Source: an uncultured Gemmatimonadota bacterium (GTDB lineage: Bacteria; Gemmatimonadota; Gemmatimonadetes; Gemmatimonadales; Gemmatimonadaceae). Taken from it: 64,000 nucleotides of DNA. Positions 1 through 64,000 of the stretch are shown piece by piece. The notes beneath the pieces are model-generated. The model searched no databases, was not told where the DNA came from, and saw nothing but the letters and a program-made list of their open reading frames with translations. The position numbers and the translations under genes are program-made. The DNA is taken from the NCBI GenBank assembly GCA_902826615.1, contig CADEFN010000002.1, positions 796,911 to 860,910 on the forward strand, written 5' to 3'. Each line of letters starts with the position of its first letter. Position 1 is the first letter of the stretch.

Positions 1-192
1 GAGGAAAGTGGATCACTCGATGCCATGGCGACGCGGGTTGCCGACACCTTTGACGCCGAAGTGCAGCGCGGTTTGCGTACACTCGCCGGGCTGCTCGAGC
101 CCGCGCTCATTGTCCTCTTCGGGGGATTGGTCGGCTTCGTGGCGCTCGCCATGTTGCAGGCCATCTACTCGGTCAACGCCAACGTGTTATGA
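1..192 (+). CDS. gspF: Type II secretion system inner-membrane protein GspF, C-terminal end (partial)
   Basis: This is the last 63 codons of a gene that begins before the window. The translation reads EESGSLDAMATRVADTFD..., then a hydrophobic segment (LEPALIVLFGGLVGFVALAM) and a short tail, which is the usual ending of GspF/PilC inner-membrane platform proteins. In that family the protein couples the assembly ATPase to pseudopilin extrusion. The stop TGA (190-192) overlaps the ATG of the next gene in an ATGA arrangement, so the two are translationally coupled. The GspG-type pseudopilin that follows makes GspF (type II) more likely than PilC (type IV pilus). Confidence 0.85.
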   Translation, partial: EESGSLDAMATRVADTFDAEVQRGLRTLAGLLEPALIVLFGGLVGFVALAMLQAIYSVNANVL

Positions 193-602
193 AACGACGC
201 GGCTTCACCCTCCTCGAACTGGTGGTGGTCATCATCGTCCTTGGTCTGCTGGTGGCGCTGGTGGCGCCGCAGATTTTCGGGCGGGTGGGCGAGGCCCGCG
301 ATGTGGCGGCCAAGACCCAGATGTCGCTCCTGGGCACGGCCCTCGACAACTACCGGCTGGACAACGGGAGTTATCCCAGTACCGCGCAGGGGCTCGCCGC
401 GCTGCGCACCAAACCCGCGAGCGGCGTCACCAACTGGCGCGGGCCGTACCTGCGCAAAGAGGTGCCCATGGATCCCTGGGGACGCCCCTTTGTCTATGCC
501 AGCCCGGGCGCACGCAACCCGAATGGCTTCGATATTCTGACGCTGGGGCGCGATGGAAAGGACGGCGGGGCGGGAGAAGACGCGGACATCATCGGCCAAT
601 AA
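189..602 (+). CDS. gspG: Type II secretion major pseudopilin GspG
   Basis: The 137-residue product begins MKRRGFTLLELVVVIIVLGL, a classic class III prepilin signal: a short basic leader, cleavage between Gly5 and Phe6, Glu at position +5 and a hydrophobic helix. The remainder carries GspG hallmarks: the DNYRLDNGSYPSTAQGL stretch, the RGPYLRKEVPMDPWG loop and a C-terminal Asp-rich calcium-binding region (DGKDGGAGEDADI). Length is normal for GspG. It would be the main subunit of the periplasmic pseudopilus that drives folded proteins through the outer-membrane secretin. No further pseudopilin genes (GspH-K) follow, so the locus ends here or continues elsewhere. Confidence 0.95.
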   Translation: MKRRGFTLLELVVVIIVLGLLVALVAPQIFGRVGEARDVAAKTQMSLLGTALDNYRLDNGSYPSTAQGLAALRTKPASGVTNWRGPYLRKEVPMDPWGRPFVYASPGARNPNGFDILTLGRDGKDGGAGEDADIIGQ

Positions 603-870
603 GGCCGAAGCGGGAGTCAGGCGTTTCGCGATGATCGCCGCGCGCCGCCGGGTATGACTCACGGTTCTAAACCGGAATCTTTCCGCGTTAGGCGGGGATT
701 TCCTGTCTCGGTCGCGCTCGCTATGTGCGGTGCCGCACGGCGCGTAGGGGTGGGTTGATATTTGCATTGTCAGACGGAGTGGCGCAGGTTTTCGCGCCAA
801 TGTCGTGGCCCCACCGCGGGTGTTGTCCGGGAGCCACTCGCACCTTTCCAATCGCTGCACGGGGACTGTC
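603..870. other. Intergenic region without a supported gene
   Basis: The 268 bases between gspG and the DUF1800 gene hold no frame I believe is coding. A GTG at 805 is in frame with the DUF1800 gene, but the Tat signal fits the ATG at 871 better. One copy of the octamer CGTTAGGC lies at 686-693 on the coding strand. I could not identify a convincing -35/-10 pair. Confidence 0.5.
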
Positions 871-2508
871 ATGAGCGCGCCTTCTACCGACGCCACCCTC
901 CCGGGAGCCGACCGCCCCGTTGAAGACGGGGCCTCCCTTGCCACTCCGCGCGACGAGCGCACGAGTCGTCGAGGGTTCTTCTCGCTAGGTGCCACCCTGG
1001 CCGCGGCCTCACTGGCCTCCGCCGGCGCCGCCGGCGCCCAACAGACGGGGAAGAGTTCCGCGGCCCGTGGCATGGTCAAGCGCCTACTCGATCAGGGCCC
1101 CGACCCGGCATTCGATCCCTTCAAGAAGCAGAACATCTCCACCAAGGGGTGGGATAGCGCGCTCAGCCGTTTGGTGCGCCGCGTCACCAACGGGGTGACC
1201 GAAGACGAGATGAAGCTCGCCAACAAGCTGGGCTTTTACGGCTACCTCAACTACCACCTCAATCCCTCGAAGATCGAGGATGGCCAGTCCGAGTCGTGGG
1301 TTGGCACCAACGCTCCCCTGCTCAACGGCACGCCGGAGTCGCTGTACAACATCGATCAGCGCATGGTGCAGGATCAGCTGATCATGGCCAATCTGTACCG
1401 CGCGGCGTTCTCCAAACGGCAACTGCAGGAACGGCTGGCCGAGTTGTGGAGCGACCATTTCAACATCTCCTACAACGACGTTCGCTACCTCAAGCTGGTG
1501 GATGATCGCGAAGTGATCCGCAAGCACATGCTGGGCAAGTTCCCGGCAATGCTGACGGCCAGCGCGCACTCCCCGGCGATGCTGGAGTATCTGGACAACA
1601 CCCGCAACCGCCGGACGACACTCAACGAGAACTACGCCCGCGAAATCATGGAGCTGCACTCCGTGGGCGTGAATGGCGGCTACACGCAGACCGATGTGCG
1701 CGAGCTCGCGCGCTGCCTGACCGGCTGGACACTCGCCGGGCGCGGCAACTTTGCCTTCGACCCCAACGGACACGACTTCACGGAGAAGAACGTCCTCGGG
1801 CAGAAGATCGCCGCCATGCCGGCGTCGGCGGGCCAGCAGGGCAAAACCGATGGCGACACCATGATCGCCTTCCTGGCCAAACATCAGAAAACAGCCGAAT
1901 ACATCGCCTTCAAGCTGTTGCGGCACTTTCTGCAGTATCAGCCAAACGAGGCACAGATTGCCGCCGTCGCCCAGGTCTACAACAAGACGCAGGGTGACAT
2001 TCCGAGCATGGTGCGCGCCGTACTCACACCAGCCAACCTGCTGGCGGCCACTCCGAAGTACAAGCGTGCGTACACCTTCATGCTGGGGGCCATGCGCGCC
2101 ACGGTGAACCCGGCAGCGGTCACCAAGCTCAACACCCTGGCCTTCCGCTACCTCCCGCTGCTCGGGCAGGCGATGTACGCCTGGGAGCCGCCCGATGGAT
2201 ACCCCGATCGTGCCGACTACTGGGCCGGCGGCGTGCTGCAACGCTGGAATTTCGCCACGTACATCACGACCACCACGTCCACCGAAGCGGCCATGGATTT
2301 CTCCCGCTTCTGGAACGCGACCACCGTGGCCGCCAACACCCCGGACACGGTGGCCGACGCCATCAGCAAACACCTGTTCGGCGGTGAAATGCCGGATCGG
2401 CTCCGCGGTCAGGTGAAGACCTACCTCGGTGCTGCCGCGATGAGTGCCAACCGCACACGCGAGGCCATCGCCCTGGCGTTGAGTTCGTCGACCTACAACT
2501 GGATCTGA
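871..2508 (+). CDS. Tat-exported DUF1800 family protein
   Basis: The 545-residue product starts at ATG 871, which puts a twin-arginine signal near the N-terminus (SRRGFFSLGATLAAASLASA, ending AGAAGAQQ). The body has the DUF1800 signature around residues 190-300: WSDHFNISYNDVR, then NENYAREIMELHSVGVNGGY and ELARCLTGWTL. The family is exported and abundant in Planctomycetota, Gemmatimonadota and related groups; its biochemical role is unknown. A DUF1501 gene follows after 37 bases in the same direction, the standard partnership for this family, so the two products probably act together in the periplasm. Upstream in-frame GTG 805 is a possible but less likely start. Confidence 0.9.
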   Translation: MSAPSTDATLPGADRPVEDGASLATPRDERTSRRGFFSLGATLAAASLASAGAAGAQQTGKSSAARGMVKRLLDQGPDPAFDPFKKQNISTKGWDSALSRLVRRVTNGVTEDEMKLANKLGFYGYLNYHLNPSKIEDGQSESWVGTNAPLLNGTPESLYNIDQRMVQDQLIMANLYRAAFSKRQLQERLAELWSDHFNISYNDVRYLKLVDDREVIRKHMLGKFPAMLTASAHSPAMLEYLDNTRNRRTTLNENYAREIMELHSVGVNGGYTQTDVRELARCLTGWTLAGRGNFAFDPNGHDFTEKNVLGQKIAAMPASAGQQGKTDGDTMIAFLAKHQKTAEYIAFKLLRHFLQYQPNEAQIAAVAQVYNKTQGDIPSMVRAVLTPANLLAATPKYKRAYTFMLGAMRATVNPAAVTKLNTLAFRYLPLLGQAMYAWEPPDGYPDRADYWAGGVLQRWNFATYITTTTSTEAAMDFSRFWNATTVAANTPDTVADAISKHLFGGEMPDRLRGQVKTYLGAAAMSANRTREAIALALSSSTYNWI

Positions 2509-2545
2509 CCCGCGCGCTGCGCCTCACGAACACCGGAGCAATCCC

Positions 2546-3856
2546 ATGACCGAGTTTGGACACGACGACTGCGCGTGCAACGAATACAACGAGATCACGA
2601 ACCGCCGCGACTTTCTGGCCACCAGTGGCGGTCTCAGCGGAGCGGCGTTGTTTGCCTGGGCCTATCCCGAGTGGCTGCCCAAGGTCTCTCTTGCCGACTC
2701 CTATGTCGGCGAACGCGATGTGATCGTCTCGATCTTCTTGCGGGGCGGGGCCGACGGGCTCTCGTTATGCGTACCCTTCGGTGACCCGCTCTACTACACG
2801 GGCCGGCCGACGATCGCCATTCCGCGACCCGATACCACCGCCGCGAACCGGGCGATTGCCCTCGACAACTTCTTCGGCTTCCCGCAGGCCATGCGGTTCC
2901 TCATGCCGGCGTATCAGGCGGGGAATCTTCTCGTCGTCCATGGGGCTGGGCTGTCGTACAACACCCGCTCGCACTTTGACGCGCAGCACTACATGGAGCT
3001 GGGCAAGTCGGCCGACCCGACGGTGAACACCGGCTGGCTGGGCCGCCACCTCGCCATGACCTCGCCCATGAAAAACGGCGCGAGTCTGCGCGCGATCACG
3101 CTCGCCGACGGTCTGGCCGAAACACTCAAGGGGTCGCCAAAAGCCCTCCCGATTTCAGATCCCGCCAACTACGGCATCGCCGGCTCGACTTCCACACGAG
3201 CGGAACGACAGACCTGGCTGGGCGCTGACTACGGCGAGACAATCGATCCTGTCAAAAGCGCTGCAGCTGACGCACTGAACACGATCAACATGCTGCGCTC
3301 GCTGAACGTGGCGGGGTATGCCCCAGCCAACGGCGCTGTGTACCCCAACACGGGACTTGGTCGCGGCCTGCGCAACTCGGCCGCCCTCATCAAGGCAGAT
3401 ATCGGCGTCGAGGCGGTTCACCTCGACATCGGTGGGTGGGACACGCACACCAACCAGGATCCACTCGGCGGCGGCATGGCCAACCAGATGACACAGCTCT
3501 CGGGCGCAATCGGTGCCTTCTGGCAGGACTGCATCGCGTCAGGCCTCACGCAGAATGTCACGGTGGTGGTGCTCTCCGAGTTCGGCCGCAATGTGCGCGA
3601 GAACGGGAGCCGTGGCACCGACCATGGTCGCGCAACGGCGATGTTTGCCCTCGGCCGCGGGATCAATGGCGGACGGGTGCTGACCAACAACTGGCGTCCC
3701 CTGGCCCCCGAGAACCTCGCCGATCGTCAGGACCTGGCCGTGACCATCGATCACCGGGACATTCTCGCCGAGATCGTCAAAAACCGGCTGAGCAACGATC
3801 AGTTAGGGGTGGTGTTCCCCGGGTACACGCCGGTGATGCGGGGAGTCACGAAGTAG
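2546..3856 (+). CDS. Tat-exported DUF1501 family protein
   Basis: This 436-residue product has a twin-arginine-like segment after a 20-residue N-region (NRRDFLATSGGLSGAALFAW). Family motifs are clear: FLRGGADGLSLCVPFGD near residue 65, SHFDAQHYMELG near 145, GWDTHTNQDPLGGGM near 300 and SEFGRNVRENGSRGTDHGRA near 350. DUF1501 proteins have an alkaline-phosphatase/sulfatase-like fold and sit beside DUF1800 genes, as here. His/Asp residues in WDTH and TDHG resemble metal ligands, but no substrate is known. A GGAG-type ribosome site precedes the ATG. The gene ends at a hairpin flanked by 9-bp repeats. Confidence 0.9.
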   Translation: MTEFGHDDCACNEYNEITNRRDFLATSGGLSGAALFAWAYPEWLPKVSLADSYVGERDVIVSIFLRGGADGLSLCVPFGDPLYYTGRPTIAIPRPDTTAANRAIALDNFFGFPQAMRFLMPAYQAGNLLVVHGAGLSYNTRSHFDAQHYMELGKSADPTVNTGWLGRHLAMTSPMKNGASLRAITLADGLAETLKGSPKALPISDPANYGIAGSTSTRAERQTWLGADYGETIDPVKSAAADALNTINMLRSLNVAGYAPANGAVYPNTGLGRGLRNSAALIKADIGVEAVHLDIGGWDTHTNQDPLGGGMANQMTQLSGAIGAFWQDCIASGLTQNVTVVVLSEFGRNVRENGSRGTDHGRATAMFALGRGINGGRVLTNNWRPLAPENLADRQDLAVTIDHRDILAEIVKNRLSNDQLGVVFPGYTPVMRGVTK

Positions 3857-3858
3857 CG

Positions 3859-3963
3859 GGAAGCACGGGAAGCACGGGAGGCACGAGAAGCACGGAAAAC
3901 GAAGCGGCGAACTCCTCAGGAGAACGCCGCTTTTTCGTGCTTCCCGTGCCTCTCGTGCCTCTG
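3859..3963. terminator. Bidirectional terminator hairpin flanked by inverted 9-bp repeat arrays
   Basis: Between convergent genes, AAGCGGCG (3902-3909) pairs with CGCCGCTT (3925-3932), extended inwards by complementary CTCCT/AGGAG and followed by a T run (3931-3935), as in an intrinsic terminator. On the left, 3861-3896 is a direct array of 9-mers of the form GARGCACGR. On the right, 3936-3963 carries the same units inverted (CGTGCTTCCCGTGCCTCTCG). The arms can therefore also pair, giving a much longer stem. The array begins within a few bases of the DUF1501 stop codon. Confidence 0.75.
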
Positions 3964-3966
3964 CCC

Positions 3967-4563
3967 CTACGGCACCACGTTCACCTCACCCTTCATCCCC
4001 GGGTGCAGGGTACAGTCGAAGGGGAAGAGCCCAACTGTGGCGAACGTGCGGGCGATGCGCACATTGGACGTGACCTGAATGTCGGCTGGCACCCCGGTCT
4101 TCGGCGTGAAGATCACGTTGTGCGGGACTTGCGGGAATTCGAACGTCACCGCGCCGCCCTGCTTGATGGTCGTCGTGAAGGGGGTGAACGACAGTCCGGG
4201 CATTGAAACGAGCGCCGTCGTGGGCGCGGCGCCAACCGTGACGCGAGTGGTACCGACGCGCCCGTCGATGGTGGCCGTCACATCGGTCTGACCCGCGGCT
4301 ACTCCCGACACCAGTCCTGCGGCCGTCACGGTGGCCACTGCGGTGTTCCCCGAACGCCAGGTCGGCGCACCGGCGTCGCTCACCGTCGCACCGGCCGCGT
4401 CGAGTGCGGTCGCTGCCAGCTGCTCGGTTTGCCCCGGAAAGAGCGAGATCGCGTTGGCATTCATCCGGACGGTTGCAATCCTGGAGCCTCCGGTTGGCTC
4501 GTCAGAGCCGCCACACGCGACAACAGCAGCCACCAAACCGACCCATAACATCTTGTGCTTCAT
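3967..4563 (-). CDS. Lipoprotein with Ig-like (Big_2) domain and cupredoxin domain
   Basis: The 198-residue product has a lipoprotein signal (MKHKMLWVGLVAAVVAC, lipid-anchored Cys17). Residues about 30-110 look like a bacterial Ig-like group 2 domain (LFPGQTEQLAATALDAAG, then TAVATVTAAGLVSGVAAG). Residues about 115-198 form a plastocyanin-like cupredoxin with a complete type 1 copper set: His148 in VPHNV, and Cys184, His187 and Met190 in FDCTLHPGM. It should be a membrane-anchored periplasmic or surface blue-copper electron carrier or copper-binding protein. CutC lies close by in the opposite direction, so a copper theme is possible but unproven. Confidence 0.85.
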   Translation of the reverse strand: MKHKMLWVGLVAAVVACGGSDEPTGGSRIATVRMNANAISLFPGQTEQLAATALDAAGATVSDAGAPTWRSGNTAVATVTAAGLVSGVAAGQTDVTATIDGRVGTTRVTVGAAPTTALVSMPGLSFTPFTTTIKQGGAVTFEFPQVPHNVIFTPKTGVPADIQVTSNVRIARTFATVGLFPFDCTLHPGMKGEVNVVP

Positions 4564-4593
4564 GTATTTACCTCCCGATACGAGAAAATCCGT

Positions 4594-4812
4594 TCATCGA
4601 TCGCGGCGCGCGGTGACGGCGCTCACGGCTCGGCACAACCGCCCATGATCCGCGCAGTACAGACCGTGCTGGTCATGAAAGACCTGGTGGACCCCTTTCT
4701 CCCATTCAAAGCGAACGACCCAGATGGCCTCGACCCTGGTTTGGGATCCGGCAACACCTTTCGGGTCGAGTGGCTCGACGCGCACACGTTCGGGGAAGAA
4801 ATCCAGCTGCAC
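4594..4812 (-). CDS. Possible small conserved protein (72 aa), uncharacterised
   Basis: I do not recognise a named family. The frame starts at GTG 4812, directly preceded by an in-frame stop, and reads like a folded protein: an acidic-basic N-terminus (FFPERVRVEPLDPKG), a Trp/Phe-rich strand (VEAIWVVRFEWEKGVHQVF) and a compact Cys/His segment (HDQHGLYCADHGRLC) that could bind a metal. Third-position GC is high, as in neighbouring genes. Against it: no clear ribosome site and overlapping open frames on both strands. The C-terminal residues after RLC are ordinary basic sequence. Otherwise this 320-base gap between the cupredoxin and CutC genes shows nothing else I can support. Confidence 0.4.
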   Translation of the reverse strand: MQLDFFPERVRVEPLDPKGVAGSQTRVEAIWVVRFEWEKGVHQVFHDQHGLYCADHGRLCRAVSAVTARRDR

Positions 4813-4883
4813 TGCTTATGCGACGGGTAAACGCCCGGGGAGAGTGGAAGGTGCGCAGAATCTAGCGGAGCGTATCGCAAAGG

Positions 4884-5738
4884 TTGCAGGACTTGGGGTC
4901 TCCCTCGACAGGGCATGCGGCCTCGATACGTTGGGAGGGTGTGCGCCAGCGCCTGACTCGGTCCCTTTCAAGCCGACACATCGCCCTCAGGCATCCCCGA
5001 CACCCGGACGCCCCGTTGCTCATCGAAGCCGCTGTTGACTCCGTCGCCGACGCCATGGCCGCCGAAGAGGCCGGCGTCTCGCGAATCGAACTGTGCGCCA
5101 ACCTCGACGTCGGCGGCACGACACCAAGTGCCGGTCTCATCCGGGCCACCCTCCGCCGGGTCGACATTCCCGTGTTTGTCATGATCCGCCCCCGTGCTGG
5201 AGACTTTCTCTACAGTGCCGAGGAGATCGAGGTCATGCTGCGTGACATCGAAGTGGCCAAACACGCTGGGGCGCAGGGAATCGTGAGCGGGGCGCTCCAC
5301 GCCAATGGCGTCATCGACGAAGAAGGCACCGAAGCGCTGCTCGAAGCGGCGGCTCCCCTCCCCTTCACGTTTCACAAAGCCTTCGATGCCACCCGGGATC
5401 TCCTCGAGTCGGCGGATGCCATTGTGGCTTTAGGGGTGAGCCGGGTGCTCACATCGGGGGGCGCCCCAACCGCCATGGAGGGTGCCTCCAGGCTCAAACA
5501 GCTCGTGGAACGCACCAGTGGCCGGATGGCGATTCTCGCCGGGGGCGGGGTGCGTAGTGACCATGCGGCCAGGCTGGCGCGCGAGTCAGGGGTCCGCGAG
5601 CTCCACCTGGGACCTCGTCGCCTCGTTACAAGCCCTGCCCACCGAACCCCGGGCTGGACGGGGGCGTCGGACTGGACAGCTGCAGATGTGGACGCGATCC
5701 GTCAGATCGTGCAGTCGGTGTCGGTGGGGGGACCGTAA
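4884..5738 (+). CDS. cutC: CutC family protein (copper homeostasis / TIM-barrel)
   Basis: The core matches CutC: LLIEAAVDSVADAMAAEEAG, RIELCANLDVGGTTPSAGLI, VFVMIRPRAGDFLYS, FTFHKAFDATRD, VLTSGGAPTAMEG and ILAGGGVRS. CutC proteins are cytoplasmic TIM barrels of about 245 residues; the name comes from copper tolerance in E. coli, but the molecular function remains debated. The open frame begins at 4884 and gives 284 residues, about 40 more than needed before the first barrel strand. GTG 4941 or TTG 5016 could be the real start; none has a well-spaced ribosome site. The last 30 residues diverge from the usual ending. Confidence 0.85.
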   Translation: MQDLGSPSTGHAASIRWEGVRQRLTRSLSSRHIALRHPRHPDAPLLIEAAVDSVADAMAAEEAGVSRIELCANLDVGGTTPSAGLIRATLRRVDIPVFVMIRPRAGDFLYSAEEIEVMLRDIEVAKHAGAQGIVSGALHANGVIDEEGTEALLEAAAPLPFTFHKAFDATRDLLESADAIVALGVSRVLTSGGAPTAMEGASRLKQLVERTSGRMAILAGGGVRSDHAARLARESGVRELHLGPRRLVTSPAHRTPGWTGASDWTAADVDAIRQIVQSVSVGGP

Positions 5739-5776
5739 GGCAGCGAGACAAGAAATCCGCCCCGTCCCCAGGCTTA

Positions 5777-5805
5777 TTGACAGCCCTCCGGTCAAGACGT
5801 AGGCT
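5777..5805 (+). promoter_or_regulatory. Candidate sigma-70 promoter of the susCD operon
   Basis: A perfect -35 box TTGACA (5777-5782) is followed by a 17-base spacer and a -10-like TAGGCT (5800-5805). This would start transcription near 5812 and leave an untranslated leader of about 245 bases before the susC ATG at 6057. Spacing is ideal; the -10 box matches consensus only at T1, A2 and T6. Confidence 0.55.
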
Positions 5806-5958
5806 GTCGTCGAACTCCTGACCCTGCTGTAGGACTTTCCCTTGGCGCGCGCCACCACGTCGCTGCGCGCCCCTTGAACGGCCGATACGAGGCGCCTCCG
5901 GGCGCCCTTTGATTCTCTGGCGCGAATGGGACGAACCCTTCGCGATCACACTGAATGT

Positions 5959-6024
5959 GACCGGACCCGCGCCGCGGCGCGGGGTCCGGTCAGATCGCCG
6001 TTAGGCGGACAACCCTGGTCCGCC
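5959..6024 (+). promoter_or_regulatory. Two consecutive hairpins in the susC leader
   Basis: Hairpin 1: GACCGGACC plus CGCGC (5959-5972) pairs with GCGCG...GGTCCGGTC ending at 5991, a very GC-rich stem. Hairpin 2: GGCGGAC (6004-6010) pairs with GTCCGCC (6018-6024), followed by TTTGTGT, a weak U-tract. Both lie in the predicted untranslated leader, and the second ends 32 bases before the start codon, so it could act as an attenuator or protect mRNA. A copy of CGTTAGGC (5999-6006) links the two hairpins. No known riboswitch was recognised. Confidence 0.5.
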
Positions 6025-6056
6025 TTTGTGTCACCCACACTCAAGGGGACGTCACC

Positions 6057-9000
6057 ATGCAACACACTCTGTTCGGTTCGCACCACCCACCACGATCCCG
6101 AGCCGCCCGATGGCTCGCCGGAGCGCTGGTGGCCCTCGCGGTTGGCAGTACGAGTGCAGCGGCCCAGACCGGCAGCATCACCGGTCGTGTCACCGACGCG
6201 GCATCCGGGGGCCCGATTGCTGCGGCACGGGTTTTCATCTCGGGCACGCAGAACGGCACACAGACCGCCGACAACGGCAACTACACCATCCGTGCAGTTC
6301 CCGCCGGGTCAGTGGAGCTCACCGTCACCCGGCTCGGCTACGAGTCAAAGAAGTTCACGGTCACGGTCACCGCGGGGCAGCCCGTCACGCTGAACGCTGC
6401 CATCAATCAGGCCACCTTCTCGCTGGCCGAGGTGGTGACCACGGTGACCGGCCAGCAGAAGAAGGTGGAGCTGGGTAACACGATTGCCACCATCGGCGTG
6501 AGCGAAAAGATCTCTGAGGCGCCAGTCCGGGACCTTGGCCAGCTCCTGAATGGAAGAGCAGCGGGTGTGCAGGTGACATCGGCGGGCGCCACCGGAACCG
6601 GCTCGCGCATTCGTATTCGCGGGCAGGCGTCGTTTGGCCTGAGCAATGAACCGCTGGTGTACATCGACGGCGTACGCGTCATCTCCAACACCGGCAGCTC
6701 GGCCCTTGGCGTCGGCGGCTCTACGCCCTCGCGCATGAACGACATCAACCCTGAGGAGATCGAGAACATCGAGATCATCAAGGGCCCATCGGCCGCCACC
6801 CTGTACGGCACCGAGGCGGCCAACGGTGTCATCAACATCACGACCAAAAAGGGGAAGGCCGGCAAGACGACGTGGAACTTCTACAGCGAAAATGGAACGC
6901 TGAAGGACCCGAACACCTATCCCGAGCTCTGGTACCTGTTCGGAACACGTGGCAGCACGTCCGGTCAGCGTTGTGTGCTGACCGATCTCCCGACCGGCGC
7001 CTGCCGTGCCGACAGCCTCATTTCGATGAACGTGCTGAACGAGGCGCTCACCACCCCGCTGTCCACGGGCGTCCGCCAGCAGTACGGTGGACAGCTGAGC
7101 GGCGGCACCGACCGCATGCAGTACTTCGCGTCCGGCGAGTGGGAAGACGAGCTGGGCAACTACAAGATGCCGCAGGTAGAGATCGACCGGCTCAAGGCCG
7201 AGCGGGGCAGCGAAGTGCCCGATGAACAGGTCTATCCCAACAAGCTCAATCGCATTTCGCTGCGCACCAACCTGACCGCAGCCATCAATCCGAAGGCCGA
7301 CCTGCAGATCTCGAGCGGCTTCATCACGAGTGACCAGCGGCTGCCGCAGAACGAAGACAACGGCAACGGCCTGATGGTGGCAGCGTTAGGCGGACTTGGG
7401 CGCCGCGACCTGCGCGACAGCCGCGGGGTCCCGCTCCTCGGGTACCGCAGCTGGCCGATGGGCGATGTCTTTGCACGGACCACCTCGCAGGGCATCCAGC
7501 GATTCATCAACAGCTTTGCCAGCCAGTACCGGCCCACGTCGTGGCTCAGCACCAGGGCCACGGTGGGTGTGGACATCACGTCACGTGTTGATGAAGCCAT
7601 CAACCTGTTCGACCAGGGCACCTTCCAGTTCCCCGCGCGTAGCGGTCAGGTGAACAACCAGCGCACCGAGTTGTCGCAATACACGGTGGACCTGGGCGCG
7701 AGCGCCAATCGCACATTGTGGCGTGGCTGGAACTCCAAGACGTCGGTGGGCCTCCAGTACTTCCGCAACTTCTTCTCGCGCACGGGCGCCAGCGGTGAAG
7801 TTCTGCCGCCGGGCGGGCGGACCCTCTCGCTCACGGCCTCGGCGCGTATCCCGTCGCAGGCGCAGGACGAGACCATCACGTTAGGCACGTACATCGAGCA
7901 GGCGCTGTCGTTCAATGAGCGGCTCTTCCTCACGGCCGCCATTCGCGCCGACGACAACAGTGCCTTCGGCGCCCAGTTCAATGTGGTGACCTACCCGAAG
8001 TTCAGCGCCTCGTGGGTGGCCTCCGAAGAAAGCTTCTTCCCGAAGTTCAGCTGGCTGAACACCTTCCGCGTGCGCTCGACCTTTGGCGCCTCGGGCCAGC
8101 AGCCGGGCACCACCGACGCCCTCCGCTTCTACAGCGGTGTCGGCACCACCCTCACCGGGCAGGTCGAGGCCCCGGGCGTGACCATCGGCGCGTTAGGCAA
8201 TGCCGATCTGCGTCCCGAGTACTCCTACGAGCTCGAAGGTGGCTTTGACGCCAACATGTTCAACAATCGCGTCAACCTCGAGCTGTCGTATTATCGCAAG
8301 CAGACGCGCGACGCCATCATCGATCGCCAGGTGGCCCCATCCGAAGGGTTCGGCGTCGCCACCCGTTTCGAGAACATCGGGTCGGTGCGCAATCGCGGGT
8401 TGGAGCTGCAGCTCAACACCCGGGTGCTTGACCGCAACTGGGTCGGGCTCGACGTCACCGTCACCGGATCGACCAACGAAAACACCCTGCTCGAGCTGGG
8501 CACCGGCGTCTCCCCGATCTTCACGGGGAATCGCAACACCCAGTACAACGTGCCAGGGTATCCGCTGTTTGGTATGTGGGGGCGCCCCCTCAAGTTTGCC
8601 GACGCCAATGGCGATGGCATCGTGGTGCCGGGGGAAATCACCTACGACACACTCAGCTACGTCGGCCCGTCGTTCCCGACCCGCGAGTTTGCCATCTCCC
8701 CGTCGATCGAGCTGCTCAAGCGCAAACTCCGCGTGAGCACCCAGTTCGATTACAAGGGTGGCATGCGCAAGCTCAACAACACGCTGCGTCACCAGTGCCA
8801 GGGTGGACAGTCGTGCCGCGGTCTCTACGACAAGAGCGCACCGCTCGCGCTGCAGGCGGCCGCCATTGCGGCCAATGCCAACGTGTTCACCAGCTTCTAC
8901 GAAAACGGCGACTTCACCCGCTTCCGCGAACTCGCCGTCTCCTATCAGCTGCCAGACACGTGGGCCCGCAAGCTGCGTTCAACCCGCATCAGCATCATTG

Positions 9001-9149
9001 GCACTGGCCGCAACCTCGCCGTCTGGAGCGACTACACCGGCGTGGACCCCGAGGCCACCGTGGGCAACAGTGACACCCGTGGCAACGAAGAGTTCTTCTC
9101 GACGCCGCCGCTCCGTGTGTTCACCATCCGCGCCTCCCTGGGCTTCTGA
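6057..9149 (+). CDS. SusC/RagA-family TonB-linked outer-membrane protein
   Basis: The 1030-residue product has a Sec signal ending SAAAQ (about residue 37), then a carboxypeptidase-regulatory-like domain (GSITGRVTDAASGGPIAAAR, to about 118), a TonB plug (about 135-250, with RIRIRGQASFG, EPLVYIDGVR and IKGPSAATLYGTEAANGVI) and a long beta-barrel ending in Phe (FTIRASLGF), as outer-membrane proteins require. Length is typical. Together with the SusD-like lipoprotein 11 bases downstream it should form a TonB-powered uptake complex for oligosaccharides or peptides. The ribosome site AAGGGGA precedes ATG 6057. No glycoside hydrolase is adjacent, so the substrate cannot be read from context. Confidence 0.95.
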   Translation: MQHTLFGSHHPPRSRAARWLAGALVALAVGSTSAAAQTGSITGRVTDAASGGPIAAARVFISGTQNGTQTADNGNYTIRAVPAGSVELTVTRLGYESKKFTVTVTAGQPVTLNAAINQATFSLAEVVTTVTGQQKKVELGNTIATIGVSEKISEAPVRDLGQLLNGRAAGVQVTSAGATGTGSRIRIRGQASFGLSNEPLVYIDGVRVISNTGSSALGVGGSTPSRMNDINPEEIENIEIIKGPSAATLYGTEAANGVINITTKKGKAGKTTWNFYSENGTLKDPNTYPELWYLFGTRGSTSGQRCVLTDLPTGACRADSLISMNVLNEALTTPLSTGVRQQYGGQLSGGTDRMQYFASGEWEDELGNYKMPQVEIDRLKAERGSEVPDEQVYPNKLNRISLRTNLTAAINPKADLQISSGFITSDQRLPQNEDNGNGLMVAALGGLGRRDLRDSRGVPLLGYRSWPMGDVFARTTSQGIQRFINSFASQYRPTSWLSTRATVGVDITSRVDEAINLFDQGTFQFPARSGQVNNQRTELSQYTVDLGASANRTLWRGWNSKTSVGLQYFRNFFSRTGASGEVLPPGGRTLSLTASARIPSQAQDETITLGTYIEQALSFNERLFLTAAIRADDNSAFGAQFNVVTYPKFSASWVASEESFFPKFSWLNTFRVRSTFGASGQQPGTTDALRFYSGVGTTLTGQVEAPGVTIGALGNADLRPEYSYELEGGFDANMFNNRVNLELSYYRKQTRDAIIDRQVAPSEGFGVATRFENIGSVRNRGLELQLNTRVLDRNWVGLDVTVTGSTNENTLLELGTGVSPIFTGNRNTQYNVPGYPLFGMWGRPLKFADANGDGIVVPGEITYDTLSYVGPSFPTREFAISPSIELLKRKLRVSTQFDYKGGMRKLNNTLRHQCQGGQSCRGLYDKSAPLALQAAAIAANANVFTSFYENGDFTRFRELAVSYQLPDTWARKLRSTRISIIGTGRNLAVWSDYTGVDPEATVGNSDTRGNEEFFSTPPLRVFTIRASLGF

Positions 9150-9160
9150 GGACACACATC

Positions 9161-10531
9161 ATGACTCCGTATCCCAAATCCTCCGCTGTCACCATGACTG
9201 CAGTCATTCGACGCACCCTGGCCGGGGCAGTCCTGGGGGCCATCTCCCTCGGCTGCTCCCCCGACCAGATCCTGGATGTCACCGATCCCGACATCCTCAA
9301 TATTCAGGACTACAGCACCGCAGTAGGTGCCAACGCACTCCGCAATGGTGTGATCTCGGACTTCCAGGCCGTGTACGCCGGCTCCATCGATGGCGTGATT
9401 GTCTCCACGGGCAACCTGGCTGACGAAATCCGCAGTACCGACACCTTCGAAGATCGGCTCTCGGTCAGCTCACGCACGGTGATCGAGAACAACCCGGCCA
9501 TGCTCACCACCTATCGTTCGTTGCACCGGGCTCGGTCGGGCGCCGTGCAGGCCATCAACGTCCTGCGCGCGGTGGCGCCCGAACCCAAGCCGAACATCGC
9601 TGAGGTCTACAACCTCCGCGGCTTCAGCGAGGTGTTCTTTGCCGAGATGTACTGCTCCGGTGTGCCCTTCTCGGCGGAGGCAAATGGCGAGTTCTCGTCA
9701 GGCACCTCACTCACGACCACCCAGGTGTTGCAGCGTGCCGTACAGGCCTTCGACACCGCCCTCACCTTTGCCGATACGAGCAACACCAAGCGTTACATCG
9801 CGCAGATCGGCCGAGCGCGTGCCCTGCTCAACCTGGGACAGTTTGCCCAGGCTGCCGCGGCCGTGCAGGGTGTCCCCACCAACTTCCAGTGGCTCACCTT
9901 CCACTCGCTCAACAGCGGGCGGCAGGAGAACCAGGTGTGGGGTGGTCTTTCGGTGACCGCACCTCGCTACACGGTCATTTCGCGAGAGGGTGGCAACGGG
10001 CTCAACTATCTGCAGACTCCCGCCGACCCGCGCATGCCCTGGGCGGCAACCAACCGTGTGGGGTTCAACTCCCTCCACACAGCACTGCCCGACCAGCGCA
10101 AGTACACGCGCACCGGCTCCATCATCATCGCCGATGGTCTCGAAGCGCGGCTCATCGAACTCGAGGCGCGCTTGCAGGGTGGCACGCAGGCTGACCGAGA
10201 CGCGGTGTATGCGGGGCTCAACACCCTGCGCGCCTCGGGAAGAACCGGCGTGGTACCTCCGCAGATGACCACCGGTGCGCCAACGACACAAGCGGCCGCG
10301 GTCGATCTGCTCTTCCAGGAGCGTGCCTTCTGGATGTGGCTCACCGGCCACCGCCTCGGCGACCTCCGTCGCCTGGTGCGGCAGTACGGTCGTGGGGCGG
10401 AAAGTGTCTTCCCATCCGGCCCGCTCGCTCAGCCCCTCACAGGCAACTACGGCACCGACGTGAACCTCATCATTCCGTTCGAGGAGCGGAACAACCCGAA
10501 GTTCAACGGCTGCCTGGATCGCCGGGCGTAG
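9161..10531 (+). CDS. SusD/RagB-family substrate-binding lipoprotein
   Basis: The 456-residue product has a lipobox (ISLGC; Cys32 from the first ATG, or Cys21 if ATG 9194 is used), so it is membrane anchored. The N-terminal IQDYSTAVGANALRNGVI region and the SusD-type C-terminus (FWMWLTGHRLGDLRRLVRQY and a final IIPFEERNNPKFNG) identify the family. It would cap the SusC barrel on the cell surface and capture substrate. The 11-base gap from susC shows an operon. Length is slightly below Bacteroidota SusD proteins (about 500-550), as is common in other phyla. Confidence 0.92.
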   Translation: MTPYPKSSAVTMTAVIRRTLAGAVLGAISLGCSPDQILDVTDPDILNIQDYSTAVGANALRNGVISDFQAVYAGSIDGVIVSTGNLADEIRSTDTFEDRLSVSSRTVIENNPAMLTTYRSLHRARSGAVQAINVLRAVAPEPKPNIAEVYNLRGFSEVFFAEMYCSGVPFSAEANGEFSSGTSLTTTQVLQRAVQAFDTALTFADTSNTKRYIAQIGRARALLNLGQFAQAAAAVQGVPTNFQWLTFHSLNSGRQENQVWGGLSVTAPRYTVISREGGNGLNYLQTPADPRMPWAATNRVGFNSLHTALPDQRKYTRTGSIIIADGLEARLIELEARLQGGTQADRDAVYAGLNTLRASGRTGVVPPQMTTGAPTTQAAAVDLLFQERAFWMWLTGHRLGDLRRLVRQYGRGAESVFPSGPLAQPLTGNYGTDVNLIIPFEERNNPKFNGCLDRRA

Positions 10532-10555
10532 AGGTCTATCATCGGGGTAACTACC

Positions 10556-10583
10556 GAGGGGCATCCGGCAACGGGTGCCCCTC
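10556..10583. terminator. Bidirectional terminator-like hairpin after susD
   Basis: GAGGGGCA (10556-10563) pairs perfectly with TGCCCCTC (10576-10583) around a 12-base loop, between the convergent susD and the gene at 10601. The U-tract is weak (CTGCTATTCCC). Confidence 0.65.
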
Positions 10584-10600
10584 CTGCTATTCCCATCCAC

Positions 10601-11230
10601 CTAACGGCGCAGAATCACCATCACACTCGCCACGTGACCCGGTTGCCAGAGCTTCTTTGTCTCGATCGCGACAATCGGAGTAGCAATACCAGCTTCTCTT
10701 CGGTAGGTCGTACGCTCCACGCGAAACTGATTCACCTCCACCTCAAACCGTACACCAAGCCAGTCACGCGGGCTGATCTCGCCACCAAGGGCACTCACGA
10801 CGTACGGCACATCATCGCCATGACGGAATGCGTTGCCCGCGCCGAGACTCAGCGTGCCGAGCAGCACTCCTGAGCGCTTGCGCAGCCCCCAGCGCGCATC
10901 GAACGCGGTGAATGGCTCGGCCAGCAAGGTTCGATAGCTGTCCCATTGATGGGTACGTGAGGGATCGAGGGGCGCGGAGACACACTCTGGAGGCCGACGC
11001 GTAACCGGAGCACGCGCGGTCAGCGCCACGTCGGTCCACCCCCACGCCACCCCAACGCGGCCCTGCACCAAGCCACGGGTCCGATACTCAAAACAGGTCG
11101 CGCCAACGCCGGCATTCCCGCCCGCTGCCGCGACCCCGGCCGACATCTCCAACTGCTGCGCGCCGAGCGCACTCGACGCCACCGCGACGACGAGGGCGGC
11201 CCTCCCAGGGATGCTCAGTAACTTGTACAT
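10601..11230 (-). CDS. Secreted protein of unknown function, possibly a small outer-membrane barrel
   Basis: I do not recognise a named family. The 209-residue product has a Sec signal (MYKLLSIPGRAALVVAVASS, cleaved near ALGAQQ). The mature part alternates short hydrophobic and polar stretches with aromatic residues (LVQGRVGVAWGWTDVALTAR, YVVSALGGEISPRDWLGVRF), a pattern seen in small beta-barrels, and ends in basic residues rather than the aromatic residue preferred by barrel assembly. It contains two Cys (in GATCFEY and PPECVS) that may form a disulfide. Its stop codon lies in a CGTTAGGT sequence. It is convergent with susD. Confidence 0.6.
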   Translation of the reverse strand: MYKLLSIPGRAALVVAVASSALGAQQLEMSAGVAAAGGNAGVGATCFEYRTRGLVQGRVGVAWGWTDVALTARAPVTRRPPECVSAPLDPSRTHQWDSYRTLLAEPFTAFDARWGLRKRSGVLLGTLSLGAGNAFRHGDDVPYVVSALGGEISPRDWLGVRFEVEVNQFRVERTTYRREAGIATPIVAIETKKLWQPGHVASVMVILRR

Positions 11231-11468
11231 GCTCCGGGGGACCCGGCCGAGCCAGCGGGCGTCACCGATCCCTGCTGTTCACACCAAGCGTGCCACACTG
11301 CCGCTACTTCGGTTTCCGTGAGCGGGTCAGCCGCGATTCCCGGACTCGTTGACGGGTTCACCCGGGCGCCCCGGACGAACGAGGGATTCGGACCTCTCGC
11401 GGGTATACCAGCGTAGATACAATACGCACCAACACGTTCGCGCTCCCGAACCAGGGCTCACCAGGACC

Positions 11469-13259
11469 ATGGGCATGCAGGCAATTCGTCCCTCGTTTTT
11501 ATCGGGCTCGAGACACCAGCTCCTGGTGTTTCCTGCTTTGCTGACTCTTCTGGCTGCCGGATCGCTCCGGGCGCAGGTCATGGAGATCCGTTCGGCGACG
11601 GCGACCAGCACCGGGCCGACGCTCAATGACGTCAAGCTCATGCAGGCGCAGTTCGAGACCTTCCGGCGCGCCAACCTGCCGATGATGAACCTCGGTCGTG
11701 GGGGCGGCAGCGGCAAATGCGACGAAGTGATCGGTCGCTTCTGCTACTGGTACGACGACAAGGAGGATGCACCACCCGACGAACCCGAGATCATCAAGGA
11801 TCGTCGCCGCACGCTCATTTCGGCCCTCGACAGCAGCTACAGCAATACGCGCGCGGAGCGCTGGACGTCGGGTACGCTGGTCCGTTACCTGGTGGAGGCG
11901 GGAAAGAACGAAGAGGCGATCGCGGCCGCCCGGAAGTGCGAGACCGCCGGGTGGTGGTGCCCCGCGTTGCGCGGCTTTGCCTATCATGCCGCACGCCGGT
12001 ACGCGGCCGCCGACAGCGCATGGACCCAGGCGCTCGCCGCCATGGACGCGCGTGATCGCTGTAACTGGCGCGACCTCAAGCTGATGCTCGACGACGGGCT
12101 CCTGCGCGACTACCGCAACGTGGACTGCGCTGAACGTGAGCTGCAGGAAGCGCGCATCTGGTGGCTGGCACGCCCGATGATGTCGTCACCCGGGAGCGAC
12201 GCCCGCTCGGAGTTTCTCGCCCGCCGACTCTATACCAACTTCCTCCTCGATGCGCCCTCGGTTCACTCGTTAGGGTTCGACGCCGATGAGCAGGAACTGC
12301 TGCTGCGCTACGGATGGCCACGGGCCTGGACGCGCGGCGGCTTCATGCCGGGGACCCGCGAACGCTCCATCACTGGGCACGAACCGGTGCCGGCTCCCCC
12401 CATGCTTCCCACCTCGAGTACGTACCGCAATCCCGCACTCAGTGACTCGGTCGGCTGGCGTGGCAAAGGGCTCCCGGGTGTGCGGGCGCGTTACTCACCC
12501 GAATACGCCCGGCGCCTGATCCCGCTGGTCCACCAGTCGGCAATTTTCCGGCGCGGCGACTCTGCGCTGGTGGTGATGGCCTACGACGTCGGCAACACCC
12601 CGGCCCTGGCCAGTGCCGCTGGAAGTGACAAACTCAGTGCAGCACTTGTCCTCACCCGGGGTGAACCCGATGATGCCGCCATTTCGCGCCTGGAGGCGCC
12701 GGGCACACGGGGCACAATCACCGCGCGCACCCTGTGGGCACCCATGCTCATGAGCGCCGAGGTGGGCAATGCCGGGGCAAGCACCCTGGCCCGCGCCCGT
12801 TATGGCATGCGCGCCACTGACCTTCCCGGCTCCCGCGTGAGCATCTCGGACCTCCTCCTGTTCGAGGCGTACGACGGCATGCCCCGCGTGCTCGACGATG
12901 TGCTCCCGCACGCCATGCCCTCCCACACGGTCAAGGCGGGTGGCAAGGTGGGGATCTACTGGGAGACCTACAACACCAGTCCGTTAGGCGAGGGCATCCA
13001 GGTCGGCATCACCGTTGCCCCGGAGGACAAGGAAGGCAACTGGCTGCGGCGACGGCTCACGTCGCTCAAGCTGGTCCGTGAGTCGCAGCCGGTGTCGGTC
13101 GGGCTCAGTGACGTGTCCTCGAGGGGTCGCGGCTTCACCCCGCGGGCGGTGGTCGTCGACCTCGCCACCCTCAAACCCGGCCGCTACATCATGCAGCTGG
13201 AGATCGTGGCCGAGGGGACCGCACCGGTGCGCGCGGAACGGGTGCTGACCGTGCGGTAA
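11469..13259 (+). CDS. Secreted protein with helical-repeat N-terminal half, unknown function
   Basis: ATG 11469 (or 11475) is the best start, giving about 597 residues with a Sec signal ending SLRAQ; the frame is open upstream to 11349 but that sequence lacks signal character. Residues about 60-210 look like tetratricopeptide-type helices (LVRYLVEAGKNEEAIAAARKCE, GFAYHAARRYAAADSAWTQA). A LLLRYGWPRAW motif near residue 280 resembles the GWxTD-type secreted proteins common in Gemmatimonadota and Acidobacteriota. The C-terminal half looks beta-rich (GGKVGIYWETYNTSPLGEG, LKPGRYIMQLEIV). Four Cys in the N-terminal half may form disulfides. Function unknown. Confidence 0.65.
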   Translation: MGMQAIRPSFLSGSRHQLLVFPALLTLLAAGSLRAQVMEIRSATATSTGPTLNDVKLMQAQFETFRRANLPMMNLGRGGGSGKCDEVIGRFCYWYDDKEDAPPDEPEIIKDRRRTLISALDSSYSNTRAERWTSGTLVRYLVEAGKNEEAIAAARKCETAGWWCPALRGFAYHAARRYAAADSAWTQALAAMDARDRCNWRDLKLMLDDGLLRDYRNVDCAERELQEARIWWLARPMMSSPGSDARSEFLARRLYTNFLLDAPSVHSLGFDADEQELLLRYGWPRAWTRGGFMPGTRERSITGHEPVPAPPMLPTSSTYRNPALSDSVGWRGKGLPGVRARYSPEYARRLIPLVHQSAIFRRGDSALVVMAYDVGNTPALASAAGSDKLSAALVLTRGEPDDAAISRLEAPGTRGTITARTLWAPMLMSAEVGNAGASTLARARYGMRATDLPGSRVSISDLLLFEAYDGMPRVLDDVLPHAMPSHTVKAGGKVGIYWETYNTSPLGEGIQVGITVAPEDKEGNWLRRRLTSLKLVRESQPVSVGLSDVSSRGRGFTPRAVVVDLATLKPGRYIMQLEIVAEGTAPVRAERVLTVR

Positions 13260-13335
13260 GTCGTGGGAACTTGTGGGGCGGGCCGGGCGTGACAAGGTTA
13301 CCGCGCATCGCCCCCGCTCCACACACCGCTCCGAC

Positions 13336-14061
13336 ATGATCCGCCGGTCACGCCGCACCTCCGCCGCCAGCCGCAAAGTCCTTGTGGTCGACATCGGCGG
13401 GACCAATTTGAAGATTGCACTCGCGGGCAGCCGCCGGGTGGTCAAGGTCCCGTCAGGCAAGGATCTGACACCACAGGCCATGGTGAGCCGGGTGAAGAGC
13501 GCCACCCTCGGCTGGCACTACGATGTCGTGTCCATCGGGTACCCTGGGCCGGTCAAGGACGGGAAGCCAGTGAAGGAGCCGGTCAATATCGGTCCGGGCT
13601 GGACCCGGTTTGACTTCACTAAGGCCTTCGGCAAACCTGTCCGCATCGTGAACGACGCCGCGATGCAGGCCATCGGGAGTTACCGCGGCAAGCGGATGCT
13701 CTTTCTCGGGCTTGGCACCGGACTGGGCACCACCATCATCGACTACGGGCATCTCGAGCCCCTGGAACTCGGACACCTGCCCTATCTCAATGGCCAGTCG
13801 TTCGAAGACCATGTCGGCACCCGTGGCATGAAGCGCCTGGGCCGCAAACGGTGGGAAGCGCATGTCCACGCGGTGGTGGAGATTCTTCGCAACGCGATGT
13901 TGTGCGACTATGTGGTGCTGGGTGGTGGCAACGTGAAGCAGCTCACCAGCATGCCCGCGCACTGTCGCTGCGGCAACAATGCCCTCGCATTCAGGGGAGG
14001 GGGGTTGCTCTGGACCAACACCACGGACGCCGGGACGACGCCGAAGGCGAAGAGGCGTTAG
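13336..14061 (+). CDS. ROK-type sugar kinase (polyphosphate-glucokinase-like)
   Basis: From ATG 13336 the product is 241 residues with a basic N-terminus. The phosphate-binding loop VVDIGGTNLKIAL (about residue 20), the catalytic-base motif RIVNDAAMQAIG (about residue 105) and the second phosphate loop FLGLGTGLGTTI (about residue 125) place it in the ROK/hexokinase superfamily. The length fits short polyphosphate-glucokinase-like members. The Cys-rich zinc motif of classical ROK repressors and kinases is absent, although a CRCG stretch appears near the end. The expected reaction is ATP- or polyphosphate-dependent phosphorylation of a hexose in the cytoplasm. The stop codon TAG sits inside CGTTAGGC. 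Confidence 0.75.
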   Translation: MIRRSRRTSAASRKVLVVDIGGTNLKIALAGSRRVVKVPSGKDLTPQAMVSRVKSATLGWHYDVVSIGYPGPVKDGKPVKEPVNIGPGWTRFDFTKAFGKPVRIVNDAAMQAIGSYRGKRMLFLGLGTGLGTTIIDYGHLEPLELGHLPYLNGQSFEDHVGTRGMKRLGRKRWEAHVHAVVEILRNAMLCDYVVLGGGNVKQLTSMPAHCRCGNNALAFRGGGLLWTNTTDAGTTPKAKRR

Positions 14062-14142
14062 GCGGGCCCGGACGAATCACGAATGAGACGCGTATACTCG
14101 CGGGTGACCGCTGTTCTCTGACTCTCGTCATCTGATTGATCT

Positions 14143-15351
14143 CTAACGCCTTCGCCTGCTGCGTTTCGCTCCAGCCGTCCGCTCCCAGCTGGGAATTGCA
14201 CGCTTCATGAACTCGTCGAACATGGGTACGGTGAACGCAGTATCACCGTGAGCCGGGCTCCAGATCATACCCTTCCTGATCAGCCCACTTCGCAGTGGCC
14301 CGACACTCTCCACGGTTGCTTGAAGCATCTCGGCAATGGCGCCTGATCGATGTGGACCGGGTCCAAGCTCTGCCATCGCGCGAAGGTAGTCTTGCTCGCG
14401 CGGAGTTAGTCGATCGAATCGCACCCTGAAGAAATTCTTGTCGAGTGCCTCGGTTGCGGAGCGACTCGCGATATCGACGTCTGCTTTCGCAATTGGAGAT
14501 TTTGCCGCCGCATGCCAGGCATGCTTGCCCCACTCTTGAAGGAAGTACGGGTAGCCTTGCGTTAGCTCGACAATATGCTGAAGTGCCTGGTCCTCGATCT
14601 CCTGATGCTCGTCATGAATTGGTTCACGTACGGCGATCGCGGCGGCGTCGGGCTGAAGTGGTCCGACTTCAGGATAATCGAACAGCCGTTCGGCGTATGA
14701 CTTTGCCTCTCCGGCTAGCGCGGCGACCTGTGGCAGTCCGGCTCCAAAGAGTATTACCGGAAGCCCCTTTTGAGAGATTCTATGGAACGCGACGATCAGG
14801 CTTCTCAGATCTTCTTCCGCGAGGTATTGCACCTCGTCGAGAAAGAGCGCAACGCTCATTTCCGCCGCCTTCGCGGCACTTCCAACTGCCAGTAGCAGGT
14901 CTGGAAGATCAATCTCGAGATTCCCACTATCAGCAGTCTGCGCCTCTGTGACGCCAAGTTCGATCTCTCCCACCGAAACTTTGAAAGCGCTCGCAAACCC
15001 GCGAAGTGCTCCCATGGCGCGTGTCGCATACTCCTTTGCCTTCTCCACCTTACTCAGGCGCACCAGCACTTTTTTCAGCGCGGGGGCAAGGTACTCGGCC
15101 AGTCGCTGTCCTTCCGGTGCCTCCATCTGTGCGATGAGATATCCGGTTTCCTCAGCGATCGTGCTGATTTTGTTGAGGAGTACGGTCTTCCCGACTCCTC
15201 GGAGGCCCAAAAGCATCTGGCTCTTCTCGGGCCGCCCAAGACGAACGCGCGCAAGCGCTATTCTCGCGGCTTGGATGATCTCATCTCGTCCGGCGAGCTC
15301 CGGCGGCGGTGCGCCTGCGCCTGGCGAGAACGGATTTCTTAGCGGGTCCAT
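14143..15351 (-). CDS. AAA ATPase (ATP-binding protein), probably horizontally acquired
   Basis: From ATG 15351 the product is 402 residues beginning MDPLRNPFSPGAG; an in-frame frame extends to 15396 but the internal ATG matches the usual family start. A Walker A motif (LLGLRGVGKTVLLNK) and a Walker B motif (SVALFLDEVQYL) are followed by sensor-like segments (LPVILFGAGLPQ) and a C-terminal winged-helix-like region (LTPREQDYLRAMAELG). Such stand-alone AAA_16-type proteins are often found in accessory regions; the target is unknown. Codon use is visibly less GC-rich than the neighbours and the upstream region is AT-rich, both signs of transfer. No partner gene was found. Confidence 0.8.
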   Translation of the reverse strand: MDPLRNPFSPGAGAPPPELAGRDEIIQAARIALARVRLGRPEKSQMLLGLRGVGKTVLLNKISTIAEETGYLIAQMEAPEGQRLAEYLAPALKKVLVRLSKVEKAKEYATRAMGALRGFASAFKVSVGEIELGVTEAQTADSGNLEIDLPDLLLAVGSAAKAAEMSVALFLDEVQYLAEEDLRSLIVAFHRISQKGLPVILFGAGLPQVAALAGEAKSYAERLFDYPEVGPLQPDAAAIAVREPIHDEHQEIEDQALQHIVELTQGYPYFLQEWGKHAWHAAAKSPIAKADVDIASRSATEALDKNFFRVRFDRLTPREQDYLRAMAELGPGPHRSGAIAEMLQATVESVGPLRSGLIRKGMIWSPAHGDTAFTVPMFDEFMKRAIPSWERTAGAKRSRRRR

Positions 15352-15384
15352 TTTTCTGCCGAGACTGACTTGAGAGACATTATC

Positions 15385-15454
15385 CAATATTACCACACTA
15401 TATATGTATTATCATGATTCCCTTCAGTCAATGACGCGGCTGAGCAATATTACC
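15385..15454 (-). promoter_or_regulatory. AT-rich promoter region of the AAA ATPase gene with two direct repeats
   Basis: On the minus strand TTGACT (15431-15426) and TACATA (15408-15403), 17 bases apart, could be a promoter; TATAGT lies next to the -10. The decamer CAATATTACC occurs at 15385-15394 and again at 15445-15454, exactly 60 bases apart and on both sides of the promoter. This could be an operator pair or a duplication left by insertion. Confidence 0.4.
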
Positions 15455-16588
15455 GTCACTTACCATTCTATTCTTGACGCCATGATGGCTGGTTAGCCGA
15501 GGAAGACCATCCTTTGCGTCACGTGGCTCATATGCCCCACCGCCCACATCCCGCATCCTCGCATCCTTTTCCCATCGCACCACTTCGACAATTTCGACCG
15601 AAAGGCGATCGGGCCCCTCGATCATTACACTGCGACGCCCCGCAAATCGATGCGCGGGCTCGCTGGTGGCGACGCCGGCGACGCGCAAACGAGCGAGGGC
15701 CGCGTCAAAGTCCGTGACCTCGAAGGCGACATGGTCGAGCACCTGCCCACGAGAAGGCACCAGGGGCTGATCACGTCCGCACCGGCTGCCGGTGCATTGC
15801 CTCGGATACCACGACATGGTCCCGTTGGCATATCGCACACTCCCGGCTGGTCCCCTGATGGTGCCGACGGGCTCCAGCGATGGCCAGGTGGCGTCGGCTG
15901 CGGGGACCTCGCACGGACTCCATGCCGGGCGCGGCTGGTCTCGGCCCGCACTATCACGCACCGGGGGCAACTCCATGCCAAGTGCCGACACATACCAGTT
16001 GGCGGCGCACAAGGGCCGCTCGTGGAAGAAATGAATGTGCGAGAGCGAAGGGCGTGTGTCCGGACCACCAGTGACTTCGAACAACACGCCGTCGGGAGCC
16101 ACGAGGTAGCTGAACCCACCCTCACGCGGAGCGGCGGCGGGAGCACTTTGCAGTTTGTCGCGGGTCAGGGTTCCGGCGTACGGCACAAGCCCTGAACGCC
16201 AGGTGCTGCCGGTGTCGTCTGGAGAAATGAAAAGTGGGAGCGGCGTGCCCCCCACTCTTGCCGCCATCTCGGGAAGGGTGCTCGAATTGGCAAAGGCGCC
16301 GATGTGCCAAAAGGCACTCTGTGGCTCGCCGCGATGCAGATCACTGCGCCAGGCACCTGCCGGTGGCCGGTTTACCTGGCGGAAGAGCAGAAGCATGTCG
16401 GCCTTCACCGCAGGCTCACCCGCCTCGGTGACCCGCGAAGCAGCAGGCCAGAGTTTGAGATACCAGGCGATGGCGCGTTCGGGATCCACCGAATTGAGCC
16501 CGACATGGTGCAACCGCGGCGGCACCGCTCCCTGGGCCAGCACCTCACCACCAAGCGCAAGCGTCAGCACGGCGAGCAGCTGTTTCAT
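15428..16588 (-). CDS. Secreted protein with two VOC (glyoxalase-fold) domains
   Basis: From ATG 16588 the product is 386 residues with a Sec signal (MKQLLAVLTLALGGEVLAQG). A first VOC-like module starts PPRLHHVGLNSVDPERAIAW and a second ends with GQVLDHVAFEVTDFDAALAR through DRLSVEIVEVVRWEKD, the usual closing strand. After that, about 45 residues (from ARMRDVGG to IAQPRH) have no VOC character and run into AT-rich DNA next to the AAA ATPase gene, so the original C-terminus may have been replaced. The start overlaps the stop of the upstream hydrolase gene by 4 bases (ATGA), showing an operon. Substrate unknown; many VOC proteins are metal-dependent. Confidence 0.75.
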   Translation of the reverse strand: MKQLLAVLTLALGGEVLAQGAVPPRLHHVGLNSVDPERAIAWYLKLWPAASRVTEAGEPAVKADMLLLFRQVNRPPAGAWRSDLHRGEPQSAFWHIGAFANSSTLPEMAARVGGTPLPLFISPDDTGSTWRSGLVPYAGTLTRDKLQSAPAAAPREGGFSYLVAPDGVLFEVTGGPDTRPSLSHIHFFHERPLCAANWYVSALGMELPPVRDSAGRDQPRPAWSPCEVPAADATWPSLEPVGTIRGPAGSVRYANGTMSWYPRQCTGSRCGRDQPLVPSRGQVLDHVAFEVTDFDAALARLRVAGVATSEPAHRFAGRRSVMIEGPDRLSVEIVEVVRWEKDARMRDVGGGAYEPRDAKDGLPRLTSHHGVKNRMVSDGNIAQPRH

Positions 16589-19575
16589 CGGGCCGTTACC
16601 TCCAGCAGCAGTCCTTTGCCGCCAGGAACGATGACCGGTGCATTCGGTGCAACCGTGGCGGCGTCCTGACACCCCTCGATCGCCGGCGCCACAATGCGCG
16701 CGCCTGCCGGGCCGAAGCCGAGTGTGCGCCAGTTGATGGTGAGCCGCACGGTGCGTGGCTCGGCACTCCAGTTACCAAGAGCAATCATGGCCTTTCCATT
16801 CTTGCGGTAGGTCGTCGCGAGTACGAGAGAGTCTCCAGTCGAAACGGGCGCATCTGGTGTCCACCAGCCCGACATACGCGTGCCTTGCATGCCGAACGTG
16901 TCCCATTGCTTCCAGAGTGGCGACGGATCACCAGACCAGGGCATGCGGTTGGTCATGCCGAAGGTCATGCCACGCCATGGATTCCCACCCTTCTCCAGCA
17001 TTTCGCCCATGAGCCCGAACGGAATACCGGACAACTCCACCAGCCAGTAGTCGGGTGCGGCGTTGTAGTCGAAGTACTCACCAAACCAGAGCCGGTTGAT
17101 GAAGGGAAAGTGTTCGAGGTAGAGATTGGCGCTCGAGGCAAAGCCATCGCGCACGTTGTACTGGTTGGCGCTGTGCAGATCAATCAGCGCGCCCCGGTTC
17201 CCCTGGTCGAGCACCCGCCGCACGCGCTTCATGGTGGTCCGATCGAAGGCCACGTCGTCGATGTAGAGCCCGTCGATGCCGACATGCTTGACGAGCCAGT
17301 TGAGTCCCTCGACATAGAAGTTGTGCCATCGCGAGACGCCGCTGGTGACCAGGGCTGCGTCCCGGATGTCGGGCACATGCCAGGCGGAGATATATCCATC
17401 TTCCGCATGTTCACGCAGCCACGCACCTCCGCCACCCGGCCCATCGGCCAGCACCTCGTTGCCTAACGATCTCAGGGCCCACAACTCCGGCGCATGGTTG
17501 GTGATCTCGCGAACGGTGTAGTAGATCTTGACCTTCATCTGACGGGCATGTGCCGAGTCGATGTAGGCCTTCATCTTCGCCGGTTCGAGGAAGGGGTAGT
17601 TGATCCACGGATTCACGGCATTGGCGTGATGCACATTCACCGTATTGGCGCCGCGCCTGGCAATCGAGTCTACCGGCACGAAGGCATGAAAGAATCGCGT
17701 CGCCCACTGGGCGTCGGTGTCAATCGGTTTGAACGGCGTAAGCGCCAGCCGGAAGTCGAAGCGCAGCGAGTCGCCCGGTTCCAGCTGGTGGGCCCCGGAG
17801 AAACAGGAGAGCGTGACAGCGGTCGCCGTCGCCGCGCCGATATCACAACCGCCCTTGCCACCATTCCCCCACGACCGCGGGAGCACCAGCGGTTTGGACA
17901 GATAGAAGTTGGTGTTGAGCGGGCGGACATAGTGCTCATCCTTGAGTGTGAGCTGCAATCCGGCATTGACGTCGCCCAGCCAGACCGCGTCCTGATTTTT
18001 CTGCGCCGCGTCCCACACCCACCGGAACTCCGCGGGGCGATAGCCTCCCTTCTGGCCGAGCCCCATCATGTAACGCGCCGCCGCAGGCTGCAGCGGCAGC
18101 TCGAGCCGGACATCGCCTAACGCGGTGCGTTCCGACGCACGCAGTGTCACCTGGAACTCGGTGGTCCCCTCGAACTCCATGCGTGCGCCGAGCGTCATGG
18201 AGACGGGTCCCGCCGTGCGACGGGACTCCCATGACACACCGCCAGCCGAACGCGCGGTGACACGGGCCGGTGCGCCCGCGAAGACGAGCGCTTTGCCATC
18301 AGCATTGCGCACCTCGAGTTTTGCGGGAGAGGCGAGCACCTCCCTTCCGGTCGTGCCGATGGAGGCAACCGTCGGCGCAAAGTACGACGTCACACGAGCC
18401 GGAAGCCCGTCCGCGCCAAAACTCAGGGAGCGGCCGAGCACACCGATGGTATTGCCTTGCACCGTCATGGGCGTGAAGGGTGCCACAACGTCGTCGTTGG
18501 CGGCGAGCTGAGAGTTGAGCCAGCGCAACCGCGTGAGCTCCTCCGGGACATCATCGCCGCGATTGACCGCCAGCGCCGAATCCACCGTCAGCGCGACACG
18601 AATACTGCGCGGCCGCACGCCGCGCGCCGAGACGGTCACATCACCTTCGTACACCCCCGGCGCAACGGTGCTGTCGACATCGATGCCTAACCAGAGTGCC
18701 TGCACGCCACCACGTGGCACCGACAGCGTCCGGTTGAACGCACGACCCGACCAGTCGATGCCCGATGTGTTGAAGCAGGTAAGCGCCGACGCCGGAATCT
18801 CGCGTCCATTGCGACCGCTCAGCGCCCCCAATGTCACCTGGACTGAGTCGAGCGCGGCACGATGCGCCCACACACCGATCTGGAATGTGTAGTACTCCCC
18901 GCGGTGCGCCGAACCCCGGTGTGCGCCGAAGGCCCCACCCTTCGCCCAGCGATCGGGAATGTCCTTGGTCATCCGGATGGGGTACGCGCGGCTCTCGGGA
19001 AAGAGGAAGTATTCGGCCCATGCGTACCGCTGCCGCAATGCGTCCAACTCGGTCTTGCTGGCAATGCGTTCCATCGGCGTGAACGAGGAGAAAGCATCCA
19101 CCGACTCGAAGCGATCCACCTTCGCCTGCGGGAGCTGCCGGTACCCGCGGAAGCGGGCATTCTCCAGGGTGAGCGCATTGCGTAGCAGCCACTGGCGATC
19201 CGGGGTATCGTCCGGCGGACGCCACGTGAGCTTTGGATAGTTTGACTTGAAGGTGCCGGTATATGGGAGATAGTAGACGTGATAGACACCGGGCACCGTT
19301 GGCGGCTGAAAGACCACCTCGCCGTACTCGCGGGTGATCTCCATACGAGCCACATTGCGGACCCGGCGCCCGGTGCGGGCGTCCATCACCACGATCTGCA
19401 CGTCGCCCGGGTTGGGGTCTCGGCGCCGCCATTCGATGTGGGCGAAGACCGCCTCCGCCGGGGCGCTGACCGTCACCACCGCGCGGTGGTTGCCGAGCGA
19501 ATCGGCCTCCCAGCGAGGAGACTGCGCCAGCGCGGCGACGGGGGAAATCAGCAGGAAGAGGAGTCGAAGACGCAT
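16585..19575 (-). CDS. Large secreted glycoside hydrolase-like protein (GH123 / DUF6067 type)
   Basis: From ATG 19575 the product is 996 residues with a Sec signal (MRLRLLFLLISPVAALAQ). An N-terminal beta-sandwich region is followed by a TIM-barrel-like catalytic part and a C-terminal beta domain. The barrel carries VHHANAVNPWINYPFLEP, KIYYTVREITNHAPELW and, near residue 770, VGIDGLYIDDVAFDRTTMKR, whose paired Asp residues resemble a carboxylate active site; MGEMLEKGGNPWRGMTFGM follows. This pattern fits DUF6067/GH123-like enzymes, some of which act on N-acetylgalactosaminides, but activity here is inferred. It is the first gene of an operon with the VOC protein. It contains three CGTTAGGC-type Leu-Gly sites. 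Confidence 0.7.
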   Translation of the reverse strand: MRLRLLFLLISPVAALAQSPRWEADSLGNHRAVVTVSAPAEAVFAHIEWRRRDPNPGDVQIVVMDARTGRRVRNVARMEITREYGEVVFQPPTVPGVYHVYYLPYTGTFKSNYPKLTWRPPDDTPDRQWLLRNALTLENARFRGYRQLPQAKVDRFESVDAFSSFTPMERIASKTELDALRQRYAWAEYFLFPESRAYPIRMTKDIPDRWAKGGAFGAHRGSAHRGEYYTFQIGVWAHRAALDSVQVTLGALSGRNGREIPASALTCFNTSGIDWSGRAFNRTLSVPRGGVQALWLGIDVDSTVAPGVYEGDVTVSARGVRPRSIRVALTVDSALAVNRGDDVPEELTRLRWLNSQLAANDDVVAPFTPMTVQGNTIGVLGRSLSFGADGLPARVTSYFAPTVASIGTTGREVLASPAKLEVRNADGKALVFAGAPARVTARSAGGVSWESRRTAGPVSMTLGARMEFEGTTEFQVTLRASERTALGDVRLELPLQPAAARYMMGLGQKGGYRPAEFRWVWDAAQKNQDAVWLGDVNAGLQLTLKDEHYVRPLNTNFYLSKPLVLPRSWGNGGKGGCDIGAATATAVTLSCFSGAHQLEPGDSLRFDFRLALTPFKPIDTDAQWATRFFHAFVPVDSIARRGANTVNVHHANAVNPWINYPFLEPAKMKAYIDSAHARQMKVKIYYTVREITNHAPELWALRSLGNEVLADGPGGGGAWLREHAEDGYISAWHVPDIRDAALVTSGVSRWHNFYVEGLNWLVKHVGIDGLYIDDVAFDRTTMKRVRRVLDQGNRGALIDLHSANQYNVRDGFASSANLYLEHFPFINRLWFGEYFDYNAAPDYWLVELSGIPFGLMGEMLEKGGNPWRGMTFGMTNRMPWSGDPSPLWKQWDTFGMQGTRMSGWWTPDAPVSTGDSLVLATTYRKNGKAMIALGNWSAEPRTVRLTINWRTLGFGPAGARIVAPAIEGCQDAATVAPNAPVIVPGGKGLLLEVTAR

Positions 19576-19779
19576 TCCTGAAGATGGAGAGCGGCCACCA
19601 GATTTGGAAATCCGACGCGCAGCCCGCATCACCCGAGAGAGCTCAATCCGTCAGCACCCCCAGCCTGCTCCCCGAGGGCCCGCAATGCGAAGAGACATCT
19701 GGTGCAGAGTGTCGCCACGCCGTAGCCTCTCGCCATTGCCCGGGTGACCTACGCCCTTCACCGCACGACCTCAGCCGAC

Positions 19780-21297
19780 ATGCGCCGCCCATACCGTCCT
19801 GCCCTCGTAATTGGAGTTTGCCTCAGCGCCTGTACGGGCGCGGGCTCATCGGGCCGAACTGCCGTCGACCTCCTGATCACCGGCGGGACGGTGATCACCA
19901 TGGACGCGCAGCGCCGAGTCCTGGAGGACGCCGCGGTCGCCGTGGCCGGTGATTCGATCATCGCTATCGGCCCGTCCGCCGAGTTGTCGGCGCAATACGA
20001 GGGGCGCGAGGTGATTGACGCCAAGCGTCACATCGTGATGCCGGGCCTGATCGACGGGCATGGGCATGCAGGTCATGGTTTGGTCAAGTCACTGGGCATG
20101 GACACCGGCGAGTGGTACCCGGCTACCGAGGCGATCTACTCCCTGGGTTCGACGGTGGATTTCTGGCGCGCCGAAGCCCTCCTCACGGGCACGGAACGTG
20201 TGCGCTTCGGTGTGACGACCGCCCTCTCGTTTCTGGGTGGCGGTGATATGGTGATGCGCACCGACAGTGCCAAGTATGGCGATGCGTACATGCAGGCGAT
20301 CGATAGTGTGGGCCTGCGATTTTTCCTTGCCGTGGGTCCCAGGCGCCCACCCTTCCCCAAGGTGTTTGCGCAGTGGACGGGCGACTCCTCGCGCCGGGTC
20401 GACATTTCGTTCGACCAGCAGCTGCGAGTGTCGGAGGCGCTGATAGACAAATGGAATGGAGCAGGCAAGGGGCGTCTGCATATTGCCATGGCCTTCCCCA
20501 CCCACCATCCTGAAGAAGGAACGCTGAGCGACTCGGCGATGTCGGAGCTGGTGGCGCAGGCGCGTGCCACTCGCGCGCTTTCCAGGAAGCATAAGCTGCT
20601 CTTCACACAGGACGGTCACTCGAAAGGGAGTGTGAAGTTTGCCCATGAAGTGTTTGACATCCTCGGCCCTGATGCACTGTTGTCACATGCGACGGGGATG
20701 ACCGACGAGGAAGTCGCGATTGTCGCAAAGACCGGCACAAGGATCGTGCACAATCCCAGCGCCAACGCGGCCATTCGCGAGCGCTTCACGCTGACCGAGT
20801 TGCTCGATGCCGGTGCGACGGTGATGCTCGGCTCTGACGGTGTAGGCCCCGACCGGAGCTACGACATGTTCCGGCACATCTTTCAAGCCATGCGATACCA
20901 TCGCGCGTACTTTCGTGATACCAAAGTGCTGCCTGCCGGGAAGGCGCTGGAGATGGTCACCATCGACGCCGCCCGTGCGCTCGGGCTGGAGAAGGAGATC
21001 GGGTCGCTCGAAACCGGGAAGAAGGCGGACATCATATTGATTGACGCGAGCCGACCACACATGGCGCCGATGCATATGCCGCTGTATCGCGTGGCGTACT
21101 TTGCCAATGGCAATGACGTGAGCACGGTGGTGGTGAATGGGCGAGTGCTCATGCGTGACCGGAAGGTGCTGACCGTGAACGAGACGGAGGTTGTGGACTT
21201 TGCCCAGCGTGAAGCTGACGCTGCCATCCGGCGCACCGGCCTCGAAAAGCTCATGCGCACCCCCGAAGGATTCTGGGGCCGGAGCCGCTTTCCCTGA
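19780..21297 (+). CDS. Lipoprotein amidohydrolase (metal-dependent hydrolase)
   Basis: ATG 19780 gives 505 residues with a lipoprotein signal (VIGVCLSACTG). The amidohydrolase fold is evident: an N-terminal beta domain (DLLITGGTVITMDAQRRVLE), the first metal motif in VMPGLIDGHGHAGHG, HATGMTDEEV, HNPSANAAIRERF, the final metal Asp in VMLGSDGVGPDRSYD and the C-terminal GSLETGKKADIILIDASRP. The closest known groups are TRZ/ATZ-type deaminases and chlorohydrolases, but these are usually cytoplasmic; an anchored extracytoplasmic form suggests a scavenging role. A GTG 12 codons upstream (19744) is an alternative start. Confidence 0.85.
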   Translation: MRRPYRPALVIGVCLSACTGAGSSGRTAVDLLITGGTVITMDAQRRVLEDAAVAVAGDSIIAIGPSAELSAQYEGREVIDAKRHIVMPGLIDGHGHAGHGLVKSLGMDTGEWYPATEAIYSLGSTVDFWRAEALLTGTERVRFGVTTALSFLGGGDMVMRTDSAKYGDAYMQAIDSVGLRFFLAVGPRRPPFPKVFAQWTGDSSRRVDISFDQQLRVSEALIDKWNGAGKGRLHIAMAFPTHHPEEGTLSDSAMSELVAQARATRALSRKHKLLFTQDGHSKGSVKFAHEVFDILGPDALLSHATGMTDEEVAIVAKTGTRIVHNPSANAAIRERFTLTELLDAGATVMLGSDGVGPDRSYDMFRHIFQAMRYHRAYFRDTKVLPAGKALEMVTIDAARALGLEKEIGSLETGKKADIILIDASRPHMAPMHMPLYRVAYFANGNDVSTVVVNGRVLMRDRKVLTVNETEVVDFAQREADAAIRRTGLEKLMRTPEGFWGRSRFP

Positions 21298-21357
21298 CCT
21301 GCAGACTCGACGCCTCCCCGCAGTTGTGCTCCTGACGTCCCCACGATCCACCACGCC

Positions 21358-22479
21358 ATGACCATCGTTCTCAATCGTCGGCCGGGCCCAACCCCGATCG
21401 ACCGTGCTCCGACTTCCGGAGCCTTGTCGTTCCACCGCACTCTCCCCGGCTACGCACCCACACCGCTGGTGGAGCTTGGCGAGGTGGCTGCAGACCATGG
21501 TTGGGCTCGCGTGGCGATCAAGAACGAGCAGCGGCGCTTCGGGCTCCCCGCATACAAGGTGCTCGGCGGTTCGTGGGCCCTGCACGAGGCGATTCGCCGC
21601 CAGCTCGGCAAGGCCGAGGGCGTGGTGATTCCTTTTGCTGAGCTGCGTGAGGCCGCCCGTGGGCTGGGCCCCGTGACGCTCACCACGGCCACCGATGGCA
21701 ACCATGGGCGCGGCATCGCTTTCATGGCGCAGCACCTCGGTTTTGAGTGTGTGATCTTCATTCCGCGCGACATGGTGGCTGAACGTGAGGCGGCGATTGC
21801 CGGCCATGGGGCCCGCGTCGTGCGTGTTGGTGGTGGGTACGAGGAGGCAGTGCAGCGGGCGATGGCCCTCGCCAGGGAATCCGGCGCCTGGTTGTGCGCG
21901 GACACTGCGGGCGAGGACCCCTCGGCGCCCGATCATCGCTTTGCACATGTTGTGCAGGCCGGGTATCACACGCTGTTCGCCGAAATGATCGAGCAAGCGG
22001 GGCGCGCACCCGATCTGCTGGTGGTGCAAGCTGGAGTTGGAGCGCTCACCGCCAGCGCCATCGAGTTTTTTGCCATCAACGGACATGGCACGTTGGTGGT
22101 GACGGCTGAACCTGTGGGCTCGGCCTGTGTGCAGGCATCGATTGCTGCGGGGCAGCCGACCGCCGTCGAGGACTCCTTCAGTGTGATGGCCGGGTTGCGG
22201 TCGGAGCACATCTCACTGGCGGCGTGGCCCCTGATGAAGGACGGCGTTCGCGCCGCCGTTGCGGTGGACGATGCCGAAGCGATCGCGGCAATCCGGCTGC
22301 TGTCGCGCTACGGTGTGGAGGCGGGTGAGTCCGGCGCGGCGGGACTGGCAGGACTGCTGCAATTGTCCCGGGATGCCATAACTCGTCAGACTCTCGGTCT
22401 TTCGCGTGACAGTGTTGCCATGGTCATCAACACCGAGGGAGCCACGGACCGCGAGGCGTACGCGAGGTATCTCGGCTGA
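21358..22479 (+). CDS. Diaminopropionate ammonia-lyase-like PLP enzyme
   Basis: The 373-residue product has the fold-type II PLP signature NEQRRFGLPAYKVLGGSWA (PLP lysine Lys67), the substrate/phosphate loop TATDGNHGRGIAF, VVQAGVGALTASAI and a C-terminal GESGAAGLAGL segment. The RFGLxAxKVLGG form is typical of diaminopropionate ammonia-lyase (YgeX/DpaL), which converts 2,3-diaminopropionate to pyruvate and ammonia in the cytoplasm; the length is near the family's 390-400. The gene lies 60 bases after the amidohydrolase and may be co-transcribed. A related threonine- or serine-dehydratase activity cannot be excluded. Confidence 0.8.
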   Translation: MTIVLNRRPGPTPIDRAPTSGALSFHRTLPGYAPTPLVELGEVAADHGWARVAIKNEQRRFGLPAYKVLGGSWALHEAIRRQLGKAEGVVIPFAELREAARGLGPVTLTTATDGNHGRGIAFMAQHLGFECVIFIPRDMVAEREAAIAGHGARVVRVGGGYEEAVQRAMALARESGAWLCADTAGEDPSAPDHRFAHVVQAGYHTLFAEMIEQAGRAPDLLVVQAGVGALTASAIEFFAINGHGTLVVTAEPVGSACVQASIAAGQPTAVEDSFSVMAGLRSEHISLAAWPLMKDGVRAAVAVDDAEAIAAIRLLSRYGVEAGESGAAGLAGLLQLSRDAITRQTLGLSRDSVAMVINTEGATDREAYARYLG

Positions 22480-22515
22480 GTCCGGGAGCCCAGTCGGACT
22501 GATCAGCGGCCGCCC

Positions 22516-22544
22516 GTCGGCCCCGCATTCGGGGACCGGCCGAC
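22516..22544 (+). terminator. Hairpin between the ammonia-lyase and Asp-box genes
   Basis: GTCGGCC (22516-22522) pairs with GGCCGAC (22538-22544), with further CCCCG/CGGGG pairing inside around a short loop. There is no U-tract, so it may be a weak terminator or a transcript-end structure. Confidence 0.35.
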
Positions 22545-22644
22545 ACCCTGCGCCCGCGCCGCGTCGCCGTAGATTCCCCAGTCGCAAAGGGACAAGCAGG
22601 AATCCCGCCGGCGCAACGACTCCAACATCTGACCATCAGCATCC

Positions 22645-25600
22645 GTGACACCCAGTTCCCAGGCGCCTCACCGCACGCCGCGTGCTCGCGTTGTCCCAAG
22701 TGCCCTCGTCGCCCTCGTCGCCCTCGCCCCTTCCCTTGGCGCCCAGAGCAGACCACGCCCGGCCGCTCCAGTGGCAGCGCCACCCTACTCCGCTGCCGTT
22801 TACACCTCCCCAGCGGCAACCCGTTCGGCCTTCAAAGGGCTCCGCTGGCGTAACGTGGGTCCCCTTCGCGGCGGACGAACCGATGCGGTGGCCGGTGACC
22901 CCTCGCGTCAGTTCACGTTTTATCAGGGCTCGGTGAACGGTGGGGTCTGGAAGACCATGAACGGGGGACAAACATGGGCCAACATCACCGATGACAAGAG
23001 TGACATCTCGTCGGTTGGTGCGATTGCCGTGGCCCCGTCCGACCCCAACGTCATTTATGTCGGCACGGGGGAGTCGCAGCTCCGCGAGGATCTCACCTTC
23101 GGCACCGGGATGTATCGCTCCACCGATGCCGGCGAGAGCTGGCAGCATCTCGGGCTGACCGATACCCACCAGATCACCGATGTCGTGATCGATCCGCGTG
23201 ACCCTGATCGTGTGTTTGTCTCGGCGATCGGGCATGCCTTTGGACCTAACGCTGAACGTGGGGTCTTTCGCACCACCGACGGCGGCAAGTCGTGGAAGAA
23301 GGTGCTGTTTGTCGACGACTCCACGGGTGCCCAGGACCTCTCCATGGATCCGTCGAACCCGCGGGTGGTGTACGCGGCGTTCTACAAGTTCCAGCGCACG
23401 CCGTGGTCCATGGAAGCTGGCGGTGGCCGCAGCGGACTCTGGAAAACCGCTGACGGGGGCGACACCTGGACCGAACTCACCTTCAACGAAGGCATTCCGC
23501 GCACACCGTTAGGCAAGATCGGCGTCGATGTCTCCCCAGCCAACCCGCGTCGCGTGTACGCGAGCATCGAAGCCCCTGATTCGTCCGGCGGCATTTTCCG
23601 CTCCGACGATGCCGGCAAGAGCTGGCAGCGCATGAACACCGACCCGCGTTTCTGGGTGCGCGCCTGGTACTACAGCGCCGTCACCGCCGATCCGGTCGAT
23701 GAGAACACGGTGTACGTGATGAACCTGCAGGTCATGCGCTCGGTGGACGGGGGCCGCACCTTCAGTGTGGTGCGGGTGCCGCACGGGGATACCCACATCA
23801 TGTGGATCGACCCCAAAGACAACAAGCGCATGATCAACGGCAACGACGGCGGGGCGCAGATCTCATTCGATCGTGGCGTAACCTGGTCGACGGCGTACAA
23901 CCAGCCGACCGCGCAGTTCTACCATGTGACCACCGACAATCAGTGGCCGTATCGCATCTACGGTGCGCAGCAGGATAACTCCGCCGTGTCGGTCTTGAGC
24001 CGCTCGGACGATGGAGTGATCGGCGAACGGGATTACTACAGTGTGGCCGGCTGCGAAAATGCGACGGTGGCCGTGGACCCGCGCGACCCGATGGTGACGT
24101 ACGGCGGATGTTACATGGGATCGTTCTCGCGGTATGACCACCGCACGCGTCAGGACCGCGACATTTCGGTGGGCCTGCGCAACTACGATGGCTGGGGCGC
24201 CAAGGATGTGCCGCATCGTTTTCAGTGGACCTTCCCGGTGCTGATTTCACCCCACGACCCGAAGACGTTGTACGTGACGTCGCAGCATGTCTGGCGATCC
24301 ACCACGGAGGGCGCGAGCTGGGAACGGATTTCTCCCGACCTTACCACGGCCGACCCCAAAACGCTGCAGCGTACGGGCGGACCCATTCATGGTGAAATGA
24401 CGGGCGCCGAGTGGTACGCGACGATCTATGCCTTTGTGGAGTCCACCCGCCAGAAGGGGGTGTTGTGGGCGGGGTCCGACGACGGCAAGGTGCATGTCTC
24501 GCGTGACAACGGCGTCACCTGGCAGGATGTCACCCCAACCGGCTACGGAAAGTTTACGCGCACGTCGCACATCGACGCCTCGCCACACGACCCGGCCGTC
24601 GCGTACATCGCGGCCAACCGCTACCAGCAGGACGACTTCACGCCCTACCTGTGGAAGACAGCCGACTACGGGAGGACGTGGACCCTGATCACACGAGGCC
24701 TGCCAGGCAACGCCTATTCACGGGTGGTCCGGGAAGATCCCAAACGCCGCGGGTTGCTCTACTCGGGCTCGGAACTCGGGGTGCATGTGTCATTCGACGA
24801 TGGCGCGAACTGGGAGCCGTTGCAGCTGAATCTTCCGCGGGTTTCCGTGCGCGATCTCAAGGTGCACGAGAACGACCTGATTGCCGCCACACATGGGCGT
24901 GCCTTCTGGGTCATCGACGACCTCTCCCCACTGCGACAGCTCGGGGACAGCGTCACCTCGCGTGCGACACATCTCTTTCAGCCGGCAACCGCCATCCGCT
25001 GGCGCGGGGGGCCGCGCCCCGGCATCAACACCGCGGGGTCCAACCCGCATGGTGGCGCATACATCGACTACTGGTTTCGCGAGAAGCCGACCGGCGAGGT
25101 TAAAGTCGAGTTCGTCGATGGCAGCGGACGTGTGGTGCGATCCTTCACCAGCACCGCACGCAAGGCCGACAGCGTCAAGACGGCGGCTGACTCGCTCGCG
25201 AAGAAGGCCGACATCGCCCGCGCTGATTCACTGGCCTACATGCCCGGAACAGAACAGGTGCCGGCGCGCGCGGGGAGCAATCGGTTTGTCTGGAACCTGC
25301 AGTGGGATGACGCGAAGAAACTCGCCAACACGGTGATCGACGAAGGACACCTCGGTGGCCCGATGGTGCCGCCCGGCACTTACACCGTGCGATTGCTGAC
25401 AGGCAAAGACACACTCGCCCGTCAATTCGCCGTGATTGCCGACCCGCGGATCAAGACCACCACGGCGGAACTCACCGAGCAGTACACGGCCGCGCTCCGT
25501 GTGCGGGACCGGATCAACGAGATTGTCGAGAACACACAGCGCACCGAGGACGTGCAGGCACAACTCAGCGCGCGTTCGGCCATGGCGAAGGATCAGGCAT

Positions 25601-25941
25601 ACGCCAAACGTGTGGACTCCCTGACGAAGTCCGTGCGGGGCAAGTTCGAGGACGTACGCGCCGAGTTGTACGAGATCGGCTGCCACGTGGACCAGTGCAC
25701 TCTCGACATGCCGGTGAAGCTGTACAACTGGTTCATCACCCTCAACGCGCAGGTCCAAACGGGTGACTACGCACCCACCAAGCAGCACGGGGAGATCTAT
25801 TCCGAGCTGAACGGCAAACTCCAGACGCAACTGCGCAAACTCGAGTCGCTGGAGCAGAATGAGCTGGCGCAGCTCAACAAAGTGCTGCAGGAGCTCGGGC
25901 TTCCGCCGGTGTTCGCGCCGCCCCGCAAGCCGGTCAGCTGA
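22645..25941 (+). CDS. Secreted Asp-box (BNR/sortilin-like) beta-propeller protein
   Basis: The 1098-residue product starts at GTG 22645 and has a Sec signal ending PSLGAQ. At least ten Asp-box repeats of the type S-x-D-x-G-x-T-W are visible (KTMNGGQTW, RSTDAGESW, RTTDGGKSW, KTADGGDTW, RSDDAGKSW, RSVDGGRTF, VSRDNGVTW, KTADYGRTW, VSFDDGANW), giving two linked propellers as in VPS10/sortilin and the proteins usually annotated 'glycosyl hydrolase'. The last 300 residues carry a beta domain and a helical tail. No catalytic acid could be assigned, so binding is as likely as hydrolysis. The MFS gene begins 3 bases after the stop, so the two share an operon. Confidence 0.85.
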   Translation: MTPSSQAPHRTPRARVVPSALVALVALAPSLGAQSRPRPAAPVAAPPYSAAVYTSPAATRSAFKGLRWRNVGPLRGGRTDAVAGDPSRQFTFYQGSVNGGVWKTMNGGQTWANITDDKSDISSVGAIAVAPSDPNVIYVGTGESQLREDLTFGTGMYRSTDAGESWQHLGLTDTHQITDVVIDPRDPDRVFVSAIGHAFGPNAERGVFRTTDGGKSWKKVLFVDDSTGAQDLSMDPSNPRVVYAAFYKFQRTPWSMEAGGGRSGLWKTADGGDTWTELTFNEGIPRTPLGKIGVDVSPANPRRVYASIEAPDSSGGIFRSDDAGKSWQRMNTDPRFWVRAWYYSAVTADPVDENTVYVMNLQVMRSVDGGRTFSVVRVPHGDTHIMWIDPKDNKRMINGNDGGAQISFDRGVTWSTAYNQPTAQFYHVTTDNQWPYRIYGAQQDNSAVSVLSRSDDGVIGERDYYSVAGCENATVAVDPRDPMVTYGGCYMGSFSRYDHRTRQDRDISVGLRNYDGWGAKDVPHRFQWTFPVLISPHDPKTLYVTSQHVWRSTTEGASWERISPDLTTADPKTLQRTGGPIHGEMTGAEWYATIYAFVESTRQKGVLWAGSDDGKVHVSRDNGVTWQDVTPTGYGKFTRTSHIDASPHDPAVAYIAANRYQQDDFTPYLWKTADYGRTWTLITRGLPGNAYSRVVREDPKRRGLLYSGSELGVHVSFDDGANWEPLQLNLPRVSVRDLKVHENDLIAATHGRAFWVIDDLSPLRQLGDSVTSRATHLFQPATAIRWRGGPRPGINTAGSNPHGGAYIDYWFREKPTGEVKVEFVDGSGRVVRSFTSTARKADSVKTAADSLAKKADIARADSLAYMPGTEQVPARAGSNRFVWNLQWDDAKKLANTVIDEGHLGGPMVPPGTYTVRLLTGKDTLARQFAVIADPRIKTTTAELTEQYTAALRVRDRINEIVENTQRTEDVQAQLSARSAMAKDQAYAKRVDSLTKSVRGKFEDVRAELYEIGCHVDQCTLDMPVKLYNWFITLNAQVQTGDYAPTKQHGEIYSELNGKLQTQLRKLESLEQNELAQLNKVLQELGLPPVFAPPRKPVS

Positions 25942-25944
25942 GTC

Positions 25945-27108
25945 GTGCTGCCACTTTTTCTCATCGTCTTCCTGGATCTGGTGGGCTTCGGGATGATCAT
26001 CCCGGTGCTCCCCTTTTATGCCGAACGGCTCGGGATCGCGGCGGCACTCGTCCCGGTGTACTTCGGGCTCTACTCGTTAGGGCAGCTCTTTGGCGCCCCC
26101 CTGTGGGGCGCCGCCAGCGATCGGGTGGGGCGTCGGCCGATCCTGCTGGCCACACTGGCCGCCAACGTGGCGGCCAACATGTTGCTCGCCATCGCGGGCA
26201 CCGGGTGGCTGCTCGGTCTCTCCCGGCTCGTGAGCGGCCTGGCGGCCGGCAACATCTCCACCGCATACGCCTACGTCACTGACATCACGGACGATCACTC
26301 ACGCCCACGTGCCCTTGGTCTCCTCAGCGCGGCGTTTGGGCTGGGGTTCGTGATCGGACCGGCGTTAGGCGGCCTGCTGGCTGGTGGGGGCGATGAGGGT
26401 AACAACATCGCGCGAGTGGCCCATGCCGCGGCGGTCATGTCCGCGATTGCCTTCGTGGCCACCGCGGCCATCCTCAAGGAAAGTCATGGCCCCGAACACC
26501 GGGCCATCGCCAAGGCGCGTCCCGAGCGCGCCAAGTGGGGCGAAATTGTCACCCGGCCGGCGCTGCGCGATCTGATGGTGCTCACCCTCGTGGTGGTGGG
26601 TGCCGTCGCCATGCTGCAAAGCACCTTCTCGGTGTGGGGCGCCGAGTCCCTCGGCCTCAGCCCGCGTACGCTGGGCGTACTCTTTGGATACCTCGGCGTG
26701 TTGTCGGTGACGGTTCAGGGAGGACTCATCGGGCCGCTCACACGGCAGTATGGCGCGGAGCGGCTGACCCGATGGGGCATTGTGCTCCTGGCCATTTCGC
26801 TGGCTGTGACACCCCTGGCTTCGACGGTGGCGCAAACGCTCATCCCCATGGGGCTTTACGCCGTGGGCAGCGCGCTGTTTGTGCCAAGTGTCAGCACACT
26901 GGTGGCGACCAAAGCGGGGCCCGAGGAGCGGGGCGCGGTGTTAGGCACCTTTCAGGGGTTTTCGAGCCTTGGGCGGGTGATCGGGCCTTTTCTGGCGAGT
27001 ATTGTGGCGGGACCGCTGGGACTGCGCTCGCCCTTCTGGTTCGGGGCGGTGATCAGTCTTGGGGGGCTCTGGTTCCTGCAGCACGCAGGGCGGGTGCGGT
27101 CAAAGTAG
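25945..27108 (+). CDS. MFS transporter, TetA-like drug:H+ antiporter family
   Basis: The 387-residue product starts at GTG 25945 and is hydrophobic with about 12 membrane helices. The first helix (LPLFLIVFLDLVGFGMIIPV), the motif-A loop GAASDRVGRRPILLAT and the motif-C-like GFVIGPALGGLLAG match TetA/Bcr-type exporters. It would sit in the inner membrane and expel a small molecule in exchange for protons. Placement 3 bases after the Asp-box gene suggests co-transcription but gives no clear functional link. Confidence 0.88.
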   Translation: MLPLFLIVFLDLVGFGMIIPVLPFYAERLGIAAALVPVYFGLYSLGQLFGAPLWGAASDRVGRRPILLATLAANVAANMLLAIAGTGWLLGLSRLVSGLAAGNISTAYAYVTDITDDHSRPRALGLLSAAFGLGFVIGPALGGLLAGGGDEGNNIARVAHAAAVMSAIAFVATAAILKESHGPEHRAIAKARPERAKWGEIVTRPALRDLMVLTLVVVGAVAMLQSTFSVWGAESLGLSPRTLGVLFGYLGVLSVTVQGGLIGPLTRQYGAERLTRWGIVLLAISLAVTPLASTVAQTLIPMGLYAVGSALFVPSVSTLVATKAGPEERGAVLGTFQGFSSLGRVIGPFLASIVAGPLGLRSPFWFGAVISLGGLWFLQHAGRVRSK

Positions 27109-27156
27109 AGCGACGGTGCACGCGCTGCGAAGCGATGGCGTGCTCCGCCAAGGCTG

Positions 27157-27711
27157 TCAGACGGCGAACAGCGCGGGCAGATCGATGGTGAGTGGTGCGG
27201 TTGCGCCCGCCGGTTTCCACACCAGCTGCTCTCGCTCAATGAGAGGGAAGTGCGCGTCAGGCGTCCACACCTCGACCTGATTCTCCTCTCCGTCCACGAT
27301 CCAATAGAGTCCGACACGCACGTCCTGATACACGCGCCGCTTATCGAATCGGTCGTGCCCTTTGGTGGAAGGCGAGAGGACTTCGGCAACGAGCGGAATG
27401 TGCCGTAGCGCCGACCATTCCCGGAGGTGCGCATCCTCCGGCCCAACGACAAAGACGTCGGGCTGCGTGAGAATGTCGTCACGACCCCACGTCAGATCCG
27501 CCGCGGTGCCAAAGACCTCTCCCGCGGCCTCCTTGTCGCAGTAGTCTGCCATCCGGCGGACGAGTCTCATGACGATGCGCTGATGCCGCAACACCGGACT
27601 CGGGCTCACCAGCAGCTTCCCGTAGACGAGCTCGTACCGGTTCCCGTCGTCGGGGAACGCCAGCACCTCATCGACCGTGTAGTACGCCTGCACCGGAACG
27701 GGCATGCCCAT
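27157..27711 (-). CDS. Uma2-family (DUF820) PD-(D/E)XK nuclease-like protein
   Basis: From ATG 27711 (or 27705) the product is 185 or 183 residues, the normal size for Uma2 proteins. The family pattern is clear: YTVDEVLAFPDDGNRYELVYGKLLVSPS in pieces, VLRHQRIVMRLVRRM, a catalytic QPDVFVVG strand, VAEVLSPSTKGHDRFDKRRVY and a C-terminal GLYWIVDGEENQVEVW. Asp, Glu and Lys residues in those segments correspond to the PD-(D/E)XK nuclease core. The cellular role of this family is unknown; it is plentiful in cyanobacteria and some soil bacteria. An in-frame extension to 27798 looks non-coding. Confidence 0.85.
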   Translation of the reverse strand: MGMPVPVQAYYTVDEVLAFPDDGNRYELVYGKLLVSPSPVLRHQRIVMRLVRRMADYCDKEAAGEVFGTAADLTWGRDDILTQPDVFVVGPEDAHLREWSALRHIPLVAEVLSPSTKGHDRFDKRRVYQDVRVGLYWIVDGEENQVEVWTPDAHFPLIEREQLVWKPAGATAPLTIDLPALFAV

Positions 27712-27828
27712 AGGATCAGCTCGGCCGCGCCGAGTGCGCAAGTGGTGGGGGAAAACACACCCCACCCTACAACCCCTCTCGGCCACGCGCGCAATCATTT
27801 CATTGCGCGTGGTATCAATCCATTGCGT

Positions 27829-30981
<3,153 letters not shown>

Positions 30982-30993
30982 GATCGGGCCTGC

Positions 30994-32289
30994 CTAACGT
31001 CTCTTGGTGGAATCGCCGCCGGCCGGGGGCCGGGCGGTGGAGTCACGCACCTGCTTGTCACCCGCGGGGCGAGCCCCGCCACCAGCCGTCGCCTCGCGGG
31101 CACCGCCACCACGACCGGCTTCAGGTGACACCACCCGCACCGGCATACCCCGTCCAAGTGCGCCCAGGTTCCCGACGATGATGCGATCGCCGACGGACAA
31201 GCCGCTGAGCACCTGCTGTGTGGCACTGAGCTCGTCAGACACACCCGCCTCGATGGTGGCCACATCCACCTTGTCATCGATGATACGATAGACGAAGGGC
31301 TTGTCACCGCTGGCCGACTGTCGTACCGCGGCTGACGGGATCACGATGGTGTTGTCGATGGCGCGGGTCACCACGCGACCCGTCGCGAAGGTGTTGCCCC
31401 GCAGATCTCCTTTGGGGTTCGGCACCTGCAGATAGACCGTGAGGGTGCGGTTGGACGGATTGATGGTCGGCGAGATCCGGGCCACCTTGCCCTCGAGCTG
31501 CCGTCCGCCTGCCGCAAAACGCACCGATTGGCCGGGCTTGAGTTCCGCCGCCTGACGAGAAGGCACTGACGCCTCGAGTTCCAGGACGTCGTTGCGCACA
31601 ACCGTGATGAGCGTCGCACCACGCGACACTCGTTCGCCCGGCTCCACCGCCCTTGCTGAGACAACGCCGGTTGTGGGAGCAACGATGCGCGTATCACCGA
31701 GCACCTGTGCGACGCCCTTGAGCCTTGCTTCCGCCGCGGCACGACGCGACTGCGCGGCCACCAGCGTCTGCTGCGCGGTACGCAGGTCCCGCTCCGGAAT
31801 CGCCCCGGCCTTGAGCAACTCGGCCGATTGATCGGCGTTCCACTGTGCGTTGGCCACGTCGGCTTTCGCCGATTCCACCTCGGCCGCAGCAGACACCTGG
31901 TCGCCTTCCTGCACCGAATTCTCGAAGCGAACCATCACTTGCCCGCGCGTGACACGATCCCCCTCGCGTACCAGGACCGCGACCACATCACCCTCCATTC
32001 GCGCGCGTACCGCGATCTCTTCGATGGGGCGCAGATCACCACTGATCTGGATGGCCGACTCGATCGAACCGGTTTTCACTTCGATCACGTCGGTGGGACC
32101 AAGGACCGTCGGGGGCCGTCCACCACCACCGCCGGCTGGGCCACCCTTGCCCGCCCCACCTGCGGTGGCTGCACCGCCCCCTGCGGCGGCATTCTTCGGC
32201 GCACCGGCGGTGGCGTCCTCGCGCGAACAGGCCGCCAGAACCAGGCACAGCAACGCACCACACTGGCGCGCTGACAATAGTTGGAGCAC
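30994..32289 (-). CDS. RND efflux periplasmic adaptor (membrane fusion protein)
   Basis: The 431-residue product has a lipobox (LVLAAC, Cys21), followed by a long Gly/Ala/Pro-rich linker (about 30-60). The adaptor modules follow: the lipoyl half-motif RMEGDVVAVLVREGDRVTRG, a helical hairpin (about residues 120-180), the second lipoyl half (TRIVAPTTGVVSARAVEPGE) and beta-barrel and membrane-proximal domains. It links the permease to the TolC-like channel. The start lies 8 bases after the TolC gene. The stop codon is part of CGTTAGGC. The C-terminal 40 residues are Gly/Ala-rich and probably disordered. Confidence 0.93.
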   Translation of the reverse strand: MLQLLSARQCGALLCLVLAACSREDATAGAPKNAAAGGGAATAGGAGKGGPAGGGGGRPPTVLGPTDVIEVKTGSIESAIQISGDLRPIEEIAVRARMEGDVVAVLVREGDRVTRGQVMVRFENSVQEGDQVSAAAEVESAKADVANAQWNADQSAELLKAGAIPERDLRTAQQTLVAAQSRRAAAEARLKGVAQVLGDTRIVAPTTGVVSARAVEPGERVSRGATLITVVRNDVLELEASVPSRQAAELKPGQSVRFAAGGRQLEGKVARISPTINPSNRTLTVYLQVPNPKGDLRGNTFATGRVVTRAIDNTIVIPSAAVRQSASGDKPFVYRIIDDKVDVATIEAGVSDELSATQQVLSGLSVGDRIIVGNLGALGRGMPVRVVSPEAGRGGGAREATAGGGARPAGDKQVRDSTARPPAGGDSTKRR

Positions 32290-32297
32290 GAAAACCT

Positions 32298-33707
32298 CTA
32301 TCGTGAGTTCGTTCGGAGTGGCGGCAACGGAATTGCCAGGGCCCGCACACGGGCCAGATCGGCAGCCGCCAGATAAAAGTCGGTGCTGGCACGCGCCGCA
32401 TTGGTGCGCGCGGTCAGCAACAGGAGCTGTGCATCCGAAACTTCCAGCTGCGTCGACAGCCCGCGCTCAAAGCGTAACGATGCAATTTTCCAGGCCTCTT
32501 CGGCCTGTCCTTCATTTTCGCGTTGCACCTCAAACGCGGCTTCGGCACGCCGGAGTTCGGCCCAGGCACGCGCCCGTTCAACAGACACCCGCTCGCGCTC
32601 CTGGTCTACCTGCAGCTGCGCGAGACGCGTCTGCGCCTGGGCGAGATCGATGTTGCCCTTTGACCGCAGGCCGTCAAAGAGTGGCCATGCCACCTGCAAG
32701 CCGAAGTTGCGGTCTTCAAACCAGCCATTGTTCTGGCACAGACGGGTCGCCGCCGATCCCGCCGGACAGAAACTGTTCGCGGTCCGGCCCCACACGGTCG
32801 GGAAGCCGTTGCTGTTTGGCAGCGCCGTATATCCCGACTGGAAAAAGGCGGTGATGGTCGGCATGAGGTCGGCCCGTGCCACCTTCACCCCCTGACGTCG
32901 CGCTTCGAGGGTGGACTGCGCCGCTCGCTCCGACGCACGCACATTGTCACGACCCGAATCCGCCGTTGCCGCCTGGGCAATGGCGCGCAGACCGGTGGTA
33001 TCCAGCATGCTGGTGAGCACCAGCGGTTGCTCCGCAGGCAGGTTCAGCACACGACGCAGCTCGATGTCCGCCAGCTCAACGGCATTCCTCGCCTGGAGTA
33101 CCTGGGGTTCAAGATTGGTGCGCTCCACTCGCGACCGCAGCACGTCGAACCGCGACGCGCGACCGCCCTTCTCCAGCTGCTCGACCAATGTCAGACGTTC
33201 GGTCGCCAGCGCCGCATTCCTCCGCTGGATATCGAGCAGCTGTCGGTTGAGCTGCGCCGTGAGGTAGGCGCGCTGCACATCCACGGCCAGGATCGCTTCC
33301 ACCTCTTGCCGTGACGCCGAGGCGGCCTGTCGTGCGTCGCCCGCCGCCCGCGCACCGGCGAACACCCTGCCCCCCTGAAAAAGCACCTGGGAGAAGTTGA
33401 TGTTACCTGTGTAGTTGTAGTTCTGGCCGAAAATGGACTGACCCACGATCTCGGCGCGGGCGTTTCGGAGCACCTGGCTGTATTGGGACGACAGACGAGC
33501 CTGCGGAAGGCCTGCGGCCCGGGCGGTTGTCACCTGGGCATCTGTCACCTGGATCTGGGCCTGAGCAATCCGGGCCTCGTCGCTCTCCCGAACGACGCGT
33601 TTTACGGCGTCTTCGATGGAAAGCCGCAGGGAATCCCGAGACTGGGCCCGGAGCGGCAGGGCCAAAGCCAGAAGGAGGGGTGCAAGGTATCGATGGGGAA
33701 TCTTCAT
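32298..33707 (-). CDS. TolC-family outer-membrane efflux channel
   Basis: The 469-residue product has a Sec signal (LAPLLLALALPLRAQ) and the TolC repeat pattern: long amphipathic helices (about 35-100, 140-240 and 320-420) alternating with short strands, with LSIEDAVKRVVRESDEARIA, QARLSSQYSQVLRN and a second-half LFDGLRSKGNIDLAQAQTRL. Family members are trimeric channels. It opens the tripartite efflux operon TolC-adaptor-permease. A Cys pair in the second half (SFCPAG and LCQNN) may form a disulfide. Confidence 0.93.
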   Translation of the reverse strand: MKIPHRYLAPLLLALALPLRAQSRDSLRLSIEDAVKRVVRESDEARIAQAQIQVTDAQVTTARAAGLPQARLSSQYSQVLRNARAEIVGQSIFGQNYNYTGNINFSQVLFQGGRVFAGARAAGDARQAASASRQEVEAILAVDVQRAYLTAQLNRQLLDIQRRNAALATERLTLVEQLEKGGRASRFDVLRSRVERTNLEPQVLQARNAVELADIELRRVLNLPAEQPLVLTSMLDTTGLRAIAQAATADSGRDNVRASERAAQSTLEARRQGVKVARADLMPTITAFFQSGYTALPNSNGFPTVWGRTANSFCPAGSAATRLCQNNGWFEDRNFGLQVAWPLFDGLRSKGNIDLAQAQTRLAQLQVDQERERVSVERARAWAELRRAEAAFEVQRENEGQAEEAWKIASLRFERGLSTQLEVSDAQLLLLTARTNAARASTDFYLAAADLARVRALAIPLPPLRTNSR

Positions 33708-33838
33708 ACGTTACCTGTGTACGCGCCGCGTGAAGCTGGCGTTCACTATTCGACGCGGCCAGAGCTTGGGGACAGATTCAGGGTCGGCGAGCGGAGCCAC
33801 CGGAAAAGGTGCCCACGAGTTTGACACACGGGAGCGCA

Positions 33839-34231
33839 ATGCGAGACATCGAGTCGTTTGCACAGGCCTACACGGCGGCGTGGTGCAGTCAGGATCCCGA
33901 GGCGGTTGCTGCCTTCTTCGCGGCTGGTGGGACGCTCGCCATCAATGGCGGCGAGCCATCGGTGGGTCGCGAGGCCATTGCCGACTCCGCTCGCTCCTTC
34001 ATGACCGCCTTTCCCGATCTGCAGGTGCTCATGGATGCGGTGGACGTAGCGGGGGAGCGGGTGCTCTACCGGTGGACGCTGCTGGGGACCAACAGCGGGC
34101 CGGGTGGCCGCGGGCACAAGGTCCGCATCCGTGGACAGGAGGAGTGGACCATGGGGGAGGATGGCCTGGTCGCTGCCTCGCTTGGCAGCTTTGACGCCGA
34201 AGAGTACCGGCGTCAGGTGGAAGGCGGCTGA
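33839..34231 (+). CDS. SnoaL/NTF2-like small protein
   Basis: From ATG 33839, with GGGAG upstream, the product is 130 residues. The pattern YTAAWCSQDPEAVAAFFAAG, GREAIADSARSFMTAFPDLQ and YRWTLLGTNSG is typical of SnoaL-like polyketide cyclase or NTF2-like proteins, which form small cone-shaped folds used by isomerases, cyclases and ligand-binding proteins. No catalytic residue can be assigned. The gene is divergent from the efflux operon and its 3' end lies 10 bases from the convergent GH20 gene with no terminator between. Confidence 0.8.
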   Translation: MRDIESFAQAYTAAWCSQDPEAVAAFFAAGGTLAINGGEPSVGREAIADSARSFMTAFPDLQVLMDAVDVAGERVLYRWTLLGTNSGPGGRGHKVRIRGQEEWTMGEDGLVAASLGSFDAEEYRRQVEGG

Positions 34232-34241
34232 CCCTCCCCGC

Positions 34242-36269
34242 CTACTGCACCACCCCCTGCAGCAGCGCCACCAGCTTTCTCACCTCAGGCAACACGGACA
34301 CACGCAACAAGCCGAGTGGGCCCTCGTACCGTTTGAGATCGGCGGCCGCGGTGGCCAACCAGGCCGAGTCCGGCTTCTCACCGCTCCTCACGTAGCGCAG
34401 GGCCTCGAGCCCCAGGACGCTGGTCCGCTCGAGCGCCAGCGTCACCGGGACCGCCTCACCGATGGTGGGTGTCTGCTGGGCGAGCCCCTGTACTTGCGGT
34501 GTGAGCTCACGCCAGCGGCTCAGGAGTGTGACGAGTGAGTCGTGCGCCACACTGTCAAAGGGATTCACGACGAAACGTCGTACCAGACGCTCCGTGAGCC
34601 AGCGCGCCGGCGGGTCGGGGCGCGCCGCGTCCACGACACGTGTGAGCGGGTGCAGTTGGGTCGTTTGCCTTCCATTGGTTGCCTGACCGAAAAACGGGGG
34701 CTGCACCACCGTGAGCAACGACTCCAGCGGCGCCAGGTCGCCGGCAGGGAAGAGTTTGCGCAGCATACGCGCGCTATGCGATTGCACCCGAACGCCCGAA
34801 GCTTCGAGCCGTCCGGCAAGCACATCGAGCCTGCGATACATGTCCGGCACATCGGTGACGTCCTGCCGCGACCACAACCGCTCAGCGACCGCTCCAAGGC
34901 GCGGCCAGAGCCTGGAGTCGGTGGTTTCCACGGACACGAATTCCGACCACATACATGCTTCGCCTCCAAGCACGAGGGCCTGCTCGGCGAGTGTGAGGTC
35001 GGTGGTACGTGGGACCGGATCGGCGAGGTAGAAATCGGTGGCCGGTTTGATGTGGTCGAGGTAGTACGGCGCTGACAGGATTCCAGTGAAGCCCCGTTTG
35101 GCGGCGTCGCGCAGGTAGTTGGTTCCCCGCCACGATTGCACGACGGTTTGCTGCGGGAGGTCGGGGTGAAGGATTTCATCCCAGCCAACCATCCGTTTGT
35201 TGTACTTGGCCAGAATCCGCGTCAGCCGGCGATTGAAGTGTGCCTGCAGCTGCTCGTTGTTCCATCCCCGGGCCCGGCGCCAGCGGGCGATGCGGCGGTT
35301 GTTGTTCCAGTGTTTGTCTTCCACCTCATCGCCACCGATGTGCCAGTAGGCGTCGGGGAAGATGCGCACCATCTCACCGATGAAGCGGTCGATGAACGCG
35401 TACGTCTCCTCCTTCGTGGGGTCGAAGATGGCGTCGGCGCCACCCCAGGCACGGCGGACGGTGATGGGCCCCGGTCGGCTGGCGTATTGCGGGTAGCCGA
35501 CAAACCAGGACGTGGAGTGCCCGGGCATGTCGAACTCCGGCACCACACGAATGCCGCGATCACGTGCGTAGGCAACCACCTCGCGCAGCTGGGCCTGGGT
35601 GTAGTACTGCCCGTCACTGCCCAGCTCGTGCAGTTTGGGAAAGCGCTGACTCTCGACGCGGAATCCCTGGTCTTCGCTCAGGTGCCAATGCAGCACATTG
35701 AGTTTGACCATCGCCATGCCGTCGAGGGTCTTCTTGATCTGCTCCACCGGCATGAAGTGGCGCCCCACATCGACCAGGAGCCCGCGCCAGCGGAAGCGTG
35801 GGGTGTCGTCGATGGTGGCAGCCGGGAGGTAGTGTGTGGTGGCGTCGCTGGTGATGAGCTGGAGCAGGGTCTCGAGACCGCGAATGGCGCCGACCACCGT
35901 GGGCGCCGAAAGGGTCGCCCCCGCCGCCGAAATTTCGAGACGGTACGATTCGTTTTCGTCGATGCCCTGCACCCGTTCGCCGGGCCCTGCCACGTCGAGA
36001 CGCAGTGCGCCGGCTGGCACCGGAGTCCGTGGGAGCTCGAGGGTCGTGCGGTCCTCGACCCGCGCCACAAAGCGTTCCACGGCCCGTCGCAACCGGTCGT
36101 CGTTATGCCTGACGAGTGCCACGCCGAAGGTCGTATCGAGTACCAGCCGCCCCTCGCCGAGCTGCAGCGCGGTTGGTACCGGAAGCAGGGTGCCAACCTG
36201 GGCTCCAGCCCGGGAAATGGCAGCAAGGGAGACGAGGGCGACGATGAGTCGGCGACAGGTATGAGGCAT
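34242..36269 (-). CDS. Secreted beta-N-acetylhexosaminidase (GH20)
   Basis: From ATG 36269 the product is 675 residues with a Sec signal (IVALVSLAAISRAGAQ). A GH20b-type N-terminal domain (about 30-150) precedes the catalytic barrel, which contains WRGLLVDVGRHFMPVEQIK, LNVLHWHLSEDQGFRVES, VPEFDMPGHSTSW and the catalytic Asp-Glu pair in HIGGDEVEDKHW (about residues 313-314), followed by GWDEILHPDLPQ. These define GH20 enzymes, which release terminal GlcNAc or GalNAc by substrate-assisted catalysis. A helical C-terminal extension of about 150 residues follows the barrel. It is divergent from the symporter gene, which may import the released sugar. Confidence 0.93.
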   Translation of the reverse strand: MPHTCRRLIVALVSLAAISRAGAQVGTLLPVPTALQLGEGRLVLDTTFGVALVRHNDDRLRRAVERFVARVEDRTTLELPRTPVPAGALRLDVAGPGERVQGIDENESYRLEISAAGATLSAPTVVGAIRGLETLLQLITSDATTHYLPAATIDDTPRFRWRGLLVDVGRHFMPVEQIKKTLDGMAMVKLNVLHWHLSEDQGFRVESQRFPKLHELGSDGQYYTQAQLREVVAYARDRGIRVVPEFDMPGHSTSWFVGYPQYASRPGPITVRRAWGGADAIFDPTKEETYAFIDRFIGEMVRIFPDAYWHIGGDEVEDKHWNNNRRIARWRRARGWNNEQLQAHFNRRLTRILAKYNKRMVGWDEILHPDLPQQTVVQSWRGTNYLRDAAKRGFTGILSAPYYLDHIKPATDFYLADPVPRTTDLTLAEQALVLGGEACMWSEFVSVETTDSRLWPRLGAVAERLWSRQDVTDVPDMYRRLDVLAGRLEASGVRVQSHSARMLRKLFPAGDLAPLESLLTVVQPPFFGQATNGRQTTQLHPLTRVVDAARPDPPARWLTERLVRRFVVNPFDSVAHDSLVTLLSRWRELTPQVQGLAQQTPTIGEAVPVTLALERTSVLGLEALRYVRSGEKPDSAWLATAAADLKRYEGPLGLLRVSVLPEVRKLVALLQGVVQ

Positions 36270-36379
36270 CCGTGGAATGTGAGGAGTGTGCCATAGCGCG
36301 ACCAGTCCGCCGCGGCGATCTTCTGCCATCTGCCGTCTGAAGCCCGCTGTCTGAAGTTCACCGCCCCCCAGCGCCCCCC

Positions 36380-38152
36380 ATGTCCCTTACATCACTCGAC
36401 TGGATCGTCGTCGCGCTTTCGATCGCTGTCGCCTTTGCCCCCGCTCTCTACTTTGCACGCCGCGGAGGGTCGAGCACGGCCGAGTTCTTCACGTCGGGGC
36501 AGGCAGCGCCCTGGTGGCTGGTGGGGGTGTCGATGGTCGCCACGACCTTCTCCACCGACACACCCAACCTGGTCACCAACCTCGTGCGCACTGCCGGGGT
36601 AGCCAACAACTGGGCGTGGTGGTCGTTCCTGCTCACGGGCATGATGACCGTGTTTTTCTACGCCCGGCTCTGGCGTCGCTCAAAGGTGCTCACGGACCTC
36701 GAGTTCTACGAAATCCGCTATTCGGGAAAGGCGGCCACCTTCGTCCGCGGATTCCGGGCGGTGTACCTGGGCCTCTTCTTCAATTGCATCATCATGGCCA
36801 GTGTCAACCTGGCCGCCGCCAAGATTGCCAACGTGTTGTTAGGCTGGCCCATGACGCAGACACTGCTCGTGTGCGCCGTGATCAATGTGCTCTTCGCCGC
36901 GACGTCGGGACTCTGGGGAGTGCTGGTGGTGGACTTCATCCAGTTTGGCATCGCCATGACCGGGTCGTTCTCCGCGGCGTATTTCGCGCTCAAGCAGCCA
37001 CAGGTGGGGGGACTCTCCGGGCTCATCAGCAAAATCGACCCCGCCACCCTCGCCATGGTGCCCGACTTCGGGGACTGGGGCATGACGCTATCGGTGCTGA
37101 TCATTCCACTCACGGTGCAATGGTGGTCGGTCTGGTATCCGGGCTCTGAACCGGGTGGCGGGAGTTATATCGCGCAACGCATGCTGGCCTCAAAGAGCGA
37201 AAACGACGCCCTGGCCGGCACACTGCTCTTCAACTTCGCCCACTACGCCCTGCGGCCCTGGCCCTGGATCATCGTGGCGCTCTGTTCGCTGCTGGTTTAT
37301 CCGCAGCTCAGCGACATCGCGACAACCTTTCCCTATCTCGACCCCAAACTCATCGGGCACGACATGGCATACCCGGCCATGCTGCGCTTCCTCCCGTCCG
37401 GCTTTCTGGGGCTGATGGTCGCAGGGCTCCTCGCCGCGTACGTCTCGACGATTGTCACGCACCTCAACTGGGGCGGCTCGTATCTCGTCCACGATTTCTA
37501 TCGGCGCTTCATCAAAACAGACGCCAGTGAGAAACACTACGTGATGGTCGGGCGCCTGACCGCCGCCCTGCTCATGCTTCTGGCGTCACTCATCACCTTC
37601 GTGCTCGACTCGGCGCAGGAGAGCTTCAACCTGCTCATGTCGATTGGCGCCGGCACCGGGCTGCTCTACCTCCTCCGCTGGTTCTGGTGGCGGGTCACGG
37701 CGTGGAGTGAGGTCGCGGCGATGGTCACGTCGTTTGTGGTCGCGATCGCGTTTTTCGTCGCCGGCAAGATGGGTGTCACCGTGGCGTCGCATGTGTCGCT
37801 CATCATCGGTGTGGCCATCACGAGTGTGGTGTGGATTGCCGTCTCCTACCTGGGTCCGCAAACCGATCGCAGCAAGCTGGAGTCGTTCTATCGCCTCGTG
37901 CGCCCGGCCGGTCCCGGCTGGGCCGATGTACGCCGAGCGACTGGTTTGCCGCCGTCCAATGATTCACTCCCGCTGAGTTTTGCCGCGTGGGTACTGGGGT
38001 GCCTCTTTGTGTACGCTGCCCTCTTCGGCACTGGCAGTTACCTCTACGGTCGCACGCCGCAGGCACTGATGTGGCTGGCCGTGTTTGTCATCTCTACACT
38101 GGGTTTGTCTCAGATACTGCCGCGCATCTGGCGATCGTCCGAAGGTGCGTAG
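36380..38152 (+). CDS. Sodium:solute symporter (SSS family)
   Basis: The 590-residue product has about 13-14 membrane helices. SSS hallmarks are visible: EFFTSGQAAPWWLVGVSMVA near residue 35, LEFYEIRYSGKAATFVRGF near 110, the core-helix region PSGFLGLMVAGLLAAYVSTI and HLNWGGSYLVHDFYRRFI near 360. Members import sugars, amino acids or organic acids with sodium. The divergent GH20 gene starts 110 bases away, so a hexosamine or sugar substrate is plausible. The next gene starts 4 bases after the stop. Confidence 0.9.
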   Translation: MSLTSLDWIVVALSIAVAFAPALYFARRGGSSTAEFFTSGQAAPWWLVGVSMVATTFSTDTPNLVTNLVRTAGVANNWAWWSFLLTGMMTVFFYARLWRRSKVLTDLEFYEIRYSGKAATFVRGFRAVYLGLFFNCIIMASVNLAAAKIANVLLGWPMTQTLLVCAVINVLFAATSGLWGVLVVDFIQFGIAMTGSFSAAYFALKQPQVGGLSGLISKIDPATLAMVPDFGDWGMTLSVLIIPLTVQWWSVWYPGSEPGGGSYIAQRMLASKSENDALAGTLLFNFAHYALRPWPWIIVALCSLLVYPQLSDIATTFPYLDPKLIGHDMAYPAMLRFLPSGFLGLMVAGLLAAYVSTIVTHLNWGGSYLVHDFYRRFIKTDASEKHYVMVGRLTAALLMLLASLITFVLDSAQESFNLLMSIGAGTGLLYLLRWFWWRVTAWSEVAAMVTSFVVAIAFFVAGKMGVTVASHVSLIIGVAITSVVWIAVSYLGPQTDRSKLESFYRLVRPAGPGWADVRRATGLPPSNDSLPLSFAAWVLGCLFVYAALFGTGSYLYGRTPQALMWLAVFVISTLGLSQILPRIWRSSEGA

Positions 38153-38155
38153 CGG

Positions 38156-39004
38156 GTGCGTCCGTACCTGATCGGGATTCTTGCCGGACTCGTCCTCCTG
38201 GCGGCCGCCGCTGGTGGCGGCTACTGGTGGATGGTCCGGCGCACCGACGCGCTCCGCTACACTCGGCTGGACATTCCGCTCACCGACATCCGGGTCCCAA
38301 ACGACTCAGCCAGCCGCGCCGAGGGCGAGCGCGTGGCATGGTCGCGAGGCTGTCATGGGTGTCATGGGGACTCGCTGCAGGGCAAGGTGTTCCTGGACGA
38401 ACCCCGTGTCATGCGACTGGTGACTCCGAACATCCCCGAGGCCATCGCCCGGTATTCTGACGCGGAGCTGGCGCGAATCATCCGCCACGGCGTGACCCGG
38501 GAGGGATTCGCAGCGTTAGGCATGCCGTCCGCCACCTTTTATCATCTCTCCGACCTCGATCTCGGGCGCCTCGTGGCCTATCTGCGCGCCGCGCCGCTGG
38601 TGCCGTCGTCGCTGCCGTCGACCGAGCTACGGGTGATGGCGCGTCTCGCCCTTGTGCAGGGCAAGCTGCCCACCGACGCCGGGACCATGGACCACTCCGC
38701 CCCGCGGCTCGGCGATCGGCCCGACTCCACGCCCGTTGCGCGCGGCGAATACCTTGCCGTGACGATCTGTACCGAGTGTCATGGGCTCGATCTCCGTGGG
38801 CAGGACAACGCGCCCGCACTTCCGAAGGCACTGGGCTACACCTTGCCAGAGTTCCGTTCGCTCCTGCTCGACGGACGGGCACGTGACGGACGTGACATCG
38901 GCTTGATGGGTCGTACCGCACGACGACGATTCCGGTGGCTCGACGCTGGGGACATCGATGCCATCTTCGCCTACCTCGCAACCATGAGCCTGGTGGCACA
39001 ATGA
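38156..39004 (+). CDS. Membrane-anchored dihaem cytochrome c
   Basis: The 282-residue product starts at GTG 38156 with an uncleaved N-terminal anchor (LIGILAGLVLLAAAAGGGYW). Two haem-binding CxxCH motifs are present, SRGCHGCHGDS (about residue 63) and TICTECHGLDLRG (about 205), each with a downstream Met candidate (for example GMPSATFYHLSDLDLG). It should be a periplasm-facing electron carrier. Its tight position between a solute symporter and a nucleotidyltransferase (ATGA overlap downstream) is unusual, since no dehydrogenase partner is present. Confidence 0.9.
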   Translation: MRPYLIGILAGLVLLAAAAGGGYWWMVRRTDALRYTRLDIPLTDIRVPNDSASRAEGERVAWSRGCHGCHGDSLQGKVFLDEPRVMRLVTPNIPEAIARYSDAELARIIRHGVTREGFAALGMPSATFYHLSDLDLGRLVAYLRAAPLVPSSLPSTELRVMARLALVQGKLPTDAGTMDHSAPRLGDRPDSTPVARGEYLAVTICTECHGLDLRGQDNAPALPKALGYTLPEFRSLLLDGRARDGRDIGLMGRTARRRFRWLDAGDIDAIFAYLATMSLVAQ

Positions 39005-39825
39005 GCTCGCAGCAGACAACGAAGGCTGTAATCCTTGCCCGCGGACAAGGGGCGCGCATGCGGCAGGCGCAAGCCGGAGTGACCCTCACCCCCGAACAGG
39101 AGCGAGCGGCTGCAGCGGGTCTCAAGGGGATGATCAACATCGGCCGTCCCTTCCTTGACTATGTGCTGAGCGCCCTGGCCGATGCCGGTCTCACCAATGT
39201 CTGCCTTGTGATCGGCCCCGAACACGGGGACGTGCGGCGGTACTACGCACGAGATGTCACGATGACACGCGTGCACATGCAGTTTGCCGTCCAGACGGAA
39301 GCGCGTGGCACGGCCGACGCCGTGATGGCCGCCGCCGCATTTGTGGGGAGTGACAGCTTCGTCGTGATCAACGCCGACAACTACTACCCGATCGATGCCT
39401 ACCGTCAGCTTGCAGCACTGGAGTCGAGTGGGCTGGTCGGATTCGAGCGAGCCGCCCTCCTCGCCGGGAGCAATATTCCCGAGGAACGGGTGCGGGCCTT
39501 TGCATTGGTGCAGCAGAACGAAAATGGGGAGCTGGTCTCCATCACCGAAAAACCCGATGAGGCCACCTTCGCGCGGCTCGCGCCCTCCTCGCTGGTCAGC
39601 ATGAACCTCTGGAAGTTTGCACCGTCCATTTTTGACGCCTGTGCACGCGTGCGTCCCTCACCGCGCGGCGAACTCGAGCTGCAGGATGCGGTGCGCATTG
39701 CCAGCGAAGAGATGGGAGTTGTCTTCCGGGTACTCCCGTTTGCTGGCGGCGTGCTCGATCTCTCGAACCGCGGTGACATTCCCGCTGTGGCCAACGGACT
39801 CACTGATGTCCGGGTAACCCTGTGA
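39001..39825 (+). CDS. Sugar nucleotidyltransferase (NTP_transferase family)
   Basis: ATG 39001 overlaps the cytochrome stop (ATGA) and gives 274 residues. The nucleotide-binding loop reads AVILARGQGARMRQ, a variant of the usual AGGxGTRM/L (second Gly to Arg, Thr to Ala). FVVINADNYYPIDAYRQL supplies the metal-binding Asp, and ALVQQNENGELVSITEKPDE and LVSMNLWKFAPSIFD are typical of glucose-1-phosphate nucleotidyltransferases. An insertion (TPEQERAAAAGLKGMINIG) follows the loop. It probably makes an NDP-sugar in the cytoplasm; the altered loop makes the substrate uncertain. Confidence 0.82.
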   Translation: MSSQQTTKAVILARGQGARMRQAQAGVTLTPEQERAAAAGLKGMINIGRPFLDYVLSALADAGLTNVCLVIGPEHGDVRRYYARDVTMTRVHMQFAVQTEARGTADAVMAAAAFVGSDSFVVINADNYYPIDAYRQLAALESSGLVGFERAALLAGSNIPEERVRAFALVQQNENGELVSITEKPDEATFARLAPSSLVSMNLWKFAPSIFDACARVRPSPRGELELQDAVRIASEEMGVVFRVLPFAGGVLDLSNRGDIPAVANGLTDVRVTL

Positions 39826-40604
39826 ACACTCTCCGTCTCTTGTCCACGCTGGCGCTCACTCTCGTCGTGCCTGTTCGCGCGGCTGGCGCGCAGACCATCG
39901 ACCTCTCGCGTTTCGCGCTCGTTGATCTCACGCACGAGATTGCCCACGACGGGCCGGCCTGGCCGGGATCTCGTGATCCCTTCCATCTCGATACGATTGC
40001 GGCGTCGGCCACGACCGCGATGTTCAGGCTCAACCTCAACGAACACTTCGGCACCCATATGGACGCCCCGCGTCACGCGGCCGGGTCCGGGTGGACCAAC
40101 GAAAACATTCCGCTCAACCGACTGGTGGCGCCACTCATCGTCATCGACGTCCGTGCCCAGGCCGCCGACAACCGCGACTATGCGCTGACCCCCGCCGAGA
40201 TCGAGACACATGAGCGTCGACATGGTCGCATCGCGCGCGGCGCGGCGGTGCTGCTGCGAACGGGTTGGGCCAGGTACTGGAGCACACCGGCCCGGTACTT
40301 CGGCGAAGACCGCACGGTGCAGCCACCGAAGCTGCATTTCCCGAGCTTCGGGATAGAGGCGGCCAAGCTCCTGGTTTCGCGCGGAGTGGGGCTGCTCGGT
40401 GTGGACTCGCCCTCAACCGACATCGGCGCAGCCCCCTCCTTTGCCGTGCATGGGATACTCGGCGGCGCCAATGTGCCGGCGCTCGAGAATCTTGCGGATC
40501 TCGATGCGCTCCCGGCCACTGGCGCGCTCCTCATGGCACTCCCCATCAAAACTCGGGGCGGTTCGGGCGGGCCGGTGCGCGTAGTCGCGCTGGTACCGCG
40601 TTAG
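39822..40604 (+). CDS. Secreted cyclase family protein (kynurenine-formamidase fold)
   Basis: GTG 39822 overlaps the preceding stop (GTGA). The 260-residue product has a Sec signal ending RAAGAQ. The family metal-binding motif HFGTHMDAPRH (about residue 73) is complete, preceded by DLTHEIAHDGPAWPG and followed by AAVLLRTGWARYW and GLLGVDSPSTDIG. Members are manganese- or zinc-dependent amide hydrolases such as arylformamidase; an exported form is less common and points to a periplasmic amide or lactone substrate. Confidence 0.85.
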   Translation: MNTLRLLSTLALTLVVPVRAAGAQTIDLSRFALVDLTHEIAHDGPAWPGSRDPFHLDTIAASATTAMFRLNLNEHFGTHMDAPRHAAGSGWTNENIPLNRLVAPLIVIDVRAQAADNRDYALTPAEIETHERRHGRIARGAAVLLRTGWARYWSTPARYFGEDRTVQPPKLHFPSFGIEAAKLLVSRGVGLLGVDSPSTDIGAAPSFAVHGILGGANVPALENLADLDALPATGALLMALPIKTRGGSGGPVRVVALVPR

Positions 40605-40613
40605 CTTTCGCGC

Positions 40614-41006
40614 GTGACCGCTCCTGCCCCTACCCACTACGACCTCCTCGGCGGCGCCGAAGGTATCCGGCGCCTGGTCGACCGGTTCTATGACCTCATG
40701 GATACCGCGCCCGAAGCCGTCCATGTGCGTGCGCTTCACGCCGCGAACCTCAAGGCCTCACGTGAGAAGCTTTTTCTCTACCTGAGTTACTGGACCGGCG
40801 GCCCGCAAACGTATGTGGAGCGCAACGGGCATCCCATGCTGCGAGCCCGTCACCTGCCCTTCGCCATCGCGACGCGCGAGAAGGACGAATGGCTCTGGTG
40901 CATGGAGCGCGCGGTCAACGAGCACGAGATGCCTGACGAGTTGCGCGCGAAGTTGTGGGAGAAGCTCTCCTCACTCGCCGATCACATGCGCAATCAGCCG
41001 GGGTAA
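40614..41006 (+). CDS. Group II truncated haemoglobin
   Basis: The 130-residue product starts at GTG 40614. It has the group II pattern: LVDRFYDLMDTAPEA with the B10 Tyr, YLSYWTGGPQTYVERNG, the proximal His in LRARHLPFAI (about residue 80) and the diagnostic Trp at G8 in KDEWLWCMERA. Such proteins bind haem, oxygen and nitric oxide and support NO detoxification or oxygen chemistry in the cytoplasm. It is the last gene of the symporter-cytochrome-transferase-cyclase run, 9 bases after the cyclase, and ends 8 bases from a convergent gene. Confidence 0.92.
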   Translation: MTAPAPTHYDLLGGAEGIRRLVDRFYDLMDTAPEAVHVRALHAANLKASREKLFLYLSYWTGGPQTYVERNGHPMLRARHLPFAIATREKDEWLWCMERAVNEHEMPDELRAKLWEKLSSLADHMRNQPG

Positions 41007-41014
41007 GGCCCGCG

Positions 41015-43357
41015 TCATCGTAGCACCTGCTCCATCCGTACTGCGCGTGCAATGTTCCTGACCGTCTGTTCCACCTCGAGGGCCCGCGTGGTATCGCCAC
41101 GCGCTCGCAGGGCACTGCCCAGTTCACTCCCTGCGACGATGTAGGCAAAGACTGTACTGAGGGAAGGAGGGTCGACCCAGTCCCCTTTCCTGATGATGGC
41201 GGCGGGCCCCTCGAACGACGTCCACAAGCGCAGCGATCGCTCGACGTCGAGATAGCCGCTCCCCTCGACGAGCACCGTGTCCTGAACGCCCTGAGTCGGT
41301 CGGGGAATCACCTTGCGCGCCAGACCCTGCGCCAATGTTTGCTCTTCCAGACCAAGAAGATCGGGATAACGCCCGGTGGTCCGGCTGAAGTAGACCGGTC
41401 GCTCCCCTCGATCGGCGATGAGACGCAAGACCAGCAGATCTGCTCTCTCGAGGTAGGGACCGAGCCCCGGGAGTTGCGGCAGGCGTGCCGGGTCAATCGT
41501 CGTGCGTATGCCAGGCGCCTCGAACTGCAGGGGCTCTCGCACCGGCATGAGCTGCGGCACGCTGTCCACGGCATCGAGGGACAGCGAAAGGGGTGAACCG
41601 ACCTGCCGCGCCCAGGTACGGTTTGCATAGACGGAGGGGCCAGAGGACACGCGATACTCGTCAGGCTTGCGTCGCACCATGCCGCGGCCGAACCAGTCGG
41701 TGTTCATGAGCGAGGTGACCGCGACGGTCACGTCGCGTCGCACCCCTTCCACTTCCTGTGCGTACCAGAGCGGAAAGGTGTCGTTGTCGCCGGCGGTGAT
41801 GATGACACCGTAGGGCTCAACCGAATTGAGCAGATCGCGGGCGAAGGCGCTGGTCACATCATCGTCACGACGCGACGCTGCCTGCCAGTTGGTTGCGCCA
41901 GGCACGAGTGCGACGAGGAGAACGGGAGCAGCCGCGACCTGGCGCCACCGATGCGTGCCCCCGATCCGCTGCGCGATGGCCACCAGACCCAGCCCGATCC
42001 AGATGCCTAACGCCGAGTAACTCCAGAGAAAGAAGTAGTCACGGTCGCGCACTTCGCGGTTCACGTCGGTGAGCTGCGGCGCTTGCGACGCGCCATACTT
42101 GAAGTTGAGGTAGTAAATGAGCACCACGGTGAGCGACGCGATGAGCGGACCGAAGTACACAAAGCTCGCGCGATCACGCTGGTAGTGCGTCCACGCACCA
42201 AGGGCCGCAGCACCGAACATGATGAAGGCCAGCGCAGACTGCAGCGGCTGCGCATCGCCATGGGCGTCACGGAGCCATTGCCACTTGAAGTAGAGCCACC
42301 ACATGCCGAGCTGCGCGCTGAATGGCGCCTGCCGTTCTGTGAGCGCGGGCTTTGCGTACTGTACCCGGTTCACGTTGTCGGTGAACGCCTTCCACGTACC
42401 GGCAGAGAAGGTGCATGAGAGACCCAGCCCATCACGACACGCGGTGGGTTCTCCCTCGTTGATGGCAGGATGGAACGCCGACCGGATGGGCTGCGTGGCG
42501 AACGGGGTCACACCCAGCACACCTGCCAGCACACACAACGTCACGAGACGGGGACGCAGCAGTGTACGCGGGCGTCGCGACAGAATCAGCAGCCCCGCCG
42601 CCGGCAAGGGCAGCACACCCGCCATGTGATTGGAGTAGCCAAGTCCCAGCAGGTACGCCACCACGAGCAGCAAGCGGTCCGCTGCCGGTGTCTCTGGCGC
42701 ATCACTCCATCGCAGCATCAGCCACGACACCAGCGCGATGCCGACGAGTGACACGGTGTAGACCTTTTCGTTGACCACCGACTGGTTCCACACGGTAAAG
42801 GCCGTGGCGCCAATAATCGCGCCGGTCGCACCGGCGAGGCGAGCGAGCCATTCGGCGCCACCCGATCGCGCGACGATGCGGTGACCAACCAGAAACCAGA
42901 ATCCCGCCGATGCCGCACTGCAGATGGCGGCGAGGATGTTGATGCGCATTGCCACCGTTGGGGCAATGGGAAGCATCGACATCGCCCGTCCTGCAATGAC
43001 AAAGAGCGGATTGCCCGGCGGGTGCGGGAGCCCGAAGGTGTAGGCTGCGGCGATGTACTCACTCGCGTCCCACAGCGCCGTCGAAGGAGCCAGCGTCAGG
43101 AGATACCCCACGAACACCACCAGTGTACAGGAGGCTGCCCATCGGTAGGGCGGAGCATCCGCGCGTGCACCACGCTGACGGCCCGCCAATGCCCATGGGA
43201 TGGCCACGAGGTACGCCAGCGTGAGCAGCACCGCCGACCACGAGATTCCGCCGCGCACGAGATCGGCGTAGCCCGCGACCAGGAGCCCGACCACGACCAC
43301 CCATCGTGCCGATAAAAACTTATCTCTCGCTGCCGCGACCGCTTTCTCACGTGGCAT
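41015..43357 (-). CDS. DUF2723 membrane protein (glycosyltransferase-like)
   Basis: The 780-residue product has about 10-12 membrane helices in its first 500 residues. The DUF2723 signature is present near residue 75-110: ALWDASEYIAAAYTFGLPHP, then PPGNPLFVIAGRAMSMLP. The segment TDVNREVRDRDYFFLWSYSA and the GDNDTFPLWYAQEV motif follow. The family resembles protein O-mannosyltransferases (TMEM260-type) with a GT-C fold, using a lipid-linked sugar on the periplasmic side; the acceptor here is unknown. It begins 9 bases after the M56 stop, so it belongs to the BlaI-M56 operon. Confidence 0.85.
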   Translation of the reverse strand: MPREKAVAAARDKFLSARWVVVVGLLVAGYADLVRGGISWSAVLLTLAYLVAIPWALAGRQRGARADAPPYRWAASCTLVVFVGYLLTLAPSTALWDASEYIAAAYTFGLPHPPGNPLFVIAGRAMSMLPIAPTVAMRINILAAICSAASAGFWFLVGHRIVARSGGAEWLARLAGATGAIIGATAFTVWNQSVVNEKVYTVSLVGIALVSWLMLRWSDAPETPAADRLLLVVAYLLGLGYSNHMAGVLPLPAAGLLILSRRPRTLLRPRLVTLCVLAGVLGVTPFATQPIRSAFHPAINEGEPTACRDGLGLSCTFSAGTWKAFTDNVNRVQYAKPALTERQAPFSAQLGMWWLYFKWQWLRDAHGDAQPLQSALAFIMFGAAALGAWTHYQRDRASFVYFGPLIASLTVVLIYYLNFKYGASQAPQLTDVNREVRDRDYFFLWSYSALGIWIGLGLVAIAQRIGGTHRWRQVAAAPVLLVALVPGATNWQAASRRDDDVTSAFARDLLNSVEPYGVIITAGDNDTFPLWYAQEVEGVRRDVTVAVTSLMNTDWFGRGMVRRKPDEYRVSSGPSVYANRTWARQVGSPLSLSLDAVDSVPQLMPVREPLQFEAPGIRTTIDPARLPQLPGLGPYLERADLLVLRLIADRGERPVYFSRTTGRYPDLLGLEEQTLAQGLARKVIPRPTQGVQDTVLVEGSGYLDVERSLRLWTSFEGPAAIIRKGDWVDPPSLSTVFAYIVAGSELGSALRARGDTTRALEVEQTVRNIARAVRMEQVLR

Positions 43358-43366
43358 GAGTCGACC

Positions 43367-44563
43367 TCAGTTGTTGTGGAGTGTCGGTGGGAGGGCGGCG
43401 CCGTCACCCAGGGCAAACCGGGCCCAGGCACGCACCGCCGGGCTCGGATCGGTCGCCGCAGCCTGGCGTGCGAGCGCCACCGTGTCGGCGCGCTGGGCCA
43501 GGCGCACCACCGCGTACGCCCGCGACTCCCAGCGCTGATCGGCCATGAGGGAGCTGAGGACCTGCCTGGTGGGAGAAATCCGCACCGTGCCTAACGGTGC
43601 GCTGACCAGCGCCGCTGCCAGAACGACGCACGCAGCACCCGTCGGCGCCAGCCGATATGGCCGCACCGTCACCGCTCCGATCAGGCGAATCCGCTCGCGC
43701 AACCCGGTACGCATCGCGAGCCCGATGGCTGGAGCCGCCGGTTCGCGCGCTGTTCCCAGCACCATCCCCAGCAACTCGGCGTAGTCACTCCGCCGCACAC
43801 CCAGGGATAGCACCCGTTCGTCACACGCCCGTTCGCGATCACGCGAGTACGCGCGTACAAGCCACCAGGTGAGCGGGTGAAACCAGCAAAGCGCGCGCAG
43901 CAACCGGGCTCCCAGCGCCCAGGCGGCGTCATGGCAGCGCACATGCTCCATCTCGTGCCAGAGGGCTGCCTGCTGATATGCCGGGCGCCAGGACGATGCC
44001 TCCACGGGCATCACAATCACCGGTCGCCACCATCCCCATGTGACAGGGCTGCGCACCTCAGGCGACTGTCGCAGCAACACCGGTCGCTGAACGCCGAGTT
44101 GAAGCTGGGCAGTCTCGAGCAACTGGTGGAGCACACCAGCAGCGGGCTTCGACCGACGCAACAGACGCCGGGCACTCCACCACCCACTCACCATCACGCC
44201 GAGGAGCACCACGGCAAACGTCAAATAGCCGGCGAGCAGCAGGTTGGTTGTTGGCCAGGCAAGTGCAGAGCTGGCCCGCAGTTGCGACCGGCCAAGAGAG
44301 ACGAGCGGCGCGGCCAGTCCTTCGGGCACAACCCAGGCCGTCCATTGCCACGGCAGCAGATGCCCAATCGCAATCACCAGCCCCGAGGTGATCGCTGCGC
44401 GCTGCGCCAGCACACGCCAACCTGCACTCCGCCCGTGGAACAACACCGTAGCCAGCAACGCCATCAGCAGGGGCACGGTCACGAGAAGCGAGACGCCGTA
44501 CACCTCGGTGGCCGCGCGGACACTATCTGCCCGGACGAGAGGAATCGGGAGTTCGGTCAGCAC
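43367..44563 (-). CDS. BlaR1/MecR1-like M56 metallopeptidase with HEAT-like tail
   Basis: The 398-residue product starts at GTG 44563, one base after the BlaI stop. Four membrane helices surround the zinc-protease motif HEMEHVRCHD (about residue 204), with a downstream third-ligand region RERACDERVLSLG, as in BlaR1/MecR1. The C-terminus lacks the penicillin-binding sensor domain of BlaR1. Instead, about 65 residues (VLSSLMADQRWESRAYAVVR, DPSPAVRAWARFALGDG) look like HEAT repeats, presumably facing the periplasm. It should cleave or trigger cleavage of the neighbouring BlaI repressor upon a signal that is not necessarily a beta-lactam. Confidence 0.88.
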   Translation of the reverse strand: MLTELPIPLVRADSVRAATEVYGVSLLVTVPLLMALLATVLFHGRSAGWRVLAQRAAITSGLVIAIGHLLPWQWTAWVVPEGLAAPLVSLGRSQLRASSALAWPTTNLLLAGYLTFAVVLLGVMVSGWWSARRLLRRSKPAAGVLHQLLETAQLQLGVQRPVLLRQSPEVRSPVTWGWWRPVIVMPVEASSWRPAYQQAALWHEMEHVRCHDAAWALGARLLRALCWFHPLTWWLVRAYSRDRERACDERVLSLGVRRSDYAELLGMVLGTAREPAAPAIGLAMRTGLRERIRLIGAVTVRPYRLAPTGAACVVLAAALVSAPLGTVRISPTRQVLSSLMADQRWESRAYAVVRLAQRADTVALARQAAATDPSPAVRAWARFALGDGAALPPTLHNN

Positions 44564-44564
44564 A

Positions 44565-44957
44565 TCATTGCCCTTCGGCGCGCAGCTTTTTCACCATGGC
44601 GGTGAGTTCATCGCGCTCGGTGGTGCTGAGTGGACGCTCGCCGTCGTCGAGAAGTGCAGCCATCGCCGCTGCCCGCGATCCATTGAAGAAGGTGCTGATC
44701 AGGTGCCGGAGGGCCGACTTCTGGGCCACGGTGCGAGGCGTGGTGGGCAGATAGATGTGACTCGGCCCTTCCTTGGTGTGCTTGAGATGTCCTTTGGTTT
44801 CCAGAATCCGCAGCAGGGTACGCACGGCGGCCGCATGCGGCGGCTCGGGGAGCTGTTCGCGGATCTCGCGGGCGGTGGCGGAGCCGAGCCGGTAGACCAC
44901 GTCCATGATCTGCCGCTCCCGGCGCGAAAGCGCAGGTGCTCGGGTGGTCTCCTTCAT
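44565..44957 (-). CDS. BlaI/MecI/CopY-family transcriptional repressor
   Basis: The 130-residue product has the family's winged helix: LSRRERQIMDVVYRLGSATAREI, AVRTLLRILETKGHLKHTKEG and a dimerising C-terminus that normally contains the scissile bond. It should repress its own operon until cleaved through the M56 protease encoded immediately downstream. A palindrome overlapping the predicted -10 box 27-40 bases upstream of the ATG is a likely operator. The downstream DUF2723 gene would be under the same control. Confidence 0.93.
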   Translation of the reverse strand: MKETTRAPALSRRERQIMDVVYRLGSATAREIREQLPEPPHAAAVRTLLRILETKGHLKHTKEGPSHIYLPTTPRTVAQKSALRHLISTFFNGSRAAAMAALLDDGERPLSTTERDELTAMVKKLRAEGQ

Positions 44958-44983
44958 GGCCGGTCGCGCCGCGATGTCATGGA

Positions 44984-45016
44984 GACAATTTCTTGTCCCT
45001 GTGTGGCTTCTGTCAA
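44984..45016 (-). promoter_or_regulatory. Promoter and probable BlaI operator of the BlaI-M56-DUF2723 operon
   Basis: On the minus strand a perfect TTGACA (45016-45011) and AGAAAT (44993-44988) are separated by 17 bases. The -10 box lies inside a perfect inverted repeat, GACAA-N4-TTGTC (44984-44997). Repressor binding there would block RNA polymerase, the expected arrangement for BlaI autoregulation. Published BlaI sites contain TACA/TGTA half-sites; GACAA/TTGTC is similar but not identical. Confidence 0.6.
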
Positions 45017-45072
45017 GTCACACCGAGCTCGGCTGCGATGGCGGCTCGCGCCCTCGCCATTAGGTTGAGCGC

Positions 45073-46410
45073 ATGACGCATGACGTGGAGCACCTCCGTC
45101 AGCTGGGGATGTCCGACAGCCAGGCGGTGGCCAAGGCCCAAGCGCTGCAGCAGTGTGATGCGGCCCTCGATTCGATGGGGGCATCGGGATCGCGGTGGAG
45201 TATCTGGGTGCCCGGGCGCATCGAACTGTTTGGCAAACACACCGACTATGCCGGTGGACGCAGCCTGCTCTGTGCGGTCGAACGCGGCTTTGTGGTGCGG
45301 GCCGCGCTTCGGACTGACAACATCGTCCGTGCTGCCGACGTGGTGCGCGGCGAGCATTGTGAGACGTCGCTTGACCCACAGGCCGCGGACGGTGTGCCGG
45401 GCTGGCCACACTACGTCGCCACGGTGGCCAAACGTCTGGCGCGCAACTTTGGGTCGGCCGGGAAAGGGGTGGACCTCGCCTTTGCGTCCGACCTCCCGGT
45501 GGCGGCGGGGATGAGCAGTTCGAGTGCGCTCATGATTGCCGTCTTCGTCTCCCTCGCGAAATCCAACGACTTGCGAAGCAGCGAAGAATTCCGGCGTGAG
45601 ATTTTTTCGCGTGAGGAGCTGGCGTCGTACCTGGGTTGCATCGAGAACGGCGAGAGCTTCCGGTCGCTGGAGGGTGATGCTGGTGTGGGCACCTTTGGCG
45701 GCAGTCAGGACCACACGGCAATCATGTGCTCGGAGCCCATGCGGGTCATTCAGTACGCCTTTTCGCCGGTGCGGCGTGAAGCGGTGTACCGAATGCCGCC
45801 GACCCATACCTTCGTGATCGCGTCGTCAGGTCTGCTGGCCGAAAAGACGGCGGGAGCGCGCGAAGCCTACAATCAGGCCGCACTTCTGGTCCGGCACCTG
45901 CTCGGCGCGTGGAATGCAGCAACCGGGCGCACCGACCCCACCCTGGCCGACGCCGTGCGCAGCGGCCCCGATGCGATCGGCCGGCTGCGTGAGCTGACCA
46001 CCACTGCGGCCACCACCGACTACCCGGCCCGCGCACTCCGCCATCGCTTCGACCAGTTTGTGCTCGAAGCTTTCGAGCTGATTCCGGCGGCCGGGAGTGC
46101 ACTGGCGCGCGGTGCGATTGAAGAACTCGGACCGCTGTCTGACCGGTCACAGCGTGCAGCCGAAGAGTGGCTGGGCAACCAGGTGGCCGAGACGATTGCC
46201 CTCGCCCGGCTGGCGCGTGAACATGGCGCCACCGCGGCCTCCTCGTTCGGGGCCGGATTCGGCGGGAGTGTCTGGGCCCTGGTGCCGTTAGGCAGGGTGG
46301 TGGAGTTCACGATCGCGTGGGCGGCAAGTTATCGCGCCGCCTTCCCCGATCGCGCCCCGCAATCCGCCTTTTTCGTTTCTCCCGCTGGCCCCGGGGCCAC
46401 GCAGTGGTGA
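45073..46410 (+). CDS. Galactokinase-like GHMP kinase
   Basis: The 445-residue product has the three GHMP regions. The N-terminal sugar motif is VPGRIELFGKHTDYAGG, the ATP loop is PVAAGMSSSSALMIAVF, and the third motif is ASSFGAGFGGSVWAL. The catalytic Asp probably lies in TFGGSQDHTAIM, corresponding to the MDQ region of GalK. In known galactokinases the first motif reads GEHTDY, and its Glu contacts the sugar; here it is Lys55, so the substrate may not be plain galactose. Length exceeds the usual 380-400, mostly at the N-terminus and middle. The gene is divergent from the BlaI operon. Confidence 0.8.
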   Translation: MTHDVEHLRQLGMSDSQAVAKAQALQQCDAALDSMGASGSRWSIWVPGRIELFGKHTDYAGGRSLLCAVERGFVVRAALRTDNIVRAADVVRGEHCETSLDPQAADGVPGWPHYVATVAKRLARNFGSAGKGVDLAFASDLPVAAGMSSSSALMIAVFVSLAKSNDLRSSEEFRREIFSREELASYLGCIENGESFRSLEGDAGVGTFGGSQDHTAIMCSEPMRVIQYAFSPVRREAVYRMPPTHTFVIASSGLLAEKTAGAREAYNQAALLVRHLLGAWNAATGRTDPTLADAVRSGPDAIGRLRELTTTAATTDYPARALRHRFDQFVLEAFELIPAAGSALARGAIEELGPLSDRSQRAAEEWLGNQVAETIALARLAREHGATAASSFGAGFGGSVWALVPLGRVVEFTIAWAASYRAAFPDRAPQSAFFVSPAGPGATQW

Positions 46411-46433
46411 CCTGATCTCGACTGGAGGAGTGG

Positions 46434-46838
46434 ATGTCACTGATCATCAAGGGAATGGCGCCCCTGCTGCAGGTCTTTGACATGCCAACCTCGATCAGAT
46501 TCTACCGTGATGTGCTGGGTTTCGAGGTCGTCAGTGACGCCGGTGGTGGCGATGACACCGACTGGTGCCTGCTTCGACGCGACGAGGTCGAGGTGATGCT
46601 GAACACGATGTACGAGAAGCCGGATCGTCCGCCTGCGCCCGATCCCACACGCGCCGCTGCCCACGGTGACACCACGCTCTTCATCGGCTCACCTGACCCC
46701 GAGGGGGCCTGGCGGCATCTGGTCGACCATGGTGTCCTCGCCGAACCACCGGTGGCGCAAGGCTATGGCATGACGCAGGTATACCTGAAAGACCCTGATG
46801 GTTATGCGATCTGTTTTCAGTGGCCGACTGATTCGTGA
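46434..46838 (+). CDS. VOC family (glyoxalase/bleomycin-resistance-fold) protein
   Basis: The 134-residue product has the strong ribosome site GGAGGAG just upstream of ATG 46434. The bab-bab pattern is visible: APLLQVFDMPTSIRFYRDVL, GFEVVSDAGGGDDTDWCLL, EVEVMLNTMYEK and the closing VYLKDPDGYAICFQWP. These are small metal-dependent or ligand-binding proteins; the terminal Glu metal ligand is replaced here (CFQW), so binding without catalysis is possible. Substrate unknown. Confidence 0.85.
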   Translation: MSLIIKGMAPLLQVFDMPTSIRFYRDVLGFEVVSDAGGGDDTDWCLLRRDEVEVMLNTMYEKPDRPPAPDPTRAAAHGDTTLFIGSPDPEGAWRHLVDHGVLAEPPVAQGYGMTQVYLKDPDGYAICFQWPTDS

Positions 46839-46844
46839 GACTTC

Positions 46845-47960
46845 ATGGCTGACGCCCTCAAACAGCACTTCAACGCCGATACGGTGCGCGGCATCGCCGC
46901 CGATATCAAACGCGTCTTCAAGGAGTTTGACGACCGGGGCTTTGTGCGTGACGCCATTCGAGGGCTCGAGGCACTCGAACTGACACCACGCGGCGGGCAT
47001 GTGGCAGCGGCCATGCGGAAACATCTTCCGTCTCACGTGCCCGATGCCCTGCGCGTGCTGACCAGGTCGTTAGGTCCAGTGCACGGGGAGAGTGGACTCA
47101 CTGGTATGGCGGTCTTTCGCTACCTGCCACACGCGGCCTTCATACGCCAGTACGCCATCGACCACTTTGACGACGCCATGGCGGCCCAGCATGCGCTCAC
47201 CCAGCGCTTCACCGCGGAGTGGAGCATACGGCCGTTTCTCGAAGCCCTGCCCGACCGCACTCTCGCGCAACTGCACCATTGGGCGAGCGACGCGAGCGAG
47301 CATGTCCGTCGGCTCGTATCCGAAGGAACGCGCCCGCGCCTGCCGTGGGCCTCGCAGCTCAAGGCCTTTATCGCCGATCCCACCCCCGTTCTGGAACTTC
47401 TCGAACGACTGAAGGACGACCCTGCGCTATACGTGCGTCGCTCCGTGGCCAACAACCTCAACGACATCGCCAAGGATCATCCCGAGCGTGTCCTCGAGGT
47501 GGCCAAACGCTGGCTGACCGATGCCACCGAGGAGCGGCGCTGGATTGTGTCGCATGCGCTCCGCTCACTCGTCAAGCGCGGGCACCCACAGGCCATGACG
47601 CTGATGGGCGCAGGCGCGGTCCCGAAAGTGCGCGTCAGTGATGTCACCGTGGCGCCACGCCGCGTGGTCATCGGAGGCAAGCTCCGCTTCTCCTTTCGCC
47701 TGGCGAGTGCGTCACGCGAGACCCAGGATCTGCTGGTCGACTTTGCCGTCTTCTTTGTGAAGGCCGACAAAACACGCAAACCGAAAGTGTTCAAGCTGCG
47801 GCGTCTTTCGCTGGCACCAAAGGAATCGGTTGTACTCTCGGGCCTCGTGAACCTCATGCCGCTGACCACGCGCAAGCCCTATCCGGGACGTCATGCCATT
47901 GAAGCGCGTATCAACGGGAAGGCTTTTCACCTCACCGAGTTCGACGTCCGCGCCCGGTAG
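46845..47960 (+). CDS. AlkD-like HEAT-repeat DNA alkylation repair protein
   Basis: The 371-residue product starts 6 bases after the VOC gene. Its N-terminal 250 residues are alpha-helical repeats matching the COG4335 AlkD-like family: MADALKQHFNADTVRGIAAD, then SIRPFLEALPDRTLAQLHHW, DPALYVRRSVANNLNDIAKD and DATEERRWIVSHALRSLVKR. AlkD enzymes excise alkylated purines. The last 110 residues form a beta domain (RVSDVTVAPRRVVIGGKLRF to FHLTEFDVRAR) seen in the longer members. Catalytic residues of the Bacillus enzyme could not be mapped, so repair activity is likely but unproven. Confidence 0.8.
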   Translation: MADALKQHFNADTVRGIAADIKRVFKEFDDRGFVRDAIRGLEALELTPRGGHVAAAMRKHLPSHVPDALRVLTRSLGPVHGESGLTGMAVFRYLPHAAFIRQYAIDHFDDAMAAQHALTQRFTAEWSIRPFLEALPDRTLAQLHHWASDASEHVRRLVSEGTRPRLPWASQLKAFIADPTPVLELLERLKDDPALYVRRSVANNLNDIAKDHPERVLEVAKRWLTDATEERRWIVSHALRSLVKRGHPQAMTLMGAGAVPKVRVSDVTVAPRRVVIGGKLRFSFRLASASRETQDLLVDFAVFFVKADKTRKPKVFKLRRLSLAPKESVVLSGLVNLMPLTTRKPYPGRHAIEARINGKAFHLTEFDVRAR

Positions 47961-48019
47961 GTACATTGCGGCTGCCGCGAGACAGCGCCGCTCCATCTGA
48001 ACACTTTTGCACCTCCATC

Positions 48020-49378
48020 ATGGCCGACACACCTGAACTCGACCGTCGCGATTTCCTCAAGCTCGGCGCCGTTGTCAGCGCGGGGATTGCCACGGGCAGC
48101 ACGCCCTCACTCCATGTGGCCGCGTCCAGCACCAGTGCGCCGGTCGCCGAGACGATGATGGGCGCGCCATTCGCCCGCATGGAAACGCCACGCATCGCCA
48201 TTGTGGGCACGGGGCTTCGAGGACGGAGTGTACTGCACGAACTCCTTGGTGTTGGCAACGTGCGGATCGCAGCGTTGTGCGACGTGGTGCCCGACAAGGT
48301 GGCCATGGCGCTCGACCAGGTACGCAAGGCGGGGCACACGTACGATGTGCCAACCTTCTCCGGCGGCGAACTGGCGTACGAGCAGCTGATGCAGCGTGAC
48401 GACATCGATCTCGTGTATACCGCCACGCCGTGGGAGTTTCACGTGCCGGTCTGCCTGGCCGCGATGAGCGCTGGCAAACACGCCGCAACCGAAGTGCCGG
48501 CGGCCTATACGCTGGATGATTGCTGGAAGCTCGTGGACACGTCAGAGCGCACCCGCAAGCACTGCATCATGATGGAGAATTGCAACTATGGCTACAATGA
48601 GTTGCTGGTGCTCAACATGGTGCGCGCAGGGTTGTTTGGTGACGTGACACATGGAGGCGCCGCGTACAACCACGATTTGCGCGAGATTCTGTTCGAGAAT
48701 CGCGACGAAGGGCTCTGGCGTCGTGCCCATCACACGCGCCGGAACAGCAACCTCTATCCCACGCATGGTCTCGGCCCGGTGGCGTTCTATCTCGACATTC
48801 ACCGGGGCGATCGCTTTGACTACATGGTGTCCATGGCGACACCCGAGATGGGCTTGTCGAAGTGGCGCACCGAACATCCCGACGCCGAGCGCCCGAAGGA
48901 TCGCGAGCGGTACGTGACCGGAGACCTCAGCTCCTCGCTCATCAAGACGGTGAATGGGCGCACCATCCGCCTGGAGCACGACGTCTCGAGCCCGCGACCC
49001 TACTCTCGCATCAACAGCATTCAGGGAAGCAAGGGCATTTTCGAGGACTACCCGCCGCGACTCTATCTCGACGGCATGACACCGTCCCATCGTTGGAGCA
49101 CCATCGACGCGTACAAAGCCAGCCATGAACACCAGCTCTGGCGTTCGTTAGGCGAGCAGGCCCGCAGCGGCGGACATGGCGGTATGGACTTCGTCATGGC
49201 ATGGAGCCTGGTGCACGCGATGCGCCAGGGCCTCGCACCCGACATGGATGTGTACGACGCCGCCGCGTGGAGTGCGCCCGGACCGCTAAGTGAGGAGTCG
49301 GCGCGCAAAGGTAGCGCGCCCATGAAATTCCCGGACTTTACACGCGGGCGCTGGAAGGACGGCAAGCGCTCGCTCTGA
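48020..49378 (+). CDS. Tat-exported GH109 alpha-N-acetylgalactosaminidase-like protein (Gfo/Idh/MocA fold)
   Basis: ATG 48020 gives 452 residues with a clear Tat signal (LDRRDFLKLGAVVSAGIATG). A Rossmann loop (IVGTGLRGRSVLHELL, about residue 60) binds NAD. The distinctive GH109 stretch follows: ATPWEFHVPVCLAAMSAGKH, then ATEVPAAYTLDDCWKLVD, MMENCNYGYNELLVLNMV, THGGAAYNHDLREILF and NLYPTHGLGPVAFYLDIHRG. GH109 enzymes remove terminal alpha-GalNAc using a tightly bound NAD; Tat export of the folded, cofactor-loaded protein fits. Length is typical (about 440-470). Confidence 0.92.
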   Translation: MADTPELDRRDFLKLGAVVSAGIATGSTPSLHVAASSTSAPVAETMMGAPFARMETPRIAIVGTGLRGRSVLHELLGVGNVRIAALCDVVPDKVAMALDQVRKAGHTYDVPTFSGGELAYEQLMQRDDIDLVYTATPWEFHVPVCLAAMSAGKHAATEVPAAYTLDDCWKLVDTSERTRKHCIMMENCNYGYNELLVLNMVRAGLFGDVTHGGAAYNHDLREILFENRDEGLWRRAHHTRRNSNLYPTHGLGPVAFYLDIHRGDRFDYMVSMATPEMGLSKWRTEHPDAERPKDRERYVTGDLSSSLIKTVNGRTIRLEHDVSSPRPYSRINSIQGSKGIFEDYPPRLYLDGMTPSHRWSTIDAYKASHEHQLWRSLGEQARSGGHGGMDFVMAWSLVHAMRQGLAPDMDVYDAAAWSAPGPLSEESARKGSAPMKFPDFTRGRWKDGKRSL

Positions 49379-49417
49379 TCCGCACCACTGCTGTTCCTCC
49401 CGATTCCCCCGCTCCCC

Positions 49418-50938
49418 ATGAATCGCTCACTCCGCTCAGTCGCACTGCTCTTCGGTGCGCTCCCCCTCGTGCTCGAGGCGCAAGGCACGGTTCGCCATGG
49501 CCAGCGCCCGGCACGTCTCGTCATCCGGAACGCGCTCGTCATCGACGGCACCGGTACCCCGGCCTCCGGGCCCTGGGACATTGTCATCGAGAACAACCGC
49601 ATTGCCGCCATGGTGCCGATCGCGGACGCCACGATGAATACGGTGCTGGGCTCGGGACCGCAGCGGCCAACCGGAGATGCGATCATCGACGCCGCCGGCA
49701 AGTATGTGCTTCCCGGTTTCATCAACGCGCACGCGCATGTACAGGACGAGCGTGGCGGGATTCCGATGGAGCAGCAGTACGAGCTCAACCTGTGGCTCGC
49801 GTCCGGCATAACGAGTGTGCGCGACGTGGGGAGCGACACCCGCAAAACCATCCCGCTTCGTGAGGAGATTGCGGCCGGCAAGGTCGCCGGGCCGCGCATC
49901 TTCCACTACCCGTTTTTCATCGCGCCCACCATACCCAATACACCCGCCGAGGCACGAGCGCGTGTGCAGGAGCTCAAGCGGGCTGGTGTGGACGGCATCA
50001 AGATCGTGAACACCAAACGTGACGTGATGGAAGCGATGCTCGACGAGGCCAAGAAGGTTGGCCTGCGTGTCGCCCATCATGCCGCGGTGGAAGAAACCAA
50101 CGCGTGGGACGACATCCGCTTTGGCAGCACCACCATCGAGCACTGGTATGGCATTCCCGATGCCGCCATCCTCGATCGCGTGCAGTCGTTCCCGCCGGAC
50201 TTCAATATCACCGACGAGACCCACCGCTTTCGCTATGCGGGACGGCTCTGGCGGGAAGCCGATCCGGCGCGGCTCCAGGAAGTACTGGCCGCGATGGTGA
50301 AGGCCAACGTGGCGTGGGTGCCCACGCTCGACATCTACGAAGCAAGCCGCGACCTCCAGCGTGCACAGGGGCAACCCTGGTTCAAGGACTACCTGCATCC
50401 CGCGCTCGAAGAGTTCTTCAAGCCGAACCCGATGAACCACGGGTCGTACTTCATCGGCTGGACCTCGGTGGACGAGGCGTTCTGGAAAGAGAACTACCAG
50501 CTCTGGTTCAAGGCGCTGAGAGACTTCGACCGCATGGGTGGCACGATCGCGGTCGGCGACGACGCCGGATTCATCTACCAGCTGTACGGCTTTGGACTGG
50601 TACGCGAACTCGAACTCAAGCAGGAAGCAGGGTTCAGCCCGCTGCGCATCATCCAGCAAGCCACGGCCAACGGCGCCAAGATCCTCGGCCGCGAGCAGGA
50701 CCTCGGCCGAGTTCGGCCGGGCTGGCTCGCCGACCTGATCATCGTCAATGGCAACCCGCTCGCCGATCTCAAGGTGTTGTATCCCACCGGGACGGAATCG
50801 GTGAAGGATGGCAAGATCATCTCAACCGGCGGTGTGGAGTGGACCATCAAGGATGGCATTCCTTATCACGGGCCCACGCTGCTTCGTGAAGTAAAGGAGA
50901 TGGTCACCAAGGCACGCTCCCGCTCTGCAAAACGCTGA
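49418..50938 (+). CDS. Secreted amidohydrolase
   Basis: The 506-residue product has a Sec signal ending VLEAQG. Amidohydrolase features: RLVIRNALVIDGTGTPASG, the first metal pair in YVLPGFINAHAHVQDERGG, VDGIKIVNTKRDV (the position of a bridging Lys), HHAAVEE, STTIEHWYG, the metal Asp in TIAVGDDAGF and RVRPGWLADLIIVNGNPLAD. Substrates of this imidazolonepropionase-like secreted group include dipeptides and cyclic amides; none can be named here. It lies 39 bases after the GH109 gene and 10 bases before the serine hydrolase, so the three probably form an operon. Confidence 0.88.
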   Translation: MNRSLRSVALLFGALPLVLEAQGTVRHGQRPARLVIRNALVIDGTGTPASGPWDIVIENNRIAAMVPIADATMNTVLGSGPQRPTGDAIIDAAGKYVLPGFINAHAHVQDERGGIPMEQQYELNLWLASGITSVRDVGSDTRKTIPLREEIAAGKVAGPRIFHYPFFIAPTIPNTPAEARARVQELKRAGVDGIKIVNTKRDVMEAMLDEAKKVGLRVAHHAAVEETNAWDDIRFGSTTIEHWYGIPDAAILDRVQSFPPDFNITDETHRFRYAGRLWREADPARLQEVLAAMVKANVAWVPTLDIYEASRDLQRAQGQPWFKDYLHPALEEFFKPNPMNHGSYFIGWTSVDEAFWKENYQLWFKALRDFDRMGGTIAVGDDAGFIYQLYGFGLVRELELKQEAGFSPLRIIQQATANGAKILGREQDLGRVRPGWLADLIIVNGNPLADLKVLYPTGTESVKDGKIISTGGVEWTIKDGIPYHGPTLLREVKEMVTKARSRSAKR

Positions 50939-50948
50939 CACTCAACCA

Positions 50949-52472
50949 ATGATTCACATGCCTGCGTACTTCGAACGTGCGACTCTGGCCGTCGCCCTGG
51001 TAGCCTGCGCTGCACACGCGCAACCACGCCGAGCGTCCACTGATCGTTTTGCCGGGCTCGATCAGGTGGTCATGGATGCCATGGAAACCTGGAAGGTCCC
51101 GGGACTGGCGCTGGCTGTGGTTACACGAGACTCCGTGATCTATGCGAAGGGTTATGGCACTCGACGCCTGGGTAGCGATGCACCCGTGAATCCACAAACG
51201 CTGTTTGCGATTGGATCGGCGTCGAAGGCGTTCACCGGCGCATCACTCGCCATGTTGTCCGACGAGGGCAAGCTGACGATGGACGATCGTGTGATCGACC
51301 ATTTGCCTTGGTTCCAGATGTACGACCCGTGGGTGACGCGGGAAATCCGGCTGCGCGATTTGTTGCTGCATCGCAGCGGACTGGAACGGGGCGAGCTCGC
51401 CTGGTACGGCACCAGCCGCTCGCGTGAGGAGGTGGTGCGCACCGTTCGATACCTCCCGCCGACTACAAGCTTTCGCACACGCTTCCAGTATCAGAACCTG
51501 ATGTACATCACGGCGGGTGAGGTGGTGCGGCAAAAAAGCGGGATGTCATGGGACGACTTTGTGCGCTCGCGCTTTTTCGAGCCACTCGGCATGCAGGGAT
51601 CCAACACGTCGGTGCGCGCACTCAATGGACAGTCAAACGTGGCGCAGCCGCACGCCGAGATTGCGGGCACCATTCGCCCGATCCCCTATCGCAATATCGA
51701 CAATGCCGGCGCGGCGGGCTCCATCAATTCCAGCGTGATGGATATGTCGCGTTGGGTGCGTCTCTGGCTCAACGGGGGCGTGGCAGGCGGAAAGCGTTTG
51801 CTGAGTGAGTCGATGGCACGGGAAGCCATCAGGCCGCAGACCACGATGGACGATGTCCCGCTCCAATTGATGGTGGGGAATCCTGCCTTTCCCGGCTACG
51901 CCTTTGGATGGTTTGTCGCTGCATTCCGGGGCAAGCGCCATGTGGCACATGGCGGAAACATCGATGGAATGGCGGCGATGGTGGGGTTCCTGCCTGACGA
52001 TGGCGTGGGCGTGGTGATCCTGACCAACATGAACCGGTCGACGGTCACGACCCCTCTCATGTCGTACCTGTTCGACCGTGCCCTCGGGCTCACACCACCT
52101 GACTACTTCGGCGACTATCGGCGCGCCGAGGCGCAGTTCATGGCGTCAATGGAGAAACCCAAGCAGCCCACGCCTGCCGCAGCGCCCGCCTCCCTGCCGC
52201 TCGACGCCTACGCTGGCACATACCGCCACGAGATGTACGGGACGGCCACCGTTCGGCACGCCGATGGCAAACTCACGATCAACTACGACGCCAACCCGAA
52301 CGGAAGTGGCGAACTGGCACATGTGCGGCACGATGCGTTCGAGGCCACGATGCGCGATCCGATTCTGGGGAAGGCGCCCGTGAACTTCCGGATCAATGCG
52401 TCAGCCGCGGTCGAAGGCATGACCTTCGGTCTGATGGGCGCGGACGGGGAGTGGGTGCGGGAGAAGCGTTAG
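50949..52472 (+). CDS. Secreted serine hydrolase of the class C beta-lactamase fold
   Basis: The 507-residue product has a Sec signal ending ACAAHAQ. Catalytic motifs are present in order: SxxK in FAIGSASKAFTG (about residue 90), YxN in FQYQNLMYITAG (about 180) and HGG in RHVAHGGNIDGM (about 334). A C-terminal lipocalin-like DUF3471 domain (YAGTYRHEMYGTATVRHADG) follows. These features fit esterase or D-aminopeptidase-type relatives rather than true AmpC. It ends at a TAG that lies in CGTTAGGC. Confidence 0.88.
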   Translation: MIHMPAYFERATLAVALVACAAHAQPRRASTDRFAGLDQVVMDAMETWKVPGLALAVVTRDSVIYAKGYGTRRLGSDAPVNPQTLFAIGSASKAFTGASLAMLSDEGKLTMDDRVIDHLPWFQMYDPWVTREIRLRDLLLHRSGLERGELAWYGTSRSREEVVRTVRYLPPTTSFRTRFQYQNLMYITAGEVVRQKSGMSWDDFVRSRFFEPLGMQGSNTSVRALNGQSNVAQPHAEIAGTIRPIPYRNIDNAGAAGSINSSVMDMSRWVRLWLNGGVAGGKRLLSESMAREAIRPQTTMDDVPLQLMVGNPAFPGYAFGWFVAAFRGKRHVAHGGNIDGMAAMVGFLPDDGVGVVILTNMNRSTVTTPLMSYLFDRALGLTPPDYFGDYRRAEAQFMASMEKPKQPTPAAAPASLPLDAYAGTYRHEMYGTATVRHADGKLTINYDANPNGSGELAHVRHDAFEATMRDPILGKAPVNFRINASAAVEGMTFGLMGADGEWVREKR

Positions 52473-52503
52473 GCTCGGCGCGCGTCGGTACGCTTTGAGA
52501 GCT

Positions 52504-52532
52504 GCCCCCTTCGCGGGAATTCCGAAGGGGGC
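52504..52532. terminator. Strong hairpin between convergent genes
   Basis: GCCCCCTTCG (52504-52513) pairs perfectly with CGAAGGGGGC (52523-52532) around a 9-base loop. No U-tract follows on either strand. It sits between the serine hydrolase and the convergent isomerase gene, where it can end both transcripts. Confidence 0.55.
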
Positions 52533-52551
52533 GCGGGAACGACGGGAGACC

Positions 52552-53403
52552 TCACACGTCGCAGATCGCGACCCCTTCCTTCAAACTCGTCAGGGGGTCG
52601 CGCGTCGGGATGAACTCCTGACCGACAAACCCCTTGTATCCCAGATCGGCGATGGCACGCATGATCACGGGATACTGCAGCTCCTGCGACGCATCAATTT
52701 CGTTGCGCCCCGGGACACCCCCGGTGTGGAAATGCCCGATCGCGCTGAAGTTGTCGCGAATGGTGCGAATGACATCACCCTCCATGATCTGCATGTGGTA
52801 GATGTCGTACAACAACTTGAAGCGCGGACTTCCCACCCGCTTCACCAGCTCGGCGCCCCACGCGGTGTGATCACACTGATAGTCCGCGTGATCGATCTTC
52901 GAGTTCAGCAGCTCCATACACACGGTGACGCCGAGCCGTTCGGCGGTGGGTGTGATGCGTTGCAATCCCTTCACGCAGTTCTCCAGCCCCTCGCCGTCGG
53001 ACATCCCGCCGCGGTTGCCGCTGAAGACAATCATGTTCGGCAGTCCGGCTTTTGCCACCAACGGCAGAAGCCGCTCCGACTCCTTGACCAGGCGGTCGTG
53101 CTCCGCAGGCCGGTTGAACCCCACGGGAATCGTCGAGGGGCCATTGGCCATGGCGCAGGTGAGACCGAAACGCCGGGGCATGTCGTACTCATCCTCTGAC
53201 AGGAGCTCGATCGACTTGAGCCCGATGGCCTTGCCGGCCTTGCACAACTCCTCGATGGGAATCTTGCTGTAACACCAGCGGCAGGCACTCTGATTGAGCC
53301 GACCAGCACCGCGAATGGATTTTGCCAGCGGCGCAAAGTCGACACCCGTGGCACCCAGCGCCATCACACTTCCCAAACCGGCAACTGCCTCTCGGCGTTT
53401 CAT
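52552..53403 (-). CDS. Exported hydroxypyruvate-isomerase-like TIM barrel
   Basis: The 283-residue product begins MKRREAVAGLGSVMALGATG, a Tat-like signal. The AP-endonuclease-2/Hyi TIM barrel follows, with metal-site segments ELLNSKIDHADYQCDHTAWG, KLLYDIYHMQIMEGDV, IGHFHTGGVPGRNEID and FVGQEFIPTRDP, which supply Glu, Asp, His and Glu ligands as in hydroxypyruvate isomerase. The true Hyi is cytoplasmic, so an exported form suggests another sugar or keto-acid substrate. The start overlaps the upstream isomerase stop by 4 bases. Confidence 0.85.
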   Translation of the reverse strand: MKRREAVAGLGSVMALGATGVDFAPLAKSIRGAGRLNQSACRWCYSKIPIEELCKAGKAIGLKSIELLSEDEYDMPRRFGLTCAMANGPSTIPVGFNRPAEHDRLVKESERLLPLVAKAGLPNMIVFSGNRGGMSDGEGLENCVKGLQRITPTAERLGVTVCMELLNSKIDHADYQCDHTAWGAELVKRVGSPRFKLLYDIYHMQIMEGDVIRTIRDNFSAIGHFHTGGVPGRNEIDASQELQYPVIMRAIADLGYKGFVGQEFIPTRDPLTSLKEGVAICDV

Positions 53404-54230
53404 GCCTTGAGGCCGCGCAACGCGGCGATGCTGGTGGTGACGGACTCGAAGGCATTGCCGGGATTGTCATGCTCGACAAAGAAGTGCTTGATGCCTCCCT
53501 TCGACGCGGCAAAGATCTTCTGGAACGGAATGGTGCCACTCCCGACTTCGGTCATCGTGCCGTCGACCTTCATGTCCTTCACGTGCACGAGGGGGAAGCG
53601 CGCGGCATTCTGGCCGAGGTAGGCCGCCACATCCTTGCCCGCCTTTGTGACCCAGAACAGATCGAGTTCGAACTTCACCAATGCGGCGTCGCATTCCTTC
53701 ATCAGGATCTCGTGCCCATTGGTCGCGCCGAAGGGAATGAACTCGAAGTCGTGATTGTGATAGGCAAAGTTGATCCCGCGCTTTTTTGCGGCGGCCGCTG
53801 CCACATTCATTTGGGCCGCGAGCGCCTTGTACTGGTCAGCGGATTTGCGTTCCGGCTCCTGAAGGTACGGAATCACCACCCACTGATGCCCAATGGTCGC
53901 GGCGTCATCCAGGGCCTTGTCCCAGCCCTTCCCCATGACCTCACGCGGAATATGGGCGGAGGGCGCGGTGAGGCCGTTCTGCTTGAGGAGCGCCGCGATC
54001 TGGGCAGGTGTTTTCCCGAAGTAGCCCGCAAATTCGAGCTCCTTGTACCCGATCTGCGCGAGACGAGCGAGTGTGGCGTCCACACTCTTCTGCATCTCAC
54101 TGCGCACCGTGTAGAGCTGCAAGCCTGGTCGCGACACCATGGACGTACTCTCCGCCAGAAGTGACCGCGCACCTAACGCGGTCAAACCCACACCAGCTGC
54201 CAGTGTCTTCATCGCTTCGCGACGCTGCAT
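53400..54230 (-). CDS. Exported sugar phosphate isomerase/epimerase-like TIM barrel
   Basis: ATG 54230 (MQRREAMKTLAAGVGLTALG, Tat-like) or ATG 54248 could start the 276-282-residue product. The family pattern is GLQLYTVRSEMQKSVDATLA, IGYKELEFAGYFG, INFAYHNHDFEFIP, FELDLFWVTKAG and FPLVHVKDMKVDG, closing with FFVEHDNPGNAFES. His, Asp and Glu in these segments form the metal site. It is co-transcribed with and overlaps the Hyi-like gene. The pair probably acts on a carbohydrate-derived substrate in the periplasm. Confidence 0.85.
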   Translation of the reverse strand: MQRREAMKTLAAGVGLTALGARSLLAESTSMVSRPGLQLYTVRSEMQKSVDATLARLAQIGYKELEFAGYFGKTPAQIAALLKQNGLTAPSAHIPREVMGKGWDKALDDAATIGHQWVVIPYLQEPERKSADQYKALAAQMNVAAAAAKKRGINFAYHNHDFEFIPFGATNGHEILMKECDAALVKFELDLFWVTKAGKDVAAYLGQNAARFPLVHVKDMKVDGTMTEVGSGTIPFQKIFAASKGGIKHFFVEHDNPGNAFESVTTSIAALRGLKA

Positions 54231-54297
54231 CTTTGTGCTCCAGGTCATGGTCGTCCCTCACTGAGTCGTGGCAGGCGGACTAGCGTGTCGTCTCGCG

Positions 54298-54333
54298 TGC
54301 TTCTCATGCTTCTCATGCTTCTCATGCTTCTCG
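54298..54333. repeat. Four tandem copies of a 9-bp repeat
   Basis: TGCTTCTCA is repeated three times and followed by TGCTTCTCG with no gap. On the minus strand this reads GAGAAGCA... units, beginning 3 bases after the stop codon of the DUF885 gene. The same type of 9-mer (GARGCAYGR) follows the DUF1501 stop codon near 3860. Confidence 0.9.
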
Positions 54334-54336
54334 TTC

Positions 54337-56130
54337 TCACTCCACCACCTTCCCCACCGAATCACCGAGCATAAGCACCCGGTGCGCCCACCAGGGGGCG
54401 ATTCCGTTGCGCATCACCCGCTCATGAAACGCGAGGAGGTCGAACTTGTCGCCCTCCTTCACCTGCATGGCGTCGCGCAACTTGAACATGGCGTGTTTCC
54501 CCAGAAAATACCCGCCATTGGTCGGATCGTACACCACACGCACGGCTTCTTGCCGAGCTGCCTGTGCCGGCACATGTGCCTGCTCCTCGAAGAATTTGGC
54601 GGCGTCGTCCACGCTCCACACCCCCAAGTGAGTGTTGAGGCCCGCGATGAGCCGGCAGATGCGGGTCATTGACTCGGCGAGCTGGGCCATGGCGTACCGA
54701 GGGTCCTCGGCGTGGAAGCCCTGCTCCACCACCAGGTGCTCGGCGTAGTGCGCCCATCCGTCCTGCCCCGACGACGGCTGCGGAAAGGGATTGAGCCCGA
54801 TCCAGATGCGTCTGATCTTGCCCGGTGTCTCGCGCATGTAGAGCGAATGGACAAAGTGCCCAGGCATGGCCTCGTGTGACGAGGTGATGGCGAGCGACGC
54901 CACGTTGAAGCGCTCGAGCCAGGCATTCTGGCGTTCGGCGGGCCACGACGCGTTTGCATCGGTGACGTAGTAGATCGACTTGACGGGTGTTGGTTCGAGG
55001 GGCGGCGAGGCGTGCATCGACGCGAGCCCGAGGTCAAAGGGTCGAGAGGCTTCGACAATGACCCGTTCTCCCGCCGGAATGCGCGCCAGCTTCTTCGACT
55101 CCACAAACGATTGCAGGTCGTCCACGGCTCTGCGTGCGGCGTCAACGAGACCACCGGGTGCGGGGTGATCCTGACGTACGTCGCGCCACACCGAGAGGAA
55201 GTCCTTTGTGGCATCAACTTCCTTTGCCTTGGCCTGAAAGAGCGCCTGCTCTCGTGCCAGCTCTCGCACACCAATCGCCAGCAGATCGGCCACCTTGAGA
55301 TCGATCAGCTCCTCGGCCCGGTAGCGTGCCTCAACGTATTCCGCGCCTAACGCATTCTTGCCATTGGCCCGTGGCATCAGGTCGGCTTTCATCCATTCCA
55401 CAAAGGCGTCGATGGACGCCCTCGCCGACTTCGCCTCGGCCAGCAGTGATTTCCGTGTTTCCCCACGAGTGCTGGGAAAGGCCAGCTCGAGGTCGGCGCC
55501 GAGCATGGCGCTGGCACCTTCGAACATGGTGATGCCACGTTCGACCAGCACCTTCGGCGGGTTGTCGAGCTGCGTGCGGGCCGCGTCGAGCAGCCGATCA
55601 ACCCCTCGCAGCTTGCGCGTGATGCGCCGCATGCGCTCCTGCGCGCTGGCGCTTTCCATCGTCATGAGGTTGTGCACGCCATCGGCAATCGCCGACGCAT
55701 AGATCATCGGGTTGCGCCGGTGGTTCTTCATGCCATCGAGTTCCAGCAACCAGGCATCGACAATGCCGTCGAGGATCCGGTGATCCACCAACTCATCGGG
55801 TGGAAGGTCGGCGCGCGGGAGGTCGGCGAGACGCTGTTTCACCGTCCGAAGCCAGGCCACCTCCTCGGCGACGGCAGCAGCGCTGTAGTCTTCGAGTTTG
55901 GCATCGTGGGTGTGGATCCCGTTGCCGGCGGCAATCGACGGGTGGCGACTCGCCCAGGTGTCGAGATACTCGTCGACGAGATTGGCGAAGGCCTTGGCCG
56001 CCGGAGTGGCGGTGCCGTAACTGCCGGCCGCCGGTTCCTCTCGCGAGGCACGCGCCGGCGCGCGTCGCTCGAGGAAGAATGCACCAGCGGCCAGGACCGC
56101 GAGGAGGAGGGCATACCAGAGAACGCGCAT
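54337..56130 (-). CDS. DUF885 family protein (probable metallopeptidase)
   Basis: The 597-residue product has a signal or anchor (LWYALLLAVLAAGAFFLERR). DUF885 signatures: YLDTWASRHPSIAAGNGIHT near residue 60, the metal-binding SSHEAMPGHFVHSLYM (HExxxGH form, about residues 417-423), GWAHYAEHLVVEQGF and the C-terminal GGYFLGKHAMFKLRD. The family resembles M32/M3-type zinc peptidases and is common among secreted proteins of this type of bacterium. It starts at the stop of the upstream PLP gene (1-base overlap), so the two are translationally coupled. Confidence 0.88.
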   Translation of the reverse strand: MRVLWYALLLAVLAAGAFFLERRAPARASREEPAAGSYGTATPAAKAFANLVDEYLDTWASRHPSIAAGNGIHTHDAKLEDYSAAAVAEEVAWLRTVKQRLADLPRADLPPDELVDHRILDGIVDAWLLELDGMKNHRRNPMIYASAIADGVHNLMTMESASAQERMRRITRKLRGVDRLLDAARTQLDNPPKVLVERGITMFEGASAMLGADLELAFPSTRGETRKSLLAEAKSARASIDAFVEWMKADLMPRANGKNALGAEYVEARYRAEELIDLKVADLLAIGVRELAREQALFQAKAKEVDATKDFLSVWRDVRQDHPAPGGLVDAARRAVDDLQSFVESKKLARIPAGERVIVEASRPFDLGLASMHASPPLEPTPVKSIYYVTDANASWPAERQNAWLERFNVASLAITSSHEAMPGHFVHSLYMRETPGKIRRIWIGLNPFPQPSSGQDGWAHYAEHLVVEQGFHAEDPRYAMAQLAESMTRICRLIAGLNTHLGVWSVDDAAKFFEEQAHVPAQAARQEAVRVVYDPTNGGYFLGKHAMFKLRDAMQVKEGDKFDLLAFHERVMRNGIAPWWAHRVLMLGDSVGKVVE

Positions 56131-57410
56131 CAGGTCAGGCCTCGTGTGGCCGCGTGGGTCATGGCTCGGGCAAACACATCAATCTCCTGCAGTGTGGTGT
56201 AGACATTGGGCGTCACGCGGATGGCGCTGAACTCCCCACTCACTTCGCGCGGTCGCACATGCACCCGGTGACGTTTCATGAGCCAGTCCGTGAGTTGCGG
56301 TCCTGTCACCCCATCGAGTGACAAGGCGCCTAACGCGCAGGATTGGGCGTCGTCGTCAGGCGTGAGGATTTTGACCTTCGGCAGCTCACGCACCGCATTC
56401 ACCCAGCGACGACGCAGCAATCGCAGACGCGCCGCCTTGCGCTCGGGGCCGATACTCTCCCAGAAGTCCACCGCTTCGGTGATGGGATTCCGGATATGCA
56501 CCGGAAAGGTGCCGATCCCTTCGAACTTGCGGATGTTCGCCGCCATCTCCGGAGGCGAGGCAAAGAGCGACCAGATCTTCGGAATTTTTTCCTTGCGCAC
56601 GTAGAGAAAACCTGTCCCCACGGGCGCACTCAGCCACTTGTGCAGTGAGGTCCCGAAGTAGTCGCAATCGAGATCGTCGCGGGTGAATGGGAACTGGGCG
56701 TAGCTGTGGCCGCCGTCAACGATGACTTCGATGCCGCGCGCCCGTGCCATGCGGCAAATACGCTGGACGGGAAAGATCTGGCCGGTGGTGAAATACACAT
56801 GCGAGACGTGAATCACCTTTGTCTTTGGCGTGATCGCTCGCTCCACACGCGCCACCAGATCGTCCACACTCGGCGGCGGCGACGGAAAGGAAATCATTCG
56901 CAGCACCACGCCATCACGTCGTTCGCGCTGACGCCACGCCGAGGTCATCGAAGGGTAATCCTGCGTGGTGGTGAGAATTTCGTCGCCGCGTTCCAGCGGC
57001 ATGCCGAACTGCACAATCTCCAGCGCTTCGGTGGTGTTGCGCGTGAGGGCGAGCTCTTCGGCGTCGCAGCCGAATCGCGCGGCCAGCCGACCACGGACCA
57101 CGTCAAACGCCGGATACAGTGTTTCGTCGACGTAATACGACGGACTCATGTTGGTCATCGCCAGGTAATCGAGCTGCGCCTGCTGCACGCTTTTGGGCGA
57201 CGGGGCGACCGAGCCATTGTTGAGGTTGATGTTGTTGCGATCAACCGTGAAGGCCTGGCGCACGGTAAACCAGAAGTCCTCGTCGTCGGCTACCTTGTCT
57301 GGCGTTGCCGACGGGGTCCACGTTGCGAGACGATCGGCCAGGTGCAAAGCCTGACCGTTCAGGGAAACAACACCGGCGGCTGCCGAGGCGACAAAGTGGC
57401 GACGATGCAC
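56130..57410 (-). CDS. Exported class V aminotransferase-fold PLP enzyme (isopenicillin-N-epimerase-like)
   Basis: The 426-residue product begins MHRRHFVASAAAGVVSLNG, a Tat-like signal. The PLP fold is clear: LNNGSVAPSPKSVQQAQLDY, LALTRNTTEALEIVQFGM, HVSHVYFTTGQIFPV, IEVIVDGGHSYAQFPF and the PLP lysine in YFGTSLHKWLSAPVGTGF (about residue 257). The closest named group is isopenicillin N epimerase-like/cysteine-desulfurase-type enzymes. Export of a PLP enzyme requires folding in the cytoplasm, consistent with Tat. It is divergent from a second, related gene. Confidence 0.87.
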   Translation of the reverse strand: MHRRHFVASAAAGVVSLNGQALHLADRLATWTPSATPDKVADDEDFWFTVRQAFTVDRNNINLNNGSVAPSPKSVQQAQLDYLAMTNMSPSYYVDETLYPAFDVVRGRLAARFGCDAEELALTRNTTEALEIVQFGMPLERGDEILTTTQDYPSMTSAWRQRERRDGVVLRMISFPSPPPSVDDLVARVERAITPKTKVIHVSHVYFTTGQIFPVQRICRMARARGIEVIVDGGHSYAQFPFTRDDLDCDYFGTSLHKWLSAPVGTGFLYVRKEKIPKIWSLFASPPEMAANIRKFEGIGTFPVHIRNPITEAVDFWESIGPERKAARLRLLRRRWVNAVRELPKVKILTPDDDAQSCALGALSLDGVTGPQLTDWLMKRHRVHVRPREVSGEFSAIRVTPNVYTTLQEIDVFARAMTHAATRGLT

Positions 57411-57571
57411 GGGGCGAGTGTGGTGACAGTCGAAGGTGCGTCAGCCACGACCGTCGCGCGAGGGGGGCGGAGTGGTGAAAGGCCGCGTTTTCCTGTCTGG
57501 AGAGCGAAGCCGTTGACGTCGGCGCCACCGCGGGCTAACTCAGCTCTTCCTTTCCAGCGCCCGGGGTCACC
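57411..57571. other. Divergent intergenic region of the two PLP genes
   Basis: These 161 bases separate two divergent class V PLP-enzyme genes and must hold both promoters. I found no convincing promoter pair or palindrome. Confidence 0.4.
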
Positions 57572-58792
57572 ATGCCGATTTCTCGCCGGTCATTTGTCAG
57601 CTCGGCCGCCGTGCTCGCGGCTGGCACCGCCGCACGGCCAGGCGATTCCGCGATGACCCTCATCTCCGACGACCCCCTCGGCGTGCGCGCCGACTTCCCG
57701 GCGGCGACCAGCCGGACCTACCTCAACTCGGCGTACATCACGCCGAGTCCGCGCCAGGTGCTGGCGGCGGGGCAGGCCTTCCTCGAGCGCAAGGTCGAAC
57801 GACCCATTCCGCTGGGTGAGATGCTGCGGAAAACCGATGAGGTCCGGGCGCAGTTCGCGCGGCTCATCAACGCCTCGCCTGACGAAATCGGCTTTCTCTT
57901 TTCCACGAGTGAAGGAGAGAACATTGTCGCGGGGGCCCTCGATCTGGCGCCTGGCGACAACGTGGTGATCGACGAACTCCACTACGAAACCGAGTTTGTG
58001 CTTTATCGCGAGCTGGAGGCACGGCGCGGGATTCAGCTGCGGATTGTGAAACACACCAACGGCGCTGTACATCCGGCCGCCTTCGCCCCGCACATCGACA
58101 AGCGCACACGACTGGTCTCGGTGAGCTGGGTGTCACACGCCAACGGATTCCGGCATGACATGCGCCCCATCGCCGATCTTGCGCACGCGCAGGGCGCGCT
58201 GTTTTACGCCGATGCCATTCAGGCCATCGGCATGGTGCCGGTTGATGTACAGGCCTCGGGCGTCGACTTTCTGTGCTGCGGCACCTACAAGTGGGTGCTC
58301 GGCGGGTTTGGGGTGGCGCCCTTCTACGTCAGGAAGGATCTCATTGAGCGCATCCGGCTCGACCGCTTTGGCGCGCTTCATGTCGCGCGTACACTTCCGG
58401 ACTTCCGGTTCGAATTGCACAAAACCGCCAAACGGTTCGACTACTCCACCTTGCCCTTCAGCGAAGTCTATCAGCTGGGCGCGGGATTGACCTACCTCGA
58501 GAAAGTCGGCGTGCCGCGTATCGAGGCCCATTCGGTCGCGCTGGCGCGACAGCTGTACGAAGGGCTCGACCGGCAGGGCTACAAACTGTTCACACCTCCA
58601 GGCAATGCATCATCGATCGTGACCTTTTTCTTCACGCAGGAGCCGGGCGCGGTACGCGCGGCGTTCGATGCCGCTGCGGTGGATGTGACGGTGCGTGACG
58701 CACAGAAGCAGGTGCGGGTCTCCGCAGCTCTGTTCAACACCAGCGACGACGTCACACGATTTCTGGACACCACCCTCTCCATCTCCGGCTAG
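57572..58792 (+). CDS. Exported class V aminotransferase-fold PLP enzyme, second copy
   Basis: The 406-residue product begins MPISRRSFVSSAAVLAAGTA, a strong Tat signal. It shares the fold of the divergent neighbour: YLNSAYITPSPRQVLAAGQA, FLFSTSEGENIVAGALDLA, VSWVSHANGFRHDMRPI, LFYADAIQAIGMVPVDVQ and the PLP lysine in CGTYKWVLGGFGVAPFYVRK (about residue 239). The two proteins are clearly different in sequence, so they are paralogues of the same type rather than a recent duplication. The substrate is unknown; desulfurase, epimerase and transaminase reactions are all possible. Confidence 0.87.
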   Translation: MPISRRSFVSSAAVLAAGTAARPGDSAMTLISDDPLGVRADFPAATSRTYLNSAYITPSPRQVLAAGQAFLERKVERPIPLGEMLRKTDEVRAQFARLINASPDEIGFLFSTSEGENIVAGALDLAPGDNVVIDELHYETEFVLYRELEARRGIQLRIVKHTNGAVHPAAFAPHIDKRTRLVSVSWVSHANGFRHDMRPIADLAHAQGALFYADAIQAIGMVPVDVQASGVDFLCCGTYKWVLGGFGVAPFYVRKDLIERIRLDRFGALHVARTLPDFRFELHKTAKRFDYSTLPFSEVYQLGAGLTYLEKVGVPRIEAHSVALARQLYEGLDRQGYKLFTPPGNASSIVTFFFTQEPGAVRAAFDAAAVDVTVRDAQKQVRVSAALFNTSDDVTRFLDTTLSISG

Positions 58793-59008
58793 GTGTGGAT
58801 CAACGGACCTTTGTTCGCATCCCATGAGGAATGCAGAGGAGCGACGCGATGCGGCCGACGGCACGGTGTCGGCGCTCGATGTTGCAGGAAATTTGGACGG
58901 TTGGACGCGCGGTGCCGCGGTGTTGCGATGTCCGGCAGGCACGCTTGAGGCGATTGAGCCCCTTGATGTCGAATGCACGAGGTCACCTTCGTCGGTCGCG
59001 CCATAATA

Positions 59009-59045
59009 CTTGCCTAAGGCAAGGATTCGATGTACTCTGGCAAGT
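59009..59045 (+). promoter_or_regulatory. Promoter with palindromic operator upstream of the MarR-GNAT gene
   Basis: CTTGCC (59009-59014) and GGCAAG (59018-59023) form a perfect inverted repeat around TAA. A further half-site GGCAAGT is at 59039-59045. A possible promoter has -35 TTGCCT (59010-59015) and -10 TACTCT (59033-59038), 17 bases apart, so the palindrome covers the -35 box and the extra half-site touches the -10. This suits autoregulation by the MarR protein encoded 50 bases downstream. The rest of the 302-base gap (58793-59094) has no supported gene. Confidence 0.6.
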
Positions 59046-59094
59046 ACTGGATGTCGACTTTTCCGTTGCCAACACACGCCAGGCCACGCGCCAC

Positions 59095-60015
59095 ATGGAC
59101 GCACGAATCGAGACGGTGCGCCGCTTCAGTCGCCTGTACACGAAGCGGATCGGGCTCCTCCACGAGGGATTCCTCGACAGCCCCTTCACACTCACCGAGG
59201 GGCGGCTCATCTACGAACTCGCCCAGCGAGACCAGGCCACGGCCAGCGCCCTCGGTGCCGCGCTCGAACTCGATGCCGGGTACCTGAGTCGCGTCCTCCG
59301 ATCCCTCGTGCGAAGCGGCATTGTACGCAAGCGCAGGTCGCCCGAGGACCGGCGCCAATACCTGCTCTCTTTGAGCGAGCGCGGCGCCCAGGCCTTTGCG
59401 CAGCTCAATGCCACCTCGCAGGCCGAAGTCGGGTCCATGCTCGCCGGGCTTGCCGCAGACGACCAGCAACGGTTGGTGACCGCGCTCTCCCAGCTCGAGG
59501 CCATTCTGGGCGATCGCCAGGAACCGCGCGTACCGTATGTCCTCCGCCTTCATCACGTCGGCGATATGGGGTGGGTCGTCGAGCAGCAGGCGCGACTGTA
59601 CAACCGCGAGTTCGGGTGGACCAGCGAGTACGAGGCGCTCTGTGCAGAGATCGTCGCGCAGTTCCTGCGACATTTCGAGCCGAACCGCGAGCGATGCTGG
59701 ATCGCCGAGCGCGAGGGCGAGCGCGTGGGCTCCGTCTTCCTGATGCGACATCGGGAGCGCGATCGCGTCGCGCGACTTCGGCTGCTCTTCGTTGATGAGC
59801 GCGCGCGGGGGTTCGGGATCGGTCAACGACTGGTACGCGAGTGCACCCACTTCGCTCGCGAGGCCGGATACCAGACGATCACACTCTGGACCAACTCTAT
59901 CCTCCACGCCGCCCGGCGCATCTACCAGCACGAGGGCTACCACCTCGTGCATGAAGAGGCTCATCACACGTTCGGCCAAGACCTCGTCGGCCAAACCTGG
60001 GAGCTGGCGCTGTGA
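59095..60015 (+). CDS. MarR-family regulator fused to GNAT N-acetyltransferase
   Basis: From ATG 59095 the product is 306 residues; the frame is open upstream to 58831 but would run through the operator. Residues 1-145 are a MarR winged helix (FTLTEGRLIYELAQRDQATA, LDAGYLSRVLRSLVRSGIVR, SPEDRRQYLLSLSERG). Residues about 150-306 are a GNAT domain with the acetyl-CoA loop in RARGFGIGQRLVRECTHFA and a closing HAARRIYQHEGYHLVHEEAH. The fusion is a known architecture, in which a small molecule may be both sensed and acetylated. The GTGA overlap with the ThiF gene shows translational coupling. Confidence 0.9.
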   Translation: MDARIETVRRFSRLYTKRIGLLHEGFLDSPFTLTEGRLIYELAQRDQATASALGAALELDAGYLSRVLRSLVRSGIVRKRRSPEDRRQYLLSLSERGAQAFAQLNATSQAEVGSMLAGLAADDQQRLVTALSQLEAILGDRQEPRVPYVLRLHHVGDMGWVVEQQARLYNREFGWTSEYEALCAEIVAQFLRHFEPNRERCWIAEREGERVGSVFLMRHRERDRVARLRLLFVDERARGFGIGQRLVRECTHFAREAGYQTITLWTNSILHAARRIYQHEGYHLVHEEAHHTFGQDLVGQTWELAL

Positions 60016-61157
60016 CGGCACGCGCAGTAGGACCACGTGAGGTGTTTGACCTCGCGGCCTTTCGCGCGTGTGTGGCGACCGTGCTTGCCGATGCGGCGAC
60101 GTCGTACGAACCGGTCTTCGTCCAGCTGGCGCCGGGGGAGCGACGGGGGCTCGAAGTGCTCTGTCTCGAACATGCCATAACCCTGGTGGATTCCATCGAT
60201 CGGCAGCTCGCCGACCTGGCCGCGGTGCGACGCCCTGGCGGAACGGCCGATGACCGCGCGAGATGCATCGCCGACCACGTCGCCCGCGCTGGCGATGCCG
60301 ATGCGTGCGGACTCTGGGTCCTGCTCCCGTGGGAGGTACGCCTGGTGCACCTCCTCGACCCCGCGGCGTATCTCGAGGTGATCACGAGCCGCAACCGGGA
60401 GAAGATCACGCGCGACGAACAGGAGCTGCTGCGCTCACGACTTGTCGGCGTTGTGGGGCTGTCGGTTGGCGGCGAGGCCGCGGTCACCGTCGCGCAGGAG
60501 CACCTCTGCGGTGAGATGGTGCTGGCCGACTTCGACGCGCTCGACCTGTCCAACCTCAACCGCCTCGGCGCCGGCGTCGACGACCTCGGAAAGAACAAGG
60601 CGATCCTCGTAGCGCGACGCATCGTGAAGATCGACCCATACCTGCGGATCCGTGTGTACACCGAAGGCGTCACGGCGGCCAATATCGACTCCTTCCTCGA
60701 CCGACTCGACCTCCTGATCGAGGAGTGCGACAGCCTCCCGCTCAAGTACCTCATGCGCGAGAAGGCCCGGGAACGTCGGCTCAACATCATCTTCGCCGGC
60801 GACGAACGAGGCTTCCTGAGTCTCGAGCCGTACGCGACGCATCCCCGGCTGCCCGCCTTTCATGGTCGAGTCACGGGCCCGCAGCCCCCGCGCGACGCGT
60901 ATGCGACCGCCGCCGAGTTCCTTCGGGCGCTGACCGTTTGGCTTGGCGGATGGGACGCGATCTCCGAGCGCTCGCGGCGCTCGCTGGAGGGAGTGGGCAC
61001 GACGGTGAGTGGCTACCCGCAGTTAGCCGGAGAGGCCCGCCTTGCTGCCGGGCAGCTCGCGTGGTTTGCTCGCAAGCTGCTACTCGGCGAAGGCGTGGAA
61101 CCGTTCGTCGGGCACCTCGATCTCGATGAACTGGTGGCCCGCACGACCCGCAACTAG
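60012..61157 (+). CDS. ThiF/E1-like adenylyltransferase
   Basis: The 381-residue product starts at GTG 60012 inside the previous stop. After an alpha-rich N-terminal region of about 140 residues, an E1-like Rossmann domain begins: LVGVVGLSVGGEAAVTVAQE (about 143-162), MVLADFDALDLSNLNRLGAG with the Arg-containing ATP site, DDLGKNKAILVARRI and LLIEECDSLPLKYLMREKA. The usual E1 sequence GxGxxG is replaced by GLSVGG, as in the Rv1355c-type ThiF group. A conserved-looking Cys (about 239) follows the domain's Asp/Glu run. No ubiquitin-like or sulfur-carrier partner gene is adjacent, so the substrate is unknown. Confidence 0.85.
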   Translation: MTARAVGPREVFDLAAFRACVATVLADAATSYEPVFVQLAPGERRGLEVLCLEHAITLVDSIDRQLADLAAVRRPGGTADDRARCIADHVARAGDADACGLWVLLPWEVRLVHLLDPAAYLEVITSRNREKITRDEQELLRSRLVGVVGLSVGGEAAVTVAQEHLCGEMVLADFDALDLSNLNRLGAGVDDLGKNKAILVARRIVKIDPYLRIRVYTEGVTAANIDSFLDRLDLLIEECDSLPLKYLMREKARERRLNIIFAGDERGFLSLEPYATHPRLPAFHGRVTGPQPPRDAYATAAEFLRALTVWLGGWDAISERSRRSLEGVGTTVSGYPQLAGEARLAAGQLAWFARKLLLGEGVEPFVGHLDLDELVARTTRN

Positions 61158-61257
61158 TCCCCTTGCCCGCCACCGTGTGCCGTTGACGCCGCGCCGGATC
61201 AAGTTCGGGCTGCTTCGTCGCTTTCGCTCCAGGCATTGCCATGTGCCATCTCGACAA

Positions 61258-62022
61258 TCAGTGCGTCATTCCGTACACGAGATAGTTGATCGCCAGCTTG
61301 TACGCGTCGTTGGTGGTGTTCACCGGCCAGAACTCCTGGTCTGACCACTCCATGAAGTCGCCGATGTCGGTGTTGTAGTTCACCACAACCATCAGGCGCT
61401 TCGACGGATCGTTGTCCTCGTAGATCCCCCAGAACTCGCCTTCCAGATCGTCCGCCTGCGGATGATGCAACGTGAACTTCTCGACGCGGAAGAAGGAGTC
61501 ATAGATGGGGTGCGTGACGTCGAGACGTTCGAGACGGGCCTCGGGCAGCGCTTTCTGCATGCCCCGGACAAACACACTCCAGTCGTTGAGCATGAAGTCG
61601 TCAACGATCAGAAAGCCACCCTTGGTGAGGTAATTCCTCAGGCCTTCTGCCTCCGCATCGTTTGGGTACCAGCCCCCAGGTTCGGAGAGGTAGGCGATGG
61701 GATACTTCAGTAACTCGGGATCGTCAAAGGTGTGAATGTTGCTGCCCAGGCGATGCGGCCGAAGTGTTGTCACTTCTTCCATCATCGTCATGAAGTGCCG
61801 CTCCATCGCCGGGTAGTCGTACTCCCACCCGCTGCGGCGGTACACCGTGTAGCGAATACGCGCAAAGGTGAAGCGTCCGTCGTACGGCACATTGGGCTCG
61901 ATGTACACGCGGCCGCGCCCGCGAAAACCTTGCCCGATGAGCAACACGGGGCCGGCAATCGACAGCAGGACGGCCAGCGTCAACAGCAGACGACGCCGCA
62001 CGAGTGAGGAAAGTGCGCGCAC
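61258..62022 (-). CDS. DUF4159 domain-containing exported protein
   Basis: A start at GTG 62022 gives 254 residues with a signal or anchor (RRRLLLTLAVLLSIAGPVLL) and avoids overlap with the upstream gene; an in-frame start at 62094 would overlap it by 17 bases. The DUF4159 signature is clear: FTFARIRYTVYRRSGWEYDY, LSEPGGWYPNDAEAEGLRNY, GGFLIVDDFMLNDW and the closing VVVNYNTDIGDFMEWSD followed by AINYLVYGM. Family function is unknown; members lie in the periplasm and resemble class I glutamine amidotransferase-like folds. The gene is convergent with thiF-like gene 100 bases away. Confidence 0.85.
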   Translation of the reverse strand: MRALSSLVRRRLLLTLAVLLSIAGPVLLIGQGFRGRGRVYIEPNVPYDGRFTFARIRYTVYRRSGWEYDYPAMERHFMTMMEEVTTLRPHRLGSNIHTFDDPELLKYPIAYLSEPGGWYPNDAEAEGLRNYLTKGGFLIVDDFMLNDWSVFVRGMQKALPEARLERLDVTHPIYDSFFRVEKFTLHHPQADDLEGEFWGIYEDNDPSKRLMVVVNYNTDIGDFMEWSDQEFWPVNTTNDAYKLAINYLVYGMTH

Positions 62023-62077
62023 ACTCTCAAGGTGGCGCCGGACCACCCCTTGGCAAGTCGAAGCCAGCCATGACCTG

Positions 62078-63256
62078 CTACTCGTCCTGTACACTCCCCC
62101 AGTTCACGATCGGGAGTACACGGCGTCCACGCGGGTTACTCTTGGCAATGTTGATGAGACCCAGCTGCACGCCATGCAGTGACCGCGCGTAGTTCACCAG
62201 CCCGAGCGTGAGTCCGCGCTGCTGACCGCGAATGTAGTTGAAGGCACTCGCCGAGACTCCTCGCAGCCGCCCCCCGGGCTCCACGCGTACAACGGCTCCC
62301 GCGAGCATGAGCCCGCGAAGCTCCTTGCCGCCAATGCCGACGCCCGACACAGCCACGCCTCGGATTTCCGGCGCGCCCACACCAACTCCGGCAACGGCGA
62401 GCCGCCTTATGGAACCGCCAGCGCCGAGGCCGATCCCGGCGATCATGATCCCTTCCATGTTGCCCCCAACGCCCATACCCACGCCGCTCACACTGATGCC
62501 ACGAAAGTTGCCTCCGACACCCGTGCCAATGCCCGAGAGGGTGACACCGGTGTAGTTGCCACCGACCCCGCCGCCGATCCCGCTCAGCAGCAGTCCACGG
62601 CCATTTCCCCCGGCTGCGGCACCAATTCCCGCCAGTACGATCCCCTCCATGTCGCCGCCGGCGCCCAAGCCAACTCCTGACACGGCGATGCCACGGAACG
62701 AGCCCCCCGCAGCTCCCCCAACTCCAGCGAGCATCATCCCTTCTACGTCTCCCCCGGCGCCGACCCCCACCCCTCCCACCAGCAAGCCACGAACATTCCC
62801 GCCAGCACCACCTCCAACGCCGGCCAGCAACACCCCCTCCAGGTCACCACCGGTTCCGGCACCCACGCCGCCGACAAAAATGCCCTTCATTCGGCCGCCG
62901 GCACCCAACCCGATTCCGCCAATGCCGATGCCCGACAGCTCACTCTCGGCGCTGGCACCAAAAACACCAAGCGCCACGCCGCGGATGCTGCGTCCTCCCG
63001 TCGATGGGAGTCCGAGAGCCAGACCTTTGACGTCGCCAGCTCCTCCTTCCTTGGGCTGCCAGATGGTGACGTTCGCACCGCGCACCCATTCGAGGCGGGT
63101 ATCGCGGAAGTTGAGGCGCAGCCCCTTCACGCGCCGCGAGTCTCCGATCGATATGCCGTGTCTGACGCCGACCCCGCCAGAATCGCGTCCTTCCTGGGCC
63201 GAGAGGCCCGGGGCAGTGACCGCACACACCAACAGCACCGACAACGTTTGCCGCAT
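62078..63256 (-). CDS. Secreted protein with Gly-rich 16-residue tandem repeats (surface-repeat type)
   Basis: ATG 63256, with GAGG four bases upstream, gives 392 residues with a Sec signal (LSVLLVCAVTAPGLSAQE); earlier in-frame starts lie in non-signal sequence. From about residue 95 to 285 there are roughly eleven perfect-length repeats of 16 residues with the pattern GG-x-x-x-G-(I/L/M)-x-(V/L)-(A/S/G)-G-(I/V)-G-x-G-x. Examples: GGDLEGVLLAGVGGGA, GGNVRGLLVGGVGVGA, GGNMEGIMIAGIGLGA. The end has RGLTLGLVNYARSLHGVQLG and LINIA, like the LA_2272-type surface repeats of Leptospira. A beta-solenoid on the cell surface is likely. No enzyme motif was found. Confidence 0.8.
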   Translation of the reverse strand: MRQTLSVLLVCAVTAPGLSAQEGRDSGGVGVRHGISIGDSRRVKGLRLNFRDTRLEWVRGANVTIWQPKEGGAGDVKGLALGLPSTGGRSIRGVALGVFGASAESELSGIGIGGIGLGAGGRMKGIFVGGVGAGTGGDLEGVLLAGVGGGAGGNVRGLLVGGVGVGAGGDVEGMMLAGVGGAAGGSFRGIAVSGVGLGAGGDMEGIVLAGIGAAAGGNGRGLLLSGIGGGVGGNYTGVTLSGIGTGVGGNFRGISVSGVGMGVGGNMEGIMIAGIGLGAGGSIRRLAVAGVGVGAPEIRGVAVSGVGIGGKELRGLMLAGAVVRVEPGGRLRGVSASAFNYIRGQQRGLTLGLVNYARSLHGVQLGLINIAKSNPRGRRVLPIVNWGSVQDE

Positions 63257-63333
63257 GTAACCTCGGGGATGTGGAATCATCGTTCCTACGATGCACACTC
63301 CCCGAGCGTTGCGACGACGCCTGTGAGATGGGC

Positions 63334-64000
63334 CTACCCGATCACCTCGCGATAGAGCCGATAGAGGTTGGCCCCCATGATCTTCTCGATCGCCGCCGAC
63401 CCCAGGCCACGGCGAGAGAGCGCGCTCCACACCACCTCCATCCGACGCGGACCATTCAGCGCCTCGAGAAAGAGGGGGAGCTCGTCATCCACCACCTGCG
63501 AGCCCTCCTCACGCTTCAGCTCGGAGATGTACTCGGGGGTCATCTTGATCACCCGATGGTCGCGATCACTCCCGATGCACACGTGGTCTTCGCCGGCCAC
63601 CTTCACGGCGTGTGCGATGTGATCGATGTACGCATCGAGATTGTCGGTCTTCTTCCGCGTCAGGAATGGCCGAATCTGGCAGATCCCAACGACGCCACCG
63701 CCGTTGGACAACGCGCGCAGGTTGTCGTCGGTGGTGTTGCGCACATGCGCAAAAACCGATTGGCAGCCGGTGTGTGAGATGTGAACGGGTGCACGCGAGG
63801 CGGCGATGGCGTCGGCCATGGTCGCCATGTTCACATGCGACAGATCCAGGAGCATTCGGCGCGAGTTCATGCGATCGATGAGCCTGCGCCCGAACTCTGT
63901 GAGCCGCCCCTCGGCGCGGCAGCCGGCTCCGGCCAGGTTGCGATCGTTGTACGTGAGCTGACAGCTTCGCAGGCCGAGCCGATAGAAGAGATCGACACGG
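63334..64000 (-). CDS. Membrane dipeptidase (peptidase M19), C-terminal part (partial)
   Basis: The gene runs off the right edge, so its 5' end is missing; the last 222 residues are present. The sequence LRSCQLTYNDRNLAGAGCRA, LTEFGRRLIDRMNSRRMLLD, LSHVN, HISHTGCQSVFAHVRNTTDD and DHVCIGSDRDH matches renal-dipeptidase-like enzymes, with His residues in LSHVN and ISHTG and an Asp in GSDRDH as binuclear zinc ligands. These enzymes cleave dipeptides, often outside the cytoplasm. The stop is 77 bases from the start of the repeat protein gene in the same direction. Confidence 0.92.
   Translation of the reverse strand, partial: RVDLFYRLGLRSCQLTYNDRNLAGAGCRAEGRLTEFGRRLIDRMNSRRMLLDLSHVNMATMADAIAASRAPVHISHTGCQSVFAHVRNTTDDNLRALSNGGGVVGICQIRPFLTRKKTDNLDAYIDHIAHAVKVAGEDHVCIGSDRDHRVIKMTPEYISELKREEGSQVVDDELPLFLEALNGPRRMEVVWSALSRRGLGSAAIEKIMGANLYRLYREVIG

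Follow-up and report, generated by a model that had tools for sequence, protein, structure and literature searches.

What can a transcriptional regulator fused to an acyltransferase do together with a ThiF-type adenylating enzyme? The question is raised by two overlapping genes of a Gemmatimonadota bacterium, which encode a MarR-GNAT fusion and a ThiF/E1-like partner and lie in a 64-kb window (the whole stretch of DNA that was analysed). The earlier note on this DNA took the system to be possibly uncharacterised. This is not wholly the case, as TrzAS, OxzAB, and TyzACB are related, experimentally characterised acyltransferase and ThiF pathways that lead to N-acyl oxazolones (PMC12856293, PMC10404671). 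They supply concrete chemistry for the pair, namely N-acylation followed by ATP-dependent cyclisation.

Layout of the gene pair

The first gene had been described as a MarR regulator fused to an acetyltransferase and joined to the second gene by a GTGA overlap. Both Pfam domains are indeed found in one open reading frame, and the overlap is in place (Table 1). A longer MarR-GNAT frame from 58831, which appears in the list of open reading frames, is unsupported, because the alignment with homologs begins only at about the first residues past 59095. The structure model of the MarR-GNAT protein is poor, with a mean pLDDT of 62.6. The literature yielded no paper on this kind of MarR-GNAT fusion.

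Table 1. Features of the MarR-GNAT/ThiF locus, in window positions
Feature	Position	Strand	Basis
Perfect palindrome CTTGCC-TAA-GGCAAG (CTTGCCTAAGGCAAG), putative MarR autoregulatory operator	59009..59023		Sequence; conserved in homologous loci
Putative -35 TTGCCT, overlapped by the operator, weak	59010..59015	+	Sequence; TTGACA in L022, L023, L038, and L039
Putative -10 TACTCT, 17 bp past the -35	59033..59038	+	Sequence; TATAAT at the same spacing in L039
Extra half-site GGCAAGTA (GGCAAG at 59039-59044), directly after the -10	59039..59046		Similar in L021 and L039
MarR-GNAT fusion gene, 306 aa	59095..60015	+	Pfam, translation
MarR winged-helix domain, residues 31-88	59185..59358	+	PF01047, E 2.8e-12
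GNAT acyltransferase domain, residues 183-281, acyl-CoA-binding motif RGFGIG	59641..59937	+	Acetyltransf_1 (PF00583), E 3.6e-14; GNAT fold matches
GTGA start/stop overlap (GTG/TGA), kept in 6 of 7 loci	60012..60015	+	Sequence, homologous loci
ThiF/E1-like adenylating enzyme of Rv1355c (TrzS) cyclase-half type, without oxidase domain, 381 aa	60012..61157	+	PF00899, E 4.6e-20; NF005901
E1 ATP-binding core, ThiF residues 127-265 (G149-L-S-V-G-G154, D173, D175, N181, N183, R184, K196, D240)	60390..60806	+	Pfam, alignment

Conservation and distribution

Seven loci with a short-form ThiF were compared: the window, L021, L022, L023, L037, L038, and L039. The earlier note proposed a search for the pairing in related genomes, and the pairing proves to be conserved. 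In all seven Gemmatimonadota loci a MarR-GNAT gene lies directly upstream of the short ThiF, its product being 49–89% identical to the window MarR-GNAT, and no short-form ThiF without an adjacent MarR-GNAT occurs among the seven. The GTGA overlap is absent only in L039, where the MarR-GNAT stop is TAA and ThiF starts shortly past it. The flanking genes vary between loci, the pair lying among them as a unit, and pairwise identities of MarR-GNAT and ThiF are correlated (r = 0.89). A third partner gene common to the loci was not found.

ThiF is present in 8 of 395 Gemmatimonadota genomes, as five short forms and three Rv1355c-like relatives (one other genus). MarR-GNAT-like proteins are present in 57 of 249 sampled Gemmatimonadota genomes, some of these matches covering the GNAT part only. 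Beyond Gemmatimonadota the searches covered plasmids, phages, and viral contigs, together with a single pattern scan of genome contigs; a phage or viral origin was rejected, as neither phages nor viral contigs gave a match.

The short ThiFs form a single clade with 100/100 support and a long branch, while the ThiF-linked MarR-GNATs are scattered in the MarR-GNAT tree. Well-supported branches force at least three changes there, which rules out a single clade of ThiF-linked MarR-GNATs. ThiF was therefore lost, or exchanged or moved, more than once. One locus (L077) is counted as ThiF-less but lies at a contig edge, which makes the absence of ThiF there unsure. A SAM methyltransferase gene lies downstream of MarR-GNAT in three ThiF-less loci (L099, 4935-5702; L100, 3164-3934, reverse strand; L096, 3412-4044, reverse strand), and overlaps it in L099 and L100. 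These methyltransferase loci suggest that the second enzymes behind the same self-regulated MarR-GNAT are exchangeable. MarR-GNAT thus has the appearance of a unit that regulates itself and in some loci is accompanied by a second enzyme, which in this case is ThiF.

Putative operator and promoter

The palindrome over the -35 and the extra half-site near the -10, both described in the earlier note, are seen in the window, the palindrome lying 71 bp upstream of the MarR-GNAT start. By itself the palindrome is weak evidence, as its chance level is P about 0.013 in 130 bp of upstream DNA and the 64-kb window contains 31 perfect 6-3-6 palindromes. It gains significance from its conservation across all seven loci. 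An operator of the form TACTTG(C/A)C-n3-G-CAAGTA over the -35 is found upstream in every one of them and fits 12–14 of the 14 specified bases per locus, each with p ≤ 0.001 by dinucleotide shuffling, although these p-values are somewhat optimistic because the pattern was derived from the same seven loci. The left operator arm is ACTTGACA in four of the seven, with a perfect -35 inside, and the L039 promoter reads TTGACA-17-TATAAT; hence the operator covers the -35. The predicted promoter of the window itself stands in part. Its elements are present, with TTGACA at the same place in homologous loci, but they are weak in the window, where a scan for the sigma-70 consensus finds nothing above a threshold of 9 of 12.

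The PF01047 winged helix and the conserved palindrome over its own promoter are consistent with a MarR regulator acting on its own gene. The same operator precedes most of 15 ThiF-less MarR-GNAT loci, for example as TACTTGACTTTGTCAAGCA, and is thus the putative autoregulatory site of the MarR-GNAT family. The claim that the pair regulates itself and both acylates and adenylates a small molecule withstands the checks on pairing and on ATP-binding residues, but the operator is not specific to the pair. A regulon with more operator copies was considered and rejected: the genome has no second good site, the sole extra place has two mismatches, and a control pattern gives equally many matches.

The ThiF/E1-like enzyme

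Assignment of the second protein to the Rv1355c-like group of ThiF-type enzymes is borne out by the NCBIfam profile of the Rv1355c family (NF005901) for the N-terminal half only. The match covers model positions 8-343 of 722 (E 3.9e-91) and reaches 306 bits, below the curated cut-off of 476 bits. Nearly all of the window ThiF can be aligned with the family's cyclase half. Its identity to TrzS homologs from Rhodococcus, Mycolicibacterium, and Gemmatimonadota is 38–41% across about 280 residues. The profile match and this identity place it among the ThiF-like cyclases of the Rv1355c/OxzB group.

Residues G149, G153, D173, D175, N183, R184, K196, and D240 are invariant in the seven short ThiFs and the full-length TrzS homologs. 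N181 is present in all seven short ThiFs and in all but one full-length homolog. D240 aligns with the aspartate of the ECD motif in TrzS homologs and probably corresponds to D217 of TrzS; the substitution D217A in the ThiF adenylation motif of TrzS abolishes cyclisation and desaturation (PMC12856293). The ATP-binding residues, a further check proposed in the earlier note, are intact and invariant in the alignment, and the adenylation site, including the aspartate for cyclisation, is predicted to be complete.

The AlphaFold model of ThiF has a mean pLDDT of 71.2. It matches the folds of AclA, ThiF, MoeB, UBA5, and MccB over residues 116-375, with AclA the best, and PaaA is a further fold neighbour. 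No paper on AclA was found. The best profile match of the ThiF family among solved sequences is TcdA.

Oxazolone pathways and the missing oxidase

Rv1356c and Rv1355c were identified in 2025 as TrzA and TrzS, the latter combining a ThiF cyclase and a flavin oxidase in one protein, in a pathway whose products are N-acyl tryptazolones (PMC12856293). In the first step L-tryptophan is N-acylated by TrzA. TrzS carries out the next two: its ThiF half uses ATP to close the ring of the TrzA product, and its flavin oxidase half desaturates the cyclised compound. Under oxygen limitation, or with a crippled oxidase, this compound builds up in its saturated form (PMC12856293). TyzACB performs equivalent chemistry with a stand-alone ThiF, TyzB (PMC10404671).

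The window pair shares with these pathways an adjacent N-acyltransferase gene, present in all seven loci, whose predicted acylation of amines is assigned by family. A flavin oxidase of the nitroreductase superfamily is absent from the window ThiF protein and from neighbour genes by Pfam and NF005901, and the oxidase half of NF005901 has no match at E 1e-20 in the five genomes with a short ThiF. A hidden FDO oxidase was also sought in the bacterium's own genome; only two short nitroreductases occur, neither near the pair, and it is possible that one of them serves the pathway. Since the oxidase is missing, the pair is not classed among the oxazolone pathways, and the claim is limited to a resemblance to their first two steps.

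Oxidase-less forms occur elsewhere. A Streptomyces plasmid has an Rv1355c-type ThiF without oxidase (NF005901, 422 bits) that overlaps a GNAT gene; upstream lies a MerR regulator. A second Streptomyces plasmid (L048, 4122-7036) has an Rv1355c-type ThiF, again without oxidase, with an N-terminal extension weakly matching GNAT, and this ThiF gene overlaps a KAS III-type gene. It is possibly another variant of the acyltransferase-ThiF theme.

Genes around the pair

In two related loci the pair lies directly upstream of arginine-biosynthesis-like genes, judged by eye as an argJ-like gene and a further arg gene (L023, from 7146 onward; L038, on the reverse strand beyond the ThiF gene). In these loci a dimethylarginine-hydrolase-like gene precedes the pair on the other strand. 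Such neighbours possibly hint at an amino-acid substrate, or are a coincidence.

In the window, two class V aminotransferase genes are divergent (56130-57410 on the reverse strand and 57572-58792 on the forward strand). The product of the latter has a twin-arginine-type signal (weak Pfam match) and is only distantly like PvdN and SufS-type enzymes. The reverse-strand gene at 62078-63430 encodes a protein of 450 aa in which irregular glycine-rich repeats (G-V-G-x-G-A-G-G-x-x-x-G-...) occur about a dozen times; the protein has no Pfam match, and no tandem repeat was detected at the DNA level.

Proposed mechanism and alternatives

The pair is best described as a variant of the known acyltransferase-ThiF (oxazolone-type) pathway that has no oxidase and whose acyltransferase and putative repressor are parts of one protein. 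The MarR domain would bind the palindrome over the -35 and repress its own operon until a ligand, probably a substrate or product of the pair, lifts the repression. The fused GNAT domain would move an acyl group from acyl-CoA onto the amine of an amino-acid-like small molecule. Going by its homology to the TrzS half and its conserved active site, the ThiF-like enzyme would then adenylate the carboxylate of the N-acyl product with ATP and close an oxazolone or similar ring. As no flavin oxidase is present, the expected product would be a saturated oxazolone, or what its hydrolysis or attack by an amine yields.

A two-gene, self-regulated module in which GNAT N-acylates an amino-acid-like substrate, ThiF adenylates and cyclises it, and MarR senses the substrate or product has roughly even prospects of being correct. 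It is favoured because ThiF is a homolog of the Rv1355c cyclase half, its E1 residues are invariant in 7/7, the acyltransferase co-occurs in 7/7, and the overlap is kept in 6/7; the Streptomyces plasmid parallels, the TcdA profile match, and the conservation of the operator also speak for it. Against it counts the oxidase, present in all characterised oxazolone pathways and missing here. TyzA is AHL-synthase/FeeM-like while the window has an ordinary Acetyltransf_1 domain, so that the acyltransferase of the window is perhaps no more than an analogue. ThiF is lacking beside most MarR-GNATs, which means that GNAT does not need ThiF and is a further point against the module. The scattering of ThiF-linked MarR-GNATs over their tree and the poor MarR-GNAT structure model also count against it. 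Saturated oxazolones are chemically labile, and for this reason are odd as end products. The more specific proposal, an oxazolone-type pathway in two polypeptides whose acyltransferase is itself the repressor and which, without an oxidase, gives saturated reactive oxazolones or captured products as an autoregulated signal or acylating agent, is tentative and rather doubtful.

The pair could instead serve resistance and not biosynthesis, as a self-inducible detoxification system in which MarR senses a foreign toxin of amine or amino-acid type, GNAT acetylates it, and ThiF blocks its carboxylate by cyclisation or conjugation. The patchy distribution agrees with this, and ThiF-less MarR-GNATs, common in the phylum and preceded by the same operator, fit a stand-alone sense-and-acetylate unit; at three ThiF-less loci a SAM methyltransferase occupies the downstream place. 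Among the GNAT fold matches are phosphinothricin, tabtoxin, and arsinothricin acetyltransferases, but such matches lack specificity and come from a low-quality model. With no toxin, resistance, or efflux gene conserved beside the pair in the loci compared, and with a ThiF specifically of the oxazolone-cyclase group, detoxification is unlikely. It is quite improbable that MarR-GNAT works alone while ThiF is just a passenger under the same regulation or serves some unrelated reaction. The many MarR-GNATs without ThiF, and the lack of a single clade for those linked to it, would suit such a passenger, but the short ThiF is next to MarR-GNAT in all seven loci, their genes overlap in six of these, and the two remain a unit with correlated identities in differing neighbourhoods.

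Still less probable is a protein or peptide modification or sulfur-carrier system (ubiquitin-like, ThiS/MoaD-like, or RiPP), in which ThiF would activate the C-terminal carboxylate of a polypeptide. The E1 fold is generic and its fold neighbours MccB and PaaA act on peptides, but the only invariant cysteines of the short ThiFs are C51 and C239, and the window ThiF has neither a cysteine C-terminal to D240 nor a CxxC zinc motif that could serve thioester formation or zinc binding. The earlier note saw no ubiquitin-like partner, JAB protease, or precursor gene nearby, and the scan of neighbour genes agrees, finding none of these and also no E2 and no carrier protein for a ThiF/MoeB sulfur-carrier or ubiquitin-like E1. 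These readings were rejected on both grounds. An anti-phage E1-E2(-JAB) system was likewise rejected, as the PADLOC E1-E2 models match weakly and only in the common ThiF core (34 bits at best), and no E2 or JAB domain occurs in the scanned neighbours.

The physiological role of bacterial N-acyl oxazolones has been called a major open question (PMC12856293). An acyltransferase that shares one protein with the putative repressor of its operon is a direct handle on it, and the built-in sensor allows the role of such molecules to be tested. A molecule that releases the MarR domain from the operator would indicate what the pathway uses or makes. If the acylation-cyclisation reading is true, a ThiF cyclase can work without an oxidase.

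Comparison with known systems

The stand-alone MarR-GNAT fusions of Gemmatimonadota have the same domain order, 48–58% identity, and the same operator over the -35. In contrast, they lack the ThiF partner, and some have a methyltransferase instead. TcdA, the tRNA ct6A cyclase, is E1-like too; it uses ATP to activate a carboxylate for cyclisation and has no ubiquitin-like partner. Its substrate, however, is tRNA, and only the E1 core of about 125 residues aligns with the window ThiF.

TyzACB and OxzAB also consist of an acyltransferase and a ThiF cyclase, and TyzB is a stand-alone ThiF like that of the window. They differ in including an oxidase (TyzC, or the nitroreductase domain of OxzB), and no fused regulator is mentioned for them. 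Their ThiF falls in a different subcluster of the published network from TrzS, and TyzA, compared by published description only, is AHL-synthase/FeeM-like, unlike the Acetyltransf_1 GNAT of the window. When compared to TrzA-TrzS, the window pair lacks the flavin-oxidase half, its acyltransferase is a standard GNAT fused to MarR, and the short ThiFs form their own clade. Both are two-gene systems of an acyltransferase and an Rv1355c-type ThiF, with the ThiF half homologous along its length and the adenylation aspartate and ATP site conserved.
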